DNA from: Colwellia sp. 20A7
GTDB taxonomy: Bacteria > Pseudomonadota > Gammaproteobacteria > Enterobacterales > Alteromonadaceae
Direction of reading: 5' to 3'
Length of the DNA stretch: 64,000 nucleotides
Assembly (NCBI RefSeq): GCF_009832865.1
Contig: NZ_CP047130.1
Span: 1,426,001-1,490,000, forward strand
In this document: one piece after another, positions 1-64,000 of the stretch
Numbering within the stretch: the first letter of the stretch is position 1
How the letters are laid out: each line of letters opens with the position of its first letter
Program-made: the position numbers and the translations under genes
The notes under the pieces: model-generated
What the model saw: only the letters and a program-made list of their open reading frames with translations
What the model was told of the DNA's origin: nothing
Database searches by the model: none

Positions 1-816
1 ATTTGGCATGATCCTGCGCTTATTGAAGCCTTGAAAAAAGTAGATAAAGAAACTGAGTCGCATGTCTTGGTAAAAGCGCCTCGAAAACTTAAATTTTGGA
101 CGTGGGGTGGTGCTTTAGCCGCGAGCGTTATTTTTTCTTTTGTAAGCCTTAATTTTATCAAATCAGACGTTACGACTTCTGCTCCAGCTAGTGTAGCGGC
201 GCAGTATTATAGTGGTAATGATGCTGAAAATGTAGTTTTGTCTGATGAGTCTAAAGTCGCTTTAAATAAAAATTCAACGTTAAAATTTAGTGAAAATAGT
301 CAATCAAGAACTGCACTATTAAGTAAAGGGGAAGCTTATTTTTCAATAAAAAGAGATATTGAAAGACCCTTTACACTGGAAGTAGGTAACGCGACTATAC
401 GTGTGCTTGGTACTGCGTTTAATGTGAATAATATCTTAGGTGAAACAAATATTGATGTCTTTCATGGGAAAGTTTCCGTAAAGACTATTGACGATAAACA
501 GCAGATTGAACTGATAAAAGGACAACGAGCACGGGTTTATAACAATAATATCATTGTTTCTACCTTTACAGCCAAGCAACCTGATTGGCAACTTGGTTGG
601 CTTAACTTTGACGATGTGTCTATTAGCAATGCTGTTTATCAGCTTAATCGTTATGCTCAAAGACCCGTTGTTCTTAGTAAGGTTGATGCCAATTTACGGG
701 TCAGTGGACGTTTTAAAACGAATGATGTGCTTGGTGCGGTAACCCTTATTGCGCAATTAAATAAGCTTTCAATCAATACTTTTGATGACAGCATTATATT
801 GTCTTCTACTGATTAA
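1..816 (+). CDS. FecR-family anti-sigma/sigma-regulator, 5' end cut by window edge
   Basis: The frame is open from base 1, and the first codons (WHDPALIEAL) resemble the end of the cytoplasmic DUF4880 domain of FecR proteins. The TTG at 31 is therefore probably not the start, and the gene begins left of the window. One membrane segment follows (WTWGGALAASVIFSFVSL, about bases 100-160), then the periplasmic FecR domain (GEAYFSIKRD, RVLGTAFNV). A C-terminal STN-like domain starts near LNFDDVSISNAV. FecR proteins pass the signal of a loaded TonB receptor to an ECF sigma factor. The matching receptor gene follows after 52 bp. The sigma factor would be expected upstream, outside the window. Family call firm; ligand unknown. 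Confidence 0.9.
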   Translation: MWHDPALIEALKKVDKETESHVLVKAPRKLKFWTWGGALAASVIFSFVSLNFIKSDVTTSAPASVAAQYYSGNDAENVVLSDESKVALNKNSTLKFSENSQSRTALLSKGEAYFSIKRDIERPFTLEVGNATIRVLGTAFNVNNILGETNIDVFHGKVSVKTIDDKQQIELIKGQRARVYNNNIIVSTFTAKQPDWQLGWLNFDDVSISNAVYQLNRYAQRPVVLSKVDANLRVSGRFKTNDVLGAVTLIAQLNKLSINTFDDSIILSSTD

Positions 817-868
817 TATATTTGCACTATTCCTAAGCTATTTTGATCACGGTTAACGAGGCTAATAA

Positions 869-3757
869 ATGTTGAAACGTTTTTTATATGTAGCCTTAAG
901 TACCATGTTATGTGGCTTGTCTTTTTATGTTAATGCGGCACGCGTTAGCTTAATTGATCAGCTCAGCAACTATTCTGAAAAGTTTTCAATCGCAATTATA
1001 TATGACAGATCATTACTTGCAGGGCTAGAGGTAGCAACAGGTAGTGCTCAAAATGATGAAATTAACCGTAGTGACTTTAATAAACAGTTAACGTATTGGC
1101 TAACGCCGTATCAGCTTAACTGGAAGCAAACACCATCAGGTATTCTAATTTATAGCGTTAATAATCCCGCTAAGCACCCCATTGAAAAATCAGTAAATCA
1201 ATTAGAAGAAGTCACGGTTATTGGCCAAATGCCGACGGGATCGTTATCTGAGCGATATCATGATAAATATCAACAGGCCGTTGATTATGCGCAATTAATA
1301 AAAAGTAATTATGCAGGTGAAACCGACATAATATTAGGCGCTATGCTTACCCAATTACCTGCTGAGAATTTGGCTGAAGCATTACAAGCGGTTCCTGGGT
1401 TAAGTATTACTCGCGACCGTGGTGAGGCGCTTAATATTAATGCTATGGGGTTAGGCGCAGAATATCAATTAACGCTGTTTAATGGTCGCCGTCTTGCAAA
1501 TACTGAAAATGTTCGCAATTCAAACCAATATGGTAAAGCGCATCGATTTGATATTTTTAGTGCTGGGTTATTTTCAAATATTGCAGTTTCTAAAACGGCA
1601 GATCCTCGGTTACCGAGTGGTGCCATAGGCGCTACCGTCAATTTATTTAGCGATGCTCCTTTGGACTATCAAAAAAATAACGCAGACGTTAAGTTAACCG
1701 TTGCTGCGTTAGAGGGAGAGCGTGACCTTCAACCTAGCTTTGGAATAACAGCAAATACTAAGCTTGCTGATGATACCATCGGTTTAATTGTGAAGATGAA
1801 TTATGAAAATCGCTTACAACGTCAATTTCAATTTGAATCTTGGCATTGGGGTGAAAATGGCGGCGCATCGAATGTTTATCAGTGGCCTGATATTGATGAT
1901 CACATTTTAGTGCCAACAGATGGCTTGGCACTCACCATTGAAAATGAAGATCGTATCAGAACGACGATTTATAGTGCTTTAGCATGGCAACCAAGCAAGC
2001 AATTAACGATTAATACCTTGTGGTTTCGCTCTGAAACGGATTTTGCTTTCGATGAATATCGATTATCAATAAATCCATTAAGTCAGTCTGCCCAAGCAAA
2101 TATTATTCATAATAAAAATAGCTTAGATCAGTTTCTATTTTCAAATGTTACGGGCAAATCTAGCCGTGAAGAGTCAACACTTTATTATGCGAATAAAACC
2201 TTTCAAACAGACATAAAATGGCAACCTCATCAAGGCTTAATAGTGACGCCATTCTATAGCCGTAGCGAAGCTAATAGTTTTACTAAAGAGCCTATTTCTC
2301 GTGTACATGTTGGGCTCTCGCCGATGGACGCACTTGTTGAATTACAAAACGATTCGGTTGATACGTTTACCTTTGATCGTAATTTAACACTGGTAAGTAG
2401 TTATTCTACTATTAATCAAATGAGTAAACGTAACATTAATGTATTGAATAAAGTCGATGAATGGGGCATTGATAGTCAATGGGATTCAACTGGGGATTCT
2501 ATTTGGGGTGAAGGATTGAAAACATTAAGTTTTGGGTTTTTACATTCAACCCAAGCCTATAATTATACACGCCGTGATGTAAGCTTATCGACTTCTGCTT
2601 TAGCGGCATTACCTAAATTAGATGGACGATGGCTAGAATCTATTCCTGATCTTTTTTCCGCTGACTTTATGAGTTCACAAACCCAAGATTGGCTGATTCC
2701 AAAAAGTGATTTATTTCAATTGTACGATATAAGCCTACCTTTTGAAGGTGTTACCGATAATGACTTACTCAATAGCTATAAAGTCACTTACGTTTCAAAA
2801 GAGGGGGATCTTCAATCACAGTGGCAATTAGGCCATTGGTCACTTTATACAGGGCTTCGCTATAGTGATACGCAAAGTCAAATCGCGGGGACGCAATTAA
2901 ATGTAGCTAGCGAAGCGATATTGCCACTTAACAATAGTCTGAATTTTGTAACCTGGTTACCGTCATTAAATATTCTTTGGCAACCGTCTTTACATTGGCA
3001 GTGGCGGGCGGGATATAGCCGTTCTTATAATCGTCCGAATTACTCGGATTTAAACCCTAAAGTGCATGTTAATTCGGGGGGGTTACCTTATGCGGAGCTG
3101 GGTAATCCCGCTTTACAACCGGTTGTTGCAAATACGAGTACACTTTCTGTTAGCTGGTTACAAACATCGTTAAATGCTCAATTATTGGGCTTTAATCATA
3201 ATCTAGATAATTTGATTGTAGAGCAAAAAAAATCTTTTAATTACCAAAATATTGAATACAGCTCATTACAAAGAACAAATGACGGTTTTGGTAATATTAA
3301 TGGTTTACAGGCAAGTGTTCACTGGTTACTGCCATTGCGTAGCGCTTGGTTTTCTGAAACGAGTTTAGGTGCTAATGTTACGCGTATTATCAACGCCAAT
3401 TTTACCACACCAGATGCAAACAATTTTCGAATTGAAGGTGTTTCAGATTTTACCGCTAACCTTCGTTTTGTCATCAATAATGATAACTGGCAAGCAGGGC
3501 TTAATGTTAATCATCGGAGTGAGTTTCTTACCAGTAGAGATGTGACAAACAATGCTGATAGCTATATTGAAGCTTATACCAATACGGATTTAAGCTTCAG
3601 TTGGCTGTATTCAGATAATATGCGTTTACGGTTAGATGTCTTTAATGTAACCAATGAACCCCTTTTTCGTACAGCTAAAACAGATACCGCCGCTTCATTA
3701 ATGAAAGCGGAAGAATTTGGCCGTCGTTTTGTTGTTGGTTTATCATTAACGTTATGA
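869..3757 (+). CDS. TonB-dependent outer-membrane receptor with N-terminal STN signalling domain
   Basis: 962 residues. A signal peptide ends near residue 23 (FYVNA). An STN (secretin/TonB N-terminal) domain covers about 24-97, a TonB-box-like EEVTVIG is at 113-119, and a plug domain follows (about 150-300; LAEALQAVPGLSITRDRGE, FNGRRLA, LPSGAIGATVNL). The rest is a 22-strand-type barrel with FNVTNEPLFRT near the C-terminus. The plug wording resembles the large marine receptors often linked to carbohydrate or other organic substrates rather than classic siderophores. With the FecR gene just upstream this forms a cell-surface signalling pair: substrate binding both imports the ligand and signals through STN to FecR. 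Substrate not determinable here. Confidence 0.93.
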   Translation: MLKRFLYVALSTMLCGLSFYVNAARVSLIDQLSNYSEKFSIAIIYDRSLLAGLEVATGSAQNDEINRSDFNKQLTYWLTPYQLNWKQTPSGILIYSVNNPAKHPIEKSVNQLEEVTVIGQMPTGSLSERYHDKYQQAVDYAQLIKSNYAGETDIILGAMLTQLPAENLAEALQAVPGLSITRDRGEALNINAMGLGAEYQLTLFNGRRLANTENVRNSNQYGKAHRFDIFSAGLFSNIAVSKTADPRLPSGAIGATVNLFSDAPLDYQKNNADVKLTVAALEGERDLQPSFGITANTKLADDTIGLIVKMNYENRLQRQFQFESWHWGENGGASNVYQWPDIDDHILVPTDGLALTIENEDRIRTTIYSALAWQPSKQLTINTLWFRSETDFAFDEYRLSINPLSQSAQANIIHNKNSLDQFLFSNVTGKSSREESTLYYANKTFQTDIKWQPHQGLIVTPFYSRSEANSFTKEPISRVHVGLSPMDALVELQNDSVDTFTFDRNLTLVSSYSTINQMSKRNINVLNKVDEWGIDSQWDSTGDSIWGEGLKTLSFGFLHSTQAYNYTRRDVSLSTSALAALPKLDGRWLESIPDLFSADFMSSQTQDWLIPKSDLFQLYDISLPFEGVTDNDLLNSYKVTYVSKEGDLQSQWQLGHWSLYTGLRYSDTQSQIAGTQLNVASEAILPLNNSLNFVTWLPSLNILWQPSLHWQWRAGYSRSYNRPNYSDLNPKVHVNSGGLPYAELGNPALQPVVANTSTLSVSWLQTSLNAQLLGFNHNLDNLIVEQKKSFNYQNIEYSSLQRTNDGFGNINGLQASVHWLLPLRSAWFSETSLGANVTRIINANFTTPDANNFRIEGVSDFTANLRFVINNDNWQAGLNVNHRSEFLTSRDVTNNADSYIEAYTNTDLSFSWLYSDNMRLRLDVFNVTNEPLFRTAKTDTAASLMKAEEFGRRFVVGLSLTL

Positions 3758-3765
3758 GGCTTTTT

Positions 3766-3810
3766 TAATTGGCATTTGCTTAATTGGCATTTGCTTAATT
3801 GACGTTTGCC
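3766..3810. repeat. 15-bp tandem repeat, three copies
   Basis: Three consecutive 15-base units follow the receptor stop codon: TAATTGGCATTTGCT at 3766-3780 and 3781-3795 (identical), and TAATTGACGTTTGCC at 3796-3810 (diverged). This looks like local slippage duplication; no gene or hairpin function is evident. Confidence 0.85.
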
Positions 3811-3852
3811 TTTACTCTTAACATATATAATTTACGTATTACTCTATTTTTC

Positions 3853-4545
3853 CTACACTTTTCTCTCACCTACTAGCATATTGCCATCTTCTAAGAAGGT
3901 TAAAATAATTTGCTTACCAGGGCGATTATCGTCAAATAATTCGCTATATTTTTCAATTATTCTGTCTCTGTCTGCTTGGGTTCTTGCGGTAGACATTTCA
4001 TCACGAAAGGGTTGTCCTTCCATGATGCCGGCGTAATGGCTTGCTAAAGCAGTCGTTGTACGTAGTGCATTTTCAACTTTTGGGTTTTCAGATAATGCCT
4101 GTTTTAATTGGTCGGCATAAGCATAATCTGCAGGTAAAACGACCTGACCGTGATTATCAAATTCTACGGTTGCTGGCGGCGATGGAATGTCATATTGCGC
4201 CAACAAGTCTTTGAATTGTTCTTGTGAATATTTCGACAAAGTATCAATGTTATGGGCCGTAGGGAGTAATAAAGGTATGTCATCCAAGTTCACTGGCGTT
4301 GATTGCTGTCCTGGAGTCAGATATTCATCTAGATTAATGGTTGTTTGATCACCTTTACTTGTATTCATCTTAAATACAGCACTTTCCTTTATTTCTTCAG
4401 GCGTTGTATTTTGTGCACTAGCTGATTGATAACTGGCAAAAACTTGTGAAAAAGTAGTGCTAGTATTACTAGCGTTGCCTGCTGTGTTATTGGCTTGTTG
4501 CACACTTTGTGAATGCGTTTGAAAATTTGTAGTGGTGACTTCCAT
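3853..4545 (-). CDS. Hypothetical leaderless protein with Gln/Asn/Ser/Thr-rich N-terminus
   Basis: 230 residues; family not recognised. The first ~60 residues are low-complexity and rich in N, Q, S and T (QQANNTAGNASNTSTTFSQ), so probably disordered. The rest is mixed helical with an acidic tail region (TRTQADRDRIIEKYSELF is predicted helix by eye). There is no signal peptide, membrane segment or cysteine. The C-terminus ends in a hydrophobic stretch (QIILTFLEDGNMLV). It is divergent from the gene at 4927. Its layout (disordered head, helical body, no export signal) resembles the proteins at 4927 and 54512, but I see no clear sequence identity with them. The long open frame and normal codon use support a real gene. 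Confidence 0.7.
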   Translation of the reverse strand: MEVTTTNFQTHSQSVQQANNTAGNASNTSTTFSQVFASYQSASAQNTTPEEIKESAVFKMNTSKGDQTTINLDEYLTPGQQSTPVNLDDIPLLLPTAHNIDTLSKYSQEQFKDLLAQYDIPSPPATVEFDNHGQVVLPADYAYADQLKQALSENPKVENALRTTTALASHYAGIMEGQPFRDEMSTARTQADRDRIIEKYSELFDDNRPGKQIILTFLEDGNMLVGERKV

Positions 4546-4926
4546 TTTACCCTCGATACTTGATTACGTCATATAAATATACGGATGCTTAGTCAATATT
4601 TAGCAAAAAATGTACCATTACCACTTATGTTTTGTTGCGCTTGTTAACCATCAATAATTATGATTTTTATTACCATATAAATTACAAATAAATGGCAATT
4701 TATTGCCGGTGTAAAAATACTCAAAGGCATTTTTTGTCGTTTTTATTGGGTCATATTGAGTAAATCAACACACCACTAACAATTTATAGATGACGAGGGT
4801 TGGTACGCTATTTGCTCTTTAGTTTAGTATCGTAAAGAGTTAAATCATTTTATTAGTCAGTCATTTTATTATGTACATAACAGATTACTTATCAATAGGA
4901 ATGAAAAAACCGATTAAGGAAGATAA
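4546..4926. other. Divergent intergenic region, 381 bp
   Basis: Lies between two divergently read hypothetical genes, so it should hold both promoters. Two inverted repeats are visible: GGCAAT-TT-ATTGCC at 4694-4707, and CTCTTTA / TAAAGAG at 4815-4821 and 4833-4839. The first could be an operator. It resembles a sigma-54 site only superficially, because the GG to GC spacing is one base short. A ribosome-binding site (AAGGAAG) precedes the ATG at 4927. Confidence 0.5.
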
Positions 4927-5451
4927 ATGATAAATTCAATTAGTTCACAACACTATGCTGTTCAACCAGTTCGAAACAATACCAATAAAGTTGAACCAAT
5001 TGCGGCAAATAACACGCAAGTAACCAAGGCTATTGTTCATTACGATACCCGAAAAAATGCAGTTTCTTTTATTGAAAACGCTTCACCTGAAGAACTAGCC
5101 GCAAAGGTTGATTCCTTAATAGGACGAATGCAGTCAATGGCGGCGATTAATTTAAATGAAATTATGAATGCAGATAATGGTTTTGAAATAGCCGAAAGAA
5201 TAAATCGTTTACAAGAGCCATTAAAACAAGCACACCAGAATGTGTTAAATTTAGAGCAAGAACTTATTAGTCAGGGGCGTGCAGAGGGTAAAAGTGATAA
5301 AGAAATTTTAATGAGTATTGTGCAAATGCAAGATGAACAGTCCGATTTATTTAAGATGTCAATGAATTGGGGAACCAAAGGGCTTACTTCACCTGACAAT
5401 TATGCCAAGCTAGTTGAGTACACACCTAACTATGTCAATTCTTATGCCTAA
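4927..5451 (+). CDS. Hypothetical helical protein
   Basis: 174 residues; not recognised. The N-terminal ~40 residues are polar and probably disordered (VQPVRNNTNKVEP). Residues ~55-145 form amphipathic helices (SPEELAAKVDSLIGRMQSM, RLQEPLKQAHQNVLNLEQEL) that may make a coiled coil. No signal peptide or membrane segment. A good ribosome-binding site (AAGGAAGATAAATG) supports the start at 4927. It reads away from the hypothetical gene at 3853-4545. Function unknown. The general look (leaderless, N/Q-rich head, helical body) recalls small cytoplasmic or secretion-related proteins of marine Alteromonadales, but that is only an impression. Confidence 0.7.
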   Translation: MINSISSQHYAVQPVRNNTNKVEPIAANNTQVTKAIVHYDTRKNAVSFIENASPEELAAKVDSLIGRMQSMAAINLNEIMNADNGFEIAERINRLQEPLKQAHQNVLNLEQELISQGRAEGKSDKEILMSIVQMQDEQSDLFKMSMNWGTKGLTSPDNYAKLVEYTPNYVNSYA

Positions 5452-5545
5452 AAAGTACTAACGGCTAACGGTGTTAAGTGATGCTATAATTTAGAGATTA
5501 TTTTGTTGTAAAATCGCCTAGCCGTATAAAGACCCTTGGAAATTT

Positions 5546-7264
5546 ATGATCTACCCGCAAACTTGTTTTAACTCTTTTAGTCAGAATATAAAAGATTACA
5601 CCTTACCCGAACGTTTTACTTTCCCATTTTGCTATGATCCTCATCCATTGTGTTTATTAGCGGCAACAGAATTACAAAACCAGCTTGAAAACCATCAACA
5701 ACTGTCAAAAGAGCTTGAACAACAAGGGAAAATGTTTGGCGTGTTGTTAGTGAAAAATCAGCAAGGTGAAATAGGTTATCTTATTGCTTTTTCAGGAAAA
5801 CACTTTGATCTTTCTATTCATCAAGCTTCGCTTAAAAATAATATGACCTTTGTGCCAGCTGTTTTTGAGCTTAACGAGCAAGCCGAGTGGTATTACGATG
5901 ACAGTATTATTATCAATCGACTTAATCATGAACTCGAGCAACTCTTAGTTAACCCTAACCTCGAAGAGTACCAATCTCAACTTACATCACTTGCTATTCA
6001 ACAAGAAGAACAGCTTGCTCAGCAGCATGAAAAAATGGCGTTTAATCGGAAAACTAGAAAGGCTAAACGCAGTCAAGTAAGGGATGATTTTACTGAAGAA
6101 CAGTTAGCAGAGCAGCTGAAAGAATTAGCAAAACAAAGTGTTTATGATAAAAATGAATTAAAAGCGTTAAAACAGTATTGGCTTGATTTAATAACCGCAG
6201 TGCAAGAAAAATTAACCGCGTTAACTGATGAAGTTGATGCCGTTAAAAATAAACGGAAAAAGCTGTCTACCCGTTTACAAAAAAAACTATTTAAACAATA
6301 TCATTTATTAAATAGTGCTGGCGTTGAAAAAGATTTAATTGAATTATTTCAAGACACACGCCATCCAATGCCACCAGCAGGTACTGGTGATTGTGCCGCA
6401 CCAAAATTATTACAATATGCTTTTATGAATAATATGACACCACTAGCGATGGCTGAATTTTGGTGGGGACGGGCGCCTAAGTCTGAAATACGTCAACATA
6501 AAAAGTTTTATGGTGCATGCTCTGGTAAATGTCAGCCAATTTTAGCGCACATGCTTGAAGGTATGGTGCTTGATGATAACCCTTTATTGATTAACCCCGC
6601 AGAAGGTAAAGCGTTAGATATTATTTATCAAGACACTGATATTGTGGTGGTCAATAAACCGAATGAATTTTTATCAGTACCCGGTAAAAACATTGAGGAT
6701 TCGGTTTATTTACGAATTAAGGCGCTGTTTCCCCAAGCAACAGGCACCTTGATTGTACATCGACTAGATATGTCGACCTCTGGTTTAATGGTGTTAGCGT
6801 TAACTAAACGGGCACAAAAAAACATACAGCAACAATTTATTAATCGTACTATTAAAAAGCGTTATGTGGCATTACTTGAAAATAAAGTAGCGGCTAATAT
6901 TGATAAAATAGTTGAACAAAGCGAAGGGGATATTAATCTGCCGTTAAGAGGTGATTTGGACGATAGACCCCGACAGTTAGTGTGTTTTAATGCTGGAAAA
7001 GCATCGAAAACTCATTGGCAAGTTATTGAACATACCGATGAAAAAATAAAGTTATATTTGTACCCGGAATCAGGAAGAACACATCAATTAAGGGTTCATT
7101 GTGCTCACCCACAAGGATTAAATACGCCTATATTGGGTGACGATTTATATGGAAATAACAATGACAATATTGCTCAGCGCTTACACCTTCATGCACAAAG
7201 GTTAACGTTAAGGCATCCTGTTAGCCAGGAAGAAATGACTTTTCAAGTAAACGAGGCATTTTAG
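5546..7264 (+). CDS. RluA-family pseudouridine synthase with long N-terminal extension
   Basis: 572 residues, against roughly 220-330 for RluA/RluC/RluD. The C-terminal ~215 residues hold the catalytic domain: HRLDMSTSG at 405-413 with catalytic Asp408, and SGRTHQLRVH near the end. It converts uridine to pseudouridine in rRNA and/or tRNA. The first ~350 residues are an extra region: an N-terminal globular part, a charged coiled coil (about 125-255), and a Cys-containing segment (GTGDCAAPKL around 279-288, GACSGKCQ around 323-330) that might bind metal or RNA. No S4 domain is visible. Proteins of this long type are known among gammaproteobacteria and usually annotated as RluA-like. Target base cannot be assigned from sequence. 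Confidence 0.88.
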   Translation: MIYPQTCFNSFSQNIKDYTLPERFTFPFCYDPHPLCLLAATELQNQLENHQQLSKELEQQGKMFGVLLVKNQQGEIGYLIAFSGKHFDLSIHQASLKNNMTFVPAVFELNEQAEWYYDDSIIINRLNHELEQLLVNPNLEEYQSQLTSLAIQQEEQLAQQHEKMAFNRKTRKAKRSQVRDDFTEEQLAEQLKELAKQSVYDKNELKALKQYWLDLITAVQEKLTALTDEVDAVKNKRKKLSTRLQKKLFKQYHLLNSAGVEKDLIELFQDTRHPMPPAGTGDCAAPKLLQYAFMNNMTPLAMAEFWWGRAPKSEIRQHKKFYGACSGKCQPILAHMLEGMVLDDNPLLINPAEGKALDIIYQDTDIVVVNKPNEFLSVPGKNIEDSVYLRIKALFPQATGTLIVHRLDMSTSGLMVLALTKRAQKNIQQQFINRTIKKRYVALLENKVAANIDKIVEQSEGDINLPLRGDLDDRPRQLVCFNAGKASKTHWQVIEHTDEKIKLYLYPESGRTHQLRVHCAHPQGLNTPILGDDLYGNNNDNIAQRLHLHAQRLTLRHPVSQEEMTFQVNEAF

Positions 7265-7314
7265 GCTCGAACACAATTATATTCAGCTCAACAAAGACAT
7301 GTTTAATAAACAGA

Positions 7315-7344
7315 AATAAAAAAGCCTATCACTAAGATAGGCTT
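7315..7344 (-). terminator. Rho-independent terminator of the YebC/YeeN-family gene
   Basis: A perfect 9-bp stem, AAGCCTATC / GATAGGCTT (7322-7330 and 7336-7344), has a 5-base loop. Read on the minus strand it is followed by a run of T (A-run at 7315-7323 on the plus strand). It sits between convergent genes and may also help stop the pseudouridine synthase transcript, but no T-run follows on the plus strand. Confidence 0.8.
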
Positions 7345-7380
7345 GATATGGCGACTAGAGCAACAATGTTACGCGTTTAT

Positions 7381-8106
7381 TTAGTCTTTAATTTCAGCAT
7401 TATGATAAACGTTTTGTACGTCATCACAATCATCTAACATGGCAATGAACTTTTCAAAGTTAGCTAAGTCTTCTTCGCCTTCAATATCAATATAAGTTTG
7501 AGGCACCCAAGAGATCTCTTCAACTTCTAAGTCGTATTCTGGCATAGAGTTAGCAAATTCAGTTTTTATTTTGAAAAACTCAGTATGCGGAGCATAAACG
7601 GTAATAATACCGTCTTCTAGTTCAACGTCAGATACGTCAATGTCAGCCATCATTAAGTTTTCTAAAACTGCTTCATCGTCTTCACCTTTAAAAGCAAATA
7701 TTGCTTGGTGATCAAACATATGTGAAACCGTACCAGAAGAGCCTACTTTAGAGTGTGTTTTAGTGAAACATTGACGAACATCTTTAATGGTACGATTGCC
7801 GTTATCGGTTAAGCAATCAATAATTACCATGCAATTACCTGGGCCAAAACCTTCATAACGGGCTTCTACAAAATCTTCACCACCAGCACCCGATGCTTTA
7901 TTTATTGCATTATCTATTACGTGCGTCGGTACTTGATCTTTCTTTGCTCTATCAATTAAACCACGTAATGCAAGGTTGCCGTCAGGATCTACGCCACCAT
8001 TTTTAGCACAAACGTAAATTGCTTTACCGTACTTTGAATAGACTTTGGTTTTTGCCCCAGCAGTTTTTGCCATGGATAGTTTTCGGTTTTGGTAAGCTCT
8101 TCCCAT
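7381..8106 (-). CDS. YebC/PmpR-family (YeeN-type) regulator / translation factor
   Basis: 241 residues, the usual family length. Family motifs visible are [14 protein letters not shown] near the start, [38 protein letters not shown] and the C-terminal [15 protein letters not shown]. The N-terminus (MGRAYQNRK...TKVYSKYGK) is closer to E. coli YeeN than to YebC, which begins MAGHSKW. The family is described as DNA-binding transcription regulators (PmpR), and more recently as factors relieving ribosome stalling (YebC, TACO1). Which applies here is not readable from sequence. Single gene with its own terminator downstream. Confidence 0.92.
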
Positions 8107-8305
8107 TGTTCAATCTCTCATTTTTTCGTTGGCATAAAATTAATGGTGTAGATTCTACCAGTCTCACAGGGCTTTTGACTAGAGGGATATACCTAAAAAT
8201 TAACAACAGCCTTAATAAATAGCGAACTTGAAATAATCATTTTTATATACTAACAGTTAAGTATGCCGGTTAAATGCCGTAATCATTCAAAAAGGAAAGT
8301 GATTT

Positions 8306-9343
8306 ATGAAAAAGTTGATTTTTTGTTTTGATGGCACTTGTAATTCACCACAAGATGCTGACGATTTCTTTGAAGACTCAAGTATCAGTAATATACTAAA
8401 GCTACATGCTTTCTTCGGTGGCAAGCTAAATAATTTTACTACTGAAAATCCTAACGTTATCAATCAACAGAGTTTTTATTATAGTGGTGTTGGTACGCGT
8501 GGTAGTTGGCTTAAGCGAAAGTTTAACGCTATGTTTGCACCAGCGTATGGTGATATGGATGATATTATTGATGAAGCGCGCAGCGATTTAACGACACACT
8601 TTAGTGAAGGGGATAGCATTTATGTTTTCGGGTTTAGTCGAGGGGCGGCTATTGCCCGTATGTTTGCCGCTCATTTACCGCATAAAGTTAAATTTTTAGG
8701 TGTTTTCGATACCGTTGCCGCCACGCGCGGATCGTTAGATTTAAACCCTGATACCTTTCCTGCGAGTGGTATTGTCTTTGAAAATGGCACGCTGGGCGAG
8801 CATGTTGAAAAAGCGGTGCATATACTCTCACTGGATGAAAAAAGAATTCTGTTTCAACCCACCTTATTTAATTATGATAAAAGAATAACTGAAATATGGT
8901 TTGCCGGCGTTCACTCGGATGTAGGCGGTAGCTATTGGTTTGACGGTCTGTCTGATATTACTTTGCAATATATGCTTGATAGTGTGCGTGATGAACTAAC
9001 GATACAAGATATTAACGATATTGATTACGAAGGCTTAAAAGTTCAAGGGGGGCAAGATAGTATTTGTTTTGATGATCTTAACCTTAAACCTTTGGTAGAT
9101 GGCACATTACACACGCAAATTAGAACTAACCGAAACTCCGCAACTTTGGCACCTCGTTTAGTCAGAGTCAATGTAGATGATGTAAAATCACCGCGCATTC
9201 CTATTATTCATCACACGGTCGTTGAGCGGTTTCACTTAGTGAGTGGCTACCGGCCTTACTCTTTGAGGGATTTGAATTTTAAAATTATCAATGAAAAAGG
9301 CAAGGTTGGTAAAGTACAGCAGGGGATTAGTAGTTTAGGTTAA
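8306..9343 (+). CDS. DUF2235 alpha/beta-hydrolase-like protein
   Basis: 345 residues. The N-terminal FCFDGTCNSP and the nucleophile elbow GFSRGAA (Ser111) are typical of the DUF2235 family. Asp135 (FDTVAA) and His203 (HSDVGGSYW) complete a plausible Ser-Asp-His triad. This fold includes type VI secretion phospholipase effectors (Tle1) and many uncharacterised cytoplasmic hydrolases. No VgrG, PAAR or immunity gene is adjacent, so an effector role is not supported here. No signal peptide. The start at 8306 has a good ribosome-binding site (AAAGGAAAG). It is followed 48 bp later by hemF, with no obvious functional link. Confidence 0.85.
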   Translation: MKKLIFCFDGTCNSPQDADDFFEDSSISNILKLHAFFGGKLNNFTTENPNVINQQSFYYSGVGTRGSWLKRKFNAMFAPAYGDMDDIIDEARSDLTTHFSEGDSIYVFGFSRGAAIARMFAAHLPHKVKFLGVFDTVAATRGSLDLNPDTFPASGIVFENGTLGEHVEKAVHILSLDEKRILFQPTLFNYDKRITEIWFAGVHSDVGGSYWFDGLSDITLQYMLDSVRDELTIQDINDIDYEGLKVQGGQDSICFDDLNLKPLVDGTLHTQIRTNRNSATLAPRLVRVNVDDVKSPRIPIIHHTVVERFHLVSGYRPYSLRDLNFKIINEKGKVGKVQQGISSLG

Positions 9344-9373
9344 TGAAAATAATAAAAATAATGATATAATTAA

Positions 9374-10345
<972 letters not shown>

Positions 10346-10356
10346 GTTAATTATTC

Positions 10357-10542
10357 TCAAGTAAATGCAGGATATACCGGTAAGTTTAGTGCTGCTGATG
10401 AACCTGCGTTTACATTCTTTTCAGCTTTAGTAATTAATGATTGAATATCATTTTGCACACGCGAACGTAACTTATACACTTCAATGAAGAAGATAGTGCG
10501 AGTGACATTTCTATTGAATAAGCAGTGGTTAAAGAAAAAATA
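10357..10542 (-). other. Start-less open frame in the hemF-yceI gap, possible gene remnant
   Basis: On the minus strand a 61-codon stretch is open with no ATG. Its end reads like ordinary protein (VYKLRSRVQNDIQSLITKAE, then a tail ending LPVYPAFT and a stop). It could be the surviving 3' end of a lost gene, or chance. An inverted repeat AGTGGTTAA / TTAACCACT lies within 10523-10561. I do not call this a functional gene. Confidence 0.25.
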
Positions 10543-10584
10543 TTAACATCCATTAACCACTACTCTTACTAGATAACCTGAGCT

Positions 10585-11170
10585 TTACTGCTTTATACCT
10601 TCAATATGTAGATTCAATTCTACAGTTTTTGAAGCAGGACCTAAGTCCATTTTAATTGCAAAATCAGTTAACGCTATCGTTGTTGTACCGCTAAAACCTA
10701 CACGGTATCCGCCCCACGGATCTTTACCTTCACCAATAGTTTCTGCATCAATAACGATTTCTTTAGTCACACCGTGCAAACTTAATTGACCTGTAATGGC
10801 TAATTTACCATCACCTTTATCTGCAACAGAAGTACTAACAAATTTAGCATTAGCAAATGAGCTTACATCAAGAAAGTCACCAGTTCTTAAATGCTTATCG
10901 CGTTCAGCATGGTTTGAGTTAATACTACTAGTATCAATATTTACTTCAATTTTTGATGCGGCAATATTTGATTCATCATAACTAAAAGAACCGCCAAATT
11001 TGTCAAAACGACCGGTTTAACCAGCTATAACCTAAATGTTGAATTTTAAAGTTGATTGAAGCATGGGCACCTTTAGTATCAATAATGTAGTCAGCTGCAT
11101 TGACCGTTGGCATGAAAGTGGCTGCAACAAACGCCGATGTTAGTGCTAATTTTGTTAATTGTTTTCTCAT
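10585..11170 (-). pseudogene. yceI: yceI: YceI-family periplasmic protein, broken by one extra base
   Basis: From the ATG at 11170 the frame encodes a signal peptide ([19 protein letters not shown], cleavage after VNA) and the start of the YceI beta-barrel ([20 protein letters not shown]). It then runs into a stop at about 11004-11006. Removing one base from the TTT at 11016-11018 restores the family sequence [13 protein letters not shown] and a continuous frame to the stop at 10585. The total of 586 bases is 3x195+1, matching the usual ~190-residue YceI. YceI binds long isoprenoid chains and is periplasmic. It starts 2 bp after the cytochrome b561 stop, with GGAG upstream. Either a recent frameshift or a sequencing error in a homopolymer. 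Confidence 0.88.
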
Positions 11171-11172
11171 AG

Positions 11173-11742
11173 TTATTCTCCGTTTTTTTGGCGTTTGCCA
11201 ATCATTCTGTTTAAAGTGTCATCTTTATCAATAAAGTGATGTTTTAGTGCTGCTAACGCATGTAATGTCGCTAGCCCTATCAGTAAATATGCTAACCATT
11301 TATGTATAAATCCAGCGACATCAGCTTGATTTTCAATGATAGATCCCAGTGCTGGTATAGTTATCATTTCAAATATTTCTATTCCTCGCCCATCCGCTGT
11401 TGAAATTAAATAACCCATTATCATGATAATAAATATCAGCACATAAAGTATCAGGTGGGTCACTTTACCTGCTTTTTTCTCAAGCGAGCTATGGCTTGCT
11501 AGATGATCTGGCGTTATTTGTTTAAATCGCCAAATTACTCTGAGTAGCATTACAGCAAAAAATATCAAACCTATACTTTTATGTAAGTCAGGGGCGGTTT
11601 TATACCATGGGCTATAATAGGTTAAATCAACCATATAATAGCCTAAGCCAAATAAGCCAAAGATAGTGACTGCAGACAACCAGTGAAAAAAAACACTAAT
11701 ATATCCATAAGTTGCTTTTGTGTTGTTCAATGCTAACTCCAT
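11173..11742 (-). CDS. yceJ: Cytochrome b561 family membrane protein (YceJ type)
   Basis: 189 residues with four membrane helices. Likely haem-ligand histidines lie in the helices at FFHWLSA (His19), DLHKSIG (His53) and [12 protein letters not shown] plus [11 protein letters not shown] in the last helix. Family members carry electrons across the inner membrane, often from the quinone pool or superoxide. The stop is separated by only 2 bp from the yceI start, the same pairing as yceJ-yceI in E. coli. Since the partner here is frameshifted, the pair may no longer work together. The yceJ symbol is by context and family, not a certain orthology. Confidence 0.88.
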
Positions 11743-11929
11743 AATTTTCTATTATTGGGCAAAGAGAGTACTTTAGCTCTCTATAAAATGTATCCAAACA
11801 TTACTTAGCCGATAGTATTACAATATAAAAGCTTAATTAATATTGAAGATTTGTTTGTAACTTGTTAACTTTAGCTTAACTAGAATTATTAGTAATCTAA
11901 TAATATATTCATGAAAAGTTGATTAATAA

Positions 11930-12820
11930 ATGACATTAGAACAATTAAGAATGTTGGTGAAAGTTGCTGAGTTAGGCAGCCTTAAAGAGGCTAGTGAAAA
12001 GCTATTTAAAACTCAGCCAGCCGTTAGTCAAGGGCTTAAGCAGCTGGAAACACAATTAGGTTTACAGTTATTTAATCGCCAAGGTTATCGCTTAGTACTA
12101 ACAGATAATGGTAAACAAATTTATCAACATGCCCAACGTTTAATGAATGAGGCAAAGCAAATAAAACAACTTGCTTCTTTTTTAGCGATAGGAAATGAGG
12201 CTGCAGTTACTTTAGCGATTGAAGCGTCTTATGATCTAAAAAGAATATTGCCAGTACTTGAATCAATACGTCATGACTTCCCTCATACACAGATCATCTT
12301 AAAACAAGAATATATTAATGGTGCATTAGAGGCTGTGAAGTCTGAACAGGCTGATCTTGCCTTAACAACTATTGATCTTTTAGCGTTACAGTCAGGTAAT
12401 TACGAAGCAAAAAAATTATACCAAGGCGGTTTATATAACGTAGCATCACCTGCATTACTAGAGCGTCACCCAACATTGATGTCAGTTGAAGCGTTGAAAG
12501 ATGAATATCAAATTGTAGTACAAGATTCAGGGCAAAGTAGTCAGGGAATAAACTATAGTGTACAAACAGGGCAGCGCTGCTGGTATGTGAATGACTTTAA
12601 TACCAAAAAAACGTTAATTATGAGTGGTATAGGTTGGGGACGGCTGCCTGAATATATGATTGAAAACGAGTTGAATTCAAAAGAGCTCATCGCTTTAAAA
12701 CTAAATGACGTAGAAACGTATTTAGCATTAAATTATCAAGTGATAAAACTGAAGTCTAGGTTACTTGGACCAGTTGCCAGTAGGCTATGGCAGAATATGA
12801 GCTTAATTAAAAATAGCTAA
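11930..12820 (+). CDS. LysR-family transcriptional regulator
   Basis: 296 residues. An N-terminal winged helix-turn-helix (LEQLRMLVKVAELGSLKEAS, TQPAVSQGLKQLE) is followed by a LysR substrate-binding domain. It is divergent from the yceJ-yceI operon, the usual LysR arrangement, so that operon is its most likely target along with itself. Its 3' end overlaps the convergent zapA gene by 4 bp. The 187-bp divergent gap would hold the binding site; I did not find a clear T-N11-A site that I would defend. Effector unknown. Confidence 0.93.
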   Translation: MTLEQLRMLVKVAELGSLKEASEKLFKTQPAVSQGLKQLETQLGLQLFNRQGYRLVLTDNGKQIYQHAQRLMNEAKQIKQLASFLAIGNEAAVTLAIEASYDLKRILPVLESIRHDFPHTQIILKQEYINGALEAVKSEQADLALTTIDLLALQSGNYEAKKLYQGGLYNVASPALLERHPTLMSVEALKDEYQIVVQDSGQSSQGINYSVQTGQRCWYVNDFNTKKTLIMSGIGWGRLPEYMIENELNSKELIALKLNDVETYLALNYQVIKLKSRLLGPVASRLWQNMSLIKNS

Positions 12821-13122
12821 GCGTGTTTTTTTGCAGGGGCTAATGCTTGTTCAATAGTTGATTGTAGCAAGGCTATTTTTTGTTTGTTTTCTTCTTTTTC
12901 AGTTTTAAGTTTTTGTTTTGTTAATAATAGTTCATTGCTTAGATTTAATGCCGTCATTAACAACGTTTGTTCTGGGGTCGCAATTGATTTACTGTTACGT
13001 AAATTAGTTAAGCGATCACTTAACTCAGCGGCAGCACTTAATAAAGCACTTTCTTGTCCAATAGGACAAGCCACTTTTAGTTTACGGTCGAGCACATTTA
13101 TTTCAACAGTCCGTTGAGTCAT
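12817..13122 (-). CDS. zapA: Cell division protein ZapA
   Basis: 101 residues, the usual ZapA length. The N-terminal globular half (VEINVLDRKLKVACPIGQE, LLSAAAELSDRL) is followed by a C-terminal coiled coil (TKQKLKTEKEENKQKIALLQ). ZapA promotes FtsZ protofilament bundling at the division ring. As in E. coli it lies next to and divergent from the ygfB-pepP-ubiH-ubiI cluster, but here a DUF2237 gene is inserted between. In E. coli the 6S RNA and fau follow zapA. Here a convergent LysR gene abuts the stop, so they are not in that place. Confidence 0.93.
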   Translation of the reverse strand: MTQRTVEINVLDRKLKVACPIGQESALLSAAAELSDRLTNLRNSKSIATPEQTLLMTALNLSNELLLTKQKLKTEKEENKQKIALLQSTIEQALAPAKKHA

Positions 13123-13359
13123 TTTATATAATTTCCAAGCTTATTGAACAACATAGAATAAATTTCACATTAGCTTGCACTATAACTGTGCTGATCTTTC
13201 TATGCAAGTAAATGACCATCTTTTGTATATATTTTTACCTACTTTTTACAAAGTTATTTGTAACTTAGCGTTTCACTGTGTTGTTTGGTATATTGATTTC
13301 ATTTTTTTAATAGCTGTATTATTTGTAAATATTAGCTTTAAAATATTAAGGTAAAAACT

Positions 13360-13737
13360 ATGGAAATGGATGAGTCGATTAATGTATTTGGTGAGCCACT
13401 TGAAGCCAGTATGGGTACGCCTGTCACAGGTTTTTTTCGTGACAATATGTGCAATACTTGTGAGCAAGATGTTGGTTCGCACACGGTTAGTATTAAGGCA
13501 ACGGAAGAGTTTTTAGAATACTCTCGTTTTAAAGGTAATGATCTATCCACACCAATGCCTGAGTTTGGTTTTGAAGGTGTAAAACCTGGTGATACTTGGT
13601 GCTTATGTGCTGCTAGATGGTTACAGGCTGAAATGGATGATAGAGCACCACGAGTTTATCTTAAAAGAACGCATATTAAAGCGCTTGAGATAGTTCCACT
13701 TGAAATTTTAAGAAAATATGCTGCTGATTTAAGCTAA
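13360..13737 (+). CDS. DUF2237 family protein
   Basis: 125 residues, typical family length. Family hallmarks are NVFGEPLEASMGTPVTGFFR, a CNTCEQDVGSHTV motif, GNDLSTPMPEFGFEGVKPGD and WCLCAARW. Cysteines in CNTC and CLC are conserved in the family and may bind metal; function is unknown in general. No signal peptide. It is divergent from zapA and upstream of ygfB in the same direction, with a 148-bp gap, so probably its own transcription unit. Confidence 0.9.
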   Translation: MEMDESINVFGEPLEASMGTPVTGFFRDNMCNTCEQDVGSHTVSIKATEEFLEYSRFKGNDLSTPMPEFGFEGVKPGDTWCLCAARWLQAEMDDRAPRVYLKRTHIKALEIVPLEILRKYAADLS

Positions 13738-13885
13738 TCCTTTTAAATTTGCCACGAAAGTTTGCGGTTGTGCTGATGTCTTTTAACTAGGGCAATGTTA
13801 GAATAGCTACTTAGCTTTATTTCTTTAAAATAATGTGTAATGACTCACACTCTGCAAACATTCAGTTAAAATATCAGGTGAAAAT

Positions 13886-14467
13886 ATGACCGTAAACAAC
13901 ACGTTAGACTTTGCTAGCATACAGGCAGATATAACTACCGAAAATGTTAAAGCCCACGCCAGTGAAATTCATGGTGTATTAACGGGGTTAATCTGTGCTG
14001 GTTTTCCAGTTGAAGATCCTAATTATTTAACGATGATCAATGATCTGTTTAATAATGGTGAAGGCTTACCTAAAAAAGTTAAATCAACAATTAAACAAAT
14101 GTTCACCGAGTTATGGACTGATATTCTTGATGACGCTTACACTTTTCAACTTATGTTACCCGATGACGATGATTCTATTGTTGAGCGTGGTCATGCATTG
14201 GGTGCTTGGGTACAAGGCTTTAATTTAGGTTTTGGTTTACAACAAAAAGACAGTCCGGTGGTATCTGAAGAAGTAAAAGAAGTGCTCACTGACTTTGCTG
14301 AAATTGCCAACATATCTGATGATATGGAAGAGAATGAAGACACCGAGCAAGCCTATTTTGAAATAAATGAATACGTACGTATTTCTGCTTTATTATGTTT
14401 TAGTGAGTTAGGGACTTTATCGACTAAAGCGAGCGAGAAAACCCAAGATAATAGTACGATACATTAG
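13886..14467 (+). CDS. ygfB: UPF0149 (YgfB/YecA) family protein
   Basis: 193 residues. Recognised by SEIHGVLTGLICAGFP, an acidic central part (LPDDDDSIVERGHALGAWVQGF) and LGFGLQ; all helical in known structures. It heads the conserved order ygfB-pepP-ubiH-ubiI. In Pseudomonas a YgfB protein affects expression of cell-wall recycling and beta-lactamase genes; the role here is unknown. A plausible -10 (TAGAAT) lies in the gap upstream at about 13800. The gap of 76 bp to pepP is compatible with one operon. Confidence 0.9.
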   Translation: MTVNNTLDFASIQADITTENVKAHASEIHGVLTGLICAGFPVEDPNYLTMINDLFNNGEGLPKKVKSTIKQMFTELWTDILDDAYTFQLMLPDDDDSIVERGHALGAWVQGFNLGFGLQQKDSPVVSEEVKEVLTDFAEIANISDDMEENEDTEQAYFEINEYVRISALLCFSELGTLSTKASEKTQDNSTIH

Positions 14468-14543
14468 TCAAACACTAGCGCCACTAACGACCCGTTACTG
14501 ACACACGTTACAGATACACCTTATTGATACTAGCAGTAGTAAA

Positions 14544-15914
14544 ATGAAAGAAGCAGATCATATGACAAGAAAAGAAAATCAATTACCCGGTTTGGCAAGT
14601 TTATCGATGAGTGATTTCAAAAACCATCGTGAGCGTTTCTTTTCTCAAATGTCAGATAATTCATTGGCATTATTCTCTGCTGCAAGTGAAGTTACTCGAA
14701 GTAATGATACCGAATTTAATTTTTGTCAGAATAAGAGTTTTTACTATTTAACCGGCTTTAATGAACCTGATGCATTATTAGTATTACTAAAGCGTGATAA
14801 TAAAACACAAGCAATTTTATTTTCGCTGCCGAAAGATAAAGATCAAGAAGTGTGGCATGGCCGAAGAGTTGGTCAAGAAAAAGCCAGCCAAGAATATGGT
14901 TTTGATCAATGCTTTACGCTTGATGAACAAAACGATCTTATTTCACAATACTTAAATGGTCTAACACAAGTTTACTTTGCTTTTGACGATAAGCTACTCA
15001 CTCAAAAAGTGTTTGATTTATTAGCACAAGTCAGATCAGCAGTGCGCCAAGGCGTGAAAGCGCCTTCGCAATTAGTTGATGCGAGTCCATTGATTAATGA
15101 ACAACGTTTAATTAAAAGCGCTAATGAAATTGAATTGATGCGCCAAGCAAATTACATTTCTATTCTCGCGCATAAAAGAGCTATGCAACAAACCCAAGTA
15201 GGGTTGTTTGAATATCAAATAGAGAATGAAATATTACACGAATTTACGCGTCACGGCGCTCGTCATCCGGCTTATGCCACTATAGTTGCCGGTGGTGATA
15301 ACGCGAATATTTTGCATTATACCAATAACGATGATCGACTAAATAATAATGATTTACTGCTTATTGATGCTGGCGGTGAGTTGTCAGGTTATGCGGCAGA
15401 TATCACTCGAACTTTTCCTATTAACGGTAAATTTACCGAACCGCAAAAGATCCTTTATCAATTAGTGCTTGATGCAAAATCACAAGTGATTGCCGCGATT
15501 AAACCAGGCACGTGTTTTATTACGTTAAATGCAATTGCGAATGAATGCTTAACGAAAGGTTTAGTTGAGCTAGGCATACTGTCGGGTAACATAGCTGAAC
15601 TAGTAGAAGAAAAAGTGTGTAAAAGATACTTTATTCATGGTTTAGGCCATTGGCTTGGTTTAGATGTGCATGATGTTGGTGATTATCATATGAATGAATC
15701 ACGACAGCAGTGCCGAGAATTTACCCCAGGTATGGTGTTAACCATAGAACCAGGGCTTTATATGCCACTTGACGATAATACAATTGATGCGAAGTGGCGC
15801 GGTATTGGTATTCGTATTGAAGATAATATTGTTGTTACTCAGCAGGGCTGTGAAAACTTAACACAAGACTGTCCTGAAACTATTGCCGATATTGAAGCAT
15901 TGATGGCTAATTAA
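14544..15914 (+). CDS. pepP: Xaa-Pro aminopeptidase P
   Basis: 456 residues (E. coli 441). M24 metallopeptidase that removes the N-terminal residue next to proline, with a creatinase-like N-terminal domain and a pita-bread C-terminal domain. Metal ligands are visible in family context: two Asp in DAGGELSGYAADITRTF, His in HGLGHWLGLDVHDVG, Glu in EPGLYMP and RIEDN. The ATG at 14562 (MTRKEN) is an equally good start, with the purine stretch AAAGAAG 8 bases before it. Only 4 bp separate the stop from ubiH, so the two are co-transcribed. Confidence 0.96.
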   Translation: MKEADHMTRKENQLPGLASLSMSDFKNHRERFFSQMSDNSLALFSAASEVTRSNDTEFNFCQNKSFYYLTGFNEPDALLVLLKRDNKTQAILFSLPKDKDQEVWHGRRVGQEKASQEYGFDQCFTLDEQNDLISQYLNGLTQVYFAFDDKLLTQKVFDLLAQVRSAVRQGVKAPSQLVDASPLINEQRLIKSANEIELMRQANYISILAHKRAMQQTQVGLFEYQIENEILHEFTRHGARHPAYATIVAGGDNANILHYTNNDDRLNNNDLLLIDAGGELSGYAADITRTFPINGKFTEPQKILYQLVLDAKSQVIAAIKPGTCFITLNAIANECLTKGLVELGILSGNIAELVEEKVCKRYFIHGLGHWLGLDVHDVGDYHMNESRQQCREFTPGMVLTIEPGLYMPLDDNTIDAKWRGIGIRIEDNIVVTQQGCENLTQDCPETIADIEALMAN

Positions 15915-15918
15915 ACTA

Positions 15919-17235
15919 ATGAAAAATAAGCGTAACACTTTTGATATTATCATTTCAGGCGGCGGTCTTTCTGGCAGCCTGATGGCATTAAGTTTAGCTA
16001 ACTTGAAAAAAGCTGATGGTAGCCTACTGTCAATTGCGATAGTTGAAGCAACACCGCCGACAACAGCAGAAACGTTAGGATTAGAAAGGGCTGAGAGTGG
16101 AGAAAATAATAATGCTTCACCACTATTTGATGCTCGTGTTTTAGCACTTTCTCATGGCAGCGCATCGTATTTAAAAAAAATGGGTGTGTGGCAGCATTTA
16201 GCAAGCGATGCATGTGCGATAGAAAAAATAGATATATCTGACAAAGGTTATTACGGCAAAGCCCGTATAGAAGCACAAGAACATGGTGTTCCAGCCTTAG
16301 GTTACGTAATAGAAATGGCGCTAATAGGTCAAGCACAGCTAAAAGAATTAGCGTCAAAAAGCAATATTCACTGGTTCACACCAGATTCTATTGTTGATAT
16401 TCATTGGCAAGGTTCGACACCGAATAGCGATGAAGTAACAGCTTCTACCGAACAAGTAGCGGTAATACTTGGCTCAAATCAGGTTTTACATGCTAATTTA
16501 TTACTCGCTTGCGATGGCGTAAATTCCCCTTGTCGTAAATTAGCGGGTATTAAAACTAATCACAGTGATTATCAACAAGTGGCATTAATTACCAATGTTG
16601 CTACTAAAAATCCACATAACAATAAAGCCTTCGAGCGTTTTACCAAATCTGGCCCAATAGCGATGTTACCGTTAGCTAAATTGAGCTCGCAATCAAGAAT
16701 TGATGTAAGTGGTGATAGTCGTTCTTCGTTAGTATGGACTATGTTGCCAGAGCAAAGAGAAGAAATTTTAGCGCTATCAGATCACGACTTTAAACAAACA
16801 TTAGAGCGCGAGTTTGGTAGTTGGCTTGGCGAGATTACCCACGTGGACAAACGAAACGTTTTTCCACTCGTATTACTGCAAGCAGAACAACAAACTTATC
16901 ACCGTATGGCGCTTATTGGTAATGCCTCACATACTATTCATCCTATTGCAGGGCAGGGATTTAATTTAGGTTTGAGAGACGTACAGCAAATGCGTGAGCT
17001 TATCGAGAAAAGTTTGCAAGAACAAAAAGATATTGGCCGTTTTGCTTCACTTAATGAGTATGCGCAAAAGCGTCAGCAGGATCAAAAACAAGTTATCCAA
17101 TTGACTGACTCCCTTGTTACGCTATTTTCTAATGATTTAATGCCATTAGTGGCTGGTAGAAATGTTGGCTTAAAAGTAATGAATTACTTTTCGCCCATTA
17201 AAAATACTTTAGTGAATAAGTTGATGGGTTACTAA
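15919..17235 (+). CDS. ubiH: 2-octaprenyl-6-methoxyphenol hydroxylase (ubiquinone synthesis)
   Basis: 438-residue FAD monooxygenase. The dinucleotide-binding GGGLSGSLMA is at the N-terminus, and the second FAD motif is IGNASHTIHPIAGQGFNLGLRD, where UbiH proteins typically have GNA where UbiI has GDA. UbiH carries out a ring hydroxylation in coenzyme Q synthesis, in the soluble Ubi complex. It is longer than E. coli UbiH (392), partly from an insert around residues 45-65 (ERAESGENNNASP). It follows pepP by 4 bp and precedes the paralogous ubiI, as in E. coli. Confidence 0.93.
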   Translation: MKNKRNTFDIIISGGGLSGSLMALSLANLKKADGSLLSIAIVEATPPTTAETLGLERAESGENNNASPLFDARVLALSHGSASYLKKMGVWQHLASDACAIEKIDISDKGYYGKARIEAQEHGVPALGYVIEMALIGQAQLKELASKSNIHWFTPDSIVDIHWQGSTPNSDEVTASTEQVAVILGSNQVLHANLLLACDGVNSPCRKLAGIKTNHSDYQQVALITNVATKNPHNNKAFERFTKSGPIAMLPLAKLSSQSRIDVSGDSRSSLVWTMLPEQREEILALSDHDFKQTLEREFGSWLGEITHVDKRNVFPLVLLQAEQQTYHRMALIGNASHTIHPIAGQGFNLGLRDVQQMRELIEKSLQEQKDIGRFASLNEYAQKRQQDQKQVIQLTDSLVTLFSNDLMPLVAGRNVGLKVMNYFSPIKNTLVNKLMGY

Positions 17236-17332
17236 TTTAAGTTACGGTAGTTTACGTTAAGCTAACTGAATGAAATAGGCTACCTAGATTAGGCTGTAGC
17301 CAATCAAGCAAGTTTAAAATAAGAGAATAAAA

Positions 17333-18625
17333 ATGCAAAAATTTGATGTGTTAATTGTTGGTGCTGGCATGGTTGGGTTAACACTCGCTTTGGCATTAAG
17401 AAAAACGAGCAACTTAACCATTGCCATTGCAGACACCTTACCTATTTCTGAATTAACGCCTGAGCCAGAAGTGCGTGTAAGTGCTATTAATGTTGCAAGC
17501 CAGACCTTATTTGATAACTTAGATGTTTGGTCAACTATTATTGCTGAACGAGCTCAACCTTATCAAAATATGCATATTTGGGATAAAGCCGGCATAGGCA
17601 AGTTAGACTTTTCTGTTAATGATCTTAATAAATTCCCCCAAAATGAAAACCTAGGTTTTATTATCGAAAACAAAGTGATTCGTAATGTTTTATGGCATAA
17701 AGCCCAAGCAGATGAAGGCATAAGTTTTTTTACTGATAGTAAACTTGCCAATATAACGGTAGGCGATAGTGAAGCTTTTGCTAGTTTTGAAATGCCTGCA
17801 ACGAGTAATGAAGCGGGTAACAAGGCTGTAACTAGCTCAATGCAAGTACCGCTTATCGCTAAGTTAGTTGTAGGTGCTGATGGCGCTAATTCTTGGTTGC
17901 GAAAGCAAATGGACATACCGATGATCAGTCGAGATTACGATCATCATGCAATAGTCGCTACGGTTAAATGTTCACAAGATCATAAGAATACCGCCTGGCA
18001 AGTGTTTTTACCGACTGGACCTTTAGCTTTTTTACCACTTTTTCCTGAAAACAGTGATACTTGTTCAATTGTTTATTCAACGTCACCAGAAGAAGCCGAG
18101 CGTTTAACCAAATTATCGCCTGCTGATTTTGCCAAAGAGTTAACGGCAGCGTGTGATGGGAAACTTGGCACTATTGAATTAATCAGTGAGCGATTTGCTT
18201 ATCCATTAACAATGCGGTTAGCACAAGATTTTGTTAAAGATCGCATGGTGTTAATTGGCGATGCGGCACATACCATTCATCCGTTAGCAGGGCAGGGTGT
18301 CAACCTAGGGTTATTAGACGCGGCTTCATTAGCACAAACACTTTCTAGCACTATTGATACCGACAGTGGTGATGAATTAACACTGGCCGATCCAAAAAAA
18401 CTGAAAGCATTTTCACGTTATCGAAAAAGTGAAGCTATTGAAATGATTGCTGCGATGGAAGCGATTAAACAAACGTTTTCGATTAATCAATCAGGGTTTC
18501 AATTACTCAGAGGCGTTGGCATGAGTTTACTTAATAACTTCAAACCAGCCAAAAAACACTTAATAGAACAAGCCCTTGGTTTAAAAAGTGACTTACCTGA
18601 GCTAGCACAACCGAAACGCCAATGA
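17333..18625 (+). CDS. ubiI: 2-octaprenylphenol hydroxylase UbiI (VisC)
   Basis: 430-residue FAD monooxygenase, paralogue of the preceding ubiH. N-terminal VLIVGAGMVGLTLAL, central VGADGANSWLRKQM and C-terminal LIGDAAHTIHPLAGQGVNLGL are the three FAD motifs. UbiI performs the C5 ring hydroxylation of ubiquinone synthesis. A clear ribosome-binding site (AAGAGAATAAAA) precedes the ATG. A gap of 97 bp after ubiH leaves open whether one transcript covers both. The order ubiH-ubiI-gcvTHP matches E. coli. Confidence 0.93.
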   Translation: MQKFDVLIVGAGMVGLTLALALRKTSNLTIAIADTLPISELTPEPEVRVSAINVASQTLFDNLDVWSTIIAERAQPYQNMHIWDKAGIGKLDFSVNDLNKFPQNENLGFIIENKVIRNVLWHKAQADEGISFFTDSKLANITVGDSEAFASFEMPATSNEAGNKAVTSSMQVPLIAKLVVGADGANSWLRKQMDIPMISRDYDHHAIVATVKCSQDHKNTAWQVFLPTGPLAFLPLFPENSDTCSIVYSTSPEEAERLTKLSPADFAKELTAACDGKLGTIELISERFAYPLTMRLAQDFVKDRMVLIGDAAHTIHPLAGQGVNLGLLDAASLAQTLSSTIDTDSGDELTLADPKKLKAFSRYRKSEAIEMIAAMEAIKQTFSINQSGFQLLRGVGMSLLNNFKPAKKHLIEQALGLKSDLPELAQPKRQ

Positions 18626-18647
18626 TCGTTTAGTGCTAATTGCTTGA

Positions 18648-18731
18648 GATTCCGTATTAAGTGACCAACGGAATGACGGTTTTTTTTTCATCCTGAACAC
18701 CTTGTCGTCATTCTGAACTTGATTCAGAATT
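18648..18731. repeat. Composite palindromic intergenic repeat, copy 1
   Basis: Two stem-loops in a row. The first has arms ATTCCGT and ACGGAAT around ATTAAGTGACCA (18649-18674). It is followed by a T-run and TCATCCTGAACACC, then a second dyad beginning CGTCATTCTGAA at 18706 and ending TTCAGAAT. The same order recurs at 18796-18901. Such elements are commonly dispersed in marine gammaproteobacterial genomes; the first hairpin plus T-run could also end ubiI transcription. Confidence 0.75.
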
Positions 18732-18795
18732 TCAATCGCTATGCTGTGTAGCTCAAAGGGCTCAGAATCTCGTTTTTATTCAACCATAGGCATGG

Positions 18796-18901
18796 GATTC
18801 CGTATTAAGTGACCAACGGAATGATGGGGTTTTTTGTCATCCTGAACACCAACTTGCCTTCCTAAACACCCAGTCGTCATTCTGAATTTGATTCAGAATC
18901 T
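18796..18901. repeat. Composite palindromic intergenic repeat, copy 2
   Basis: Second copy of the element at 18648-18731, same orientation. ATTCCGT / ACGGAAT hairpin, T-run, TCATCCTGAACACC, a 22-base insert not in copy 1, then the dyad with perfect 9-base arms ATTCTGAAT and ATTCAGAAT (18879-18899). Confidence 0.75.
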
Positions 18902-19053
18902 TGCTATTATCCCCACCAATAAAATTTATTGCGGCTATCTTTGTTATTAACAATAAATAACAGCGATTAATTTTTTAAAGTGAACTTTTTTGAAATTAAA
19001 TTCTGTATAGTTACCAAAGTCGGTTTTAAATTTGAATTTATGGTTATATTTTG

Positions 19054-19082
19054 TTGAATAAGCAGAATTCAAGGGCTATAAT
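19054..19082 (+). promoter_or_regulatory. Sigma-70 promoter of gcvT
   Basis: TTGAAT at 19054-19059, 17-base spacer, TATAAT at 19077-19082. This places transcription start near 19089 and leaves an ~80-base leader before the gcvT ATG. No other equally good promoter is seen in this gap. Confidence 0.7.
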
Positions 19083-19171
19083 CAGTGCAAATTTTATGAG
19101 CACCTTAATTGTTTGTCACCATACAGTTTCAGGTGTAACTACGTAAAGTATGACTTCTTTAGGAATGACGT

Positions 19172-20260
19172 ATGACTAACAAAACCGTATTACATGCAAA
19201 ACACTTAGCTTCTAACGCAAAAATGGTTGATTTTTATGGCTGGGATATGCCAATTAACTATGGCTCTCAAATAGAAGAGCATAATGCAGTTCGCCAAAAG
19301 TCAGGTATGTTCGATGTATCTCACATGACTATTGTTGATGTTCAAGGTCCCGATGCAAAAGCTTTCTTACGTCGCCTTGTTATCAATGATGTTGCTAAAT
19401 TAACTGTTGCAGGTAAAGCACTTTACACTGGCATGTTAAATGAAGCCGGTGGTGTAATTGACGATTTAATTATTTACTTCTTTTCCGACACTAACTACCG
19501 TTTAGTTGTTAACTCTGCCACTCGTGAAAAAGATCTTGCGTGGATGACAAAGCAATTAGCTGGTTTTGATGCCACTATCACAGAACGTCCTGAATTTGGC
19601 ATTATTGCTGTTCAAGGTCCTGAAGCCAAAGCGAAAGTTGCTAACTTACTAACACCTGAACAAATTACTGCAATTGAAGGTATGAAACCATTCTTCGGTG
19701 TACAAGTGGGCGATTTATTTATTGCTACTACAGGCTATACCGGTGAAGAAGGTTACGAAATTATTGTTCCTGAAGCTGAAGCTGAAAACTTTTGGCAAAA
19801 ATTACTTGAGCTAGATGTAGCTCCTTGCGGCTTAGGTGCTCGTGACACGCTTAGATTAGAAGCTGGCATGAACTTATATGGCTTAGATATGGACGAAACT
19901 GTATCTCCATTAGCAGCTAACATGGCTTGGACTATTAGCTGGGAACCTGAAGATCGTGATTTTATTGGTCGTGATGTATTAACGGCGCAAAAAGCGGCGG
20001 GCGACCAACCTAAACTTGTCGGTTTAGTGCTAGAAGAAAAAGGTATTTTACGTTCACACCAAGTAGTTGTTACTGAATTTGGTAATGGTGAAATTACGTC
20101 AGGCACATTCTCGCCAACATTAGGTCATAGTGTTGCGTTAGCACGTGTACCACGTAGCGTAAAAGTAGGTGACGTAATCGAAGTTGAAATGCGTAAGAAG
20201 AACGTAAAAGTAACGGTAACTAAGCCTAGCTTTGTACGTAACGGCAAAAAAGCCTTCTAA
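19172..20260 (+). CDS. gcvT: Glycine cleavage system T protein (aminomethyltransferase)
   Basis: 362 residues (E. coli 364). Transfers the methylene carbon from the aminomethyl-lipoyl arm of GcvH to tetrahydrofolate and releases ammonia. Motifs: [62 protein letters not shown] and the C-terminal [17 protein letters not shown]. First of gcvT-gcvH-gcvP, but separated from gcvH by 204 bp, wider than in E. coli. Confidence 0.97.
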
Positions 20261-20464
20261 TTTCGTTATATGAAAAATGACAGTAAATAACGTTAATATT
20301 TGTATTTATTTTGCTTTATCGTAATGACAATTATTAAATCGATATACTATTTTTTACTAGCCATTATACTAATTATTTACTAGCCATTGTGCTATAAATT
20401 TAAACAGCTTACTTGAAGCTATTTACTTTAAAAAAAGAAAATCTAACCAACAGGAAAAATAAAA

Positions 20465-20854
20465 ATGAGCAACATTCCTTCAGAATTAAAATATGCAAGT
20501 TCACATGAATGGGTACGCAATGAAGGTAACGGTATTGTTACTGTCGGTATTACTGAGCACGCACAAGGTTTATTAGGCGATATGGTTTTTGTTGAATTAC
20601 CTGACGTTGGCGATGAAGTTAGCACAGGTGATGATGTAGCTGTTGCTGAATCAGTAAAAGCGGCTTCAGATATTTATGCACCAGTATCAGGTGAAATTGT
20701 TGAAGTGAATGAAGACCTTGAAGACTCACCTGAGTTAGTAAACTCTGATGCTTTTGGTGACGGTTGGTTATTTAAAATTAAGTTAGACGATGAAGTTGAA
20801 TTAGCTAACTTATTAGATGCTGATGGCTACGCTAACTCTATCGACGAAGATTAA
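20465..20854 (+). CDS. gcvH: Glycine cleavage system H protein
   Basis: 129 residues, same length as E. coli. It carries the lipoyl group on Lys65 in [16 protein letters not shown] and shuttles the aminomethyl group between GcvP, GcvT and Lpd. N-terminal [21 protein letters not shown] is typical. A ribosome-binding site (CAGGAAAA) precedes the ATG. The gap upstream contains a short direct repeat (TTTACTAGCCATT twice, around 20350-20390), and the gap downstream to gcvP is 261 bp, so internal promoters are possible. Confidence 0.97.
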
Positions 20855-21115
20855 TTTTCAGTCACATTCATTGTTTATGCTGCGTTGCTTAATTATTTGT
20901 CAAAGTCACTTAGCCCACTAAGCTCATTCGACTCATAATTTCAGCGCCTTACCTAAACATCGACTGTTTATGAAAAACTTTAGTCACGATAATCACCTTG
21001 AGGGCTTTGCCTAAATATTGATTATCTTAGCTAAACATTAAGCCTTTAACCGATTATGTTTTAGGCTTTCTTTTATTTCCATTGTTATGAAAACAATTAT
21101 TTAAGTGAAATTGAT

Positions 21116-24046
21116 ATGACTTCTCAATCACCAACTAATTCTTTTGCCTCATTATCGTTGGCAGAGTTAGAGCAAACTCAAGATTTTATTCGCAGACATA
21201 TTGGCCCAAGTGCAGCACAAACTCAGGCTATGGTTAAAGATATGGGCGTTGCATCAGTAGACGCATTAATTGATGAAATTGTACCAGACGACATTCGTTT
21301 ACCGCAGTTACCCGCTATTGGTGATAGTAAAACAGAAGTACAAGCATTGGCTGATTTAAAAGCCGTTGCTAACTTAAATAAAGTAAATACTACGTACATT
21401 GGTTTAGGCTACTACGGTACCTTAACACCGAATGTTATTACGCGTAACGTACTAGAAAATCCAGGTTGGTATACGGCTTACACGCCTTATCAACCAGAAA
21501 TTGCACAAGGACGTTTAGAGTCGTTACTTAACTATCAGCAAATGTGTATCGACCTAACAGGTTTACCGCTTGCTAGTGCATCTTTATTAGATGAAGGCAC
21601 AGCCGCTGCTGAAGCGATGGCACTTGCTAAACGTGTTTCTAAAAATAAAAAATCTAACTTGTTCTTTATCTCAAGTGATGTTTTCCCACAAACTATCGAC
21701 CTTGTAAAACAACGTGCCGATATGTTTGGTTTTGACGTAATTGTTGCACCAGCGAATGAAGCGCCAGAGCATGATGTTTTTGGTGCGCTTATTCAATACC
21801 CAAGTGCTACTGGTGAAGTAACTGACGTTAGCGAATTAATTGAAAAAATTCACGCAAATAAAGGTATTGTTGCGGTTGCAGCAGACATTATGAGCTTAGT
21901 GTTATTAAAAGCGCCGGGCGAATTAGGTGCTGATGCTGTTATTGGTTCAAGCCAACGTTTTGGTGTTCCAATGGGCTACGGCGGGCCACATGCAGCATTC
22001 TTTACTACGAGTGATAAATACAAACGTTCTTTACCTGGTAGAATTATCGGTGTTTCAAAAGACACTCGCGGTAACAACGCACTACGTATGGCTATGCAAA
22101 CGCGTGAGCAACATATCCGTCGTGAAAAAGCCAACTCAAATATTTGTACAGCACAAGTATTATTAGCGAACATGGCTGCATTTTATGCGGTATATCATGG
22201 TCCTCAAGGTTTAAAAACAATTGCAAACCGTATTCATCGTTTTGCTGATATTTTAGCAACAGGTACACGTGTTAAAGGTTTAGCGCCTCTTCATGATAAC
22301 TACTTTGACACGCTTACGTTTAACGTAGCTGACACTAAAACGAACAGCAAAGCTGAAATCGTTGAACGTGCCTTAATCTCGGGCGTTAACTTACGTACCG
22401 ACGTTGAAGGTCAAATCAGTATTTCACTTGATGAAACAACAACGCGTGCTGATGTTGCTCAGTTATTTACTATTTTATTAGGTGCTGAACACGGTTTAGA
22501 CGTAGCAGGCCTTGATGCACAAATAGTGACGCAAGGTTCAACGTCTATTCCAGCAGCGCTAGTGCGTGAATCTGAAATATTAACGCACCCAGTATTCAAC
22601 TCGTACCACAGCGAAACTGAAATGTTGCGCTACATTAAACGACTTGAAAACAAAGATTTAGCCTTGAATCATTCAATGATTTCACTTGGCTCTTGTACCA
22701 TGAAGTTAAATGCAACGGCACAAATGATACCTGTATCTTGGCCTGAATTTGCCAACATGCATCCGTTTGCTCCGCAAGACCAAGCAATTGGCTACAAGAA
22801 AATGATTGATGAACTAGCTGAGTGGCTAGTTGAATTAACGGGTTACGACAAAATGTCGATGCAACCTAACTCAGGTGCGCAAGGTGAATATGCCGGTTTA
22901 ATCGCTATTCATAAATACCATGCAAGCCGTGGCGATTCACATCGTAATATTTGTTTAATTCCTGCCTCTGCCCATGGTACTAACCCAGCATCAGCTAACA
23001 TGGTTGGTATGAAAGTGGTTGTTGTTGCTTGTGACAAAAAAGGCAATGTTGACATGGTTGATTTAAAAGCCAAAGCAGAAGAGTTGGCTGAAAATCTTTC
23101 ATGTATCATGATCACTTACCCGTCTACACACGGTGTATATGAAAAAACTATTCGTGAAGTATGTAATATTATTCACGACAACGGTGGTCAAGTTTATCTT
23201 GATGGCGCAAACATGAACGCACAAGTGGGTATTACGTCTCCAGGCTTTATTGGCGCAGATGTATCACACCTTAACTTACATAAAACATTCGCTATTCCAC
23301 ACGGTGGCGGTGGCCCAGGTATGGGACCAATTGGTGTTAAATCACACCTTGCCCCATTTTTACCTGGCCACGCATTAATTAATGTTGATGAAACTACCGC
23401 TGGAAATGGCGCAGTATCGGCAGCACCATACGGTAGTGCTGGCATACTATGTATTTCATACCTTTACATTGCGTTATTAGGTAAAGAGGGCGTAACAGCC
23501 GCAAGTAAGTATGCAATTACTAACGCGAACTACTTAGCGACTAAATTAAGTGAACATTACCCATTATTATATACAGACAGTAATGGTCGCGTAGCGCACG
23601 AATGTATTGTAGATTTACGCCCAATTAAAGAAGCCAGTGGCGTAACTGAAATGGATATTGCTAAACGATTGATTGATTACGGTTTCCATTCACCTACCAT
23701 GTCGTTCCCTGTAGCGGGCACGTTAATGATTGAGCCTACTGAGTCAGAATCTAAAGTTGAGCTAGACCGTTTCATTGAAGCAATGGTATGTATTCGTGAT
23801 GAAGTACGTAAAGTTGAATCAGGCGAATGGACATTAGAAAACAACCCATTACACCATGCACCACATACGTTAGCTGATATTACTGACGCTAACTGGGATA
23901 GAGCTTACTCTATCAGTGACGCAGTATTCCCTGTAGCGAGTGTTGCAGCCAATAAATTCTGGCCAACGGTTAATCGTATTGATGATGTATACGGAGATAG
24001 AAACTTAGTATGTTCTTGTCCTCCAATTGAAACGTATATTGATTAG
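21116..24046 (+). CDS. gcvP: Glycine dehydrogenase (decarboxylating), P protein
   Basis: 976 residues (E. coli 957); the fused one-chain form. PLP-dependent decarboxylation of glycine with transfer of the aminomethyl group to lipoyl-GcvH. The PLP lysine is Lys723 in [18 protein letters not shown]. Other family stretches are [36 protein letters not shown] and YPSTHGVYE. Codon use is that of a highly expressed housekeeping gene. The transcript ends at the hairpin 24076-24101. The lpd gene for the L protein is not in the window. Confidence 0.98.
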
Positions 24047-24075
24047 ATAACTATTGGTAACAGGTATAGTTTATT

Positions 24076-24104
24076 AAAAAGCGAGCTTCGGCTCGCTTTT
24101 TTGT
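24076..24104 (+). terminator. Rho-independent terminator of gcvTHP
   Basis: Stem AAAAAGCGAGC / GCTCGCTTTTT at 24076-24086 and 24091-24101 with a TTCG tetraloop, followed by more T. It lies 30 bp after the gcvP stop and marks the boundary between housekeeping genes and the AT-rich accessory stretch that follows. Confidence 0.93.
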
Positions 24105-24160
24105 TGCTTTAATTTAATAACTCTACCAATATGATTATCTAAATTATGGAGTGATTTGAT

Positions 24161-25824
24161 ATGAAAGAAAAATTGAGTTTAACTGGTCCAAGAAACTAGA
24201 AATTACAGATATAAAGGATCAAGATGTAGTAATTGAAACATTTCCTGCTGATAAACTTGAACGGTCTAAATATGCTAAATTTTTAACTCAATACTTAATA
24301 TCTTCTTCATATGATGAATCAAAATTAGCCGACTTAAATTATGTTTTAAACCTTAATTCTGAATGGGGATCTGGCAAATCTTATTTTTTACGCAGGTGGG
24401 CTCATGATCTAAAAAGTAATCATCCTGTGGTGTATATCGATGCTTGGAAACAAGACTATTCAGAAGATCCTTTGATGACAGTTATCTCTTCTTTGATCAG
24501 TCAATTAAGAGAGCAAGCAGGCATTGATCAAAATAGTATTAAGATTAAAGCTCCTAAGAAATTAATTGGTTTATTAAAAGCGGCAGCACCTAGCTTAGCT
24601 AGAGGGCTAAGTAAGCGATATCTTGGTATTGATCCAGTTAAGATTATGGAGTCTGATGAAGGCGAAACTATTGGTGATGTAGACGTTGAAAATGGGAACC
24701 CAATTGATATGGGGGTGGCGGCATCCAAGATTGTTGAGCAACTTATTAATGAACATGATTCAAAAGCTGTTGCCATAAATAATTTAAAGCTTAATGTTAA
24801 AAAATGGATTGAATTAGTGGTTCAAAAGAAGAGTTTATCTAAACCTGCATTTATTTTTATTGATGAGTTAGATCGTTGTAGACCAAGTTATGCTGTTGAA
24901 ATGCTTGAAACTATAAAGCATATCTTTGATATTCCTGGAGTAGTATTTGTCGTTGCTACAGATACAGAGCAACTACAACACGCCGTTAAGGCTATTTATG
25001 GGATTGGTTTTGATGCAAGAGTTTATCTTTCAAGGTTTTTTAATAGTCGCTTTAGTCTTAAAGCGCCAAACTTAGAAAACCTGTTGGAAGTACATTGTGA
25101 TATTCAAAAGTTATCAAAAGAATATTTTGATAAACTGAATATCCTTGTATGGCCTGTCAATGATGGTTATTCACTAACTCTTGATAATATCACCGCTGTA
25201 TTAAACGCTTTTAAGTTATCACCTAGATCTGCTATTCAAATTACTGAACGAATAATTGCAACACTTTCAAACCTTAATCAGAATGCAAAAATTGATCTCA
25301 TTATGTTAACAACCCTATTATGTATTCGAGAAAAAGAAGAATCTTTATACGAAGAAATTATAACTAAAAAGTTTAAAAGAGAAGAAAGTGGGATGAATTT
25401 AGTTTTGAATAAATATTTGAGTAATAATTTTAGTATAGAGCAAGAAAATATTAAAATTAATATTTCTATTTCTGAGTTCACAGCTCATTTCGATAATAAC
25501 AATTCTCGTTTTTTGAAAGATGGAATACATATTGTTGATTATAATTATTATTTATCTAATATTTTCACTGTTTTTTTGAACAAAAAATTTACCACCTTTA
25601 AGGGGACATCGACTAATGGAGTAGGTAAAATTTCATCTATTTTACAGACTAGAGACAAGTTACAGGCATTGAACAATAATGAAACTATAAACTTTAATGG
25701 GATAAGTGCGCAATTATGGATTCAATATTCTTACCTATATAAAAATTTATATGAGGTAGATATTGGCTTTTATCAAGACCTAGTTGAATTAGCCTCTTCA
25801 ATTGATTGGTTAAGTGAAGAATAG
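24161..25824 (+). pseudogene. KAP-family P-loop NTPase with a one-base frameshift at codon 4-5
   Basis: A frame from about 24172 to 25824 encodes a complete KAP ATPase: Walker A in NSEWGSGKSYFLRRW (24358 on), then VYIDAWKQDYSEDPL, and Walker B PAFIFIDELDRCRPSYAVEM (24847 on) followed by VVFVVATDTEQL. No ATG, GTG or TTG lies in that frame before Walker A. The ATG at 24161 has GGAG 9 bases upstream but is out of frame and stops at 24199. Adding one A to the A-run at 24168-24172 joins them as MKEKIEFNWSKKLEI. So a single base is missing, by mutation, sequencing error or slippage control. No membrane insert is apparent between the Walker motifs. KAP proteins include the phage-exclusion protein PifA. 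A GTG at 24427 would lose Walker A. Confidence 0.82.
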
Positions 25825-25826
25825 AA

Positions 25827-25850
25827 AATAAAAGGGCTCGGTGACACTTG
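25827..25850 (+). repeat. 24-bp direct repeat, left copy
   Basis: AATAAA followed by AGGGCTCGGTGACACTTG. It recurs at 27609-27632 in the same orientation with one mismatch (C to G). The two copies bracket the DUF3307 and SatD genes. From memory, similar GGGGTCGGTGACACTT strings occur near REP-associated transposases in marine gammaproteobacteria; no such transposase is in this window. Confidence 0.8.
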
Positions 25851-25925
25851 CTATTTCGGGGGAGGGTAATATTGCTGGTTTGGTTGGTAGCCATAAAATA
25901 CAGGAGTAATGTTAATAGCCTGATT

Positions 25926-26678
25926 TTATTTTATTTTTACATCCAAACCCAGCGAAATTATGGTCCCTAATAGTGTTGTGATTACTACCGACACTAAAGA
26001 TCCTATTAGCACATACTCAGTCATACTTCGATCGTCTGACTTATTCAGTTCACCAAATCTAAATATTGATTTAGCTGCCAATACAAAGCCTACTGCTGCA
26101 TAGCTCCCAACTAGTGTAAAGGTAAGTATTAGCACTCGCTCTAAATAACCGATCAGCTTACCACCAGCCACAAGGCCACTAGCATTATTATTTGTATCTG
26201 AAATTGGATATTTCTTCAAAATGCTACTAATCACAACGGAAGTTGGCTTAAGAATAAGTAAATAAGCAAAGACAATCATTACAGCATCAGAGAATTGATC
26301 ATGCTTAAGAGCTGTCTCAATTGTTAAACCGTCTACCATATGAAATGAAATGGCCGCTAGCACTGATACATTTAAAGCCTGATCAATAAAAAAATAGAAA
26401 AGCTTATTACCGTTTGGTGTTGATACCTTCCATAGGTCGATAAAAAAATGACTTATTGCTACTACAGCTATCAAGAAAACTGTCGACTGCCAGCCAATGC
26501 CCAACACTATCGCTGGAACTAATAGTGCGATTCCGTGTAATAGTGAATGAAAGTATAGTTCAGGTGAACGGTAAGTGTTTTTTTGCTTTGCTTTCACCCA
26601 TTCTTTCGGTTGTAGATAAAAGTCACAGAGGATGTGTATAAGCAAGAACGGTATTAGAGTACCAAAAAAATCAAACAT
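25926..26678 (-). CDS. DUF3307 integral membrane protein
   Basis: 250 residues with about six to seven membrane helices. DUF3307 hallmarks are conserved His and Asp residues at or in helices: LIHILCDFYLQPKEW near the N-terminus, FHSLLHGIALL, ISHFFIDLWK and FFIDQALN. These could form a metal site within the membrane, as in some membrane-bound hydrolases, but this is inference. The start overlaps the end of the SatD gene by 8 bp, so the pair is translated together. SatD and DUF3307 proteins are, to my knowledge, often neighbours. Function is unknown; it may be a membrane effector or transporter controlled by the SatD partner. Confidence 0.85.
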   Translation of the reverse strand: MFDFFGTLIPFLLIHILCDFYLQPKEWVKAKQKNTYRSPELYFHSLLHGIALLVPAIVLGIGWQSTVFLIAVVAISHFFIDLWKVSTPNGNKLFYFFIDQALNVSVLAAISFHMVDGLTIETALKHDQFSDAVMIVFAYLLILKPTSVVISSILKKYPISDTNNNASGLVAGGKLIGYLERVLILTFTLVGSYAAVGFVLAAKSIFRFGELNKSDDRSMTEYVLIGSLVSVVITTLLGTIISLGLDVKIK

Positions 26679-27321
26679 GTTTGAGCCCTAAAACTTGGTT
26701 TATGAATCGCCAGTTTAATTCATTGATTAGTAGCCAACCTGATGCTTTAAGTGATTTACTAGCCGTCGCATCAGCAACATCAAGCTTTTTTGATAATTCG
26801 CTTATTGATAAACCGTCATTGGTTTTAAGCATTGGAAGCATAACTTCACATTGGCGTGAAGTTAACTCGGTTAGTTGTCTATCTAAATATTTAAACAATA
26901 AGTCAAAATTATTAGATAGTTCTAAGCGATCAGAGTTAAAAATTAATCTATCATTTTTCAACTTTTTTAATCCTCGACCGGAAAGAACAAATGCCTCACC
27001 CATCGATTCAGACACCGACTCACGTAGATCTGCATTTGAAGCAATAGCAAAGCTAATGCGACTATCAAATGGTTTACCTAGCGCCTTAATAGCAATTCGA
27101 TAGATGATAGAGTATCTGAGAGCATTTTCAATATCATGCACTACGGTCTGAAACTCATCACCACGCTCAATACTATGTACATTTGATAAACTACCTTCGG
27201 TGATCAAATGTTGAATATCCTTGATCCGTATTAGTAGTTGTTCAAATTGTTCAGAGGTTAGCTTAGTTGAGTTAATAACATCGCCACTGATTACTGCAAT
27301 AGGTTTATAAGTAGATTTCAC
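26671..27321 (-). CDS. SatD-family protein: cyclase-like domain plus C-terminal helix-turn-helix
   Basis: 216 residues. The first ~145 match the SatD family and, by eye, the motif order of class III nucleotide cyclases: ISGDVINSTKL (first metal Asp position), IERGDEFQTVV (second metal Asp position), SRISFAIA, and SMGEAFVLSGRGLKKL (like the G-x-aVN-x-AaRL motif). The C-terminal ~65 residues are a winged helix-turn-helix (TSRQCEVMLPML, LSISELSKKLDVADATASKSLKASG). So it may both make or sense a nucleotide and bind DNA. SatD is named from a Streptococcus acid-tolerance operon; biochemical role unknown. First gene of the two-gene operon with DUF3307. Four palindromes lie directly upstream and are likely its operators. 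Confidence 0.82.
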   Translation of the reverse strand: MKSTYKPIAVISGDVINSTKLTSEQFEQLLIRIKDIQHLITEGSLSNVHSIERGDEFQTVVHDIENALRYSIIYRIAIKALGKPFDSRISFAIASNADLRESVSESMGEAFVLSGRGLKKLKNDRLIFNSDRLELSNNFDLLFKYLDRQLTELTSRQCEVMLPMLKTNDGLSISELSKKLDVADATASKSLKASGWLLINELNWRFINQVLGLKHV

Positions 27322-27353
27322 ATTAAAATTCCTTGCTACGCATATACTCTAAT

Positions 27354-27455
27354 TTAGCCGTTTTTGGCTAATAACGCAAATTTAGCCGTTTTTGGCTAAT
27401 AACGTCAATTTAGCCATTTTTGGCTAATAACGCCGATTTAGTCGTTTTTGGCTAA
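27354..27455 (-). repeat. Four 18-bp palindromes at an exact 28-bp period (operator array)
   Basis: TTAGCCGTTTTTGGCTAA at 27354-27371 and 27382-27399; TTAGCCATTTTTGGCTAA at 27410-27427; TTAGTCGTTTTTGGCTAA at 27438-27455. Arms TTAGCC / GGCTAA with a 6-base centre, separated by 10-base spacers of the form TAACGxxxAT. The nearest copy is 33 bases from the SatD start codon. On the minus strand TTGACG and TAAATT, 18 bases apart, flank a palindrome, so promoters may be embedded in the array. Most simply read as an autoregulatory operator array bound by the SatD helix-turn-helix. Confidence 0.85.
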
Positions 27456-27608
27456 GGTATGAATTCCAACTCAATTAACATAAAAGCATAATAATGACTT
27501 CACTAGGGAGTTAATATGAATAGCACAGTAACCTTGCATGCTTGAAGTAATTATTAGAATAACATCGGTGGTCACAAACTTAATTAATACGAAAAGTTTA
27601 GATATGAG

Positions 27609-27632
27609 AATAAAAGGGGTCGGTGACACTTG
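27609..27632 (+). repeat. 24-bp direct repeat, right copy
   Basis: AATAAA followed by AGGGGTCGGTGACACTTG; 23 of 24 bases match the copy at 25827-25850. With that copy it encloses a 1.76-kb segment carrying exactly the SatD-DUF3307 operon and its operator array. Confidence 0.8.
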
Positions 27633-27721
27633 TTAGCTATTCTCATTCAAGCTGTCACTATATTTTTTTAAAAGCTCTAACCCCACTCTCTGATGTTTAA
27701 TGTCTTGAATGAGGTATAAAT

Positions 27722-28066
27722 CTATTTCTTTTTCGGTGTTGGCCAAACAAAGGGAGCGTTCTTGCTGGTATCAGGCTTTTTAGAAGTCGTTTGTGCCACT
27801 TTATTATCTTGCGCGAGTATCGCTCTGATTATTTTCCCGGTTTCTTTATGCTTACTACAAAATGTTTTTAGGTATAAAATTTCCACTCTACTGCGCGCCC
27901 ACGGGGTTGTACGCAGAAATTTTAAACTTGATTTAAGACGCGGTTTATTCATAAAACAACGAATATTAAGTAATTCACCCATTTGTTCCCAACCAACTTT
28001 TTTTTCCAGTTCGGTTAAGATTTGTTCTAGTTTTATGCCGTATAGTGGGTCATTACTGTTATTCAT
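27722..28066 (-). CDS. VF530 family (DUF2132) DNA-binding protein
   Basis: 114 residues. The family block runs NNSNDPLYGIKLEQILTELE, GWEQMGELLNIRCF, KPRLKSSLKFLRTTPWARSRVE and YLKTF. The solved member from Vibrio fischeri is a small helical protein proposed to bind DNA. The C-terminal ~30 residues are Lys/Thr/Pro-rich and probably disordered. Single gene, no operon partner apparent. Confidence 0.88.
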   Translation of the reverse strand: MNNSNDPLYGIKLEQILTELEKKVGWEQMGELLNIRCFMNKPRLKSSLKFLRTTPWARSRVEILYLKTFCSKHKETGKIIRAILAQDNKVAQTTSKKPDTSKNAPFVWPTPKKK

Positions 28067-28261
28067 AGTTTGCCTAAAGTCTACCTAAGTTCAAAAATAG
28101 CATTGTAACAAGTTTCCTAAATATTGTCAGACTTATACGTTTAACTCAGTTAATAGTAAGTGAATAACGTTACGGAAGAGTGCTTGTTTTTATTGGAGAG
28201 GTTAGTGGTGTAAAGTACGCTTAATAATTTAAAGCGGAATATTGCATAAATATATAAATAA

Positions 28262-28768
28262 ATGAAAATATTTTTACTGACACATGAACGTGAATTACAT
28301 AGAGGAACCAATACTGGCTCTCTTGCAATAGACGACTCTAATGACATTGTTGAACGTATACTTTGGGAAAGAATAAATCCTAATAAAGGCCTTACTAAAC
28401 TAATAGAAAATAATCAGGCGTTGTTATTATATTCTAAAGGAGAGTCTATATCAGAAGTGTCATCGTCAGCAGAGTCACCGGCTTATTCATCGACAGAATC
28501 ACAGGCAAGCATTCAAGAATATGAAAATATTATCATTATTGATGGCACGTGGCAGGAGTCACAGAAAATTTTCAATCACAGCCCTTATTTAAAAGATGCG
28601 CCGAAATTTACGTTGAAAACGACAAATGATTCTTTATACAAACTTAGGGCTAATCAACCTAAAGGTGGGCTATGCACTATAGAATGTATAATCGAAGTAT
28701 TAAAAATGAAAGGGCAAGATAAAATAGCATCAGCATTAGCAGTAAAGTTTGAGCAATTTAATCACTAA
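28262..28768 (+). CDS. DTW-domain protein, short form lacking the N-terminal zinc cysteines
   Basis: 168 residues. DTW/TapT hallmarks: LLTHERELHRGTNTGSLA (SPOUT-like SAM-binding region), IIIIDGTWQESQKIF (the D-x-T-W signature as DGTW) and LRANQPKGGLCTIECI. E. coli TapT (YfiP) is a tRNA-uridine aminocarboxypropyltransferase, making acp3U47, and is ~230 residues with N-terminal CxxC zinc ligands. This protein lacks that part, and a stop codon sits directly before the ATG, so no extension exists. A Ser/Glu-rich insert (SEVSSSAESPAYSSTES) occupies about 63-80. A similar tRNA role is likely but not certain. Confidence 0.85.
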   Translation: MKIFLLTHERELHRGTNTGSLAIDDSNDIVERILWERINPNKGLTKLIENNQALLLYSKGESISEVSSSAESPAYSSTESQASIQEYENIIIIDGTWQESQKIFNHSPYLKDAPKFTLKTTNDSLYKLRANQPKGGLCTIECIIEVLKMKGQDKIASALAVKFEQFNH

Positions 28769-29002
28769 AATTTTTATCACTAAAAACTTACTCACTAAAA
28801 ATTTAACAGCTAAATATTTAACAGGCATGAAAGCATGTTAGGAGCCGTTTATCTGTTTTATGTACTAGCGAACATGCTGGCTGTTATTGTTCAGGGATGA
28901 CTTTAAGGAAGCTTAGCGATAAAATCGTAAAAATAACTTTTACACCGCCATATCTTATTTAACAAATTCTAAAATATCCTATTTATTAGTTGAGAGTAAA
29001 AA

Positions 29003-29488
29003 ATGTTAAAACGTACTTTGTTCGTTAGTTTTGCTTGTTTCTTGATGTTTGGTTGCGCCAGTTCAAATAACACGGGTAGCGTTTATAGCGCTGAAGAAAT
29101 CAATGCTCATTGGTTTAAGAAGAACCTTAAACGAGAAGGGGTAATGGTTACTGACTCGGGTTTACAATATAAAATATTAGAAGAAAGTAACGGCTGTAAA
29201 CCTGATCCTGATCCTGATTATGAAGTGACGGTGCACTATACAATGTTACTAGCTAAAACGAAAAGAACCATCGACAGCAGTTACCAACGTGGTAATCCCA
29301 GTAAGGTTAAGCTAGCTAAAATGATTAAGGGTTGGCGTGAAGGTGTGCCTATGATGAATATTGGTGAAAGCAGAGAACTTTATATACCGCCCCATTTAGG
29401 GTATGGCAGCAAAGGTTCACCAGAGGTTGCGCCCAACAGCGTGCTTATTTCGCAAATAACACTTATTGATGCACGTTGCCAAGACTAG
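29003..29488 (+). CDS. FKBP-type peptidyl-prolyl isomerase lipoprotein
   Basis: 161 residues. Signal peptide with lipobox LMFGC (Cys18), so a lipid-anchored periplasmic protein. FKBP domain: DSGLQYKILEES, VTVHYTMLLAKTKRTIDSSY, IKGWREGVPMMNIGESREL, YIPPHLGYGSKGSPEVAPNSVLI. It catalyses cis-trans isomerisation of prolyl bonds during folding of exported proteins. Some bulky active-site residues of classical FKBPs (the F in FDSS) are changed (IDSS), so activity may be weak. Ribosome-binding site TTGAGAG lies upstream. Confidence 0.9.
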   Translation: MLKRTLFVSFACFLMFGCASSNNTGSVYSAEEINAHWFKKNLKREGVMVTDSGLQYKILEESNGCKPDPDPDYEVTVHYTMLLAKTKRTIDSSYQRGNPSKVKLAKMIKGWREGVPMMNIGESRELYIPPHLGYGSKGSPEVAPNSVLISQITLIDARCQD

Positions 29489-29491
29489 CTG

Positions 29492-29758
29492 TATATACCC
29501 GTTACCAATCAAGATGCGTATTTCAGAGTGCTTGAGCGATATCAATTCAAGGCAGTGCTTTGTAATAATGGTCGTTCCCTTATAAAAAGCACTAACGAAG
29601 AAGTGATGTTGCTCAAGCGCTTCTTCGATGGGTCTAAAAACAATTTATGCCGCGTTATTAACTTTAGTAAAGGAATAACCATGACATAAACTTAATGCCT
29701 TGCCTAAATTTTTTTAGTTCCCACTGAAACCTGCATCTTGAATGATAACGGGTATATA
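29492..29758. mobile_element. MITE-like element with 26-bp terminal inverted repeats
   Basis: A 267-bp non-coding element. The left end (29492-29517) begins TATATACCCGTTACC and the right end (29733-29758) is its reverse complement at 24 of 26 positions, reading GCATCTTG then AACGGGTATATA. The outermost TA on each side could be a TA target duplication, as made by mariner/Tc1-like or related transposases. A second inner inverted repeat (CTTGAGC at 29531 and GCTCAAG at 29611-29617) lies within. No transposase. It sits between the FKBP gene and the convergent solenoid gene. Confidence 0.8.
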
Positions 29759-29784
29759 GGCCTAATTTAGCCATTTTGGCTAAA

Positions 29785-29855
29785 AAAAGAGGCAGAGCCA
29801 AATTAATGCATTTATACGCTTTGTATAATTCATTTTATTTTTAAAACGGCTCTGC
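29785..29855 (-). terminator. Candidate terminator of the solenoid gene
   Basis: GCAGAGCC at 29792-29799 pairs with GGCTCTGC at 29848-29855 across a 48-base AT-rich loop. On the minus strand the hairpin is followed by CTC and seven T. The long loop makes this weaker than a classic terminator. A further small dyad TTAGCC-ATTTT-GGCTAA is at 29767-29783. Confidence 0.5.
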
Positions 29856-29877
29856 GCCTATTTACTGTAACTAACGG

Positions 29878-30972
29878 CTAAATTTCTTTAACAGTCCCTC
29901 GACCATGAGACACCTTTAAGTTGATTTGGCTTTTACTTTCGGTCTCAGCTTGCGTAGATTTAGTAAAGAAAGATTGATCGTCTGAGTCTAAAGAATACTG
30001 ATAGGTGCTTTCAGTCGGCACTTTAACAACGATATTACCATGTGAGTTTCGTCCTTCAATTTCAAATCTTGCTAACGATGTTTGTGTTAAATTGATTTGC
30101 CCATGCGCATTTTTTGCCTTTATAAATTTAGCATCACCTTCATAGTATATTGGTCCATGCTTATTACTTAATACGATACGTTCTGAGTCTGTTGTATTGA
30201 CGCGAATATTGCTATGCGCAGCTTCAACGTCCATCATTTGGCCTTTATGTTTTACAAAATCAATTTTTGAATGAGCACTATCAAACTCAACTTGGTCAAA
30301 TTGACTCTCTTCAATATCAGCCTTGCCATGACGCCACTGCGCTTCCATTTTATTGCCTACTGCCTTATCAATATCTAAAGTACTATGGCTACCATTAAGA
30401 GTTAATTGATCTGCATTGATCGTTTTAATAGCTAAACGACCATGGTGTAATTCCAACTCAGCTTGCTTTACTTGTAAATTGGTAATATCTACCTCAGTAT
30501 GACTAGCATTTAACGTAAGTTCGTTGTAATTGGCGTTATCAAAAGTCATTGAACCATGTGAATGCTTGATAAGTAGATTATTTACACTTCCTTTGCCAAG
30601 TTGAATAACAAGCTTACGTTCAACAGAACAATTACTTCCCCAAACACTCGATTCTTTAATTTCAGCCGATAGTTTTAATGTGCTACTGCTATGGTCTTTT
30701 GTGAATTTTTGTAAACAATACTCAGCCTTACCTTTTTTTAGTTTTTGTTCCATGCGAAGTAAAATTAAGTCACTTTCGTTTGCTGTAATACTAATTTTAG
30801 TATGATCAAAGTCTAACGAGAGGTTTTCAATATCGTTTAGTTCGTACTCAACTTCGCTGATGACGGGGTTTGATGCTGCAAACACTAATGGGGAAGAAGC
30901 GAGTGTTGCGCAAAGTATTAATGTTTTGCTTATGGTTTTAGTTTTAGTTATGTTTTTGGTTATGCTGTTCAT
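29878..30972 (-). CDS. Exported DUF4097-like beta-solenoid with a 19-residue histidine ladder
   Basis: 364 residues. A signal peptide ends around FAASN (residue ~33). From about residue 130 the chain is a regular repeat in which a His followed by Gly, Ser or Thr recurs every 19 residues: His139, 158, 177, 196, 215, 234, 253, 272, then 290, 311 and 356. Each unit looks like two or more short beta-strands (for example LTLNASHTEVDI, LTLNGSHSTLDI), as in the right-handed solenoids of DUF4097/DUF2807 putative adhesins. Two cysteines (86 and 115) may form a disulphide. Stacked histidines suggest a metal or proton ladder along one face, which is inference. Single gene reading toward the MITE. Confidence 0.8.
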   Translation of the reverse strand: MNSITKNITKTKTISKTLILCATLASSPLVFAASNPVISEVEYELNDIENLSLDFDHTKISITANESDLILLRMEQKLKKGKAEYCLQKFTKDHSSSTLKLSAEIKESSVWGSNCSVERKLVIQLGKGSVNNLLIKHSHGSMTFDNANYNELTLNASHTEVDITNLQVKQAELELHHGRLAIKTINADQLTLNGSHSTLDIDKAVGNKMEAQWRHGKADIEESQFDQVEFDSAHSKIDFVKHKGQMMDVEAAHSNIRVNTTDSERIVLSNKHGPIYYEGDAKFIKAKNAHGQINLTQTSLARFEIEGRNSHGNIVVKVPTESTYQYSLDSDDQSFFTKSTQAETESKSQINLKVSHGRGTVKEI

Positions 30973-31273
30973 GTCAGTGTCCTGTATTTTTATTATAGTT
31001 TATTGATTAATAAGGTTCTTATAACAGTAAGTATGCCAATGTTTTATCTTATTGATTTAAAAGGCTTTGATGGGATTAGTGAGTTAAATATATTTTATAA
31101 TATAAAAAATTAACAAACTATATAGTGGTAATCACCATTTAGTGGTTTATTTAACTAAATTAATCTTACACGTAAGTTAGGGGAGCGTTAGCAAGCCTAT
31201 TTTAATACATCTTATACATGTTAAAGCATTCTGTTAGAATAGTAGGCTATCAATTAAAGTATACCGAGCCAGC

Positions 31274-32500
31274 ATGTCAGAATTTCAAGCATTTTCACTT
31301 TTAGAGTCAATTATTGACCGTGTTAATCTTAAAGGCTATAAACAGCCTACACCGATCCAAAAAGAATGTATTCCAGCCCTTATTAATGGGGATGATCTGC
31401 TTGGTATAGCGCAAACAGGAACAGGAAAAACTGCGGCCTTTTCATTGCCTATTATCAATAAATTTGGACGCAATAAAATAGATATTAAGGCTAAGAGCAC
31501 ACGTTCGCTTATATTAACGCCTACCAGAGAACTTGCTTCGCAAATAATGCAAAACATTGATGACTATTCTGAAGGTCTAGCGCTTAAAACTAAGGTTGTT
31601 TATGGCGGTGTAGGAAGACAAGGTCAAGTTGACGCTATCGCAGCCGGACTTGATATTTTAGTGGCAACCCCTGGAAGGTTATTAGATTTAATTGAAACGG
31701 GTGATATAAATTTTAAAGCGCTAGAAGTTTTTGTGTTAGATGAAGCCGATACCATGCTTGATATGGGCTTTTTTAATGATGTTCAAACCATTATATCTAA
31801 ACTGCCAAAGAGTCGACAAACACTCTTGTTTTCAGCGACTATGCCTGCGGAAATAGAAATACTTGCCGAGGCGATATTAACGAATCCAACAAAAATTCAA
31901 ATTGCTGCTGAAACGGTTACTATCGATTTGGTTAATCAAAGTGTATACCTGATTGAAAAATCGAATAAAGTACCTTTACTGTTTAATATTCTAGAAAACC
32001 CTGTTTATGAAAAAGTGCTTATCTTTTGTAAAACAAAGTATGGCGCTGATATTATTGTTAAAGCGTTAGAAAAAGCGTCTATAACTGCCGCTAGTCTTCA
32101 CAGTGGTAAAACACAAGCAGTGAGAGAGGAAGCGTTACAAAACTTTAAAGATGGTAATTTAAGAGTGTTAGTAGCGACTGATGTTGCTGCTCGTGGTATT
32201 GATGTTGATAATATTACGTTAGTGATTAACTATAATCTTCCTGAAGATCCAAGAAACTATATACACCGTATTGGCCGAACGGCGCGTGCTGGTAAAAATG
32301 GTATGGCCATGTCATTTGCTGTAGAAAATGATGTAAGACAATTAAATAATATTGAAAATAGCATAGGGCAAGTTATCCCTGTTGTTATAGATCAGCCTTT
32401 TCATAAAGAGTTTTCAAAAACGCCTAAGCCTGCCAAAAAGCCGGTTAAAAGACAGGATAACAAAAAGGGTAAAAAACCAAATAGAGCAAGAAGAAAATAA
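31274..32500 (+). CDS. DEAD-box RNA helicase, RhlE type
   Basis: 408 residues. Motifs in order: Q-motif GYKQPTPIQ, Walker A AQTGTGKT, PTRELA, ATPGRLLDL, DEAD, SAT, TDVAARGIDV and HRIGRTARAGKNG. The basic C-terminal tail (KKPVKRQDNKKGKKPNRARRK) is a typical RNA-binding extension. Closest by eye to RhlE among E. coli helicases (single domain pair, short tail). ATP-dependent RNA remodelling in ribosome assembly or RNA decay, often important in cold-adapted bacteria. Single gene. Confidence 0.95.
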   Translation: MSEFQAFSLLESIIDRVNLKGYKQPTPIQKECIPALINGDDLLGIAQTGTGKTAAFSLPIINKFGRNKIDIKAKSTRSLILTPTRELASQIMQNIDDYSEGLALKTKVVYGGVGRQGQVDAIAAGLDILVATPGRLLDLIETGDINFKALEVFVLDEADTMLDMGFFNDVQTIISKLPKSRQTLLFSATMPAEIEILAEAILTNPTKIQIAAETVTIDLVNQSVYLIEKSNKVPLLFNILENPVYEKVLIFCKTKYGADIIVKALEKASITAASLHSGKTQAVREEALQNFKDGNLRVLVATDVAARGIDVDNITLVINYNLPEDPRNYIHRIGRTARAGKNGMAMSFAVENDVRQLNNIENSIGQVIPVVIDQPFHKEFSKTPKPAKKPVKRQDNKKGKKPNRARRK

Positions 32501-32652
32501 ATGAAGGTAAAGCTAAACGAATAGTTAGTTAGTCAATTAAAAGGTTATAATTTATCCTTTTATTGCAATGATTTTGCGCTGTAGTGCTATTATTGTTGTA
32601 TAAATGGAGTCATTATATTGTTTTTAAAATACATACCTAAGTTAGATAATAA

Positions 32653-33714
32653 ATGAATGAAAATTTGAAAAGAATTTATACTGATGATTTAGCCGATGTT
32701 GAAGGATATCGGCGTTTTATTTTTATTGGATCTTTTATTGGTTGTTCATTTTTACTTCTGTTTTCTTTTATTGATTACTTTTTCTTAGACTTGTATTTAG
32801 ACAGTGCTGTTGAAGCTATTGGCGCTGTAGTCTTATTTATAATACATCGTATTGAAGCTAAGAGGCCAACACAGTTATGGCCCGTTATTTTAGGGATTCT
32901 GACGGTTGCTTTAGTTATCATGGTTGGTGTTTTTGCTAGTCCCTCTGCTGATGGATACGTTGTTTGGTTGTCGTTATTTCCCTTTATTTGTTTTTTATTA
33001 TTAGATAAAAAAACGGCTTTTATCCTGTCAATATTTCTAAGTGTATTGTTTATTTCTGCGCTCATTTATTTTTCTGTTTATTACCCTGAAAAAGGTTTTA
33101 ATATTTATGGCATTGTAGCAACTACGGGAGCATTAACTTGCGGCACAATACTCGCGTGGGCCTATGCTGATAATAGAACGAAAATGATACACCTATTGGC
33201 TAAGCAGGCTAAAACGGATGCACTAACATCTTTGCTTAACAGGCGTGGGTTAATGTCTTCCTTTAATCTTTACATCGCACTGTATAAAAGGCATAAACAG
33301 GATCTTTGTGTATTCATTCTTGATTTAGACAACTTTAAATTGGTAAACGATACCTTTGGTCATGATGTTGGTGATATTTTGATTATTGAGTGTGCCAATG
33401 CTATTAAAGCTGAACTGAGAGATGTTGACTGTGTCGCCCGTTTAGGCGGAGAAGAGTATATTGCGATATTGCCTAACACTTCGTTAGCTGAGGCAGAAGT
33501 TATTGCGCTGCGGGTAAAAAATACGATTGAAGGTTTAGCGATTAAACAGCCTGATAACTCATGCGTTAAAATAACGGCAAGCATTGGTTTAACTTGTACA
33601 TCTGAAAACCGTGAGTCGTTTGATGCTTTATATAAATCAGCGGATCAAGCGCTTTATAAAGCAAAAAACAACGGACGTAATAGAGTTGTGGTAGCAGAAA
33701 AAAACAATCAATAA
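32653..33714 (+). CDS. Membrane diguanylate cyclase (GGDEF)
   Basis: 353 residues. The N-terminal ~175 residues hold about six membrane helices. A GGDEF domain follows: DALTSLLNRRG, DLDNFKLVNDTFGHDVGD and active-site signature RLGGEEYIAI (GGEEY, active-type), ending with YKAKNNGRNRV. It makes cyclic di-GMP from GTP. The RxxD product-inhibition site five residues before GGEEY is not evident: the preceding residues are LRDVDCVARL. The sensed signal is unknown; the membrane domain resembles MASE-like sensors but I cannot assign a type. Single gene. Confidence 0.93.
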   Translation: MNENLKRIYTDDLADVEGYRRFIFIGSFIGCSFLLLFSFIDYFFLDLYLDSAVEAIGAVVLFIIHRIEAKRPTQLWPVILGILTVALVIMVGVFASPSADGYVVWLSLFPFICFLLLDKKTAFILSIFLSVLFISALIYFSVYYPEKGFNIYGIVATTGALTCGTILAWAYADNRTKMIHLLAKQAKTDALTSLLNRRGLMSSFNLYIALYKRHKQDLCVFILDLDNFKLVNDTFGHDVGDILIIECANAIKAELRDVDCVARLGGEEYIAILPNTSLAEAEVIALRVKNTIEGLAIKQPDNSCVKITASIGLTCTSENRESFDALYKSADQALYKAKNNGRNRVVVAEKNNQ

Positions 33715-33826
33715 CTATGTTTAACAACTATGTTTAACAAAAATCTTTATCAACTACCTTTAACAACTCTGTTCAATAGCTTTGCTGAATAGCCTTATTG
33801 AACAAGGGCGCTCAAGAGCTAGCCGT

Positions 33827-34840
33827 TTATATTTGTTCAAACACGGTTAAAGGTCGAGTTGTTGTTATCCTTACACTCACTGATTGTCCTTGTTGCAAAC
33901 TCACATCATGATGAGTGCGTATTTTAAGTAACTTATCACCTATTTCAACTTGGTATAAACGACTACTTCCTTCATAACGCATTGATACTATTTTACCTTT
34001 ACCTTGTTCATCTTCTTGTACTAAAAGATCTTCTGGTCTTAGTAATAAATCAACATGGCCACTAAGTTGTGCGTGTTCTACCACTTGTTCAAAACCTACA
34101 TCAGAAACAATAAGGTTTTTTCCTGTTGCGATTTCAGCTGAAAGAAAGTTAGCTTCTCCTAAAAATCGAGCGACAAAACGGTTAACTGGGTGGCTATAGC
34201 AAAACTCAGGCTTGTCAATTTGCTCTAATTTTCCTGCGCGTAATACACCAATTCTATCGCCTACGGACAAGGCTTCTTCTTGATCATGAGTTACCCAAAT
34301 AGCGGGAATACCAGCCGCTTTTAATGCAGTACGAATTTCCCAGCGTAGGTCGTCTTTTAGCGCGGCATCTAAATTAGATAATGGCTCATCTAATAAAATA
34401 AAAGCCGGTTCATGTGCTAGCGTTCGTGCTAATGCAACGCGTTGTTTTTGCCCACCTGATAAGTTACTCGGCTTCACATGACGAAAAGCTTCTAAGCCTA
34501 AGGTTTTTATCCATCGGTCAGCTTGAGTGGTATCAGTTAATCGAAAGCCAATGTTTTTTTCAACGGTTAAATGTGGGAATAGGGCGAAATCTTGAAATAC
34601 CATACCGACATTACGTTTTTCAGGGGCAATCTGTTGTTTTACATTTGCGGTCCAACTTTTATGGAATACTTCACCTTGCGCAATAGGTATTAAACCGGCA
34701 AGTGCTTTTAAAATTGTTGATTTACCACAGCCAGTAGGGCCCACTAGCATGAGTATTTCATCGCTAGCTAATTCTAAATTTAAATTGTCTATTACGGTTG
34801 TATGACCATAATTAATCGATAAGTTCTTGATTGTGAGCAT
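33827..34840 (-). CDS. fbpC: Ferric-iron ABC transporter ATP-binding protein
   Basis: 337 residues. Walker A GPTGCGKST, Q-loop QDFALFPHLTVEKN, signature LSGGQKQR and Walker B FILLDEPLSNLDAAL, then a C-terminal regulatory/TOBE-like part (RPEDLLV). It energises the FbpB permease encoded directly upstream; the ATG overlaps the fbpB stop by one base. FbpC-type rather than sugar-type is judged from the operon. Last gene of a four-gene operon. Confidence 0.92.
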   Translation of the reverse strand: MLTIKNLSINYGHTTVIDNLNLELASDEILMLVGPTGCGKSTILKALAGLIPIAQGEVFHKSWTANVKQQIAPEKRNVGMVFQDFALFPHLTVEKNIGFRLTDTTQADRWIKTLGLEAFRHVKPSNLSGGQKQRVALARTLAHEPAFILLDEPLSNLDAALKDDLRWEIRTALKAAGIPAIWVTHDQEEALSVGDRIGVLRAGKLEQIDKPEFCYSHPVNRFVARFLGEANFLSAEIATGKNLIVSDVGFEQVVEHAQLSGHVDLLLRPEDLLVQEDEQGKGKIVSMRYEGSSRLYQVEIGDKLLKIRTHHDVSLQQGQSVSVRITTTRPLTVFEQI

Positions 34841-36360
34841 TAACGCTGTTCTTCCTCATTTAATTCAACACTATTCCAGCTTTCTGTACTAAACATAAGT
34901 GCTAATCCTAGCGCTGATATGAAAATTAATATCAACCCTGGAATGGCAGCACGACCGAAATAACCGGCTTCATAAACACGCCATAAGTAAGTTGCTAAGG
35001 TTTCAAATTCAATAGGGCCTAGTAATAAAGTTGCGGGTAATTCGCGCATTACTTCAAGAAAGACTAAAGCACCACCTGCGACTATGCCACGCATTGTTAA
35101 AGGCAATGTAATACGTTGATAAGCTTCTTTTGGGCTAGCACCCAATACACGTGCCGCGTTCACTAATGAACTATCTAAGCTTTCTGTTGAACTACGTATT
35201 GTACCAACGGCTAGCGGTAAAAATCTTAATACGTAAGCTAAAATTAATAAAGCGAGTGTTTGGTATAAAAATGGTATCTGTAAACCAGCATAAATTAACG
35301 CCGTACCCATTACTATGCCCGGTATACCAAAGCCAATAAAGGTAACACGCTCCATAATTCGACCCATTGTTCCTTTAATTGCTGCATAAGCTAAAGGTAA
35401 GGCCAATATTACTGCAAAGAATGCGGCTAGTAACGATGCATAAGCTGAGTTTAATGCATAAGTAAAATCAAAGTTTCCTGTGCCTTCACGCCATAACCAT
35501 AAAGAGAAAATTGCCAGAGGTAACACAATAGCTAGCATCACTATGGGTAGGGTTGTTAATAATAATAAATTAGCCTGCCAACGTTTAGGCCAAAAAGTTA
35601 AGTGACGTCCTGGTGGCTCTTGGCTGCCTTTAACTTTTGATTCTAAGTATAAAATTAACCCAACTACTACTAATAACTGCAAAGACAACATAGCCGCTTG
35701 GCTTAAACCAAAAGAGTTGTATTCAACATAAATTTCACGGGTAAAGGTATCTAACCCCATAATGGCGGGAGTACCAAAATCAGACAACGCGTACATGGCA
35801 GCGAGTAATGTACCTGCTGCTATACCATTACGAATACGAGGTAATACTACGTACCATATACTTGATAGTAGTGGCATACCGAGTGTTCTTGCGGCATAAA
35901 CTTGGCTAGCATCTAAACTACTTAACGCTGCACGGGTACTTAATAAAACGAACGGGTAGGTATATAAAGCCATAATTAAGCTTGAGCCAAATAAACCATT
36001 AAGTGCTGGCGTCGCTATACCGGTGACATTTTCAATTTCACCGCCAGGGCCAAAGGCGGCATAAAAGGTAAATGCGCCTAAATAGCTAGGTAAGGCGAGC
36101 GGGGCTGCTAATAAAATCAACCAAAATCTGCGCCATGGAATTTTTACATAGGTTACTAATAACGCTAGTGGTACTCCGATGATTACCGCGCCCACAGCGG
36201 TGAATAGCATTAATAATAACGTATTGCTTAGTATTTCTAGATTACGAACATCAAACATTTGTACGCTGTCAGATGCCAGCGCAAACAGAATAATAACGGG
36301 GAAAAAAGCTAATAAAGAAATAACTAACGAAATTGTATACGATAGTGGCCAACGGGTCAT
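34840..36360 (-). CDS. fbpB: Ferric-iron ABC transporter permease (fused two-domain)
   Basis: 506 residues, about twelve membrane helices in two homologous halves, each with an EAA-type cytoplasmic loop (AARTLGMPLLSSIWYVVLPRIRNG, split across helices; and AARVLGASPKEAYQRITLPL). This duplicated layout is typical of FbpB/SfuB. It overlaps the substrate-binding gene by 4 bp (ATGA) and fbpC by 1 bp, so translation is coupled. Confidence 0.92.
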   Translation of the reverse strand: MTRWPLSYTISLVISLLAFFPVIILFALASDSVQMFDVRNLEILSNTLLLMLFTAVGAVIIGVPLALLVTYVKIPWRRFWLILLAAPLALPSYLGAFTFYAAFGPGGEIENVTGIATPALNGLFGSSLIMALYTYPFVLLSTRAALSSLDASQVYAARTLGMPLLSSIWYVVLPRIRNGIAAGTLLAAMYALSDFGTPAIMGLDTFTREIYVEYNSFGLSQAAMLSLQLLVVVGLILYLESKVKGSQEPPGRHLTFWPKRWQANLLLLTTLPIVMLAIVLPLAIFSLWLWREGTGNFDFTYALNSAYASLLAAFFAVILALPLAYAAIKGTMGRIMERVTFIGFGIPGIVMGTALIYAGLQIPFLYQTLALLILAYVLRFLPLAVGTIRSSTESLDSSLVNAARVLGASPKEAYQRITLPLTMRGIVAGGALVFLEVMRELPATLLLGPIEFETLATYLWRVYEAGYFGRAAIPGLILIFISALGLALMFSTESWNSVELNEEEQR

Positions 36361-37394
36361 ATGATGCCAGCTTTACGCATTAAATTTATTGTTGGTCTTA
36401 AATCAGCAAGTTTAGTTAAATCGACTTCTGGTGGCGATATTTGATCTAAACTTGGAATACCAGCTGGTGTAGGTAAATTACCCACAAGTGGTATTTCATA
36501 AGCTTCAGTAGATAAGTACGTTTGCACTTCTTCAGAAAGTAAATAACGAATAAAGTCAGTCGCAGTTTTACCTTCTTTTAAGGCTAATACGCCAGAAGCA
36601 TTGATTAAACATCCGGCATCTTTTTTCGTGAAAGCTAATGCTAATCTAGCATCAGGTTTGCCTGATTTTAATCTTAGGGTGTAATAATGATTTGCTAAAC
36701 CTACATCAACTTCACCGCGTTCAACTGCCATAACAACACCAAGTTCGCCGGCATATTGTTTAGTTTTGCTTTTCATACCTTTTAGCCATTGCGTCGTGGC
36801 TTTATCACCTTCAATTAAGCGCATAGCGGTAATAAAAGATTGAAATGAGGCATAAGCAGGTGCCCAAGCAACTGATAAGTCGGTATCTGGCAAGGCCATA
36901 ATACTGTCTGGAATTTGCTCTGCACTAACACGGTCAGGATTATAAGGTAAGGTTCTAATACGTCCTGAAATAGGCGCCCAATTACTAAAGCGGAATTCAG
37001 GTTGTAATTGCTGAGTTAAATCTTCAGGTAACTTTTGTGCAAGGCCAGCATCAGCAACTTGGCCAATAGCACCAGAGTCAACTGCCCAAAATAAGTCCGC
37101 CTGACTAACACCGGCTTTAGCTTCTGCCATGATCATATTTGCTAAAGCTGCTGTTGGTCCGCGGCGGATGCGTAAATTAAAGTTAGGATTACGCTTTTTT
37201 ATTGCATCTAAAACGTCTTCATATAAACCACCTTCACCTCTACCAAGGTATAGGGTTAACTCTCCTTTTAATTCTGGTAATTCACTTACCGGAATCGCAC
37301 GACTAGGCGAAGCAAAGCCACGAGCAGATAAAAAAGGAAAGGCGCTTGCTACACCTAGATAAGAAAGTGTTTTAATAAAGGTTCTACGTTGCAT
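36357..37394 (-). CDS. fbpA: Ferric-iron ABC transporter substrate-binding protein, Tat-exported
   Basis: 345 residues. The N-terminus MQRRTFIKTLSYLG has a twin-arginine signal with RRTFIK, then a hydrophobic stretch ending SARGFA. The mature part is a periplasmic binding fold of the FbpA/transferrin-like class (GELTLYLGRGEGGLYEDVLDA, ADLFWAVDSGA). NHYYTLRL carries the adjacent tyrosines that bind Fe(III) in this family. Tat export is unusual compared with the Sec export of classical FbpA, but occurs in relatives. It begins 3 bp after the preceding gene. Confidence 0.9.
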   Translation of the reverse strand: MQRRTFIKTLSYLGVASAFPFLSARGFASPSRAIPVSELPELKGELTLYLGRGEGGLYEDVLDAIKKRNPNFNLRIRRGPTAALANMIMAEAKAGVSQADLFWAVDSGAIGQVADAGLAQKLPEDLTQQLQPEFRFSNWAPISGRIRTLPYNPDRVSAEQIPDSIMALPDTDLSVAWAPAYASFQSFITAMRLIEGDKATTQWLKGMKSKTKQYAGELGVVMAVERGEVDVGLANHYYTLRLKSGKPDARLALAFTKKDAGCLINASGVLALKEGKTATDFIRYLLSEEVQTYLSTEAYEIPLVGNLPTPAGIPSLDQISPPEVDLTKLADLRPTINLMRKAGII

Positions 37395-37397
37395 AAC

Positions 37398-38210
37398 TTA
37401 AAATACGGCCTTTTTATTTTTTGCATTTTTTTCTAATAAAGCTTTTGCTTTACTGAGTTTTTGAGTCATAGCTAGAACAATGTCACGTACTTCTGCGACA
37501 CTTTTTTGTTCTTTAATTGCTTTTGGTAACGTTACGTTGAAATCTTTCTCTAAATCTTCAACTAAACTTGCATCTAAAGCGATAAGCTCACCTTCAACAC
37601 CTTCAAATAAATTAAGGTATGTGTCGTGAACTATGTTTGTTGAAGTATCAATTAACTTCTCAGCATATTTTGCTACAACAGAATGTAAATTGGTATCAAT
37701 TACTGCTAATGCTTCAATTGAATTTTTTGGTGCATCAACGGTTGTTTTAACTTTGGTTAATAAACCATCGTCTTGATATTTCGCTGCCATTTTAACAGCA
37801 CCTAATGCTTGCCATAATGCTTTTTCTAATTTTACTTGTTCAACTTTAACATTTTCGATAGATGATTTGTTATCAATACTATCTTTAACGCCATACAAAC
37901 CTTGCCAAATTGACGCATATATTAACACATAGTTGCTTTCAATAGCTGCATGAAAATCAACTGCTTCCCAGTGTTCCATTAATGCTTCTGCATGAGCTGC
38001 TTTAGCACCACTTTTTTGATAAGCAGTAATAATACCTTCTGTTTTACTTGATAACCAATTTACTTCTTCTTCATACTTTTTAATATTGTCAGAAAGGTGA
38101 TTTACATGATCACCTACTTTACCGTTAGCAAGTACTGAAAAAGTACTAAAACTAGCAATTAGTATTAAGCTAGCGACCATTTTTTTTGTTTGGATTAAGG
38201 CAAATTTCAT
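37398..38210 (-). CDS. Exported helical protein heading the iron-transport operon
   Basis: 270 residues. A signal peptide ends near VLANG (residue ~29). The mature protein is all-helical and charged, with one HWEAVDFHAAIE segment whose His, Glu and Asp could bind iron. It recalls imelysin/EfeO-like periplasmic helical bundles, but no GxHxxE motif is present, so the family is unassigned. It is the first gene of the operon with fbpA, fbpB and fbpC and lies just behind a Fur-box-like site. Role in iron capture or delivery is inferred from position. Confidence 0.8.
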   Translation of the reverse strand: MKFALIQTKKMVASLILIASFSTFSVLANGKVGDHVNHLSDNIKKYEEEVNWLSSKTEGIITAYQKSGAKAAHAEALMEHWEAVDFHAAIESNYVLIYASIWQGLYGVKDSIDNKSSIENVKVEQVKLEKALWQALGAVKMAAKYQDDGLLTKVKTTVDAPKNSIEALAVIDTNLHSVVAKYAEKLIDTSTNIVHDTYLNLFEGVEGELIALDASLVEDLEKDFNVTLPKAIKEQKSVAEVRDIVLAMTQKLSKAKALLEKNAKNKKAVF

Positions 38211-38909
38211 CTGAATTGCTGTCCTTTAATTAGAGGTAATAGAATAACTATGCAAATGATACTTATTCTCAACGAAATGGTAAAGTTATAACTGTTATTT
38301 TTACGTGATTGTAAAAATTAATTAATGCCAAAATTGATGTTGGCAGAGATCGTGTAATGAAATAACTGAATTTATGCTGTTTTATGCAGTAGATGGTTAT
38401 TTTATGTAAATTAATTCATTTGTTAAGAAATGTTACGCCAACCACAATTTTTATTTGTACAAGGATAAAGTGACAGGCTAAACATAACGCTTTGAGATTA
38501 ATGAGTTAGCGAAGAGGAATGTAAATACCACTTATGAAATGTACTGTGCCACATGTGCTTATTTATAATATTAATAAAGTGACTATACTAGCACTCGTAT
38601 TGCATTAATCGTGTAGCTGTATCATAAACCGCACGTTATGCAGAGGTCATTTACAATTATATGAATAGCGCTGAATTAATGACTGGAATATTGGCTGTTC
38701 TCGTCAGTTTTACTTCTTAAAACAAGGTATATCGTTATTTTCCTATTTACAGTGTTTTGTAAATAGCGTGTGTGTTATCTATTTCAATTTCAAAGTTATG
38801 ACGGAGTTTGTGGTATTTTCGAACAAGGTTTGTGTTAGTTATGCCATTTTAAGTCAGCAATTTAAGAGAAGTATTACTTCATTTTTATTTTTAAAGGAAT
38901 CAATTTATT
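38211..38909. other. 699-bp intergenic region
   Basis: Divergent spacer between the iron operon and the EamA gene. Besides the Fur-box-like site at 38254-38272 I see no gene, RNA or strong repeat. It is AT-rich throughout. The ribosome-binding site AAAGGAA before 38910 is the only other signal. Confidence 0.5.
38254..38272 (-). promoter_or_regulatory. Fur-box-like site of the iron operon
   Basis: AAATGATACTTATTCTCAA, 44 bases upstream of the operon's first ATG at 38210. It matches the common gammaproteobacterial Fur site pattern (AATGATAATTATTCTCA) with about one mismatch. Position and gene content agree with iron repression. Confidence 0.7.
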
Positions 38910-39782
38910 ATGTGGATAATTTTTGCATTACTCGCGACCATTTTTTTCGGTGCTCGAGGAATAATGTATCAATGGACATCACAGAAGAAGCTTAATCGTA
39001 ATTTATTATTATTTGGTGTGTTTTTTGTTGGCTTTATCATCAGTATTTCAGGCGTAATCTTATTAGATCAGCAATGGTATGGATGGGCAGATGTTGCTGT
39101 TGGTTTGGCGTTAGGCGTTGGCTCTTTTGCAGCTAATGCATTTTTGCATAAAGGTTTTTCAGTTGGTAAAGCTTCCGTTATTAGTATCTTGTCAGGGTTA
39201 ACGCCTTTATTTGTGCTGGTATTTGCCTTTTTGTTATGGAATGAAACGCTAAGCTCACTTCAGTTACTCGGCTTTTTTATTATTTTTGGCGGCCTGTATA
39301 TTATTCGCTATTCCAACGATATTTCACTAACCAATTTACAAGGCGCGCAATGGGGATTACTTGCGGCTTTATTCTTTGCCTTTAACGATTTATTAGGTAA
39401 ACAATCAACCTTGCTTGAAGCTGATACCTTTGCAACGTTAACGTCAATGTTTGGTTTTGGTAGCTTTCTTTTTGCTATGAATTGGATAGTAAAGCGCAAA
39501 AGTGGTGTTGCTGATGAACATGATGCTCGATCAGATTGGTCAGAAATAAAAACGTTTTCTTGTGGGTTACTTATTGGTTTGACTAACGTAGCAGGTATGG
39601 TTGCAATAATATCGGCTTTTGCTATCGGAAATACAGGGTTAGTTTCTGCCATTTCAGGCATGAATATTTTAATTATTTTGCTTTATTCTCGTATTATTCT
39701 AAAAGAGTCTTTTACTCGACAAGAGCTTTTCGGATTAACGACCGCATTTATAGGCGTTATTGTGCTGAGGTTGAGTTATTAG
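38910..39782 (+). CDS. EamA/DMT-family transporter
   Basis: 290 residues with ten predicted membrane helices in two EamA halves (first half ending FLLWNETLSSLQLLGFFIIF, second ending RIILKESFTRQELFGL). The xxxKESFT and WNETLS segments are the typical loops before the last helix of each half. Drug/metabolite exporter superfamily; substrate not predictable. Good ribosome-binding site; stands alone. Confidence 0.9.
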   Translation: MWIIFALLATIFFGARGIMYQWTSQKKLNRNLLLFGVFFVGFIISISGVILLDQQWYGWADVAVGLALGVGSFAANAFLHKGFSVGKASVISILSGLTPLFVLVFAFLLWNETLSSLQLLGFFIIFGGLYIIRYSNDISLTNLQGAQWGLLAALFFAFNDLLGKQSTLLEADTFATLTSMFGFGSFLFAMNWIVKRKSGVADEHDARSDWSEIKTFSCGLLIGLTNVAGMVAIISAFAIGNTGLVSAISGMNILIILLYSRIILKESFTRQELFGLTTAFIGVIVLRLSY

Positions 39783-40063
39783 CAATAATTTTACCGATTA
39801 AACAATAATAAAGCAGCTGAACAAAATCATAAAATACACAGCGGTACTTTCAACAAAGTGTCGCCGTGTATGCCCATCAATAATATTACACAATAATGGG
39901 TTCTCTTTATTGTGAAAATCATATCAATTTTTACTTTCATTTTGCTAATCATGAAAGCTAATCGAAGCGCTTTGAGCACAATAATAATCTCGCAATGCAT
40001 ACATCATTGTGTGAATGCTTAGTTTGGTGGCAAATAAATCATTAACAAAGAGGAGTATTAAAA

Positions 40064-40855
40064 ATGAAAAAGAAGTTAGCACTAATAGGCTGTGGTTATT
40101 TAAGTCAAACTATTGCTCAGGCAATAAAAGAGGGAACTCTTCCTGAATATGAGCTGATTGCGGTATTAGGTCGAAATCCAATCAGAACAAAACAATTTGC
40201 TGATTATTTTAATTGTAAACCTTGTACCGATATTGATGGGTTGATGGCGTTAAAACCTGAATTTGTTGCAGAAGCTGCATCAGCTGAGTCCGTCATTGAT
40301 TATACTGAAAGAATATTAGCAGATGGTGCACATATTATTGTTTTATCTACGGCAGCATTTGCAGATGTTGAGTTATATCAAAGGGCTGTAAAAGTTGCAG
40401 CAGACAATAATACTAAAATCTATATTGCTGGTGGTGCAACGGGAGGGTTTAACCTTCTTCAAACAGCTGCATTGATGAGTGCCACACCGATTGATGTGAT
40501 TATAACATCTAAAAAATCACCTGGCTTTATTGCTCGAACGCCTTTTTATAAAGATGGCTTGATGAAGATCACTGAGCAAGAAAGAGTTTTTACGGGCACA
40601 GCGAAGCAAATTGTTGAGGTTTTTCCTTATGTTTTTAATGTGATTTATGCCACCTCACTAGCGAGCGCTGGGCCCGAAGCGACTAAATTTAATATTGACG
40701 CCGTGCCTAATTTTACTGGCGATGATTATAGGATTGAAGTGAAAGGCGATAATGTTGCGTTAGATTTAACGATTAAGTCAGGTGATTATGCTATTGCAGC
40801 TTGGAGCATTGTTTCCATTCTAAAAAATGCTGCATCCCCAGTGGTTTTTATGTAG
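40064..40855 (+). CDS. Aspartate-dehydrogenase-like NAD(P)-binding protein
   Basis: 263 residues. N-terminal Rossmann motif ALIGCGYLSQTIA, EFVAEAAS, and a C-terminal domain like DUF108/L-aspartate dehydrogenase (GGATGGFNLLQTAALM, FTGTAKQIVEVFPYVFNVIYATSLASAG). In aspartate dehydrogenases an Asn-x-His is expected in the segment before the Ile-Glu strand. Here the region reads FTGDDYRIEVKG with Tyr where His is expected, so catalysis may differ. Single gene with AGGAG ribosome-binding site. The family places it in aspartate/NAD metabolism, but substrate is uncertain. Confidence 0.75.
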   Translation: MKKKLALIGCGYLSQTIAQAIKEGTLPEYELIAVLGRNPIRTKQFADYFNCKPCTDIDGLMALKPEFVAEAASAESVIDYTERILADGAHIIVLSTAAFADVELYQRAVKVAADNNTKIYIAGGATGGFNLLQTAALMSATPIDVIITSKKSPGFIARTPFYKDGLMKITEQERVFTGTAKQIVEVFPYVFNVIYATSLASAGPEATKFNIDAVPNFTGDDYRIEVKGDNVALDLTIKSGDYAIAAWSIVSILKNAASPVVFM

Positions 40856-41025
40856 GAATAGTTCAAAAAACACTGTCACGATTAATAGATTTTAAACGTA
40901 AAAGTAAAGGGGGCTTGCTCATACAGTGGTTTTCAATTTTATCATTTATTAGGTTGCTTGATCGGAATTACGTGCATGTGGTTGAATAAAATCGGGATGA
41001 CAGATTGGGGTATAAATCAGTCAAT

Positions 41026-41062
41026 AAAAAAGCAGATACTGTTACAAGTATCTGCTTTTTTC
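41026..41062. terminator. Bidirectional terminator between convergent genes
   Basis: Perfect 10-bp stem AGCAGATACT / AGTATCTGCT (41031-41040 and 41047-41056) with a GTTACA loop, A-run before and T-run after, so it can act on both strands between the aspartate-dehydrogenase-like gene and the reductase gene. Confidence 0.9.
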
Positions 41063-41127
41063 TTAAAATAAAAATTAACCTGCTAAGAGCTAGTTACCTT
41101 TTATTGATCATTATTTTAGATTAGGCA

Positions 41128-42255
41128 TTACTTTTGAGGTGTAATCAAGTACTTCTCACCAGTGGCTTGTTTCGAGTAAGCCGCTATCGATTTTAATTGT
41201 AATGCCTCTGCTAATGAAACTTCATGGGTATATTTGCTAGCAAATGTCGTGGTAATTTCATCGGCAACACGTTTACGCATACCCATCACAGTTTTAGTGC
41301 CTAGTTTACCTAGTGCATTGAATAATAAGAATCCATTAACAGCCCAAGCAAAACCGAAGTTACGATTTAAGGTAATCGGGCCACGGTCTAATGCGCCATA
41401 AATATAAACTTGTTTGAAGGTATCTGAGCCATAAACGCTATGTTCTGTCATATCACGAGACGCAGCAACTTCCATACAATTAAGGATGTCACTTGTTAAT
41501 TTCCCGCCACCAATTGGGTCGAACGCAATGGTTGCACCTGTTTCAATAATTGCTGCAGTTAAGTCAGCAAGGAAGGTTTCGCTGCTTGAGTTAATCACAT
41601 ATTTTGCACCCATATCACGCAACAAGGTTTCTTGCTCAGCTTTACGTACAATATTGATTAAATCAACACCATCAGCAATACAAATACGATTCAACATTTG
41701 ACCAAGACTCGATGCTGCTGCCGCATGAACGATTGCCTTATGACCTTCAGCACGCATGGTTTCAACCATTGCTAATGCCGTAAGAGGGTTAACAAAAGAA
41801 GATGCGCCTTCTTTAGCGGTAGTCCCTTCTTTTAATACTAAGCAACTTTGTACATTAGCGCATATAAATTGGCGATAAGTGCCACCACCAATTACTGCAA
41901 CTGTTTTTCCCATTAATGCTTGAGCTGCTGGCGATGAGCCTGCAGCCACTACTGTTCCTGCACCTTCATTACCAACCGGTGTGGCTTTACCTACACGCGT
42001 TTTAACTGCTGGCATAAACTTAGCTGGAACATCAGCCGTAATTGTTGGGCTTTGCTCTGTGCCTGACTGTTTCGCTGTTGACATATCAGCAACGCTGAAC
42101 AACACAGCTAAATCAGATGGATTTAATGGTGCAGCTTCAAGGCGAATAACGACTTCATCAGCACCTGGTTGTGGTATTTCGATGTTTTGTAAAGCCAGTG
42201 TTAATTTATTGTCTGCGCTGATTGTTGATGTTAGTTGAATATTTGATTTTGTCAT
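41128..42255 (-). CDS. Medium-chain dehydrogenase/reductase (quinone-oxidoreductase-like)
   Basis: 375 residues. MDR fold: N-terminal GroES-like part (RLEAAPLNPSDLAVLF, TPVGNEGAGTVVAAGSS) and a Rossmann part (AIVHAAAASSLGQMLNRI, ATIAFDPIGGGKL). No catalytic-zinc cysteine/histidine set is evident, so a zinc-free NADPH-dependent reductase is likely. It is in line with a GST gene (127 bp upstream) and faces a divergent LysR gene, suggesting a small detoxification unit. Substrate unknown. Confidence 0.88.
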   Translation of the reverse strand: MTKSNIQLTSTISADNKLTLALQNIEIPQPGADEVVIRLEAAPLNPSDLAVLFSVADMSTAKQSGTEQSPTITADVPAKFMPAVKTRVGKATPVGNEGAGTVVAAGSSPAAQALMGKTVAVIGGGTYRQFICANVQSCLVLKEGTTAKEGASSFVNPLTALAMVETMRAEGHKAIVHAAAASSLGQMLNRICIADGVDLINIVRKAEQETLLRDMGAKYVINSSSETFLADLTAAIIETGATIAFDPIGGGKLTSDILNCMEVAASRDMTEHSVYGSDTFKQVYIYGALDRGPITLNRNFGFAWAVNGFLLFNALGKLGTKTVMGMRKRVADEITTTFASKYTHEVSLAEALQLKSIAAYSKQATGEKYLITPQK

Positions 42256-42382
42256 GAGATTTGCTCCTGAAAATTATAAGTTCTTGAACCAATAACCATG
42301 TTGATATGGGTTGTTTATTCGTTCGTTTATATGTTCGTGATTATATTGGTACTAATGCTGTTAATAGCTTTATAACTCAATA

Positions 42383-43063
42383 CTATTTAGTACTAGCCGC
42401 TTTAATTTGAGCGGTTACTTTTTCGATAAAATCGGGCATGTTTGTTAAGCGATCTGCCTCTACTTTATGAGTAATAGCTAATTGGCTCATTTTATTGTTC
42501 CACTCTTTCATTCCGGGGACTTCTGCAAGCACATCCCATTCAAGTTGGCTTGTACCAAAAGAGTTAACAATGGTATTGACGTAATAAACGTAAATGTCAG
42601 CCATGGTAAATTGTTCACCTGCAATCCAAGGCGAAAATTTACACAAGCGGCTTAAGGCGTTAATGCCACGGTTCTTTAATACTTGGCGAACTTCAGTTTT
42701 AACTGATTCAGGCGCATCGGTGCCTGACAGTGCATAAGGAATAAGTCGTCTGCTTGGTAATTCAAAATAAAGCTCTGCTATTTTCATAATTTGACGAACA
42801 ACGGCACGTTCACTAGCCTTTTCAGGGTATAGCGCTGTGGTTGGGTAAGTCTCTTCGAGAAAATCACAAATAACACTCGACTCAGAAAGGTTAAGACCTT
42901 CAGTTGTGGTGATAACAGGTACTTTTCCTGTTGGACTGATGGCTAGTAATTCATCACTACCACCATAAATAAGGTTTTCTTGAAATGATATACCTTTGTA
43001 TAGAAGTACATGTTTCACTAGGTTGTAATAGTTGCTAGCGGCAAAACCGTGCAAAGTAATCAT
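42383..43063 (-). CDS. Glutathione S-transferase family protein
   Basis: 226 residues. N-terminal thioredoxin-like domain (ITLHGFAASNYYNLVKHVLL, SPTGKVPVITT, LSESSVICDFLEETYP) with the cis-Pro and the Glu-Ser glutathione contacts, then a helical C-terminal domain (FSPWIAGEQFTMADIYVYYV). It conjugates or reduces electrophiles with glutathione; the class is not assigned. Divergent from the LysR gene at 43291, which probably regulates it and the reductase downstream. Confidence 0.9.
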   Translation of the reverse strand: MITLHGFAASNYYNLVKHVLLYKGISFQENLIYGGSDELLAISPTGKVPVITTTEGLNLSESSVICDFLEETYPTTALYPEKASERAVVRQIMKIAELYFELPSRRLIPYALSGTDAPESVKTEVRQVLKNRGINALSRLCKFSPWIAGEQFTMADIYVYYVNTIVNSFGTSQLEWDVLAEVPGMKEWNNKMSQLAITHKVEADRLTNMPDFIEKVTAQIKAASTK

Positions 43064-43290
43064 AAGTCAGTATTCCATTATTAACGTGAAAATTGTTTTT
43101 AATTGCCGAAAGTGCAATTAAAGCTTCTGTGTTTAAAACATTACAATAATGTTTAGGCGTAATGTTTAACTTGAACCTATTATTACTTGTTTTAATTTAG
43201 ATATATATAAGGGAAAATGCGAATCACTATTGCTTTAAAGACAATAATAAGGCGAAAATAAAGCATAACCTCATTTAACGGAGAAGTTAG

Positions 43291-44202
43291 TTGGACCAAC
43301 TACGTGCAATACGATATTTCAGTAAAGTAGTCGAAATGGGCAGTTTTACTAAAGCTGCGGGTGCGTTTAATGTACCACCCTCATCGTTGTCGAGACGTGT
43401 TGCTGATCTAGAAAAGAGTTTAGGAGCGACCTTATTAAAGCGTTCAACTCGAATAGTGAAGCTAACAGAAGTCGGGCAAATTTATTATAAAGATGTACAG
43501 AAAATACTGAATCAATTAGAGCAAAGTAATGAAACGGTGCGAAGTTATCAAACAACACCAATGGGGCGTTTACGTATAAGTTCAATGGTGGGTTTTGGTG
43601 ATAAAATATTACTTCCGTTGTTAGATGAATTCAGCGCGTTATATCCTGAAATTGTATTAGATGTAAGTTTAAGCGATGAGTTATCTACACTTGGGCGTGA
43701 TGATGTTGATATTGCTATTCGCGGTGGTTATGCGCCAAATGAGCGAGTATTAGCGATAAGACTGATGGATAATGGGTTTATTCCTGTTGCATCACCAGGT
43801 TATTTAGCAGAGCACGGTGTGCCAAACAATGTGATGGAGTTAAAGGAACATAATGGCCTTTATTTTAAAGCGCCATCAGGGCCAACACCTTGGTTATGTC
43901 ATATGAACGACCAATGGCATGATGTTTCAGGGCCTGCGGTAGCTATTTCAAATAATGGACCATGGCTGGCGAAAAAAGCCTGTGACGGGGAGGGCATTTT
44001 AATGTCAACTCGTTGGGCGCTAGCCTCATACCTTGATTCAGGGCAACTACAAGAGCTTAAGTTTGAGCATGAACTAGCGATAACGCTAAATTCTGATATG
44101 GCGGTTTATTTGTTGTATCAAAAACAGCGTTACTTAGTACCCAAAGTAAAAGCGGCTGTAGACTTTTTGGTAGAAAAAATAAAAGTAGCTAATGAACATT
44201 AA
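43291..44202 (+). CDS. LysR-family transcriptional regulator, TTG start
   Basis: 303 residues. Helix-turn-helix MDQLRAIRYFSKVVEMGSFT / PPSSLSRRVADLEKSLGATLL, then the substrate-binding domain. The start is TTG at 43291 with ribosome-binding site CGGAGAA 6 bases before; the next ATG is inside the helix-turn-helix and cannot be right. Of the subgroup that often controls divergent oxidoreductase or GST genes. Divergent gap to the GST gene is 227 bp. Confidence 0.92.
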   Translation: MDQLRAIRYFSKVVEMGSFTKAAGAFNVPPSSLSRRVADLEKSLGATLLKRSTRIVKLTEVGQIYYKDVQKILNQLEQSNETVRSYQTTPMGRLRISSMVGFGDKILLPLLDEFSALYPEIVLDVSLSDELSTLGRDDVDIAIRGGYAPNERVLAIRLMDNGFIPVASPGYLAEHGVPNNVMELKEHNGLYFKAPSGPTPWLCHMNDQWHDVSGPAVAISNNGPWLAKKACDGEGILMSTRWALASYLDSGQLQELKFEHELAITLNSDMAVYLLYQKQRYLVPKVKAAVDFLVEKIKVANEH

Positions 44203-44347
44203 AAAAGTTGCTATGAAGAAAGGAAAGATTTGTTTTATCGGTCAATAGTTTATAACAGCCATCCTATCTTTTTTACCTTTTAACTCAAAGCTACTAGTTA
44301 CCGTTTATGATTGTGATAATCTAAATAAAAAAATTTAGGATAAAACT

Positions 44348-45769
44348 ATGAAATTTACACTTTTATTGTCAACTTGCTTGCTACTTAGTGCTTGTGTCAC
44401 TAAACCCACAGAACACGCTGATATTGTGATTAGTAATGCCACTATTGTTGATGTAAAAACAGGTGAACTAAATAAAGAACAGTCATTAGCTATTCGCGAT
44501 GGTGTGATCATTGAACGCAGTAGTCATTCACTAAAAAATAATTATATTGTCGATAAGCATATTGATGCTAATGATCAATTTATTATGCCTGGCTTGTGGG
44601 ATATGCATGTACATTTTGGTGGTGGTGAAGAGTTAATAGCAGAGAATAAACAACTGCTGCCATTGTATCTTGCTTACGGTATTACTACTGTTCGCGATGC
44701 TGCTGCTGATTTAAGTGAGTCAGTATTAAGCTGGCGTGAGCAAGTAAATAATAATCAGTTAGTTGGCCCAACCATTTACACTTCAGGACCAAAACTTGAG
44801 GGTAAAGATTCTATTTGGCCGGGTGATTTTGAAGTAGAAACGGTTGAAGAAATGCATGCGGCGATTGATAGCCTTGATGATATGAATGTCGACTTTATTA
44901 AAATTACTGATAGTGCGTTAACACCAGCGCTTTATTTAAAAGCGGTTAAAGAAGTTAAAAAACGTGGTTACCAAATATCGGGACATATTCCTTTTTCATT
45001 ATCAGTCACCGATGTTTCTAATGCTGGATTAGATGCCATAGAACATATGACCTACTTATTAAAAGCAGCAGCTATTAATGAGCCTGAAATTTCAAGAAAA
45101 GTAGCGTCTGGCGAGCTTAGTTACCGTAGTGCTTTACCTATCATTACGGCAAATATTGATAAACAAACTGCATTAAATAAGTACGCAGTACTCGCTAACA
45201 ATAATACGGCGGTTGTTCCAACCTTAATTGGTGGGCAAGTTATCGCTTATATTGATGAAGATAATCATCAAAATGATGAATTTTTAAATTATCTTGGTGA
45301 GGGACTTAAAGCGACTTATCAATGGCGTGTAGATAGAGCGAATAAAGATACTCCTGAGCAAAAAATAGCGCGTAAAGAGCGTTTTATAAAAACAGCTCAA
45401 TTACTTGTGTTGGCACAACAAGCCGGTGTATCAATTATTGCAGGTACCGATGCTGGCTTTTTAAATTCTTATATTTACCCCGGCTTATCACTTCATCAAG
45501 AGCTTGCTATTTTTAGTGACTATGGCTTAACACCTTTACAAACGTTGCAGTCTGCAACGCTTGCCGGCCCTAAGTTTTTAGGTAAAAGTGAGCAGTTTGG
45601 TGAATTGAGTAAAGGTAAAACGGCAGATATTATTTTCTTAAGTGATAACCCGTTAACTGATGTGCGTAATACACAAAAACTTACTGGGGTGGTTTCACAT
45701 AATCGCTATTACAATCAAGCTGTTCTTGCGCAATTAAAAGCGCGAGCCAAGCAACTTGCGAGTAATTGA
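44348..45769 (+). CDS. Amidohydrolase-family lipoprotein
   Basis: 473 residues. Lipobox LLLSAC (Cys16). Metal-dependent hydrolase fold: HVHFGG (His87 and His89), Lys in DFIKITDSA, GHIPFS, EHM and GTDAGF. This matches the imidazolonepropionase-like/prolidase-like amidohydrolases common in marine Alteromonadales, which cleave cyclic amides or peptides in the periplasm. Substrate unknown. Convergent with the DUF900 gene after 16 bp. Confidence 0.9.
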   Translation: MKFTLLLSTCLLLSACVTKPTEHADIVISNATIVDVKTGELNKEQSLAIRDGVIIERSSHSLKNNYIVDKHIDANDQFIMPGLWDMHVHFGGGEELIAENKQLLPLYLAYGITTVRDAAADLSESVLSWREQVNNNQLVGPTIYTSGPKLEGKDSIWPGDFEVETVEEMHAAIDSLDDMNVDFIKITDSALTPALYLKAVKEVKKRGYQISGHIPFSLSVTDVSNAGLDAIEHMTYLLKAAAINEPEISRKVASGELSYRSALPIITANIDKQTALNKYAVLANNNTAVVPTLIGGQVIAYIDEDNHQNDEFLNYLGEGLKATYQWRVDRANKDTPEQKIARKERFIKTAQLLVLAQQAGVSIIAGTDAGFLNSYIYPGLSLHQELAIFSDYGLTPLQTLQSATLAGPKFLGKSEQFGELSKGKTADIIFLSDNPLTDVRNTQKLTGVVSHNRYYNQAVLAQLKARAKQLASN

Positions 45770-45785
45770 TAATTTGTTAACACGA

Positions 45786-47051
45786 CTATTTATCAATTAA
45801 ATAATCAAAACCGAGCGACCAGAAGTTATTTTCTAGCTTTTTCAACGGTCGCTCTTTTGAACCTGGGGCTGCGTTGTATAAAATAAGGTTAATAAGATCT
45901 GAGCTTACCGCAGGGTTACTATGAAAGTAATCATGTCCGATAAAACCACCTGATTTTGGTACTTTAATTAAACTAACATTACCGACAGAATTAAAGATGT
46001 TTTGCTCGTTTTTATTGACATCTTTTGTATTTAACCGGCCAAAGCTCAAGCCATTTGTTAACCATTGAGAAATGCCTAAGGCGCTATCTTCTTGAGAGGT
46101 ATAAATAGTGATTTTTCCAAATGCAGGTCCAAATTGTTCTGCCATTAATCGTTGTTTAATAATGCCAAAATCTAGATCGGGAGCCGCTAAAATTAAGTTC
46201 TCAATACGTAAATATTTTCTTGGGTTTCCACCACTGGCTCTATTTTCTATTATCAGCTCTCGTAACGTTGTGGTGACTACATCTGTGCCACGGCTATGAG
46301 CAATGATATGAATTTTTTCTATTTCAGGGTTTTTAAATAGCAGTCGTAAGGTTTCTTTTAAATGGAAAATAGTAAATTGCCCCGACTCTTTATCGGCAAA
46401 ATAGGCATTAAAACCTTTGGCAGCAGCAGGCCAAGAATATACCACAGGCACACCTTGTCGTTTCATAAAATGCCAAATACCTGCAAGGGTAAATACTGAT
46501 TCATTAAAGGTATTATTAAAACCGTGAACAAATAAAATAACATCTTTTTTGTTACTGTTTTTTAAGCGCTGATTGATCTGGCTGTTGAGTCTATTTTCAT
46601 GAAAAGACTTTCTCTCTAGAATTTCTTCGTCAATTTGAAGTCGATCTTCTACGATTTTAAATTTATAAGGTGATAAAGGAAAACGTCCTTGCTCGTCTAC
46701 TTGCTCTAAAACATAAGTTAAATCGGCAGAGCGCTCTTGAAGGTTACTTTGCGCGAGTAACTCACTCCATGGTAGTGATTTATCACCAAAATTTACTTTG
46801 GCAACACCGTAGGCAATGGATGATGAGCGGCTTGCATCGTATGTAATGTTTTTTTTCTGCGAGGTGCCACGATCGGTAACATATATAAGCTCCATACTAG
46901 TTTCACGTAGGGCTTCAGGTATATCATTTTCTAAATAATGCGTGTTTACAAATACATTTGGTGTCGGCATTAAAGTAGGGTTGGAAGAACAAGCAGATAA
47001 AACTAAAAGTGAAAGGAAAATATAGCACTTACCTGTAAAGTGGAAAAACAT
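45786..47051 (-). CDS. DUF900 alpha/beta-hydrolase lipoprotein
   Basis: 421 residues. Lipobox VLSACSS gives a lipid-anchored protein. DUF900 hydrolase features: ELIYVTDRGTSQKK, YGVAKVNFGD, VILFVHGFNNTFNESVF, the nucleophile motif AHSRGTDVV and LAAPDLD. Ser-Asp-His triad likely, with the His in GGFIGHDYF. Probably a periplasmic or outer-membrane esterase/lipase-like enzyme; substrate not known. Single gene. Confidence 0.88.
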   Translation of the reverse strand: MFFHFTGKCYIFLSLLVLSACSSNPTLMPTPNVFVNTHYLENDIPEALRETSMELIYVTDRGTSQKKNITYDASRSSSIAYGVAKVNFGDKSLPWSELLAQSNLQERSADLTYVLEQVDEQGRFPLSPYKFKIVEDRLQIDEEILERKSFHENRLNSQINQRLKNSNKKDVILFVHGFNNTFNESVFTLAGIWHFMKRQGVPVVYSWPAAAKGFNAYFADKESGQFTIFHLKETLRLLFKNPEIEKIHIIAHSRGTDVVTTTLRELIIENRASGGNPRKYLRIENLILAAPDLDFGIIKQRLMAEQFGPAFGKITIYTSQEDSALGISQWLTNGLSFGRLNTKDVNKNEQNIFNSVGNVSLIKVPKSGGFIGHDYFHSNPAVSSDLINLILYNAAPGSKERPLKKLENNFWSLGFDYLIDK

Positions 47052-47497
47052 ATTTATTCCTTATTTTGCTATTTATAATGAGTGAGAAGCGTTTAATACA
47101 GAAGGTTGCTATAAAATTTTTATACTTAGGGTAATAACTTAAGCTAATAAAATATAGCAGACTTATACAGCCTTAGGAACTTTGTTGAGAGCTGATTTTG
47201 GTATCGTTGGAGCCTTAAGCTCTATTTTATCGAAAATTTGAGTGGGAACTTGAACGGGAATTTGATCGAGAATCTTATCGTGAATTGAACGAGAACTTGA
47301 TCGTTAAATTGAATAACAATCGAGAAGAGGGGCTTATTATTTGAATCCAAGTTGTAAAAGCTCTCTCAACATGGATTTTAATCCTAGTTTCTCGTGAGAG
47401 AGCTTTAATATTTAATTTTATGCTAAATGAATGACTATCTTTCGTATATTTAAGCACTACGCTGTAAATATATTAGAAGTGGTTTAATAGTAATTTT
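47052..47497. other. 446-bp gap with a minisatellite and a long hairpin
   Basis: Holds a degenerate 12-bp tandem repeat (47231-47313) and an inverted repeat with perfect 11-base arms, AAAGCTCTCTC at 47357-47367 and GAGAGAGCTTT at 47396-47406, 28 bases apart. The inverted repeat lies past the TetR stop (minus strand) and may act in termination. No gene seen. Confidence 0.6.
47231..47313. repeat. Degenerate 12-bp tandem repeat, seven units
   Basis: Units such as CGAAAATTTGAG, TGGGAACTTGAA, CGGGAATTTGAT, CGAGAATCTTAT, CGTGAATTGAA (11 bases), CGAGAACTTGAT and CGTTAAATTGAA follow head to tail. Consensus about CGNGAATTTGAT. Non-coding on either strand as far as I can tell. Confidence 0.75.
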
Positions 47498-48133
47498 TTA
47501 TTTTATTGCTTCTTCAGTTGGAAAAGGGACTAAAATTACACGCATTGCTGGGCGCAACGCGATTAAAATAGTTTCTTTATCAACACTTGGATTAAGTGCT
47601 CTACGTAAGGTGAAGCCACTTATCATTGAAAACATTACTTCGATACGGCTTTCAAGCTCTATTTCACTGTGATCTTTTATTAAACTGCGTTCACCTGTTA
47701 ATAGGCTATGCATTTTCTTTCTAGCGTAGTAGTCAGATTTTTGTAACTGTTCTGATACTTTATCGTTACGTGCAGCTTCGGCGAACATTTCTAAATTAAG
47801 TGCACTTTGATTTAAATCGCTATGATGATCAATTGCATGATCTAAACCATCGATTAGAATCGTGACTAAATCACCTGACTGGTCTTCAAATTCCTGAAAA
47901 ATTGAGAACATTTTTTCCATATCTTGCTCAATAATCGATTCAATGATCGCTTCTTTACTGGCAAAGTAGTTATAAATATGGCCTGCACTCATTCCTGCTG
48001 TTTTGGATATTTCGGCCATCCCTGCACCGTGATAACCTTTACGTCTAAAGCAATCTGCAGCTGCGCATAAAACTTGTTCACGTCGAGCTTGCGCAATCGC
48101 AGGATCTGTTTGTCTTTTAGATTTTTCTTTCAT
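47498..48133 (-). CDS. TetR-family regulator of the efflux operon
   Basis: 211 residues from the ATG at 48133, which has GGAG 6 bases upstream; an in-frame ATG 18 bases earlier (48151) has no such site. Helix-turn-helix VLCAAADCFRRKGYHGAG, AEISKTAGMSAGHIYNYFASKE, then a helical ligand-binding domain. It follows the RND efflux operon in the same direction, so is its likely repressor. Possible binding sites are the 15-base inverted repeat at 48174-48246 and the palindrome TGAACGTTCA before the adaptor gene. Confidence 0.9.
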   Translation of the reverse strand: MKEKSKRQTDPAIAQARREQVLCAAADCFRRKGYHGAGMAEISKTAGMSAGHIYNYFASKEAIIESIIEQDMEKMFSIFQEFEDQSGDLVTILIDGLDHAIDHHSDLNQSALNLEMFAEAARNDKVSEQLQKSDYYARKKMHSLLTGERSLIKDHSEIELESRIEVMFSMISGFTLRRALNPSVDKETILIALRPAMRVILVPFPTEEAIK

Positions 48134-48173
48134 TATAACTCCGAAAAGCATAGCTTTTCTTTTAACCTAATAA

Positions 48174-48246
48174 TTATCATTAGTTTACATGGCCTTAAGT
48201 GCTGACCTCATGCGTTAAATCAACGAACTTAGTAAACTAATGATAA
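48174..48246. repeat. Perfect 15-base inverted repeat upstream of the TetR gene
   Basis: TTATCATTAGTTTAC at 48174-48188 and its exact reverse complement GTAAACTAATGATAA at 48232-48246, 43 bases apart, between the efflux operon end and the TetR start. AT-rich and without a T-run, so a terminator is unlikely; a pair of regulator half-sites or promoter elements is more likely. Confidence 0.8.
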
Positions 48247-48272
48247 AGTAGCTAACATTGTGGTTTTAGCAG

Positions 48273-49682
48273 TTATTCACTCTGCTGTGTCGGTCGTTGC
48301 CAACCACCACCAACCGCTTTGTATAAGCTAATTTGGCTAATAATATAAGCTTGTTTACCACTAATAAGTTGCTGGCCAGCACTGTACCAATTACGTTGTG
48401 CATCCAGCACTTGTAAATAGCTATCAGCACCTTTTTCAAAGCGAGCTTCAGAAAGGGTAAAGGATACTTGATTACTGTTATACAGCTCTTCAAGTGCACT
48501 TAATTGCTGCATATAACCTTCTCTATCTGTAAGCGCATCAGAAACTTCTCTAAAGGCTTGTTGAATAGTTTGTTCATAGGTCGTTAAGGCAATTTCTTGC
48601 TGTGTTTGTGCAACATCTAAATTTGCTTGATTACGGCCCATATTGAATATAGGTATCGTTATTGAAGGAATAAAACTCCAGGTACCAGTACCGCCTGAAA
48701 ACAAATTATCAAGATCAGTTGAAGCTGTGCCTGCATTTGCGGTCAGGGTAATACTTGGAAAAAAAGCTGCCTTAGCTACACCAATATTAGCGTTCGCGGC
48801 TAATAACTTAAATTCAGCTGCTTTAATATCTGGGCGTTGCTCAAGTAATTCTGATGGTAAACCTACGGGTACATTGGGAAAGTTTAATACTTCATCCAAA
48901 CTTTCAACAGGTAATAACTCGGCTGAAACAGGCATACCCACTAATAGATCAAGCGCATTTTTATCACGTTTTAACATGCGTTGATAATTAGCTATATCAA
49001 CTTTTGCCGCTGCTACAGTGCTTTGAACTTGTGCTAAGGTTAACTTTGATGCAGCCCCAAGTGCGTAAGTTTTTTCGGTTAACGCTAATGACGCTTTTTG
49101 GCTTGTTAATGTTTCCATCGCAAGCGCTAATTGCTCTTTATCAGCCGCGTAATTCAACCATGCACCAACTAATTCAGAGATTAAGCTAATTTTTACACTC
49201 GTTTGAGTTTGCTCTGAGGCATACAAGGTTTGTAGTGCTTGATCTGACTGATTACGAACTTTACCCCATAAATCTAACTCATACGCGGTCATACCTACGG
49301 TAGCTGAATAGCTCGAGCTGATTTGTGAATTACCTGTTGACGATAAATCGCCGGGTAAGCGCTGACGCGTACCTGAGGCAGCAATATCAAGTGATGGATA
49401 CAAGCCTGAATCTTCAATTTGATAAAGCGCACGTACTTGCTGCACATTAAGGGCAGCAAGTTTAATGTCTTTATTATGAGTCAGTGTTTGTTCAATCAGT
49501 TTTTGCAGTTTTTCATTGGTAAAAAACTGCTGCCAGTGTAAATTGGCAATATCACCTTGTTCGCCTTGTACTGCATAACTTTCAGGTACTGGCAGTACAA
49601 TATCTTCACGTGGTGGTGCCATTTGACAGGCACTCAGCACTACAACACTTAGACTGGCTAAACTTAATGTTTTGAATGTCAT
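48273..49682 (-). CDS. RND outer-membrane factor (NodT/OprM type lipoprotein)
   Basis: 469 residues. Lipobox VVLSACQ. TolC-like fold with two OEP repeats (for example LDIAASGTRQRLPG, ELDLWGKVRNQSDQAL, LPSELLEQRPDIKAAEFKLLAANANIGVAKAAFFPSI). It forms the trimeric outer-membrane exit duct for the RND pump encoded just upstream; its start shares one base with the pump stop. It ends LDAQRNWYSAGQQLISGKQ, as in OprM. Confidence 0.94.
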   Translation of the reverse strand: MTFKTLSLASLSVVVLSACQMAPPREDIVLPVPESYAVQGEQGDIANLHWQQFFTNEKLQKLIEQTLTHNKDIKLAALNVQQVRALYQIEDSGLYPSLDIAASGTRQRLPGDLSSTGNSQISSSYSATVGMTAYELDLWGKVRNQSDQALQTLYASEQTQTSVKISLISELVGAWLNYAADKEQLALAMETLTSQKASLALTEKTYALGAASKLTLAQVQSTVAAAKVDIANYQRMLKRDKNALDLLVGMPVSAELLPVESLDEVLNFPNVPVGLPSELLEQRPDIKAAEFKLLAANANIGVAKAAFFPSITLTANAGTASTDLDNLFSGGTGTWSFIPSITIPIFNMGRNQANLDVAQTQQEIALTTYEQTIQQAFREVSDALTDREGYMQQLSALEELYNSNQVSFTLSEARFEKGADSYLQVLDAQRNWYSAGQQLISGKQAYIISQISLYKAVGGGWQRPTQQSE

Positions 49683-52600
49683 TATGATTTATCCTCAGTC
49701 ACAGTTTTATGTTTACCAGGGAAGATTCGACGTACTAATACAAAGAATAATGGCACAAATAACACCACAATTAATGACGACGCTAACGTACCACCAATAA
49801 CTGAAATACCAAGTGCATTTTGTGCACCTGAGCCAGCACTTGAAGCGATAGCAAGTGGTAATACACCACAAATAAATGCCATTGATGTCATTAGTATTGG
49901 ACGTAAACGTAATTTAACTGCAGCAATCGCTGATTCAACTAATGGCATACCTTCATCCATTTTATGAATAGCAAACTCCACAATTAAAATCGCATTTTTG
50001 GACGCCAAGCCTATGGTTGTTAACAAGCCAACTTGTAAGTAAATATCGTTTGATAAACCAGCTAAGAAGGCCGCCACTGTTGCACCAAAGATGCCTAATG
50101 GTACAATCATCATTACCGCCGCTGGTACTGACCAGCTTTCATATAATGCCGCTAAACATAAGAATACGATTAATAGTGATAGGGCATATAACAATGGCGC
50201 TTGACCACCACTTAAGCGTTCTTCGTATGAAATACCCGTCCATTCAAAACCAATACCAGCAGGTAGGTTTTGCGCTAACTTTTCGATTTCATCCATCGCT
50301 TGTCCTGTACTATAACCAGGCGCGGAAGCACCTTGAATTTCCATTGCTGAAAAGCCGTTATAACGTTCAAGACGAGGTGATCCGTAAGTCCAATACGATT
50401 GAGCAAAAGCGGTAAATGGCACCATGTCACCATTACTATTGCGTACATACCATTTGTCTAAATCTTCAGGCACCATACGTGATTCAGCATTACCCTGCAG
50501 ATACACTTTTTTCACACGGCCACGGTCAATAAAGTCATTCACATAACTACTACCCCATGCGGTAGATAATGTACTGTTGATATCTGATTGTGTTAAACCA
50601 AGCGCTTGCGCTTTGGCTAAATCTATATCCAGCTCAAGTTCTGGCTTATCTTCTTGGCCATTAGGACGAACACCAGCTAATATAGGGCTTTGAGCAGCCA
50701 TGCCAAGTAACATATTACGTGCTTTGAGTAATTCATCGTGACCAAGCCCTACACGGTCTTGTAAAAACAAGGTAAAACCATTAGCGGTACCAAGTTCCAT
50801 AACTGCAGGGGGCGGGAATGCAAAAATAAAGGCTTCTTTTATGGTTGAGAAAAAGCCCATCGCTTTACCTGCAACAGCACGAACGGAAAGATTTGGATCT
50901 TGACGCTCATCCCAATGATTCAAACCAACAAAGCCAATAGCCGCATTTTGTCCAGAGCCAGCGAAACTAAAACCTGTTACCGTGAAAATTGAACGCACTG
51001 CATCAGACTGGTCTTCTAAATAATGACGCTCCATTTTTTGCACAACATTTAAGGTTTGTTCAGTCGTTGAGCCGGCCGGCAAACTGACTAAGTTGAACAA
51101 AATACCTTGGTCTTCATCTGGTAAAAAAGCTGAAGGTAATTGGGCAAAAATATAAATCATGCCGCCAACAATTAAGCCGTAACATAATAAAGAGCGTTTG
51201 CTTAGTTTAATCATACGACCAACAAAACTCTGTGCACCGGCATTCGTTTTATCAAAACCGCGGTTGAAGGCCATAAAGAAACGACCGATAAATGATGAAT
51301 CATTATGTACATGGCTTGGTTTTAACATTGTTGCACATAAGGCAGGTGTTAAAATAAGGGCAACCAATACAGACAAACTCATTGCGGTAACTAAGGTGAC
51401 GGAGAACTGTTTGTAAATAACCCCTGTGGAACCGCTGAAAAAGGCCATTGGGATAAATACTGCAGACAACACCATTGCGATACCGACTAAGGCACCTTTA
51501 ATTTCGTCCATTGATTTACGTGTTGCTTCCAGAGGAGAAAGCTTCTCTTCTGTCATTACACGTTCCACGTTTTCAACCACAACAATGGCATCATCCACTA
51601 ATAAACCAATCGCTAATACCATAGCGAACATAGTTAAAGTGTTAATTGAATAACCTAAGGTTTGTAGTACTGCTAACGTACCAAGTAATACAACGGGCAC
51701 AGCAATTGTTGGAATTAAGGTCGCACGGAAGTTTTGTAAAAATAGATACATCACTAAAAATACTAAAATGACGGCTTCAATTAAAGTACTGACTACTTTT
51801 TCAATTGATAACTTAACAAAAGGAGTCGTGTCATAAGGAATAACCGTTGCTAAACCTTCAGGGAAAAGTGGCTCTAGTTCTGCAAGGGCAGCTTTAATCG
51901 CATCACCAGTATCAAGAGCATTAGCGCCACTTGCCAATTTAATACCTAAACCTGAGGCTGGTTTGCCATTAAAACGCGCTACAACGGCATAACTTTCACC
52001 ACCAAGTGCTACGGTGGCAACATCACTTAAACGAACAACTGAACCATCAGTATTAGTTTTAACAAAAATATTTTCAAATTGTTCAGGCGTTTTTAACCGA
52101 CTTTGAGCTGTCACTGTCGCATTTAATTGCTGCCCTGGCATTGCTGGTAAAGCACCAAGTTGACCTGCTGATACTTGTGCATTTTGCGCACTGATAGAAG
52201 CACTAATATCTGCGGGTGTTAGTTTATATTTTTGCAACAGATCTGGATCTAACCAGATACGCATGGCATATTGCGAACCAAATAGTTGTACTTCACCAAC
52301 ACCATTTACTCGTGAAACAATATCTTGCACATTGGATGCTACATAGTCACCAATGTCGATGTTATTCATGCTGCCATCTTCAGAAACAAAGCCGACAACC
52401 ATTAAAAAGTTACGTGCAGATTTAGCAACAGATACACCTTGACGCTGAACTTCTTCAGGTAGTAACGGCGTTGCTAGGGCAAGTTTATTTTGTACTTGAA
52501 CTTGTGCAATATCTGGATCTGTATCAGCATCAAAAGTTAGTGTTAATGTTGCTGAACCATTAGATTCAGACGTAGATGACATGTAAAGTAGGCCATCTAA

Positions 52601-52813
52601 GCCTTTCATTCTTTGTTCAATAACTTGAGTAACCGTATCTTCTAATGTACGTGCAGATGCACCCGGGTAGCTTGCTTGTATGCTAATCGTAGGTGGTGCA
52701 ATTGACGGATATTGAGCAATCGGTAAACTCTTAATTGCAAGGACACCAGCCAACATAACAATAATGGCAAGTACCCAAGCAAAAATAGGTCGATCGATAA
52801 AAAATCGTGACAT
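49682..52813 (-). CDS. RND multidrug efflux pump, HAE1 (AcrB/MexB) type
   Basis: 1043 residues, the usual AcrB length, with twelve membrane helices and two large periplasmic loops. It starts [21 protein letters not shown] and contains [18 protein letters not shown], the proton-relay region [18 protein letters not shown] in helix 4 and [12 protein letters not shown] in helix 11. A proton-driven inner-membrane pump for hydrophobic drugs, dyes and detergents. Second gene of the adaptor-pump-duct operon; 12 bp after the adaptor stop. Confidence 0.96.
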
Positions 52814-52825
52814 TTATATGCTCCG

Positions 52826-53983
52826 TTATTGAATTTTAGCGATTGATTCGGCTGGCACTGCATTAACAGAGGCACCCGGCGCTATTTTTTGTAAGCCTTC
52901 AACAATCACTTGATCGCCATCATTTAAGCCACTTGTTACTAACCAGTTAGAGCCTATGGTACGGTCAGTTTTTAGTACGCGCGCTTCAACGGTATTGTTT
53001 TTACTTACCACCATCGCTGTAGGTTCGCCTTTGCTATTACGGCTAACACCACGTTGCGGTACTAAAATTGCGTCAGTTTTAACACCTTCAACAATGACAG
53101 CTCTAACATACATGCCTGGTAACAGTAACTTTTCAGGGTTTGGAAACTCAGCTCGTAAGGTGACAGAGCCAGTGCTTGGGTCAACCGTCACTTCAGAAAA
53201 CTTTAATGTGCCTTTATGAGGATATACCGAGCCGTCTTCCATTTTTAGCTCAACCTTTGATTGTGCCGTAAGATCTCTATCTAAATCACCGTTAGCAATG
53301 GCTTTTTTCAAACGCGTTAATTCACTGCTCGATTGAGTAAGGTCAATATAAATTGGATCAAGTTGGGTTACCGTTGCTAATGCAGTTGCTTGATTAGCAC
53401 TTACCAAAGCACCTGCAGTGACAGTAGACTTACCAATTTGACCACTGATAGGTGATGAAACCTTACTGTAGTTAATGTTAATTTGTGCTGTTTTAAGTTG
53501 CGCTTGTGCAGTGAGTAAGTCAGCTTGTGCACTTTTATAATTTGCATCCGCTTCATCAAAATCTTGTTGACTAACTGCTTTGATTTTTAGCAAATCTGAA
53601 TAACGATCTGATTTAGCTTTTGCATTAGCGATGTTTGCTTGCGCTTTAGTGATAGCTGCTTTACTGGTAGCTATTTGTGCTTCAAATGTTGCAGGGTCAA
53701 TTTGATATAACGCTTGACCTTTTTTCACTTCGGCACCTTCAGTAAATAAGCGTGTTTGTACAATACCATTTACTTGTGGACGAATTTGCGCTACTTGTGA
53801 TGCTGTCACTCTACCTGGCAGCTCTTTTGTAAGCGTTAGTGGCTGGCTTGTTAATTTAATAACGCCAACAGGGGTTGGTTGCTTAGCTGGCGCATTTGCC
53901 TGCTGATTTTGTTCGCAACCGGATAAAACAATTGCACTTGCCAAAGCAGTGACAATAAAAATAATGACGCGTGAACGCTGCAT
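52826..53983 (-). CDS. RND membrane-fusion (periplasmic adaptor) lipoprotein
   Basis: About 385 residues from the ATG at 53983; a TTG 9 bases earlier (53992) sits too close to the purine-rich ribosome-binding region to be preferred. Lipobox IVLSGCEQ. Adaptor features: RVTASQVAQIRPQVNGIVQ (lipoyl half), a coiled-coil hairpin (AAITKAQANIANAKAKSDRY), the second lipoyl half INYSKVSSPISGQIGKS and the barrel domain (DRTIGSNWLVTSGLNDGDQV). It joins the pump to the outer-membrane factor. Confidence 0.94.
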   Translation of the reverse strand: MQRSRVIIFIVTALASAIVLSGCEQNQQANAPAKQPTPVGVIKLTSQPLTLTKELPGRVTASQVAQIRPQVNGIVQTRLFTEGAEVKKGQALYQIDPATFEAQIATSKAAITKAQANIANAKAKSDRYSDLLKIKAVSQQDFDEADANYKSAQADLLTAQAQLKTAQININYSKVSSPISGQIGKSTVTAGALVSANQATALATVTQLDPIYIDLTQSSSELTRLKKAIANGDLDRDLTAQSKVELKMEDGSVYPHKGTLKFSEVTVDPSTGSVTLRAEFPNPEKLLLPGMYVRAVIVEGVKTDAILVPQRGVSRNSKGEPTAMVVSKNNTVEARVLKTDRTIGSNWLVTSGLNDGDQVIVEGLQKIAPGASVNAVPAESIAKIQ

Positions 53984-54511
53984 GTTAACCAATCTCTCTT
54001 TTAGGGTGAACGTTCATTCTAATTTAATTATTGTGGATTTCCAACATTATTAAACAATTTTTTTTAAGAAAAATAATTTTATTTAGTGAGTTTATTCACT
54101 TGTTAATCATTCAATTAGGTGCGGTACCCATGATGCTAATAACTAGCAGATTCTCATTTAAAGCGTCGATTACAAACTATTGTGTAGATTAAATTTAACG
54201 TCAGTAGAGTAATTACTTTAAGTTGATGATTTTTTCTATCGAAAAATTAATGAGTTATATAGGATACGTTAACTAGGTTTATTGAGGTGAGTTAATACGA
54301 TTACTGACAATGAATGTTTTAGTTATATTGTTGTTGTGCTGAAAGCGTAGAAATTACTACTACATCAAAGTGATTTTATATTCACAATAACAGACTAAAA
54401 ATAATATATTTAACAAAACATGTTGAGTGTAAAATATAAACGATTTAACCTTAAGTTATACTCAACAATGCCGATACACTTTTATAAGCGTTAACTAATG
54501 AAGGTAATACC
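53984..54511. other. 528-bp divergent intergenic region
   Basis: Holds the palindrome at 54007-54016 near the efflux end and a ribosome-binding site (GAAGGT) before the DUF5610 gene. Otherwise AT-rich sequence in which I see no gene, RNA or clear repeat. Confidence 0.5.
54007..54016 (-). promoter_or_regulatory. Palindrome TGAACGTTCA before the efflux operon
   Basis: A perfect 10-base palindrome 24 bases upstream of the adaptor ATG, where a TetR-family repressor of this efflux operon would be expected to bind. Candidate operator only; one copy. Confidence 0.45.
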
Positions 54512-55141
54512 ATGAACTCACCCATTAATAGTGTTAATACCGTAATGGCAAAAAATCCCTATAGCCAAGATGCTAGTGCTATGGCTAAGTCGAAAGGCAG
54601 TGATAATAGTGTTGAAGAACAGCATACAACAGGTAAGGCCGGTGAAGTGCAGGAGTCTATTGCGGTTTCTCAAAAGAAACAGCTTAATGCCGCCATTATT
54701 GAATCAACGTTAGAATTTAGTAACTCACTTGGTGATCAACCTTTATCATTAGCATTGAAAACCGCTTTACAAGGTATTAATGAAGCATTGCAAGCAAGTG
54801 GTGTTGAAAGCAGTGTGGAAGATGCTTATGAGTCTGGCCTTGATTTTAGTCCTGAAGCAACAGCAGAGCGCATTGTGTCTTTTAGTACGCAATTTTTAGG
54901 TGCTTTTAGAGAGCAAAATCCTGATATGAGTGAAGAAGAATCTCTCAATGCATTTATGGATGTTATTGGTAGTGGTATTGATCAAGGTTTTGGTGAAGCG
55001 AAAGACATATTGGGCGGTTTGAATGTATTAGAAGGTGAAGTAAGTGATACGATTGATACTACTTACGATCTTGTTCAAAAAGGGTTACAGGCCTTTGTTG
55101 ATTCATTGAATGAAAAAGAAGAAGAGAGTACTACTGAGTAA
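54512..55141 (+). CDS. DUF5610 family protein
   Basis: 209 residues. The ~110-residue DUF5610 core is recognised by LDFSPEATAERIVSFSTQF, MSEEESLNAFMDVIGSGIDQ, GFGEAKDILGGLNVLEGEV and IDTTYDLVQKGLQAFVDS. The first ~70 residues are polar and probably disordered, and the tail is Glu-rich. No export signal. DUF5610 proteins are widespread in Shewanella, Vibrio and relatives with unknown function. Solitary gene ending at a hairpin (55199-55229). Confidence 0.85.
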   Translation: MNSPINSVNTVMAKNPYSQDASAMAKSKGSDNSVEEQHTTGKAGEVQESIAVSQKKQLNAAIIESTLEFSNSLGDQPLSLALKTALQGINEALQASGVESSVEDAYESGLDFSPEATAERIVSFSTQFLGAFREQNPDMSEEESLNAFMDVIGSGIDQGFGEAKDILGGLNVLEGEVSDTIDTTYDLVQKGLQAFVDSLNEKEEESTTE

Positions 55142-55198
55142 TATGCTTGGTTCTTATCGACCATTTTTCATTAGTTATTGTGATACTAAATATATTTA

Positions 55199-55229
55199 AG
55201 GAGTCAAAGGTAAATCATCTTTGACTCCT
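55199..55229. terminator. Hairpin between convergent DUF5610 and MBL-fold genes
   Basis: Perfect 11-bp stem AGGAGTCAAAG / CTTTGACTCCT with a 9-base loop. No long T-run on the plus side; TTAAATATATTT follows on the minus side. Probable transcription end for one or both genes. Confidence 0.65.
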
Positions 55230-55292
55230 CCTTGAAATTTTCTAGAGTCAAACCTCAATTACTTTTTATGATTAGGTTAATGGTTTTAGTCA

Positions 55293-56150
55293 TTACAAAT
55301 CACTCCGCCATCCCATTCCTGATTCTTCCATTAATCGTTCGTATACACCTTCTATATTAAGTGGCAGCCAAGCTTCATATTGTCTTAAGTCTTTAAATTC
55401 ACTTAACTTAACATTTTGTTTTATTTCATCAAGCGTTTGGCCAGCTAAAATACCTTCGATTACTTTACTGTACAGTTGTTCTAGGTAACGTAAATAGCGT
55501 TTTACATCATCCTTATCCCCCATGTCAGCATGACCACCAACAAAGGTATTAAAGTCATAATTAAGTACCGTTTTAGTTGAATTTATCATGCCTTGAATAT
55601 CGTAACTCCACAGTTTTTGCCATGGCATTCTACCTATCATTATCCAATCAACTACAAATAAGGTTTGTTGTTTTTCAAACAACATACTTATTGAGCCACG
55701 ACCGTCATTTGGGCCATGGTAATTAAGTTTAACGCTTGAACCTCCTAGCGTAAGTATTAGTTCGTCATCGAATACTAGATCAGGGGTGACTGTTTTCATT
55801 TTAGTATTTTTAATATCTTGCGCACTTAACTTATGAGCAACGAAGGTTGTATGCGGACTTTTAAATACTTCTGCACCGTAAATATGGTCGCTGTGATTAT
55901 GACTATAAATGACATATTTAACAGGTACATTAAAACGCGTTTTAATTTGTTCGTTAAGCCAAGTAGCTGCTTTTTTATTGAGAGGGTCGGTAACAATGGC
56001 ACCTTGAGGTGTGATCAAAAATACTGAGCGGTGCCTATCATCTATAAAGCGGTATAAGCCACTACCTAATTCTTCAATTTCAAGCGCTTGTGCGGTAAAA
56101 CCTACAATAAGTAGTATTCCTGTTAATAGTTTTATTAGTGACCTTTGCAT
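55293..56150 (-). CDS. Exported metallo-beta-lactamase-fold hydrolase
   Basis: 285 residues from the ATG at 56150, which is preceded by AAAGGA and begins a signal peptide (MQRSLIKLLTGILLIVGF, cleavage after AQA). The open frame extends 21 codons further to 56213, but that stretch lacks signal character. Metal motif YVIYSHNHSDHIYGAEVF (HxHxDH), a later His in YHGPNDGRGS and GGHADMGD give the di-zinc site. A periplasmic hydrolase of the broad MBL superfamily. Beta-lactamase activity is not implied, and substrate is unknown. Confidence 0.88.
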   Translation of the reverse strand: MQRSLIKLLTGILLIVGFTAQALEIEELGSGLYRFIDDRHRSVFLITPQGAIVTDPLNKKAATWLNEQIKTRFNVPVKYVIYSHNHSDHIYGAEVFKSPHTTFVAHKLSAQDIKNTKMKTVTPDLVFDDELILTLGGSSVKLNYHGPNDGRGSISMLFEKQQTLFVVDWIMIGRMPWQKLWSYDIQGMINSTKTVLNYDFNTFVGGHADMGDKDDVKRYLRYLEQLYSKVIEGILAGQTLDEIKQNVKLSEFKDLRQYEAWLPLNIEGVYERLMEESGMGWRSDL

Positions 56151-56445
56151 ACACCATTCCTTTGAATAGATAAAATTTAATAAGCTTGTTAAAAGTAGAG
56201 TGTGCAAACCCATAAAAAATTTCAGCTGATTAATTTAAGTGAACTAATTTAAATGAATTATGTTCGAATATTAACGTTAGTATTAATTTAATTGTGAATA
56301 AATACTACAACTACATAATTGCCCTACATTTGGTGGTTAAGCTAATGGAAATAAATTATTAACGTTTAATTTTTAAAGTTAATTTTGACTGTTAATTTTT
56401 GACGTTGAATTCTTAATGTTTAAGCATAACTTCTTGGGGGTTAAA
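56151..56445. other. 295-bp divergent intergenic region
   Basis: Promoter region of the MBL-fold and YHYH genes. Contains a run of similar AT-rich phrases (TTAATTTTTGACG, TTAATTTTGACTG) around 56370-56410. No gene or clear operator seen. Confidence 0.4.
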
Positions 56446-58758
56446 ATGATGAAAAATACTTGGGCGCTTTTATTTATTGGAGTATGTGGTTTATCACTAA
56501 GTGGATGTAATAATGGTGGTGAATTAACCCAGCAATATAGTGATACTAACGCGTTTACTTTAATAAGTTCTGCTATGGTCGATGGAGGTAAATTACCTGT
56601 TACTTATACTTGTGATGGCGAAAGTGTTAACCCTCCTTTTAGTTGGAGTGGCGCACCTGAAACTACAAAATCTTATACCTTGATTATGCATCATAATGCA
56701 CCAGATGGTGTTCATTGGTACTGGACGATGTACAACATCAATGGGGATGCCACACAAATAAATAGTACTGAAACACTCGGTTTATTGGGTAGTAATAGTG
56801 TTAACGATATAAACGAATATGCGCCACCATGCTCTAAAGGTCCTGGAGTGAAAAATTATACTTACACTATTTATGCTTTGTCTGAGCCGGTTACTTTTCC
56901 AGAACGTAGTGTTTCTAATGGGCATGAAAAAGTAGATAGAGAAACATTGTTAGCCGCAATGAAAGATATCACGTTAGATTCTGCACAAATGACGGTCAGT
57001 TATGAGCGTGATAGCCAGGGCTCAAAAGGTGAGAGGCTATCAAATAAACGTTCAAATGAAGGTATGAAAAAAGGCGATGAAAAAAGACCTAAACCTGCAC
57101 CTTTTATTCAACCTGACTTATCTAAACATATTGATTCTGCCCGTTGTACAACAATTCAAGAATCGATAAGTGACGCAGGTTTTGATAAAAATGTTGCTGT
57201 GATCTGTGATGAAACTTATGCCTACATTGCCTCTTCTACGTATCCAGAACATGAGATGATGACGGGTATTACCGGTACTAATGAACAAATCCCAGTACCT
57301 GCACAAGGTTATGCAGCACCGATTAAACTTGAGCCTAAAAAAGCCGATACGTTAACGACTATTGATGCTGCTGTTGGCGTTGCCGTCAATGGCGTACCTA
57401 TTTATGATTATTCATCGCAAGGTGAATTAGATGTCAGTCAATACGATGCTAAACACGATACCTTAGTGTTAGGACAGTTAGATAACTGTGGTGGTCATTC
57501 TGGTCGAGGGGACGGCTACCATTATCATGTATCACCTACCTGCATGATTGATACGATGACAAATAAAGACGATAACACCATTATTGGTTGGGCATACGAT
57601 GGCTACCCGCTTTATGGTGACAAGAACCCTGATGGTAGTGAAATCGCCAAAGGTGATCTCGATGTGTGCAATGGTCAAGCAGACGATACTTTTGGTTATC
57701 GCTATCAAACATCAACTACACCACCTTATATTATTCAGTGTTTAGTTGGTGAAGTTGATACCGCTAAATTGCCTAGAGTTGCTCCATTAAGTGGCGATAC
57801 GCAAGGGATAAGAGCCGATCTTCGTCCACCTGCTGGCGGTGTTGAAAATTTAACTCACACTGTATCTGAAGATGGCAGTCGAACTATGCGTTATTCATAT
57901 CAAGGTGAAGACTATTTTACGACTTATACATCATCAAATCAGGGGGAAAGCTGTTACGACTTTACACAAAAAACCATTAGTAATGGTGGCAAAGTTGAAA
58001 AAGGAACTTTTTGCAGAAACAGTGATCAGGCAAAAGCTGAACCAGCTAAAAATTTAAATGCTAGCCAAAAAGACCGACCTGAACCTAAGCGTAAGCAAAA
58101 TGTGCTGACGCCATTAGTCACTGTTAATGCTACTAATCCAAAAATTTCAGGTGAACATAATTTTAAACTAGAAGCATGGGCTGATAACTGGTTTGCTGCT
58201 TATGTTGGTGAAAATCTTCTTATTGAGGATTCAGTTTCTATAACCACTGAGCGTTCTTTTAATGCGGAGCGAGTTATCTTTTCTGAAGATTATCCTATCC
58301 AGCTTAATTTGATTATTAAAGACTTTAAGCAAAATGATTCAGGGTTAGAGTACATAGGTGCCAGAAACCAGCAAATGGGGGATGGCGGTTTTATTATGCA
58401 AGTAACTGATATAGATACTAATGAAGTTGTTTCTGTTACAGATAGTAGCTGGAAATGTGAAGTACTTCATCGAGCACCTCTAAACAAATTATGTGAGCAA
58501 GAATCGAATCCTGTTGCTGGTGAAGGCTATTGTACTTTTATGTCTAAAGAAGCGCCGAGTCATTGGTTAATGGCTGATTTTGATGATTCGTCTTGGTCTA
58601 GTGCAACTGAACATAATACTGCCTCGGTAGGCCCAAAAGATGGTTATAACGAGATAACTTGGAATGAAAATGCTCAGATAATTTGGGGTGATGATCTTGA
58701 AACCGTCAATACATTAATTTGTCGTGCAACCATTGAGCAACCTGAATCTCAACAGTAA
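56446..58758 (+). CDS. Three-part lipoprotein: PEBP (YbhB/YbcL) domain, YHYH domain, C-terminal domain
   Basis: 770 residues from the ATG at 56446, chosen because GGGGGTT lies just before it; an upstream ATG at 56416 has none. Lipobox SLSGCNN. Residues ~30-190 are a YbhB/YbcL phosphatidylethanolamine-binding-like domain (LPVTYTCDGESVNPPFSW, DGVHWYWTMYNI). A linker rich in Lys/Arg/Pro follows, then a YHYH domain (HSGRGDGYHYH at ~352-361, GWAYDGYPLYG, CNGQADDTFGYRYQ). The last ~190 residues have NPKISGEHNFKLEAWADNWF and may be a carbohydrate-binding-like beta domain. YHYH domains are of unknown function; the Cys and His residues suggest metal. Co-transcribed with the gene 21 bp downstream. Confidence 0.85.
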   Translation: MMKNTWALLFIGVCGLSLSGCNNGGELTQQYSDTNAFTLISSAMVDGGKLPVTYTCDGESVNPPFSWSGAPETTKSYTLIMHHNAPDGVHWYWTMYNINGDATQINSTETLGLLGSNSVNDINEYAPPCSKGPGVKNYTYTIYALSEPVTFPERSVSNGHEKVDRETLLAAMKDITLDSAQMTVSYERDSQGSKGERLSNKRSNEGMKKGDEKRPKPAPFIQPDLSKHIDSARCTTIQESISDAGFDKNVAVICDETYAYIASSTYPEHEMMTGITGTNEQIPVPAQGYAAPIKLEPKKADTLTTIDAAVGVAVNGVPIYDYSSQGELDVSQYDAKHDTLVLGQLDNCGGHSGRGDGYHYHVSPTCMIDTMTNKDDNTIIGWAYDGYPLYGDKNPDGSEIAKGDLDVCNGQADDTFGYRYQTSTTPPYIIQCLVGEVDTAKLPRVAPLSGDTQGIRADLRPPAGGVENLTHTVSEDGSRTMRYSYQGEDYFTTYTSSNQGESCYDFTQKTISNGGKVEKGTFCRNSDQAKAEPAKNLNASQKDRPEPKRKQNVLTPLVTVNATNPKISGEHNFKLEAWADNWFAAYVGENLLIEDSVSITTERSFNAERVIFSEDYPIQLNLIIKDFKQNDSGLEYIGARNQQMGDGGFIMQVTDIDTNEVVSVTDSSWKCEVLHRAPLNKLCEQESNPVAGEGYCTFMSKEAPSHWLMADFDDSSWSSATEHNTASVGPKDGYNEITWNENAQIIWGDDLETVNTLICRATIEQPESQQ

Positions 58759-58779
58759 TAAATAACCTAGGTAATAATA

Positions 58780-59316
58780 ATGACATTAGTTAAAAAGTTG
58801 AAATGTACAAAAACCTTGCGTGCTTTAATGTTTGCTTGTATTGGTTCTTTGATAACGCTTAGCGCATCTTTGAGTGCTCATCTTTTAAATGAGACAACCG
58901 CGCAAGTTATTTTAAGAGATGGACAAGTTGAAGTAAAAGTCTACACAGATCTAGCGCATTTTAGCGCTGCTCTACAAAGTGATCAGGCTTGGTTGTTAGG
59001 CGATATTGATGCCGTAATGCCTGAGAATTTAAATAGTAGCCAACAAGAAACCTTCATTATTAATGCGCTTAAACAAAAAATGCTTTTAATGGTAAATGGA
59101 AAACCGTTAAGTGTTGAAGTCGCTTATTTAGGAACCATTGTGGATAAAAATGATGCTGACACCAGAGAAATTATTTTTCAAGCAAGACATAGTTATTCCA
59201 AGGTAACTGAACTCTCGGTTTCATTTCATAAAAGTTTAGGAGCTGTGCATACCAGCTTTGTTAAACCACAATATAAATTACTCAGCGTTGGCGAGACGGC
59301 TCATATGGTTTTTTAA
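58780..59316 (+). CDS. Small exported protein downstream of the YHYH gene
   Basis: 178 residues. Signal peptide with cleavage near LSASLSA (residue ~33). The mature part is mixed alpha/beta, starting HLLNETTAQVILRDGQVEVK and containing QARHSYSKVTELSVSF. It faintly resembles the periplasmic segment preceding HupE/UreJ-like membrane domains, but no membrane part follows. Same direction as the YHYH lipoprotein with a 21-bp gap, so probably a functional pair. Not assigned to a family. Confidence 0.75.
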   Translation: MTLVKKLKCTKTLRALMFACIGSLITLSASLSAHLLNETTAQVILRDGQVEVKVYTDLAHFSAALQSDQAWLLGDIDAVMPENLNSSQQETFIINALKQKMLLMVNGKPLSVEVAYLGTIVDKNDADTREIIFQARHSYSKVTELSVSFHKSLGAVHTSFVKPQYKLLSVGETAHMVF

Positions 59317-59462
59317 AAACTTCGACTATATAGCATCGTCTATAGATAATTGGCTTATTTAACTACGACACTAAAATCGGACTTAAGTAAGCCTTTTCTT
59401 TTATGAAAACCTTAATTGTAGGCATATAGCCAATATGCAATACTGCTACCAAGCATAAAATC

Positions 59463-60962
59463 ATGAACCTAAAGAACAGAGAACCCGTGAAGTTAATCCA
59501 TAAATTCTTTTTAGCTTTTTTCATCACCAATATTACCTTAGTCGGCCTAATGTTTGTGTTTATATACATGAACTTTTCGTCTGAGTTCAATAACTTTGTT
59601 AAGCAAGAAGAGCATAAGCATCTTTCACAGGTAAAGGTGCAATTAGTTCAGCTGTATTCTGAATTAGAGTCTTGGGAAGCTATCACGCAGAACACGCAAT
59701 TATGGCGCTCTATTGTTGCCCCTAAAAAGCAAAGCACGACAAAAACTAAACAACAAAATGATGATGATTTTACTAACAATAAGGCTAGTGCTATTACCGG
59801 CGTTGATAATAAACCACCGTCGTTATTATGGTTAAACATTCCTGCTGATTTACTCCAAACGGGTAAACGTATCAGTTTGTATAATGAAAATAAGCAGGTT
59901 GTAGTTGGTAGGGCTGATATAAATGAAAACCCTTATACAGAAGCGGTTACATTAAATAACAATGTAATTGGTTGGATAGGGTTAGTCCCTTCAAACTTGG
60001 TTGAAAACAGCCCAGCAGAAGCTTTTTTGTCGGCACAGCTTCATAATTATTTACTGATCACATTATTTGTTATTCTACTGGCTTTTATTATGGCGATAGT
60101 TTTATCTAAGCATTTAATTAAGCCGATAAAACAAATTGTTGCCGGCACAAATGAACTTAATAAAGGTAATTTCGCTAGCAGAATAAAACCGCTGACTCAG
60201 GATGAATTGGGCACACTGTCTAATAACTTTAATGAGCTAGCCGGCACCCTTGAACACAATCAACAAATGCGATTTCAATGGGTTTCAGATACTTCTCATG
60301 AATTAAGAACGCCGCTAACGGTATTACGCTCTCATTTGTTAGCTGTACAAGATGGCGTTTTTGTTGCCGATGAAAAGCGTATTCGTTTATTGATCAGTCA
60401 GGTTGATAATTTGAATCATATTGTAGATGACCTTGCTCAATTAGCTAACAGTGACACGGCTAGCTTAACTTACCATAAGATTGATGTTGACGTGATTCAA
60501 GTGTTTCAACAAGCAATTGAAAGTTATACAGCTCGATTTACAGAGCACAAGTTATCACTTAATTGCCAAGCCTTAAAAAATGCAGGGCTCTGTCTTGTTA
60601 GTGGTGATAAAGATAGATTACAGCAGTTATTTTCTAACTTACTTGAAAACACTTGCCGATATACCGATAAAGGGGGTCAGGTAAGTATAGAAATTAATAA
60701 GTGTGATAGTGAGTTAGAGATTGTTTTGCAAGACTCAGCACCAGGTGTTTTACCCGAAGAGCAGAGTAAACTCTTTGAACGTTTCTATCGTGTTGAAAAA
60801 TCTAGAAATAGAGACTTTGGTGGCTCTGGGCTTGGATTATCATTATGTAAACAAATAGTAGAGGTTCACGGCGGTGATATTTCATTACAAGATTCACCGT
60901 TAGGTGGTTTAGCCGTAAAAGTCACACTTCCTCTTGTAGGTTATAGTAATGACAATACATAA
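59463..60962 (+). CDS. baeS: Sensor histidine kinase, BaeS-like
   Basis: 499 residues. Two membrane helices (about 14-37 and 196-217) enclose a periplasmic sensor part containing a Lys/Gln/Asp-rich insert (QQNDDDFTNNK). Then a HAMP domain (LIKPIKQIVAGTNELNKGNF), HisKA with phospho-acceptor His279 in SDTSHELRTPL, and HATPase (LFSNLLENTCRYTD, GGSGLGLSL). The cytoplasmic half closely follows E. coli BaeS in wording (HNQQMR, DDLAQLANSD, LQDSAPGV). BaeS senses envelope stress. The stop overlaps the response regulator by 14 bp. Confidence 0.92.
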   Translation: MNLKNREPVKLIHKFFLAFFITNITLVGLMFVFIYMNFSSEFNNFVKQEEHKHLSQVKVQLVQLYSELESWEAITQNTQLWRSIVAPKKQSTTKTKQQNDDDFTNNKASAITGVDNKPPSLLWLNIPADLLQTGKRISLYNENKQVVVGRADINENPYTEAVTLNNNVIGWIGLVPSNLVENSPAEAFLSAQLHNYLLITLFVILLAFIMAIVLSKHLIKPIKQIVAGTNELNKGNFASRIKPLTQDELGTLSNNFNELAGTLEHNQQMRFQWVSDTSHELRTPLTVLRSHLLAVQDGVFVADEKRIRLLISQVDNLNHIVDDLAQLANSDTASLTYHKIDVDVIQVFQQAIESYTARFTEHKLSLNCQALKNAGLCLVSGDKDRLQQLFSNLLENTCRYTDKGGQVSIEINKCDSELEIVLQDSAPGVLPEEQSKLFERFYRVEKSRNRDFGGSGLGLSLCKQIVEVHGGDISLQDSPLGGLAVKVTLPLVGYSNDNT

Positions 60963-61623
60963 AATACTGATTGTTGAAGATGAAGAGCACATTGCTGAAG
61001 TGCTTATCGCTTATTGCAAACAGCAAGGTTATAGCACTGAACATTTTAATAGCGGGCAGGGCGTTGTTAATTTTGTAAAACATAATCATGTTGATTTAAT
61101 CTTGTTAGATTTAATGCTGCCAGAAGTAGACGGTATTACGATATGTAAAGAAGTAAGATTGTTCTCGAATGTACCTATTATTATGGTCACGGCTAAAAGT
61201 GAAGAAGTAGATAGATTGCAGGGATTAAACCTTGGTGCTGATGACTATATATGTAAACCTTTTAGTCCTAAAGAAGTTATCGCAAGAATACAGGCAGTGC
61301 TAAGAAGAGTTGATAAACCTGCAGCAAATGTTATTCATCAGGCAGGCTTTGAGGTACATAAAGAAGACTATGTTGCTTTGCTTAAAGGAAAGGATATTGG
61401 TTTTACTGCGGTTGAATTTAAAATCTTTCTGCTATTCATCACCCAAGCTGGCCGTGTATTTACCCGTGAAGATATTATTAACACACTTTATAACCAAGCT
61501 TTAGAAATGTCGGATCGCAATATAGATAATCATATTAAAAATATACGTAAAAAGATAAACCACATTGAAGAAGGTTTAAATCCAATCTCTGCAGTTTACG
61601 GTGTTGGTTATAAATTTAAATAA
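60949..61623 (+). CDS. baeR: Response regulator, BaeR-like (OmpR/PhoB family)
   Basis: 224 residues. Receiver domain with Asp54 in LILLDLMLPEVDG, MVTAKSEEVDRLQGLNLGADDYICKPFSPKEV, then a winged-helix DNA-binding domain (FTAVEFKIFLLF, DRNIDNHIKNIRKKI, AVYGVGYKFK). Very like E. coli BaeR in the ADDYICKP(F/Y)SP stretch. Pair partner of the preceding kinase through a 14-bp overlap. Targets may include the adjacent exported-protein genes or efflux genes; no binding site was identified. Confidence 0.93.
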   Translation: MTIHKILIVEDEEHIAEVLIAYCKQQGYSTEHFNSGQGVVNFVKHNHVDLILLDLMLPEVDGITICKEVRLFSNVPIIMVTAKSEEVDRLQGLNLGADDYICKPFSPKEVIARIQAVLRRVDKPAANVIHQAGFEVHKEDYVALLKGKDIGFTAVEFKIFLLFITQAGRVFTREDIINTLYNQALEMSDRNIDNHIKNIRKKINHIEEGLNPISAVYGVGYKFK

Positions 61624-61659
61624 GGGTTTTATCTAATTAACTGTACCTTTCGGTAAGGT

Positions 61660-61688
61660 TTGACTTAAACTGTACCGTTAAGTACAAT
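61660..61688 (+). promoter_or_regulatory. Promoter and operator of the TetR gene
   Basis: TTGACT (61660-61665), 17-base spacer, TACAAT (61683-61688). The palindrome TGTAC-CGTTAA-GTACA (61671-61686) lies across the spacer and -10, and a related TACC-TTTC-GGTA dyad sits just upstream (about 61643-61656). This layout fits autorepression by the TetR protein encoded 35 bases downstream. Confidence 0.75.
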
Positions 61689-61722
61689 TGCACAATAGTT
61701 GGTTGTTTAATTTGGAGTCATT

Positions 61723-62325
61723 GTGACTAGCGGTAGAAAAAAATTATTTGATGAAAATACGGCTTTAAATGCTGCCATGGATGTATTTTGGCAAAAAGGC
61801 TATGTTGGTGCTTCTCTTGCTGATTTAACTAAGCGTATGGGAATCAATAAGCCGAGTATGTACAGTGCTTTTGGTAATAAAGAGGCGTTATTTGTTAAAG
61901 CGACTCAATGTTATATTGATACTAAAATGAAGCCACTAATTGCCTTGCTTTTTGAAGAAAACGTGACGCTAAAAAAACGTTTGAAAAATCATATGATGTC
62001 TATTGTATCTATGCAATGTGATACAAGTGATGCAAAAGGTTGTTATTTGGCATTGTGTCAGTCAGAACTTGTTAGCGGTGATATTCCTGAACAAGCCGAG
62101 CAGTTGCTTAAAGAAGCCGATGCTATGCCAATTCAAGTTTATACCGAGTTGTTTAATACTGACGTTGAGGCTATTAAATTAGGGCTAAATAACAATGCCC
62201 AGGCCAACGCGTTAAGTCTATACACTGTATTAAAAGGTACTGCTTCGATGGCGCGCTCAGGTATTGATAAGTCAGCACTTGAATATAGTATTGATAGCAT
62301 TCTTGTTGGTATAGGTGTTCATTAA
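61723..62325 (+). CDS. TetR-family regulator, GTG start
   Basis: 200 residues; GTG start at 61723 with GGAG 5 bases before. Helix-turn-helix ALNAAMDVFWQKGYVGAS, LTKRMGINKPSMYSAFGNKE. The C-terminal part has several Cys (MQCDTSDAKGCYLALCQSE), which could sense redox or electrophiles as in related regulators; this is inference. Probably represses itself and the FrnE-like gene 87 bp downstream through the palindrome at 61671-61686. Confidence 0.92.
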   Translation: MTSGRKKLFDENTALNAAMDVFWQKGYVGASLADLTKRMGINKPSMYSAFGNKEALFVKATQCYIDTKMKPLIALLFEENVTLKKRLKNHMMSIVSMQCDTSDAKGCYLALCQSELVSGDIPEQAEQLLKEADAMPIQVYTELFNTDVEAIKLGLNNNAQANALSLYTVLKGTASMARSGIDKSALEYSIDSILVGIGVH

Positions 62326-62412
62326 GCCGAGCTAATGAATTTAAGTAATTTAAGTAAGACTAAATCAGCTAAGCAAGATTGATTTAGAGTTTAAGATTAA
62401 TAGGAATTATAT

Positions 62413-63060
62413 ATGGTAGACAAGCTCAAAATAGATATCATTTCGGATGTTGTTTGTCCTTGGTGCATTATCGGTTACAAAAATTTAGCACAAGCAATTA
62501 CTGAATTAGGTGTTCAAGATCAAGTTGAAATTGAATGGCAACCATTTGAATTAAACCCTGATATGCCACCAGAAGGTGAACATTTAAGAGAACATTCAGC
62601 GAGAAAATACGGCTCTACACCAGAAAGTAGTGCTAAATTTAGAGTTGAAATGGCAGAGCGTGGCAACGAGGTTGGTTTTCAATTTAACTTTTTTGAAGAA
62701 ATGAGAATAGTGAATACTCGCGATGCTCATGTCATGTTGGAATTTGCTAAAGATTACAATCTTCAAACAGCATTAAAGTTACGATTATTCGCTGCTTGTT
62801 TTAGCGAACAAAAAGACATCTCAGACCGTGAAGTACTTATTAAAGAAGTCGTTGCTGTTGGTTTAGATGAGAATGAAGCAAGAGTTATATTTGAAAATAA
62901 AAGTGCGATTAAAGAAGTTCAAGAAAAAGAAGTAGAATGGCAGCGTATGGGGATTACATCAGTACCAACCGTAGTCCTTAACCGTAAAGTTGCAGCAGCA
63001 GGCGCACAACCTGTGGAAGCATTTAAGCAATTCATTATGTCAGAATTGCAAGCTAGCTAA
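62413..63060 (+). CDS. FrnE/DsbA-like thioredoxin-fold oxidoreductase
   Basis: 215 residues, no signal peptide, so cytoplasmic. Redox motif CPWC in IISDVVCPWCIIGYKNLA, then the helical insert (EHLREHSARKYGSTPESS) and the cis-Pro loop GITSVPTVVLNRK. This is the FrnE/2-hydroxychromene-2-carboxylate isomerase branch of the DsbA family; members help against oxidative stress. In line behind the TetR gene, which likely controls it. Confidence 0.92.
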   Translation: MVDKLKIDIISDVVCPWCIIGYKNLAQAITELGVQDQVEIEWQPFELNPDMPPEGEHLREHSARKYGSTPESSAKFRVEMAERGNEVGFQFNFFEEMRIVNTRDAHVMLEFAKDYNLQTALKLRLFAACFSEQKDISDREVLIKEVVAVGLDENEARVIFENKSAIKEVQEKEVEWQRMGITSVPTVVLNRKVAAAGAQPVEAFKQFIMSELQAS

Positions 63061-63178
63061 GCGAGTATTAGGAATAATAAGTGAGTTTTGTCGTCAACAT
63101 CAGTAATTAAGCGTTGATTTCAAAACTGACTTATCGTTAATCTATGTCAGTATGGAACATATCATTTATTAAGAGCAA

Positions 63179-64000
63179 TTAAGTCGCGGGTTTATTATCC
63201 ATAAAAAAGTTCACGTTATTTAAGTCAACCATGTAGTCACGTTTCACGTGCTTATTGTTTTCTAGTTTATCTAAATCACCAATCAATGTTACTAATTTAT
63301 CATGAGCGTGATGACTGGTTCTTTCATAATCTTCAGGCTTTCCGGTGTAATCAACACGCTCTGTTTCCTTTTTATCATGACTACTTTCATTCTTTTCCAG
63401 CCAAATATCGTTAATTTGTCGAATACTGCTCTCATTTGTTATTCTTTCAACAAGTGCCGTTTCTAATTCATACTGATTTGTTTTTGGGTTAAATTCATAT
63501 GTTTCTTTATCAATATCTACTTGGTGTTCTTGATCAAGACCGACTAGTTCTTGCTTTTTAACCGCGGTATTAATGTTATAACTTTCAGTTTTATCATAAT
63601 TATCTGGACGAGTACCTTGATAATCAAAGTGAGAATTAACGGTTTTATTTTGCGTTATGCCGTTTAATTCACCTGATTTATATTGCTCGGTTACCTGACT
63701 TAATTCTACGGCACTTTTAGGGTGTACAGATCGAGGTCCTTCTGGCTCTGACGTAAATGCAAATTTTGCGTCAAAATCAGCTAATTTAGAAATACCTGTA
63801 CCTAATGTATTATCGGCGTCTTCACCAAGGCCTTTATAACGAGGATCATTAGTCACCATGTTATCAACTAGATCGGCGACCATTTCTCTGCCATTGGTGA
63901 ATTCGTGTGCGGCAACTGATTCTATATTGCTATAGCGCTCGGCTGCTGATGACATACTGGTAAAAGCGTCTTTAAATACAGCAAAGCCTTGTTGCATACG
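63179..64000 (-). CDS. Unrecognised hydrophilic protein, probably cut by the right window edge
   Basis: At least 272 residues; the frame is open to the window end and the ATG at 63997 need not be the true start. Strongly hydrophilic and charged, no membrane segment or signal in the visible part. An N-terminal helical part (AERYSNIESVAAHEFTNG) is followed by repeated Asp/Tyr-containing phrases: DYQGTRPDNYDKTESYNIN at ~125 and DYTGKPEDYERTSHHAHD at ~225 look like two copies of one unit. Family not recognised. Confidence 0.65.
   Translation of the reverse strand, partial: RMQQGFAVFKDAFTSMSSAAERYSNIESVAAHEFTNGREMVADLVDNMVTNDPRYKGLGEDADNTLGTGISKLADFDAKFAFTSEPEGPRSVHPKSAVELSQVTEQYKSGELNGITQNKTVNSHFDYQGTRPDNYDKTESYNINTAVKKQELVGLDQEHQVDIDKETYEFNPKTNQYELETALVERITNESSIRQINDIWLEKNESSHDKKETERVDYTGKPEDYERTSHHAHDKLVTLIGDLDKLENNKHVKRDYMVDLNNVNFFMDNKPAT

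Follow-up and report, generated by a model that had tools for sequence, protein, structure and literature searches.

We consider it reasonably likely that SatD is a nucleotide-sensing one-component autorepressor and that the membrane protein linked to it is the dosage-critical output of a two-gene unit. SatD probably switches off both itself and its membrane partner through a regular row of predicted sites. The unit was analysed in a stretch of 64 000 nucleotides from Colwellia sp. 20A7 (the window), and it occurs in many bacteria and some archaea. The computed basis of our reading is the fold of SatD, the conservation of its aspartates, the pairing of the two genes and an operator array with a conserved period; the binding of SatD to DNA, the repression, the nature of its ligand and what the partner does are inferred. 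An earlier note on this DNA had described a cyclase-like regulator overlapping a membrane-protein gene and had likened the arrangement to cyclic-nucleotide anti-phage systems. That interpretation is partly supported; it had missed the palindrome array, and the feature extends to position 27455. No study of the SatD fold, the operator array or the pairing was found in the open-licence literature, from which subscription journals are mostly absent.

Organization of the satD operon

The satD gene occupies positions 26671..27321 of the window on the minus strand, where the earlier note had placed it; in the list of open reading frames it starts with GTG and encodes 216 amino acids. A likely ribosome-binding site, AAGGA, can be recognized from the sequence ahead of this GTG (27330..27334, minus strand). 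The partner gene, from the same list, follows at 25926..26678 (minus strand) and encodes a membrane protein of 250 amino acids. The 8 bp overlap previously described between the two genes is confirmed by the list (26671..26678, minus strand), and an ATG giving an 8 bp overlap is available in 40 of 45 plus-oriented loci, a count that mixes close and distant loci and contains two same-genome repeats.

On the partner side, the neighbour of the operon in the window is a KAP-family P-loop NTPase (24160-25824, plus strand; PF07693; PADLOC PDC-S20, E = 7e-67). Its open frame, Walker A included, offers no ATG, GTG or TTG before 24427, so that either its start is unusual or its N-terminus is incomplete; no relative of this NTPase was found at the other SatD loci (L009-L060). 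Upstream of satD, and in the same direction, lies the gene of a VF530-family DNA-binding protein (27722-28066, minus strand; PF09905). A direct repeat, (AATAAAAGG)G(G/C)TCGGTGACACTTG, flanks the satD operon (25835-25850 and 27617-27632, plus strand) and has only these two copies in the 4.58 Mb genome at up to two mismatches; the two copies might mark the ends of a mobile element. Among the other loci scanned (L009-L047 and L116), similar repeats were seen only at L116, a Colwellia C2M11 locus with three similar copies around a decayed copy of the unit. This relic lies near gcvP (about 8980-9160 of L116; G014:C12:105979 onward) and retains two operator sites that run straight into the 3' end of the DUF3307 gene, most of the operon being missing; an intact satD unit is located about 7.8 kb from it.

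SatD joins a cyclase-like palm to a helix-turn-helix

Residues 8-130 of SatD form a cyclase-like palm containing the metal-site residues D14 and D55, plus S18, G54, Q58, R88 and G108; residues 133-214 comprise a helical linker and a helix-turn-helix (HTH) with the recognition helix at about 184-193. The palm fold, which is class III-like, was recovered by Foldseek/VIA comparison of the AlphaFold model (pLDDT 92.3, pTM 0.90), with modest TM-scores, as the earlier note had anticipated. The motifs SGDVINST, RGDEFQ, SRISFAIA and GEAFVLSGRGLKKL, formerly lined up by eye with class III nucleotide cyclases, are all found in the protein, and profile comparison with hhalign matches the two Asp-bearing motifs to both class III metal aspartates. 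D14 is kept in 275/279 SatD sequences and D55 in 278/279, both being invariant down to about 15% identity, and G54, D55 and G108 are present in all 54 SatD representatives. The family signature is GDxxxS / GDEFQ / R / GxAF plus the HTH.

The SatD family (PF16264) is named for the sat operon of Streptococcus mutans. Close homologues of the window protein carry the PF16264 label (for example P0008, 88% identical to the window SatD), but the window protein itself scores below the Pfam cut-off (21.9 against 29 bits). At E ≤ 5, a PF16264 match was obtained for 34 of the 45 members of SatD alignment A3.

SatD has its palm fold in common with the class III nucleotidyl cyclases (adenylyl and guanylyl cyclases and the PycC pyrimidine cyclases), and its two metal aspartates stand at matching places. 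They are 41 residues apart in SatD; those of EaPycC, D102 and D146 in the excerpted text of PMC11224242, are 44 residues apart. Nevertheless, there are clear differences from the class III enzymes, as SatD lacks their lysine, has no conserved asparagine and carries a fused HTH. In the class III alignment A8, K52 is nearly invariant and N134 and R138 are invariant. hhalign sets this lysine on I51 of SatD, a position occupied by Ile or Leu in 49/54 representatives. The asparagine motif GDxVNxxSR falls on SatD residues of about 130-139 by hhalign or on 108-116 by the order of helices and strands; because no Asn occurs among the conserved columns of 279 SatD sequences, the class III Asn is missing in either register. 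An Arg is found at position 115 in 38 of the 54 representatives and at 116 in a further 12. GGDEF diguanylate cyclases also have the fold in common with SatD, but neither their signature nor their profile agrees with it: most SatD proteins read RGDEF or LGDEF, the first Gly of GG(D/E)EF being replaced by Arg or Leu, and hhalign of SatD alignment A10 gave only a weak match (E = 0.002, probability 14). We therefore rejected a GGDEF identity.

In the model, the DNA-binding domain at the C-terminus consists of helices only (155-166, 173-180, 184-193 and 196-214), so the label 'winged' given to the HTH in the earlier note is unsupported; the weak Pfam matches of this domain include winged HTHs alongside sigma-4/LuxR-like ones. 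One-component autoregulators that combine a nucleotide-binding domain with an HTH are known, such as the CARF-HTH proteins. SatD resembles them in joining a sensor derived from an enzyme-like or nucleotide-binding domain to an HTH and in the predicted regulation of its own locus. It differs from them in its cyclase-like palm sensor, its long phased operator array and its apparently single target.

The membrane partner has a variable N-terminal part and a constant core

The partner is a multi-helix DUF3307 protein, as had been proposed: residues 8-115 match Pfam PF11750 (E = 2e-30; 105.7 bits against a cut-off of 23), and the predicted model is all helical (pLDDT 88.3). The model has no convincing match in the PDB, and DUF3307 is the sole Pfam match of the protein, which leaves no nucleotide-receptor domain among its Pfam assignments. 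DUF3307 accounts for the N-terminal half of the SatD partner; the C-terminal core (about 164-250), with the stretches IGYLER, AAKSIFRF and TEYVLIGSL, is common to SatD partners. In 13 aligned partners, including that of the window, K203, R207 and G226 are invariant and G173, I176, G177, E180 and L224 nearly so. As the aligned partners keep this core, the protein appears to be modular, with a variable N-terminal part and a constant core. The partners at the distant loci L064, L126 and L128 (127-149 amino acids) lack DUF3307 and consist mainly of the core, which suggests that the function of the partner resides there. The L125 partner is annotated at 90 amino acids, its annotated start lying inside the core. 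The conserved His/Asp motifs of DUF3307 pointed out in the earlier note are indeed conserved in the close family, but they are absent from several distant SatD partners.

SatD and its partner occur as a pair

In the genome scan, a DUF3307-type gene directly follows satD at all 38 complete loci. With the Pfam SatD model, which misses the window's own SatD, matches were obtained in 5/369 genomes of the class, and the partner adjoins SatD in all five. So as not to start from SatD only, a reciprocal search with the full-length partner was carried out in 394 genomes of the order; a full-length partner was found in 56 of them, and in 55 the gene immediately upstream encodes a full-length SatD. The remaining partner (L177) starts at a contig end, and the pairing is thus complete at 55/55 testable loci, in line with the conserved SatD-DUF3307 neighbourhood expected earlier. 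The DUF3307 domain alone shows no such linkage. PF11750 was found in 20 genomes of the class; SatD stands beside it in five, and the other 15 contain short DUF3307 proteins only (112-163 amino acids), which are too short for the SatD-linked C-terminal core. Short DUF3307 proteins without SatD were observed in other Gammaproteobacteria (L071-L088), and DUF3307 is also carried by phages.

An intact SatD with a broken partner was seen in one clear case, L017 (1844-2801; Psychromonas antarctica), where the partner gene is interrupted; L171 is possibly of the same species. At L052 both satD and the partner gene are damaged.

The named close relatives of the window SatD are from Colwellia and Pseudocolwellia (80-84% identity), and a SatD match is present in 13/99 relatives' genomes, the organism's own included. 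Vibrio SatD proteins are about 82% identical to the window SatD, satD copies also occur on records of a plasmid collection, and the pair is found in haloarchaea and in Segatella (Bacteroidota). Owing to its patchy presence and the high identity across families, the pair probably moves between lineages.

A predicted, phased operator array in the satD promoter

The satD promoter contains four 18 bp palindromes of the form TTAGCC-N6-GGCTAA with an exact 28 bp period (27354-27455). On the minus strand, the promoter-proximal copy 1 lies at 27354..27371, followed at 28 bp steps upstream by copy 2 (27382..27399), copy 3 (27410..27427) and copy 4 (27438..27455), the last with one mismatch. We counted sites at up to three mismatches in 39 close-family promoters (the window and 38 loci). 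At least three sites were present in 38 of the 39, a few of the weakest surely by chance; the exception, L010, is masked by N. The spacing between neighbours in these promoters is exactly 28 bp in 80/97 cases, and in Shewanella and Rheinheimera the sites often form two 28 bp pairs that are 44-55 bp apart.

The period was also recovered by a motif-free score, which takes the best pair of similar 18 bp palindromes at spacings of 20-60. In the close family the best spacing falls in the 28/29 bp class, at 28 bp, in 34/38 loci and the score is at least 20 in 37/38, against 18/212 and 0/212, respectively, for 212 other upstream regions on close-family contigs. Among the distant loci, whose SatD identity falls as low as about 15%, 16/27 have their best spacing at 28/29 bp, two haloarchaea with 29 bp arrays included; for 15 of these 16 the result was matched by at most 2/60 shuffles, and L120 is not above its shuffles. 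The other 11 comprise L052 with its damaged genes, seven gammaproteobacterial loci (L061-L064 and L068-L070), Salinivibrio, Segatella and Arthrobacter. At the loci found through the partner, 51/55 have a best spacing of 28/29 bp and 41/55 a score of at least 20, compared with 68/1100 and 11/1100 in Markov shuffles of the same regions; for partner-found representatives below 70% SatD identity the spacing is 28/29 bp in 27/31. The close, distant and partner-found sets partly overlap in genomes. The site sequence differs by clade, with TTAGCC, GTAACC, GCAATC, GCAAAC, ATACGC, TCACAT and TAACCC in bacteria and ACAACC and TTCGCC in haloarchaea. Judged from these comparisons, the 28/29 bp period of the predicted sites is conserved while their sequence changes.

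In 17 whole close-family genomes there are 36 exact sites, of which 32 are at satD promoters; a reversed control pattern gave seven matches in the same genomes. The non-promoter exact sites are singles in G000 and G476 and a pair in the decayed unit copy of Colwellia C2M11. These operator-like repeats are specific to the satD promoter in the close family with its TTAGCC-type site. The lone site in G000 (G000:C1:2978891-2978908; L005 1501-1518) is in a divergent succinate dehydrogenase/citrate synthase region and could be a chance occurrence. The recognition helix did not predict the operator beyond overall divergence (partial Mantel r = -0.04, p = 0.79; 54 loci, one of the 55 being left out for a pair score below 18), a comparison that is confounded by phylogeny and by half-site register.

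From conserved positions, a putative sigma-70-like promoter overlaps operator copy 1 (27351..27379, minus strand), with a -35 element TTGCGT (27374-27379), a 17 bp spacer and a -10 element TAAATT (27351-27356), both on the minus strand. In the 39 aligned promoters, TTTG and AAATT are conserved around the proximal palindrome. An automatic scan did not pick this promoter and flagged 27408-27379 and one more instead, two candidates against 1.4 expected in shuffles. Should the promoter indeed lie here, SatD on its sites would stand in the way of RNA polymerase, and hence repress.

Proposed mechanism

There is one array, one target operon and one HTH protein encoded there, and SatD dimers would probably bind each 18 bp palindrome of their own promoter array. 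Neighbouring dimers, 28-29 bp apart, may then cooperate and cover the -35 and -10 elements, so that the operon is repressed; since this distance is about 2.7 turns of DNA, the spacing probably serves protein contacts and not a common DNA face. The palm of SatD would hold a metal-nucleotide ligand at the two invariant aspartates, D14 and D55, and binding or turnover of the ligand would shift the packing of the SatD dimer and thereby set the output of the operon. The membrane partner, produced by coupled translation, would be the output of the unit, acting at a low dosage that must stay low. The part of it predicted to work with SatD is the constant C-terminal core; the N-terminal part, be it DUF3307 or another, varies. 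Alternatively, SatD might activate the operon rather than repress it.

The nature of the output could be read differently. According to the excerpted text of PMC11323703, satD is an essential accessory gene of Streptococcus pyogenes, carried by 178/249 genomes; it alone among the accessory genes ranks in the top quarter for essentiality. This essentiality suggests that SatD restrains something harmful, and we tentatively entertain, as a minority reading, an addiction-like or self-killing unit in which SatD, as repressor and/or direct antitoxin, would keep a putatively toxic partner in check. Addiction-like pairs typically have overlapping genes and regulate themselves; the satD/partner overlap and the predicted autoregulation fit this pattern, and none of the 55 testable loci has a full-length partner without SatD. 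Against this, the same excerpts of PMC11323703 leave the gene next to S. pyogenes satD undiscussed, and a single clear case of an intact SatD with a broken partner (L017) is too few for decay asymmetry; with L052 damaged in both genes, we abandoned that argument.

To a similarly tentative degree, the partner could have an ordinary membrane job, as an enzyme, in transport or in envelope maintenance, SatD being merely its nucleotide-sensing regulator. The occurrence of DUF3307 without SatD, as a short protein in 15/20 genomes and in phages, agrees with this, as does the potential of its His/Asp motifs to bind metal. The neighbouring gene families, too, are mostly ordinary genes (among the best 25 of 126); neighbours that recur do so mainly within Shewanella, Marinomonas or Rheinheimera, apart from a few small clusters that span genera. 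The patchy distribution and the variable N-terminal part are, however, unlike housekeeping, and no known fold was found for the partner.

Rather unlikely, in our estimate, is a Pycsar-like scheme in which SatD is an active nucleotide enzyme whose signal opens or switches on the partner, the HTH only limits expression and the unit maybe serves phage defence. As in Pycsar, a cyclase-like protein is encoded beside a membrane protein, here one tied to SatD, and the class III-like fold with its invariant aspartates would suit an enzyme. The patchy distribution, the identity between the window and Vibrio proteins and the plasmid-borne copies point the same way. On plasmids, satD sometimes lies near genes that look like defence or toxin-antitoxin genes: antitoxin and nucleotidyltransferase-HEPN genes on the Agrobacterium plasmid pAt (L125), and genes for an Rpn nuclease and a subunit of a type I restriction system on a Vibrio lentus plasmid (L119). 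The KAP NTPase beside the operon in the window resembles a candidate defence family. The scheme is weakened by the Ile or Leu at the class III Lys position, by the lack of a conserved Asn and by the partner, which has no nucleotide-receptor domain by Pfam. PADLOC-DB contains Pycsar models, but neither PycTM nor PycTIR was recognized beside SatD, the partner having no PADLOC match at E ≤ 1, and SatD itself gave weak HTH-type matches only. Unlike Pycsar, the SatD unit also has an HTH and an autoregulatory array. Among the 98 neighbours scanned at 27 loci, no PADLOC family recurs more than twice (E ≤ 1e-10; best 25 of 33 families); those with two matches are helicase models, and the models matched by a single neighbour include reverse transcriptase, Cas1 and homing endonuclease. 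The unit is absent from the phage collection and, within the reach of the scan to close relatives, from viral contigs. A defence or mobile-element role thus drew no support from PADLOC (SatD, partner and 98 neighbours), the phage collection or, for close relatives, viral contigs, and the likeness to the Pycsar plan drawn in the earlier note so far extends to layout only.

A more elaborate idea, which we regard as improbable, is that the promoter array serves as a DNA scaffold for an enzyme. Dimers at 28-29 bp would put neighbouring palms face to face, and adjoining SatD dimers would form composite two-metal active sites, in the way that class III and GGDEF enzymes have composite active sites at dimer interfaces. 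A nucleotide signal for the partner would then arise only when enough SatD copies sit on their own promoter, and gene control and signal synthesis would be one device. Finally, it is very improbable that the palindromes are RNA hairpins in a leader (a thermometer, riboswitch or attenuator) rather than DNA operators, because, although a 6 bp stem is possible at each site and one site was flagged as terminator-like (one found, 0.1 expected), the array would lie outside the transcript, upstream of the proposed start site, if the promoter is right, the site sequence varies while the 28/29 bp spacing stays, Rfam gave no match at E ≤ 0.1 and SatD carries an HTH.

Implications

Returning to the nucleotide-sensing autorepressor, this reading unites two so far uncharacterised Pfam families in a single unit that is open to test and for which a fold, a ligand site, an operator and an output are predicted. 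Should it hold, the class III cyclase-like palm would join the sensor domains of one-component regulators. The operator array is unusually regular, and its period appears to be kept across many bacteria and two haloarchaea despite the changing site sequence. The unit may also offer an explanation for a published puzzle (PMC11323703), namely that among the accessory genes of Streptococcus pyogenes satD alone is essential.
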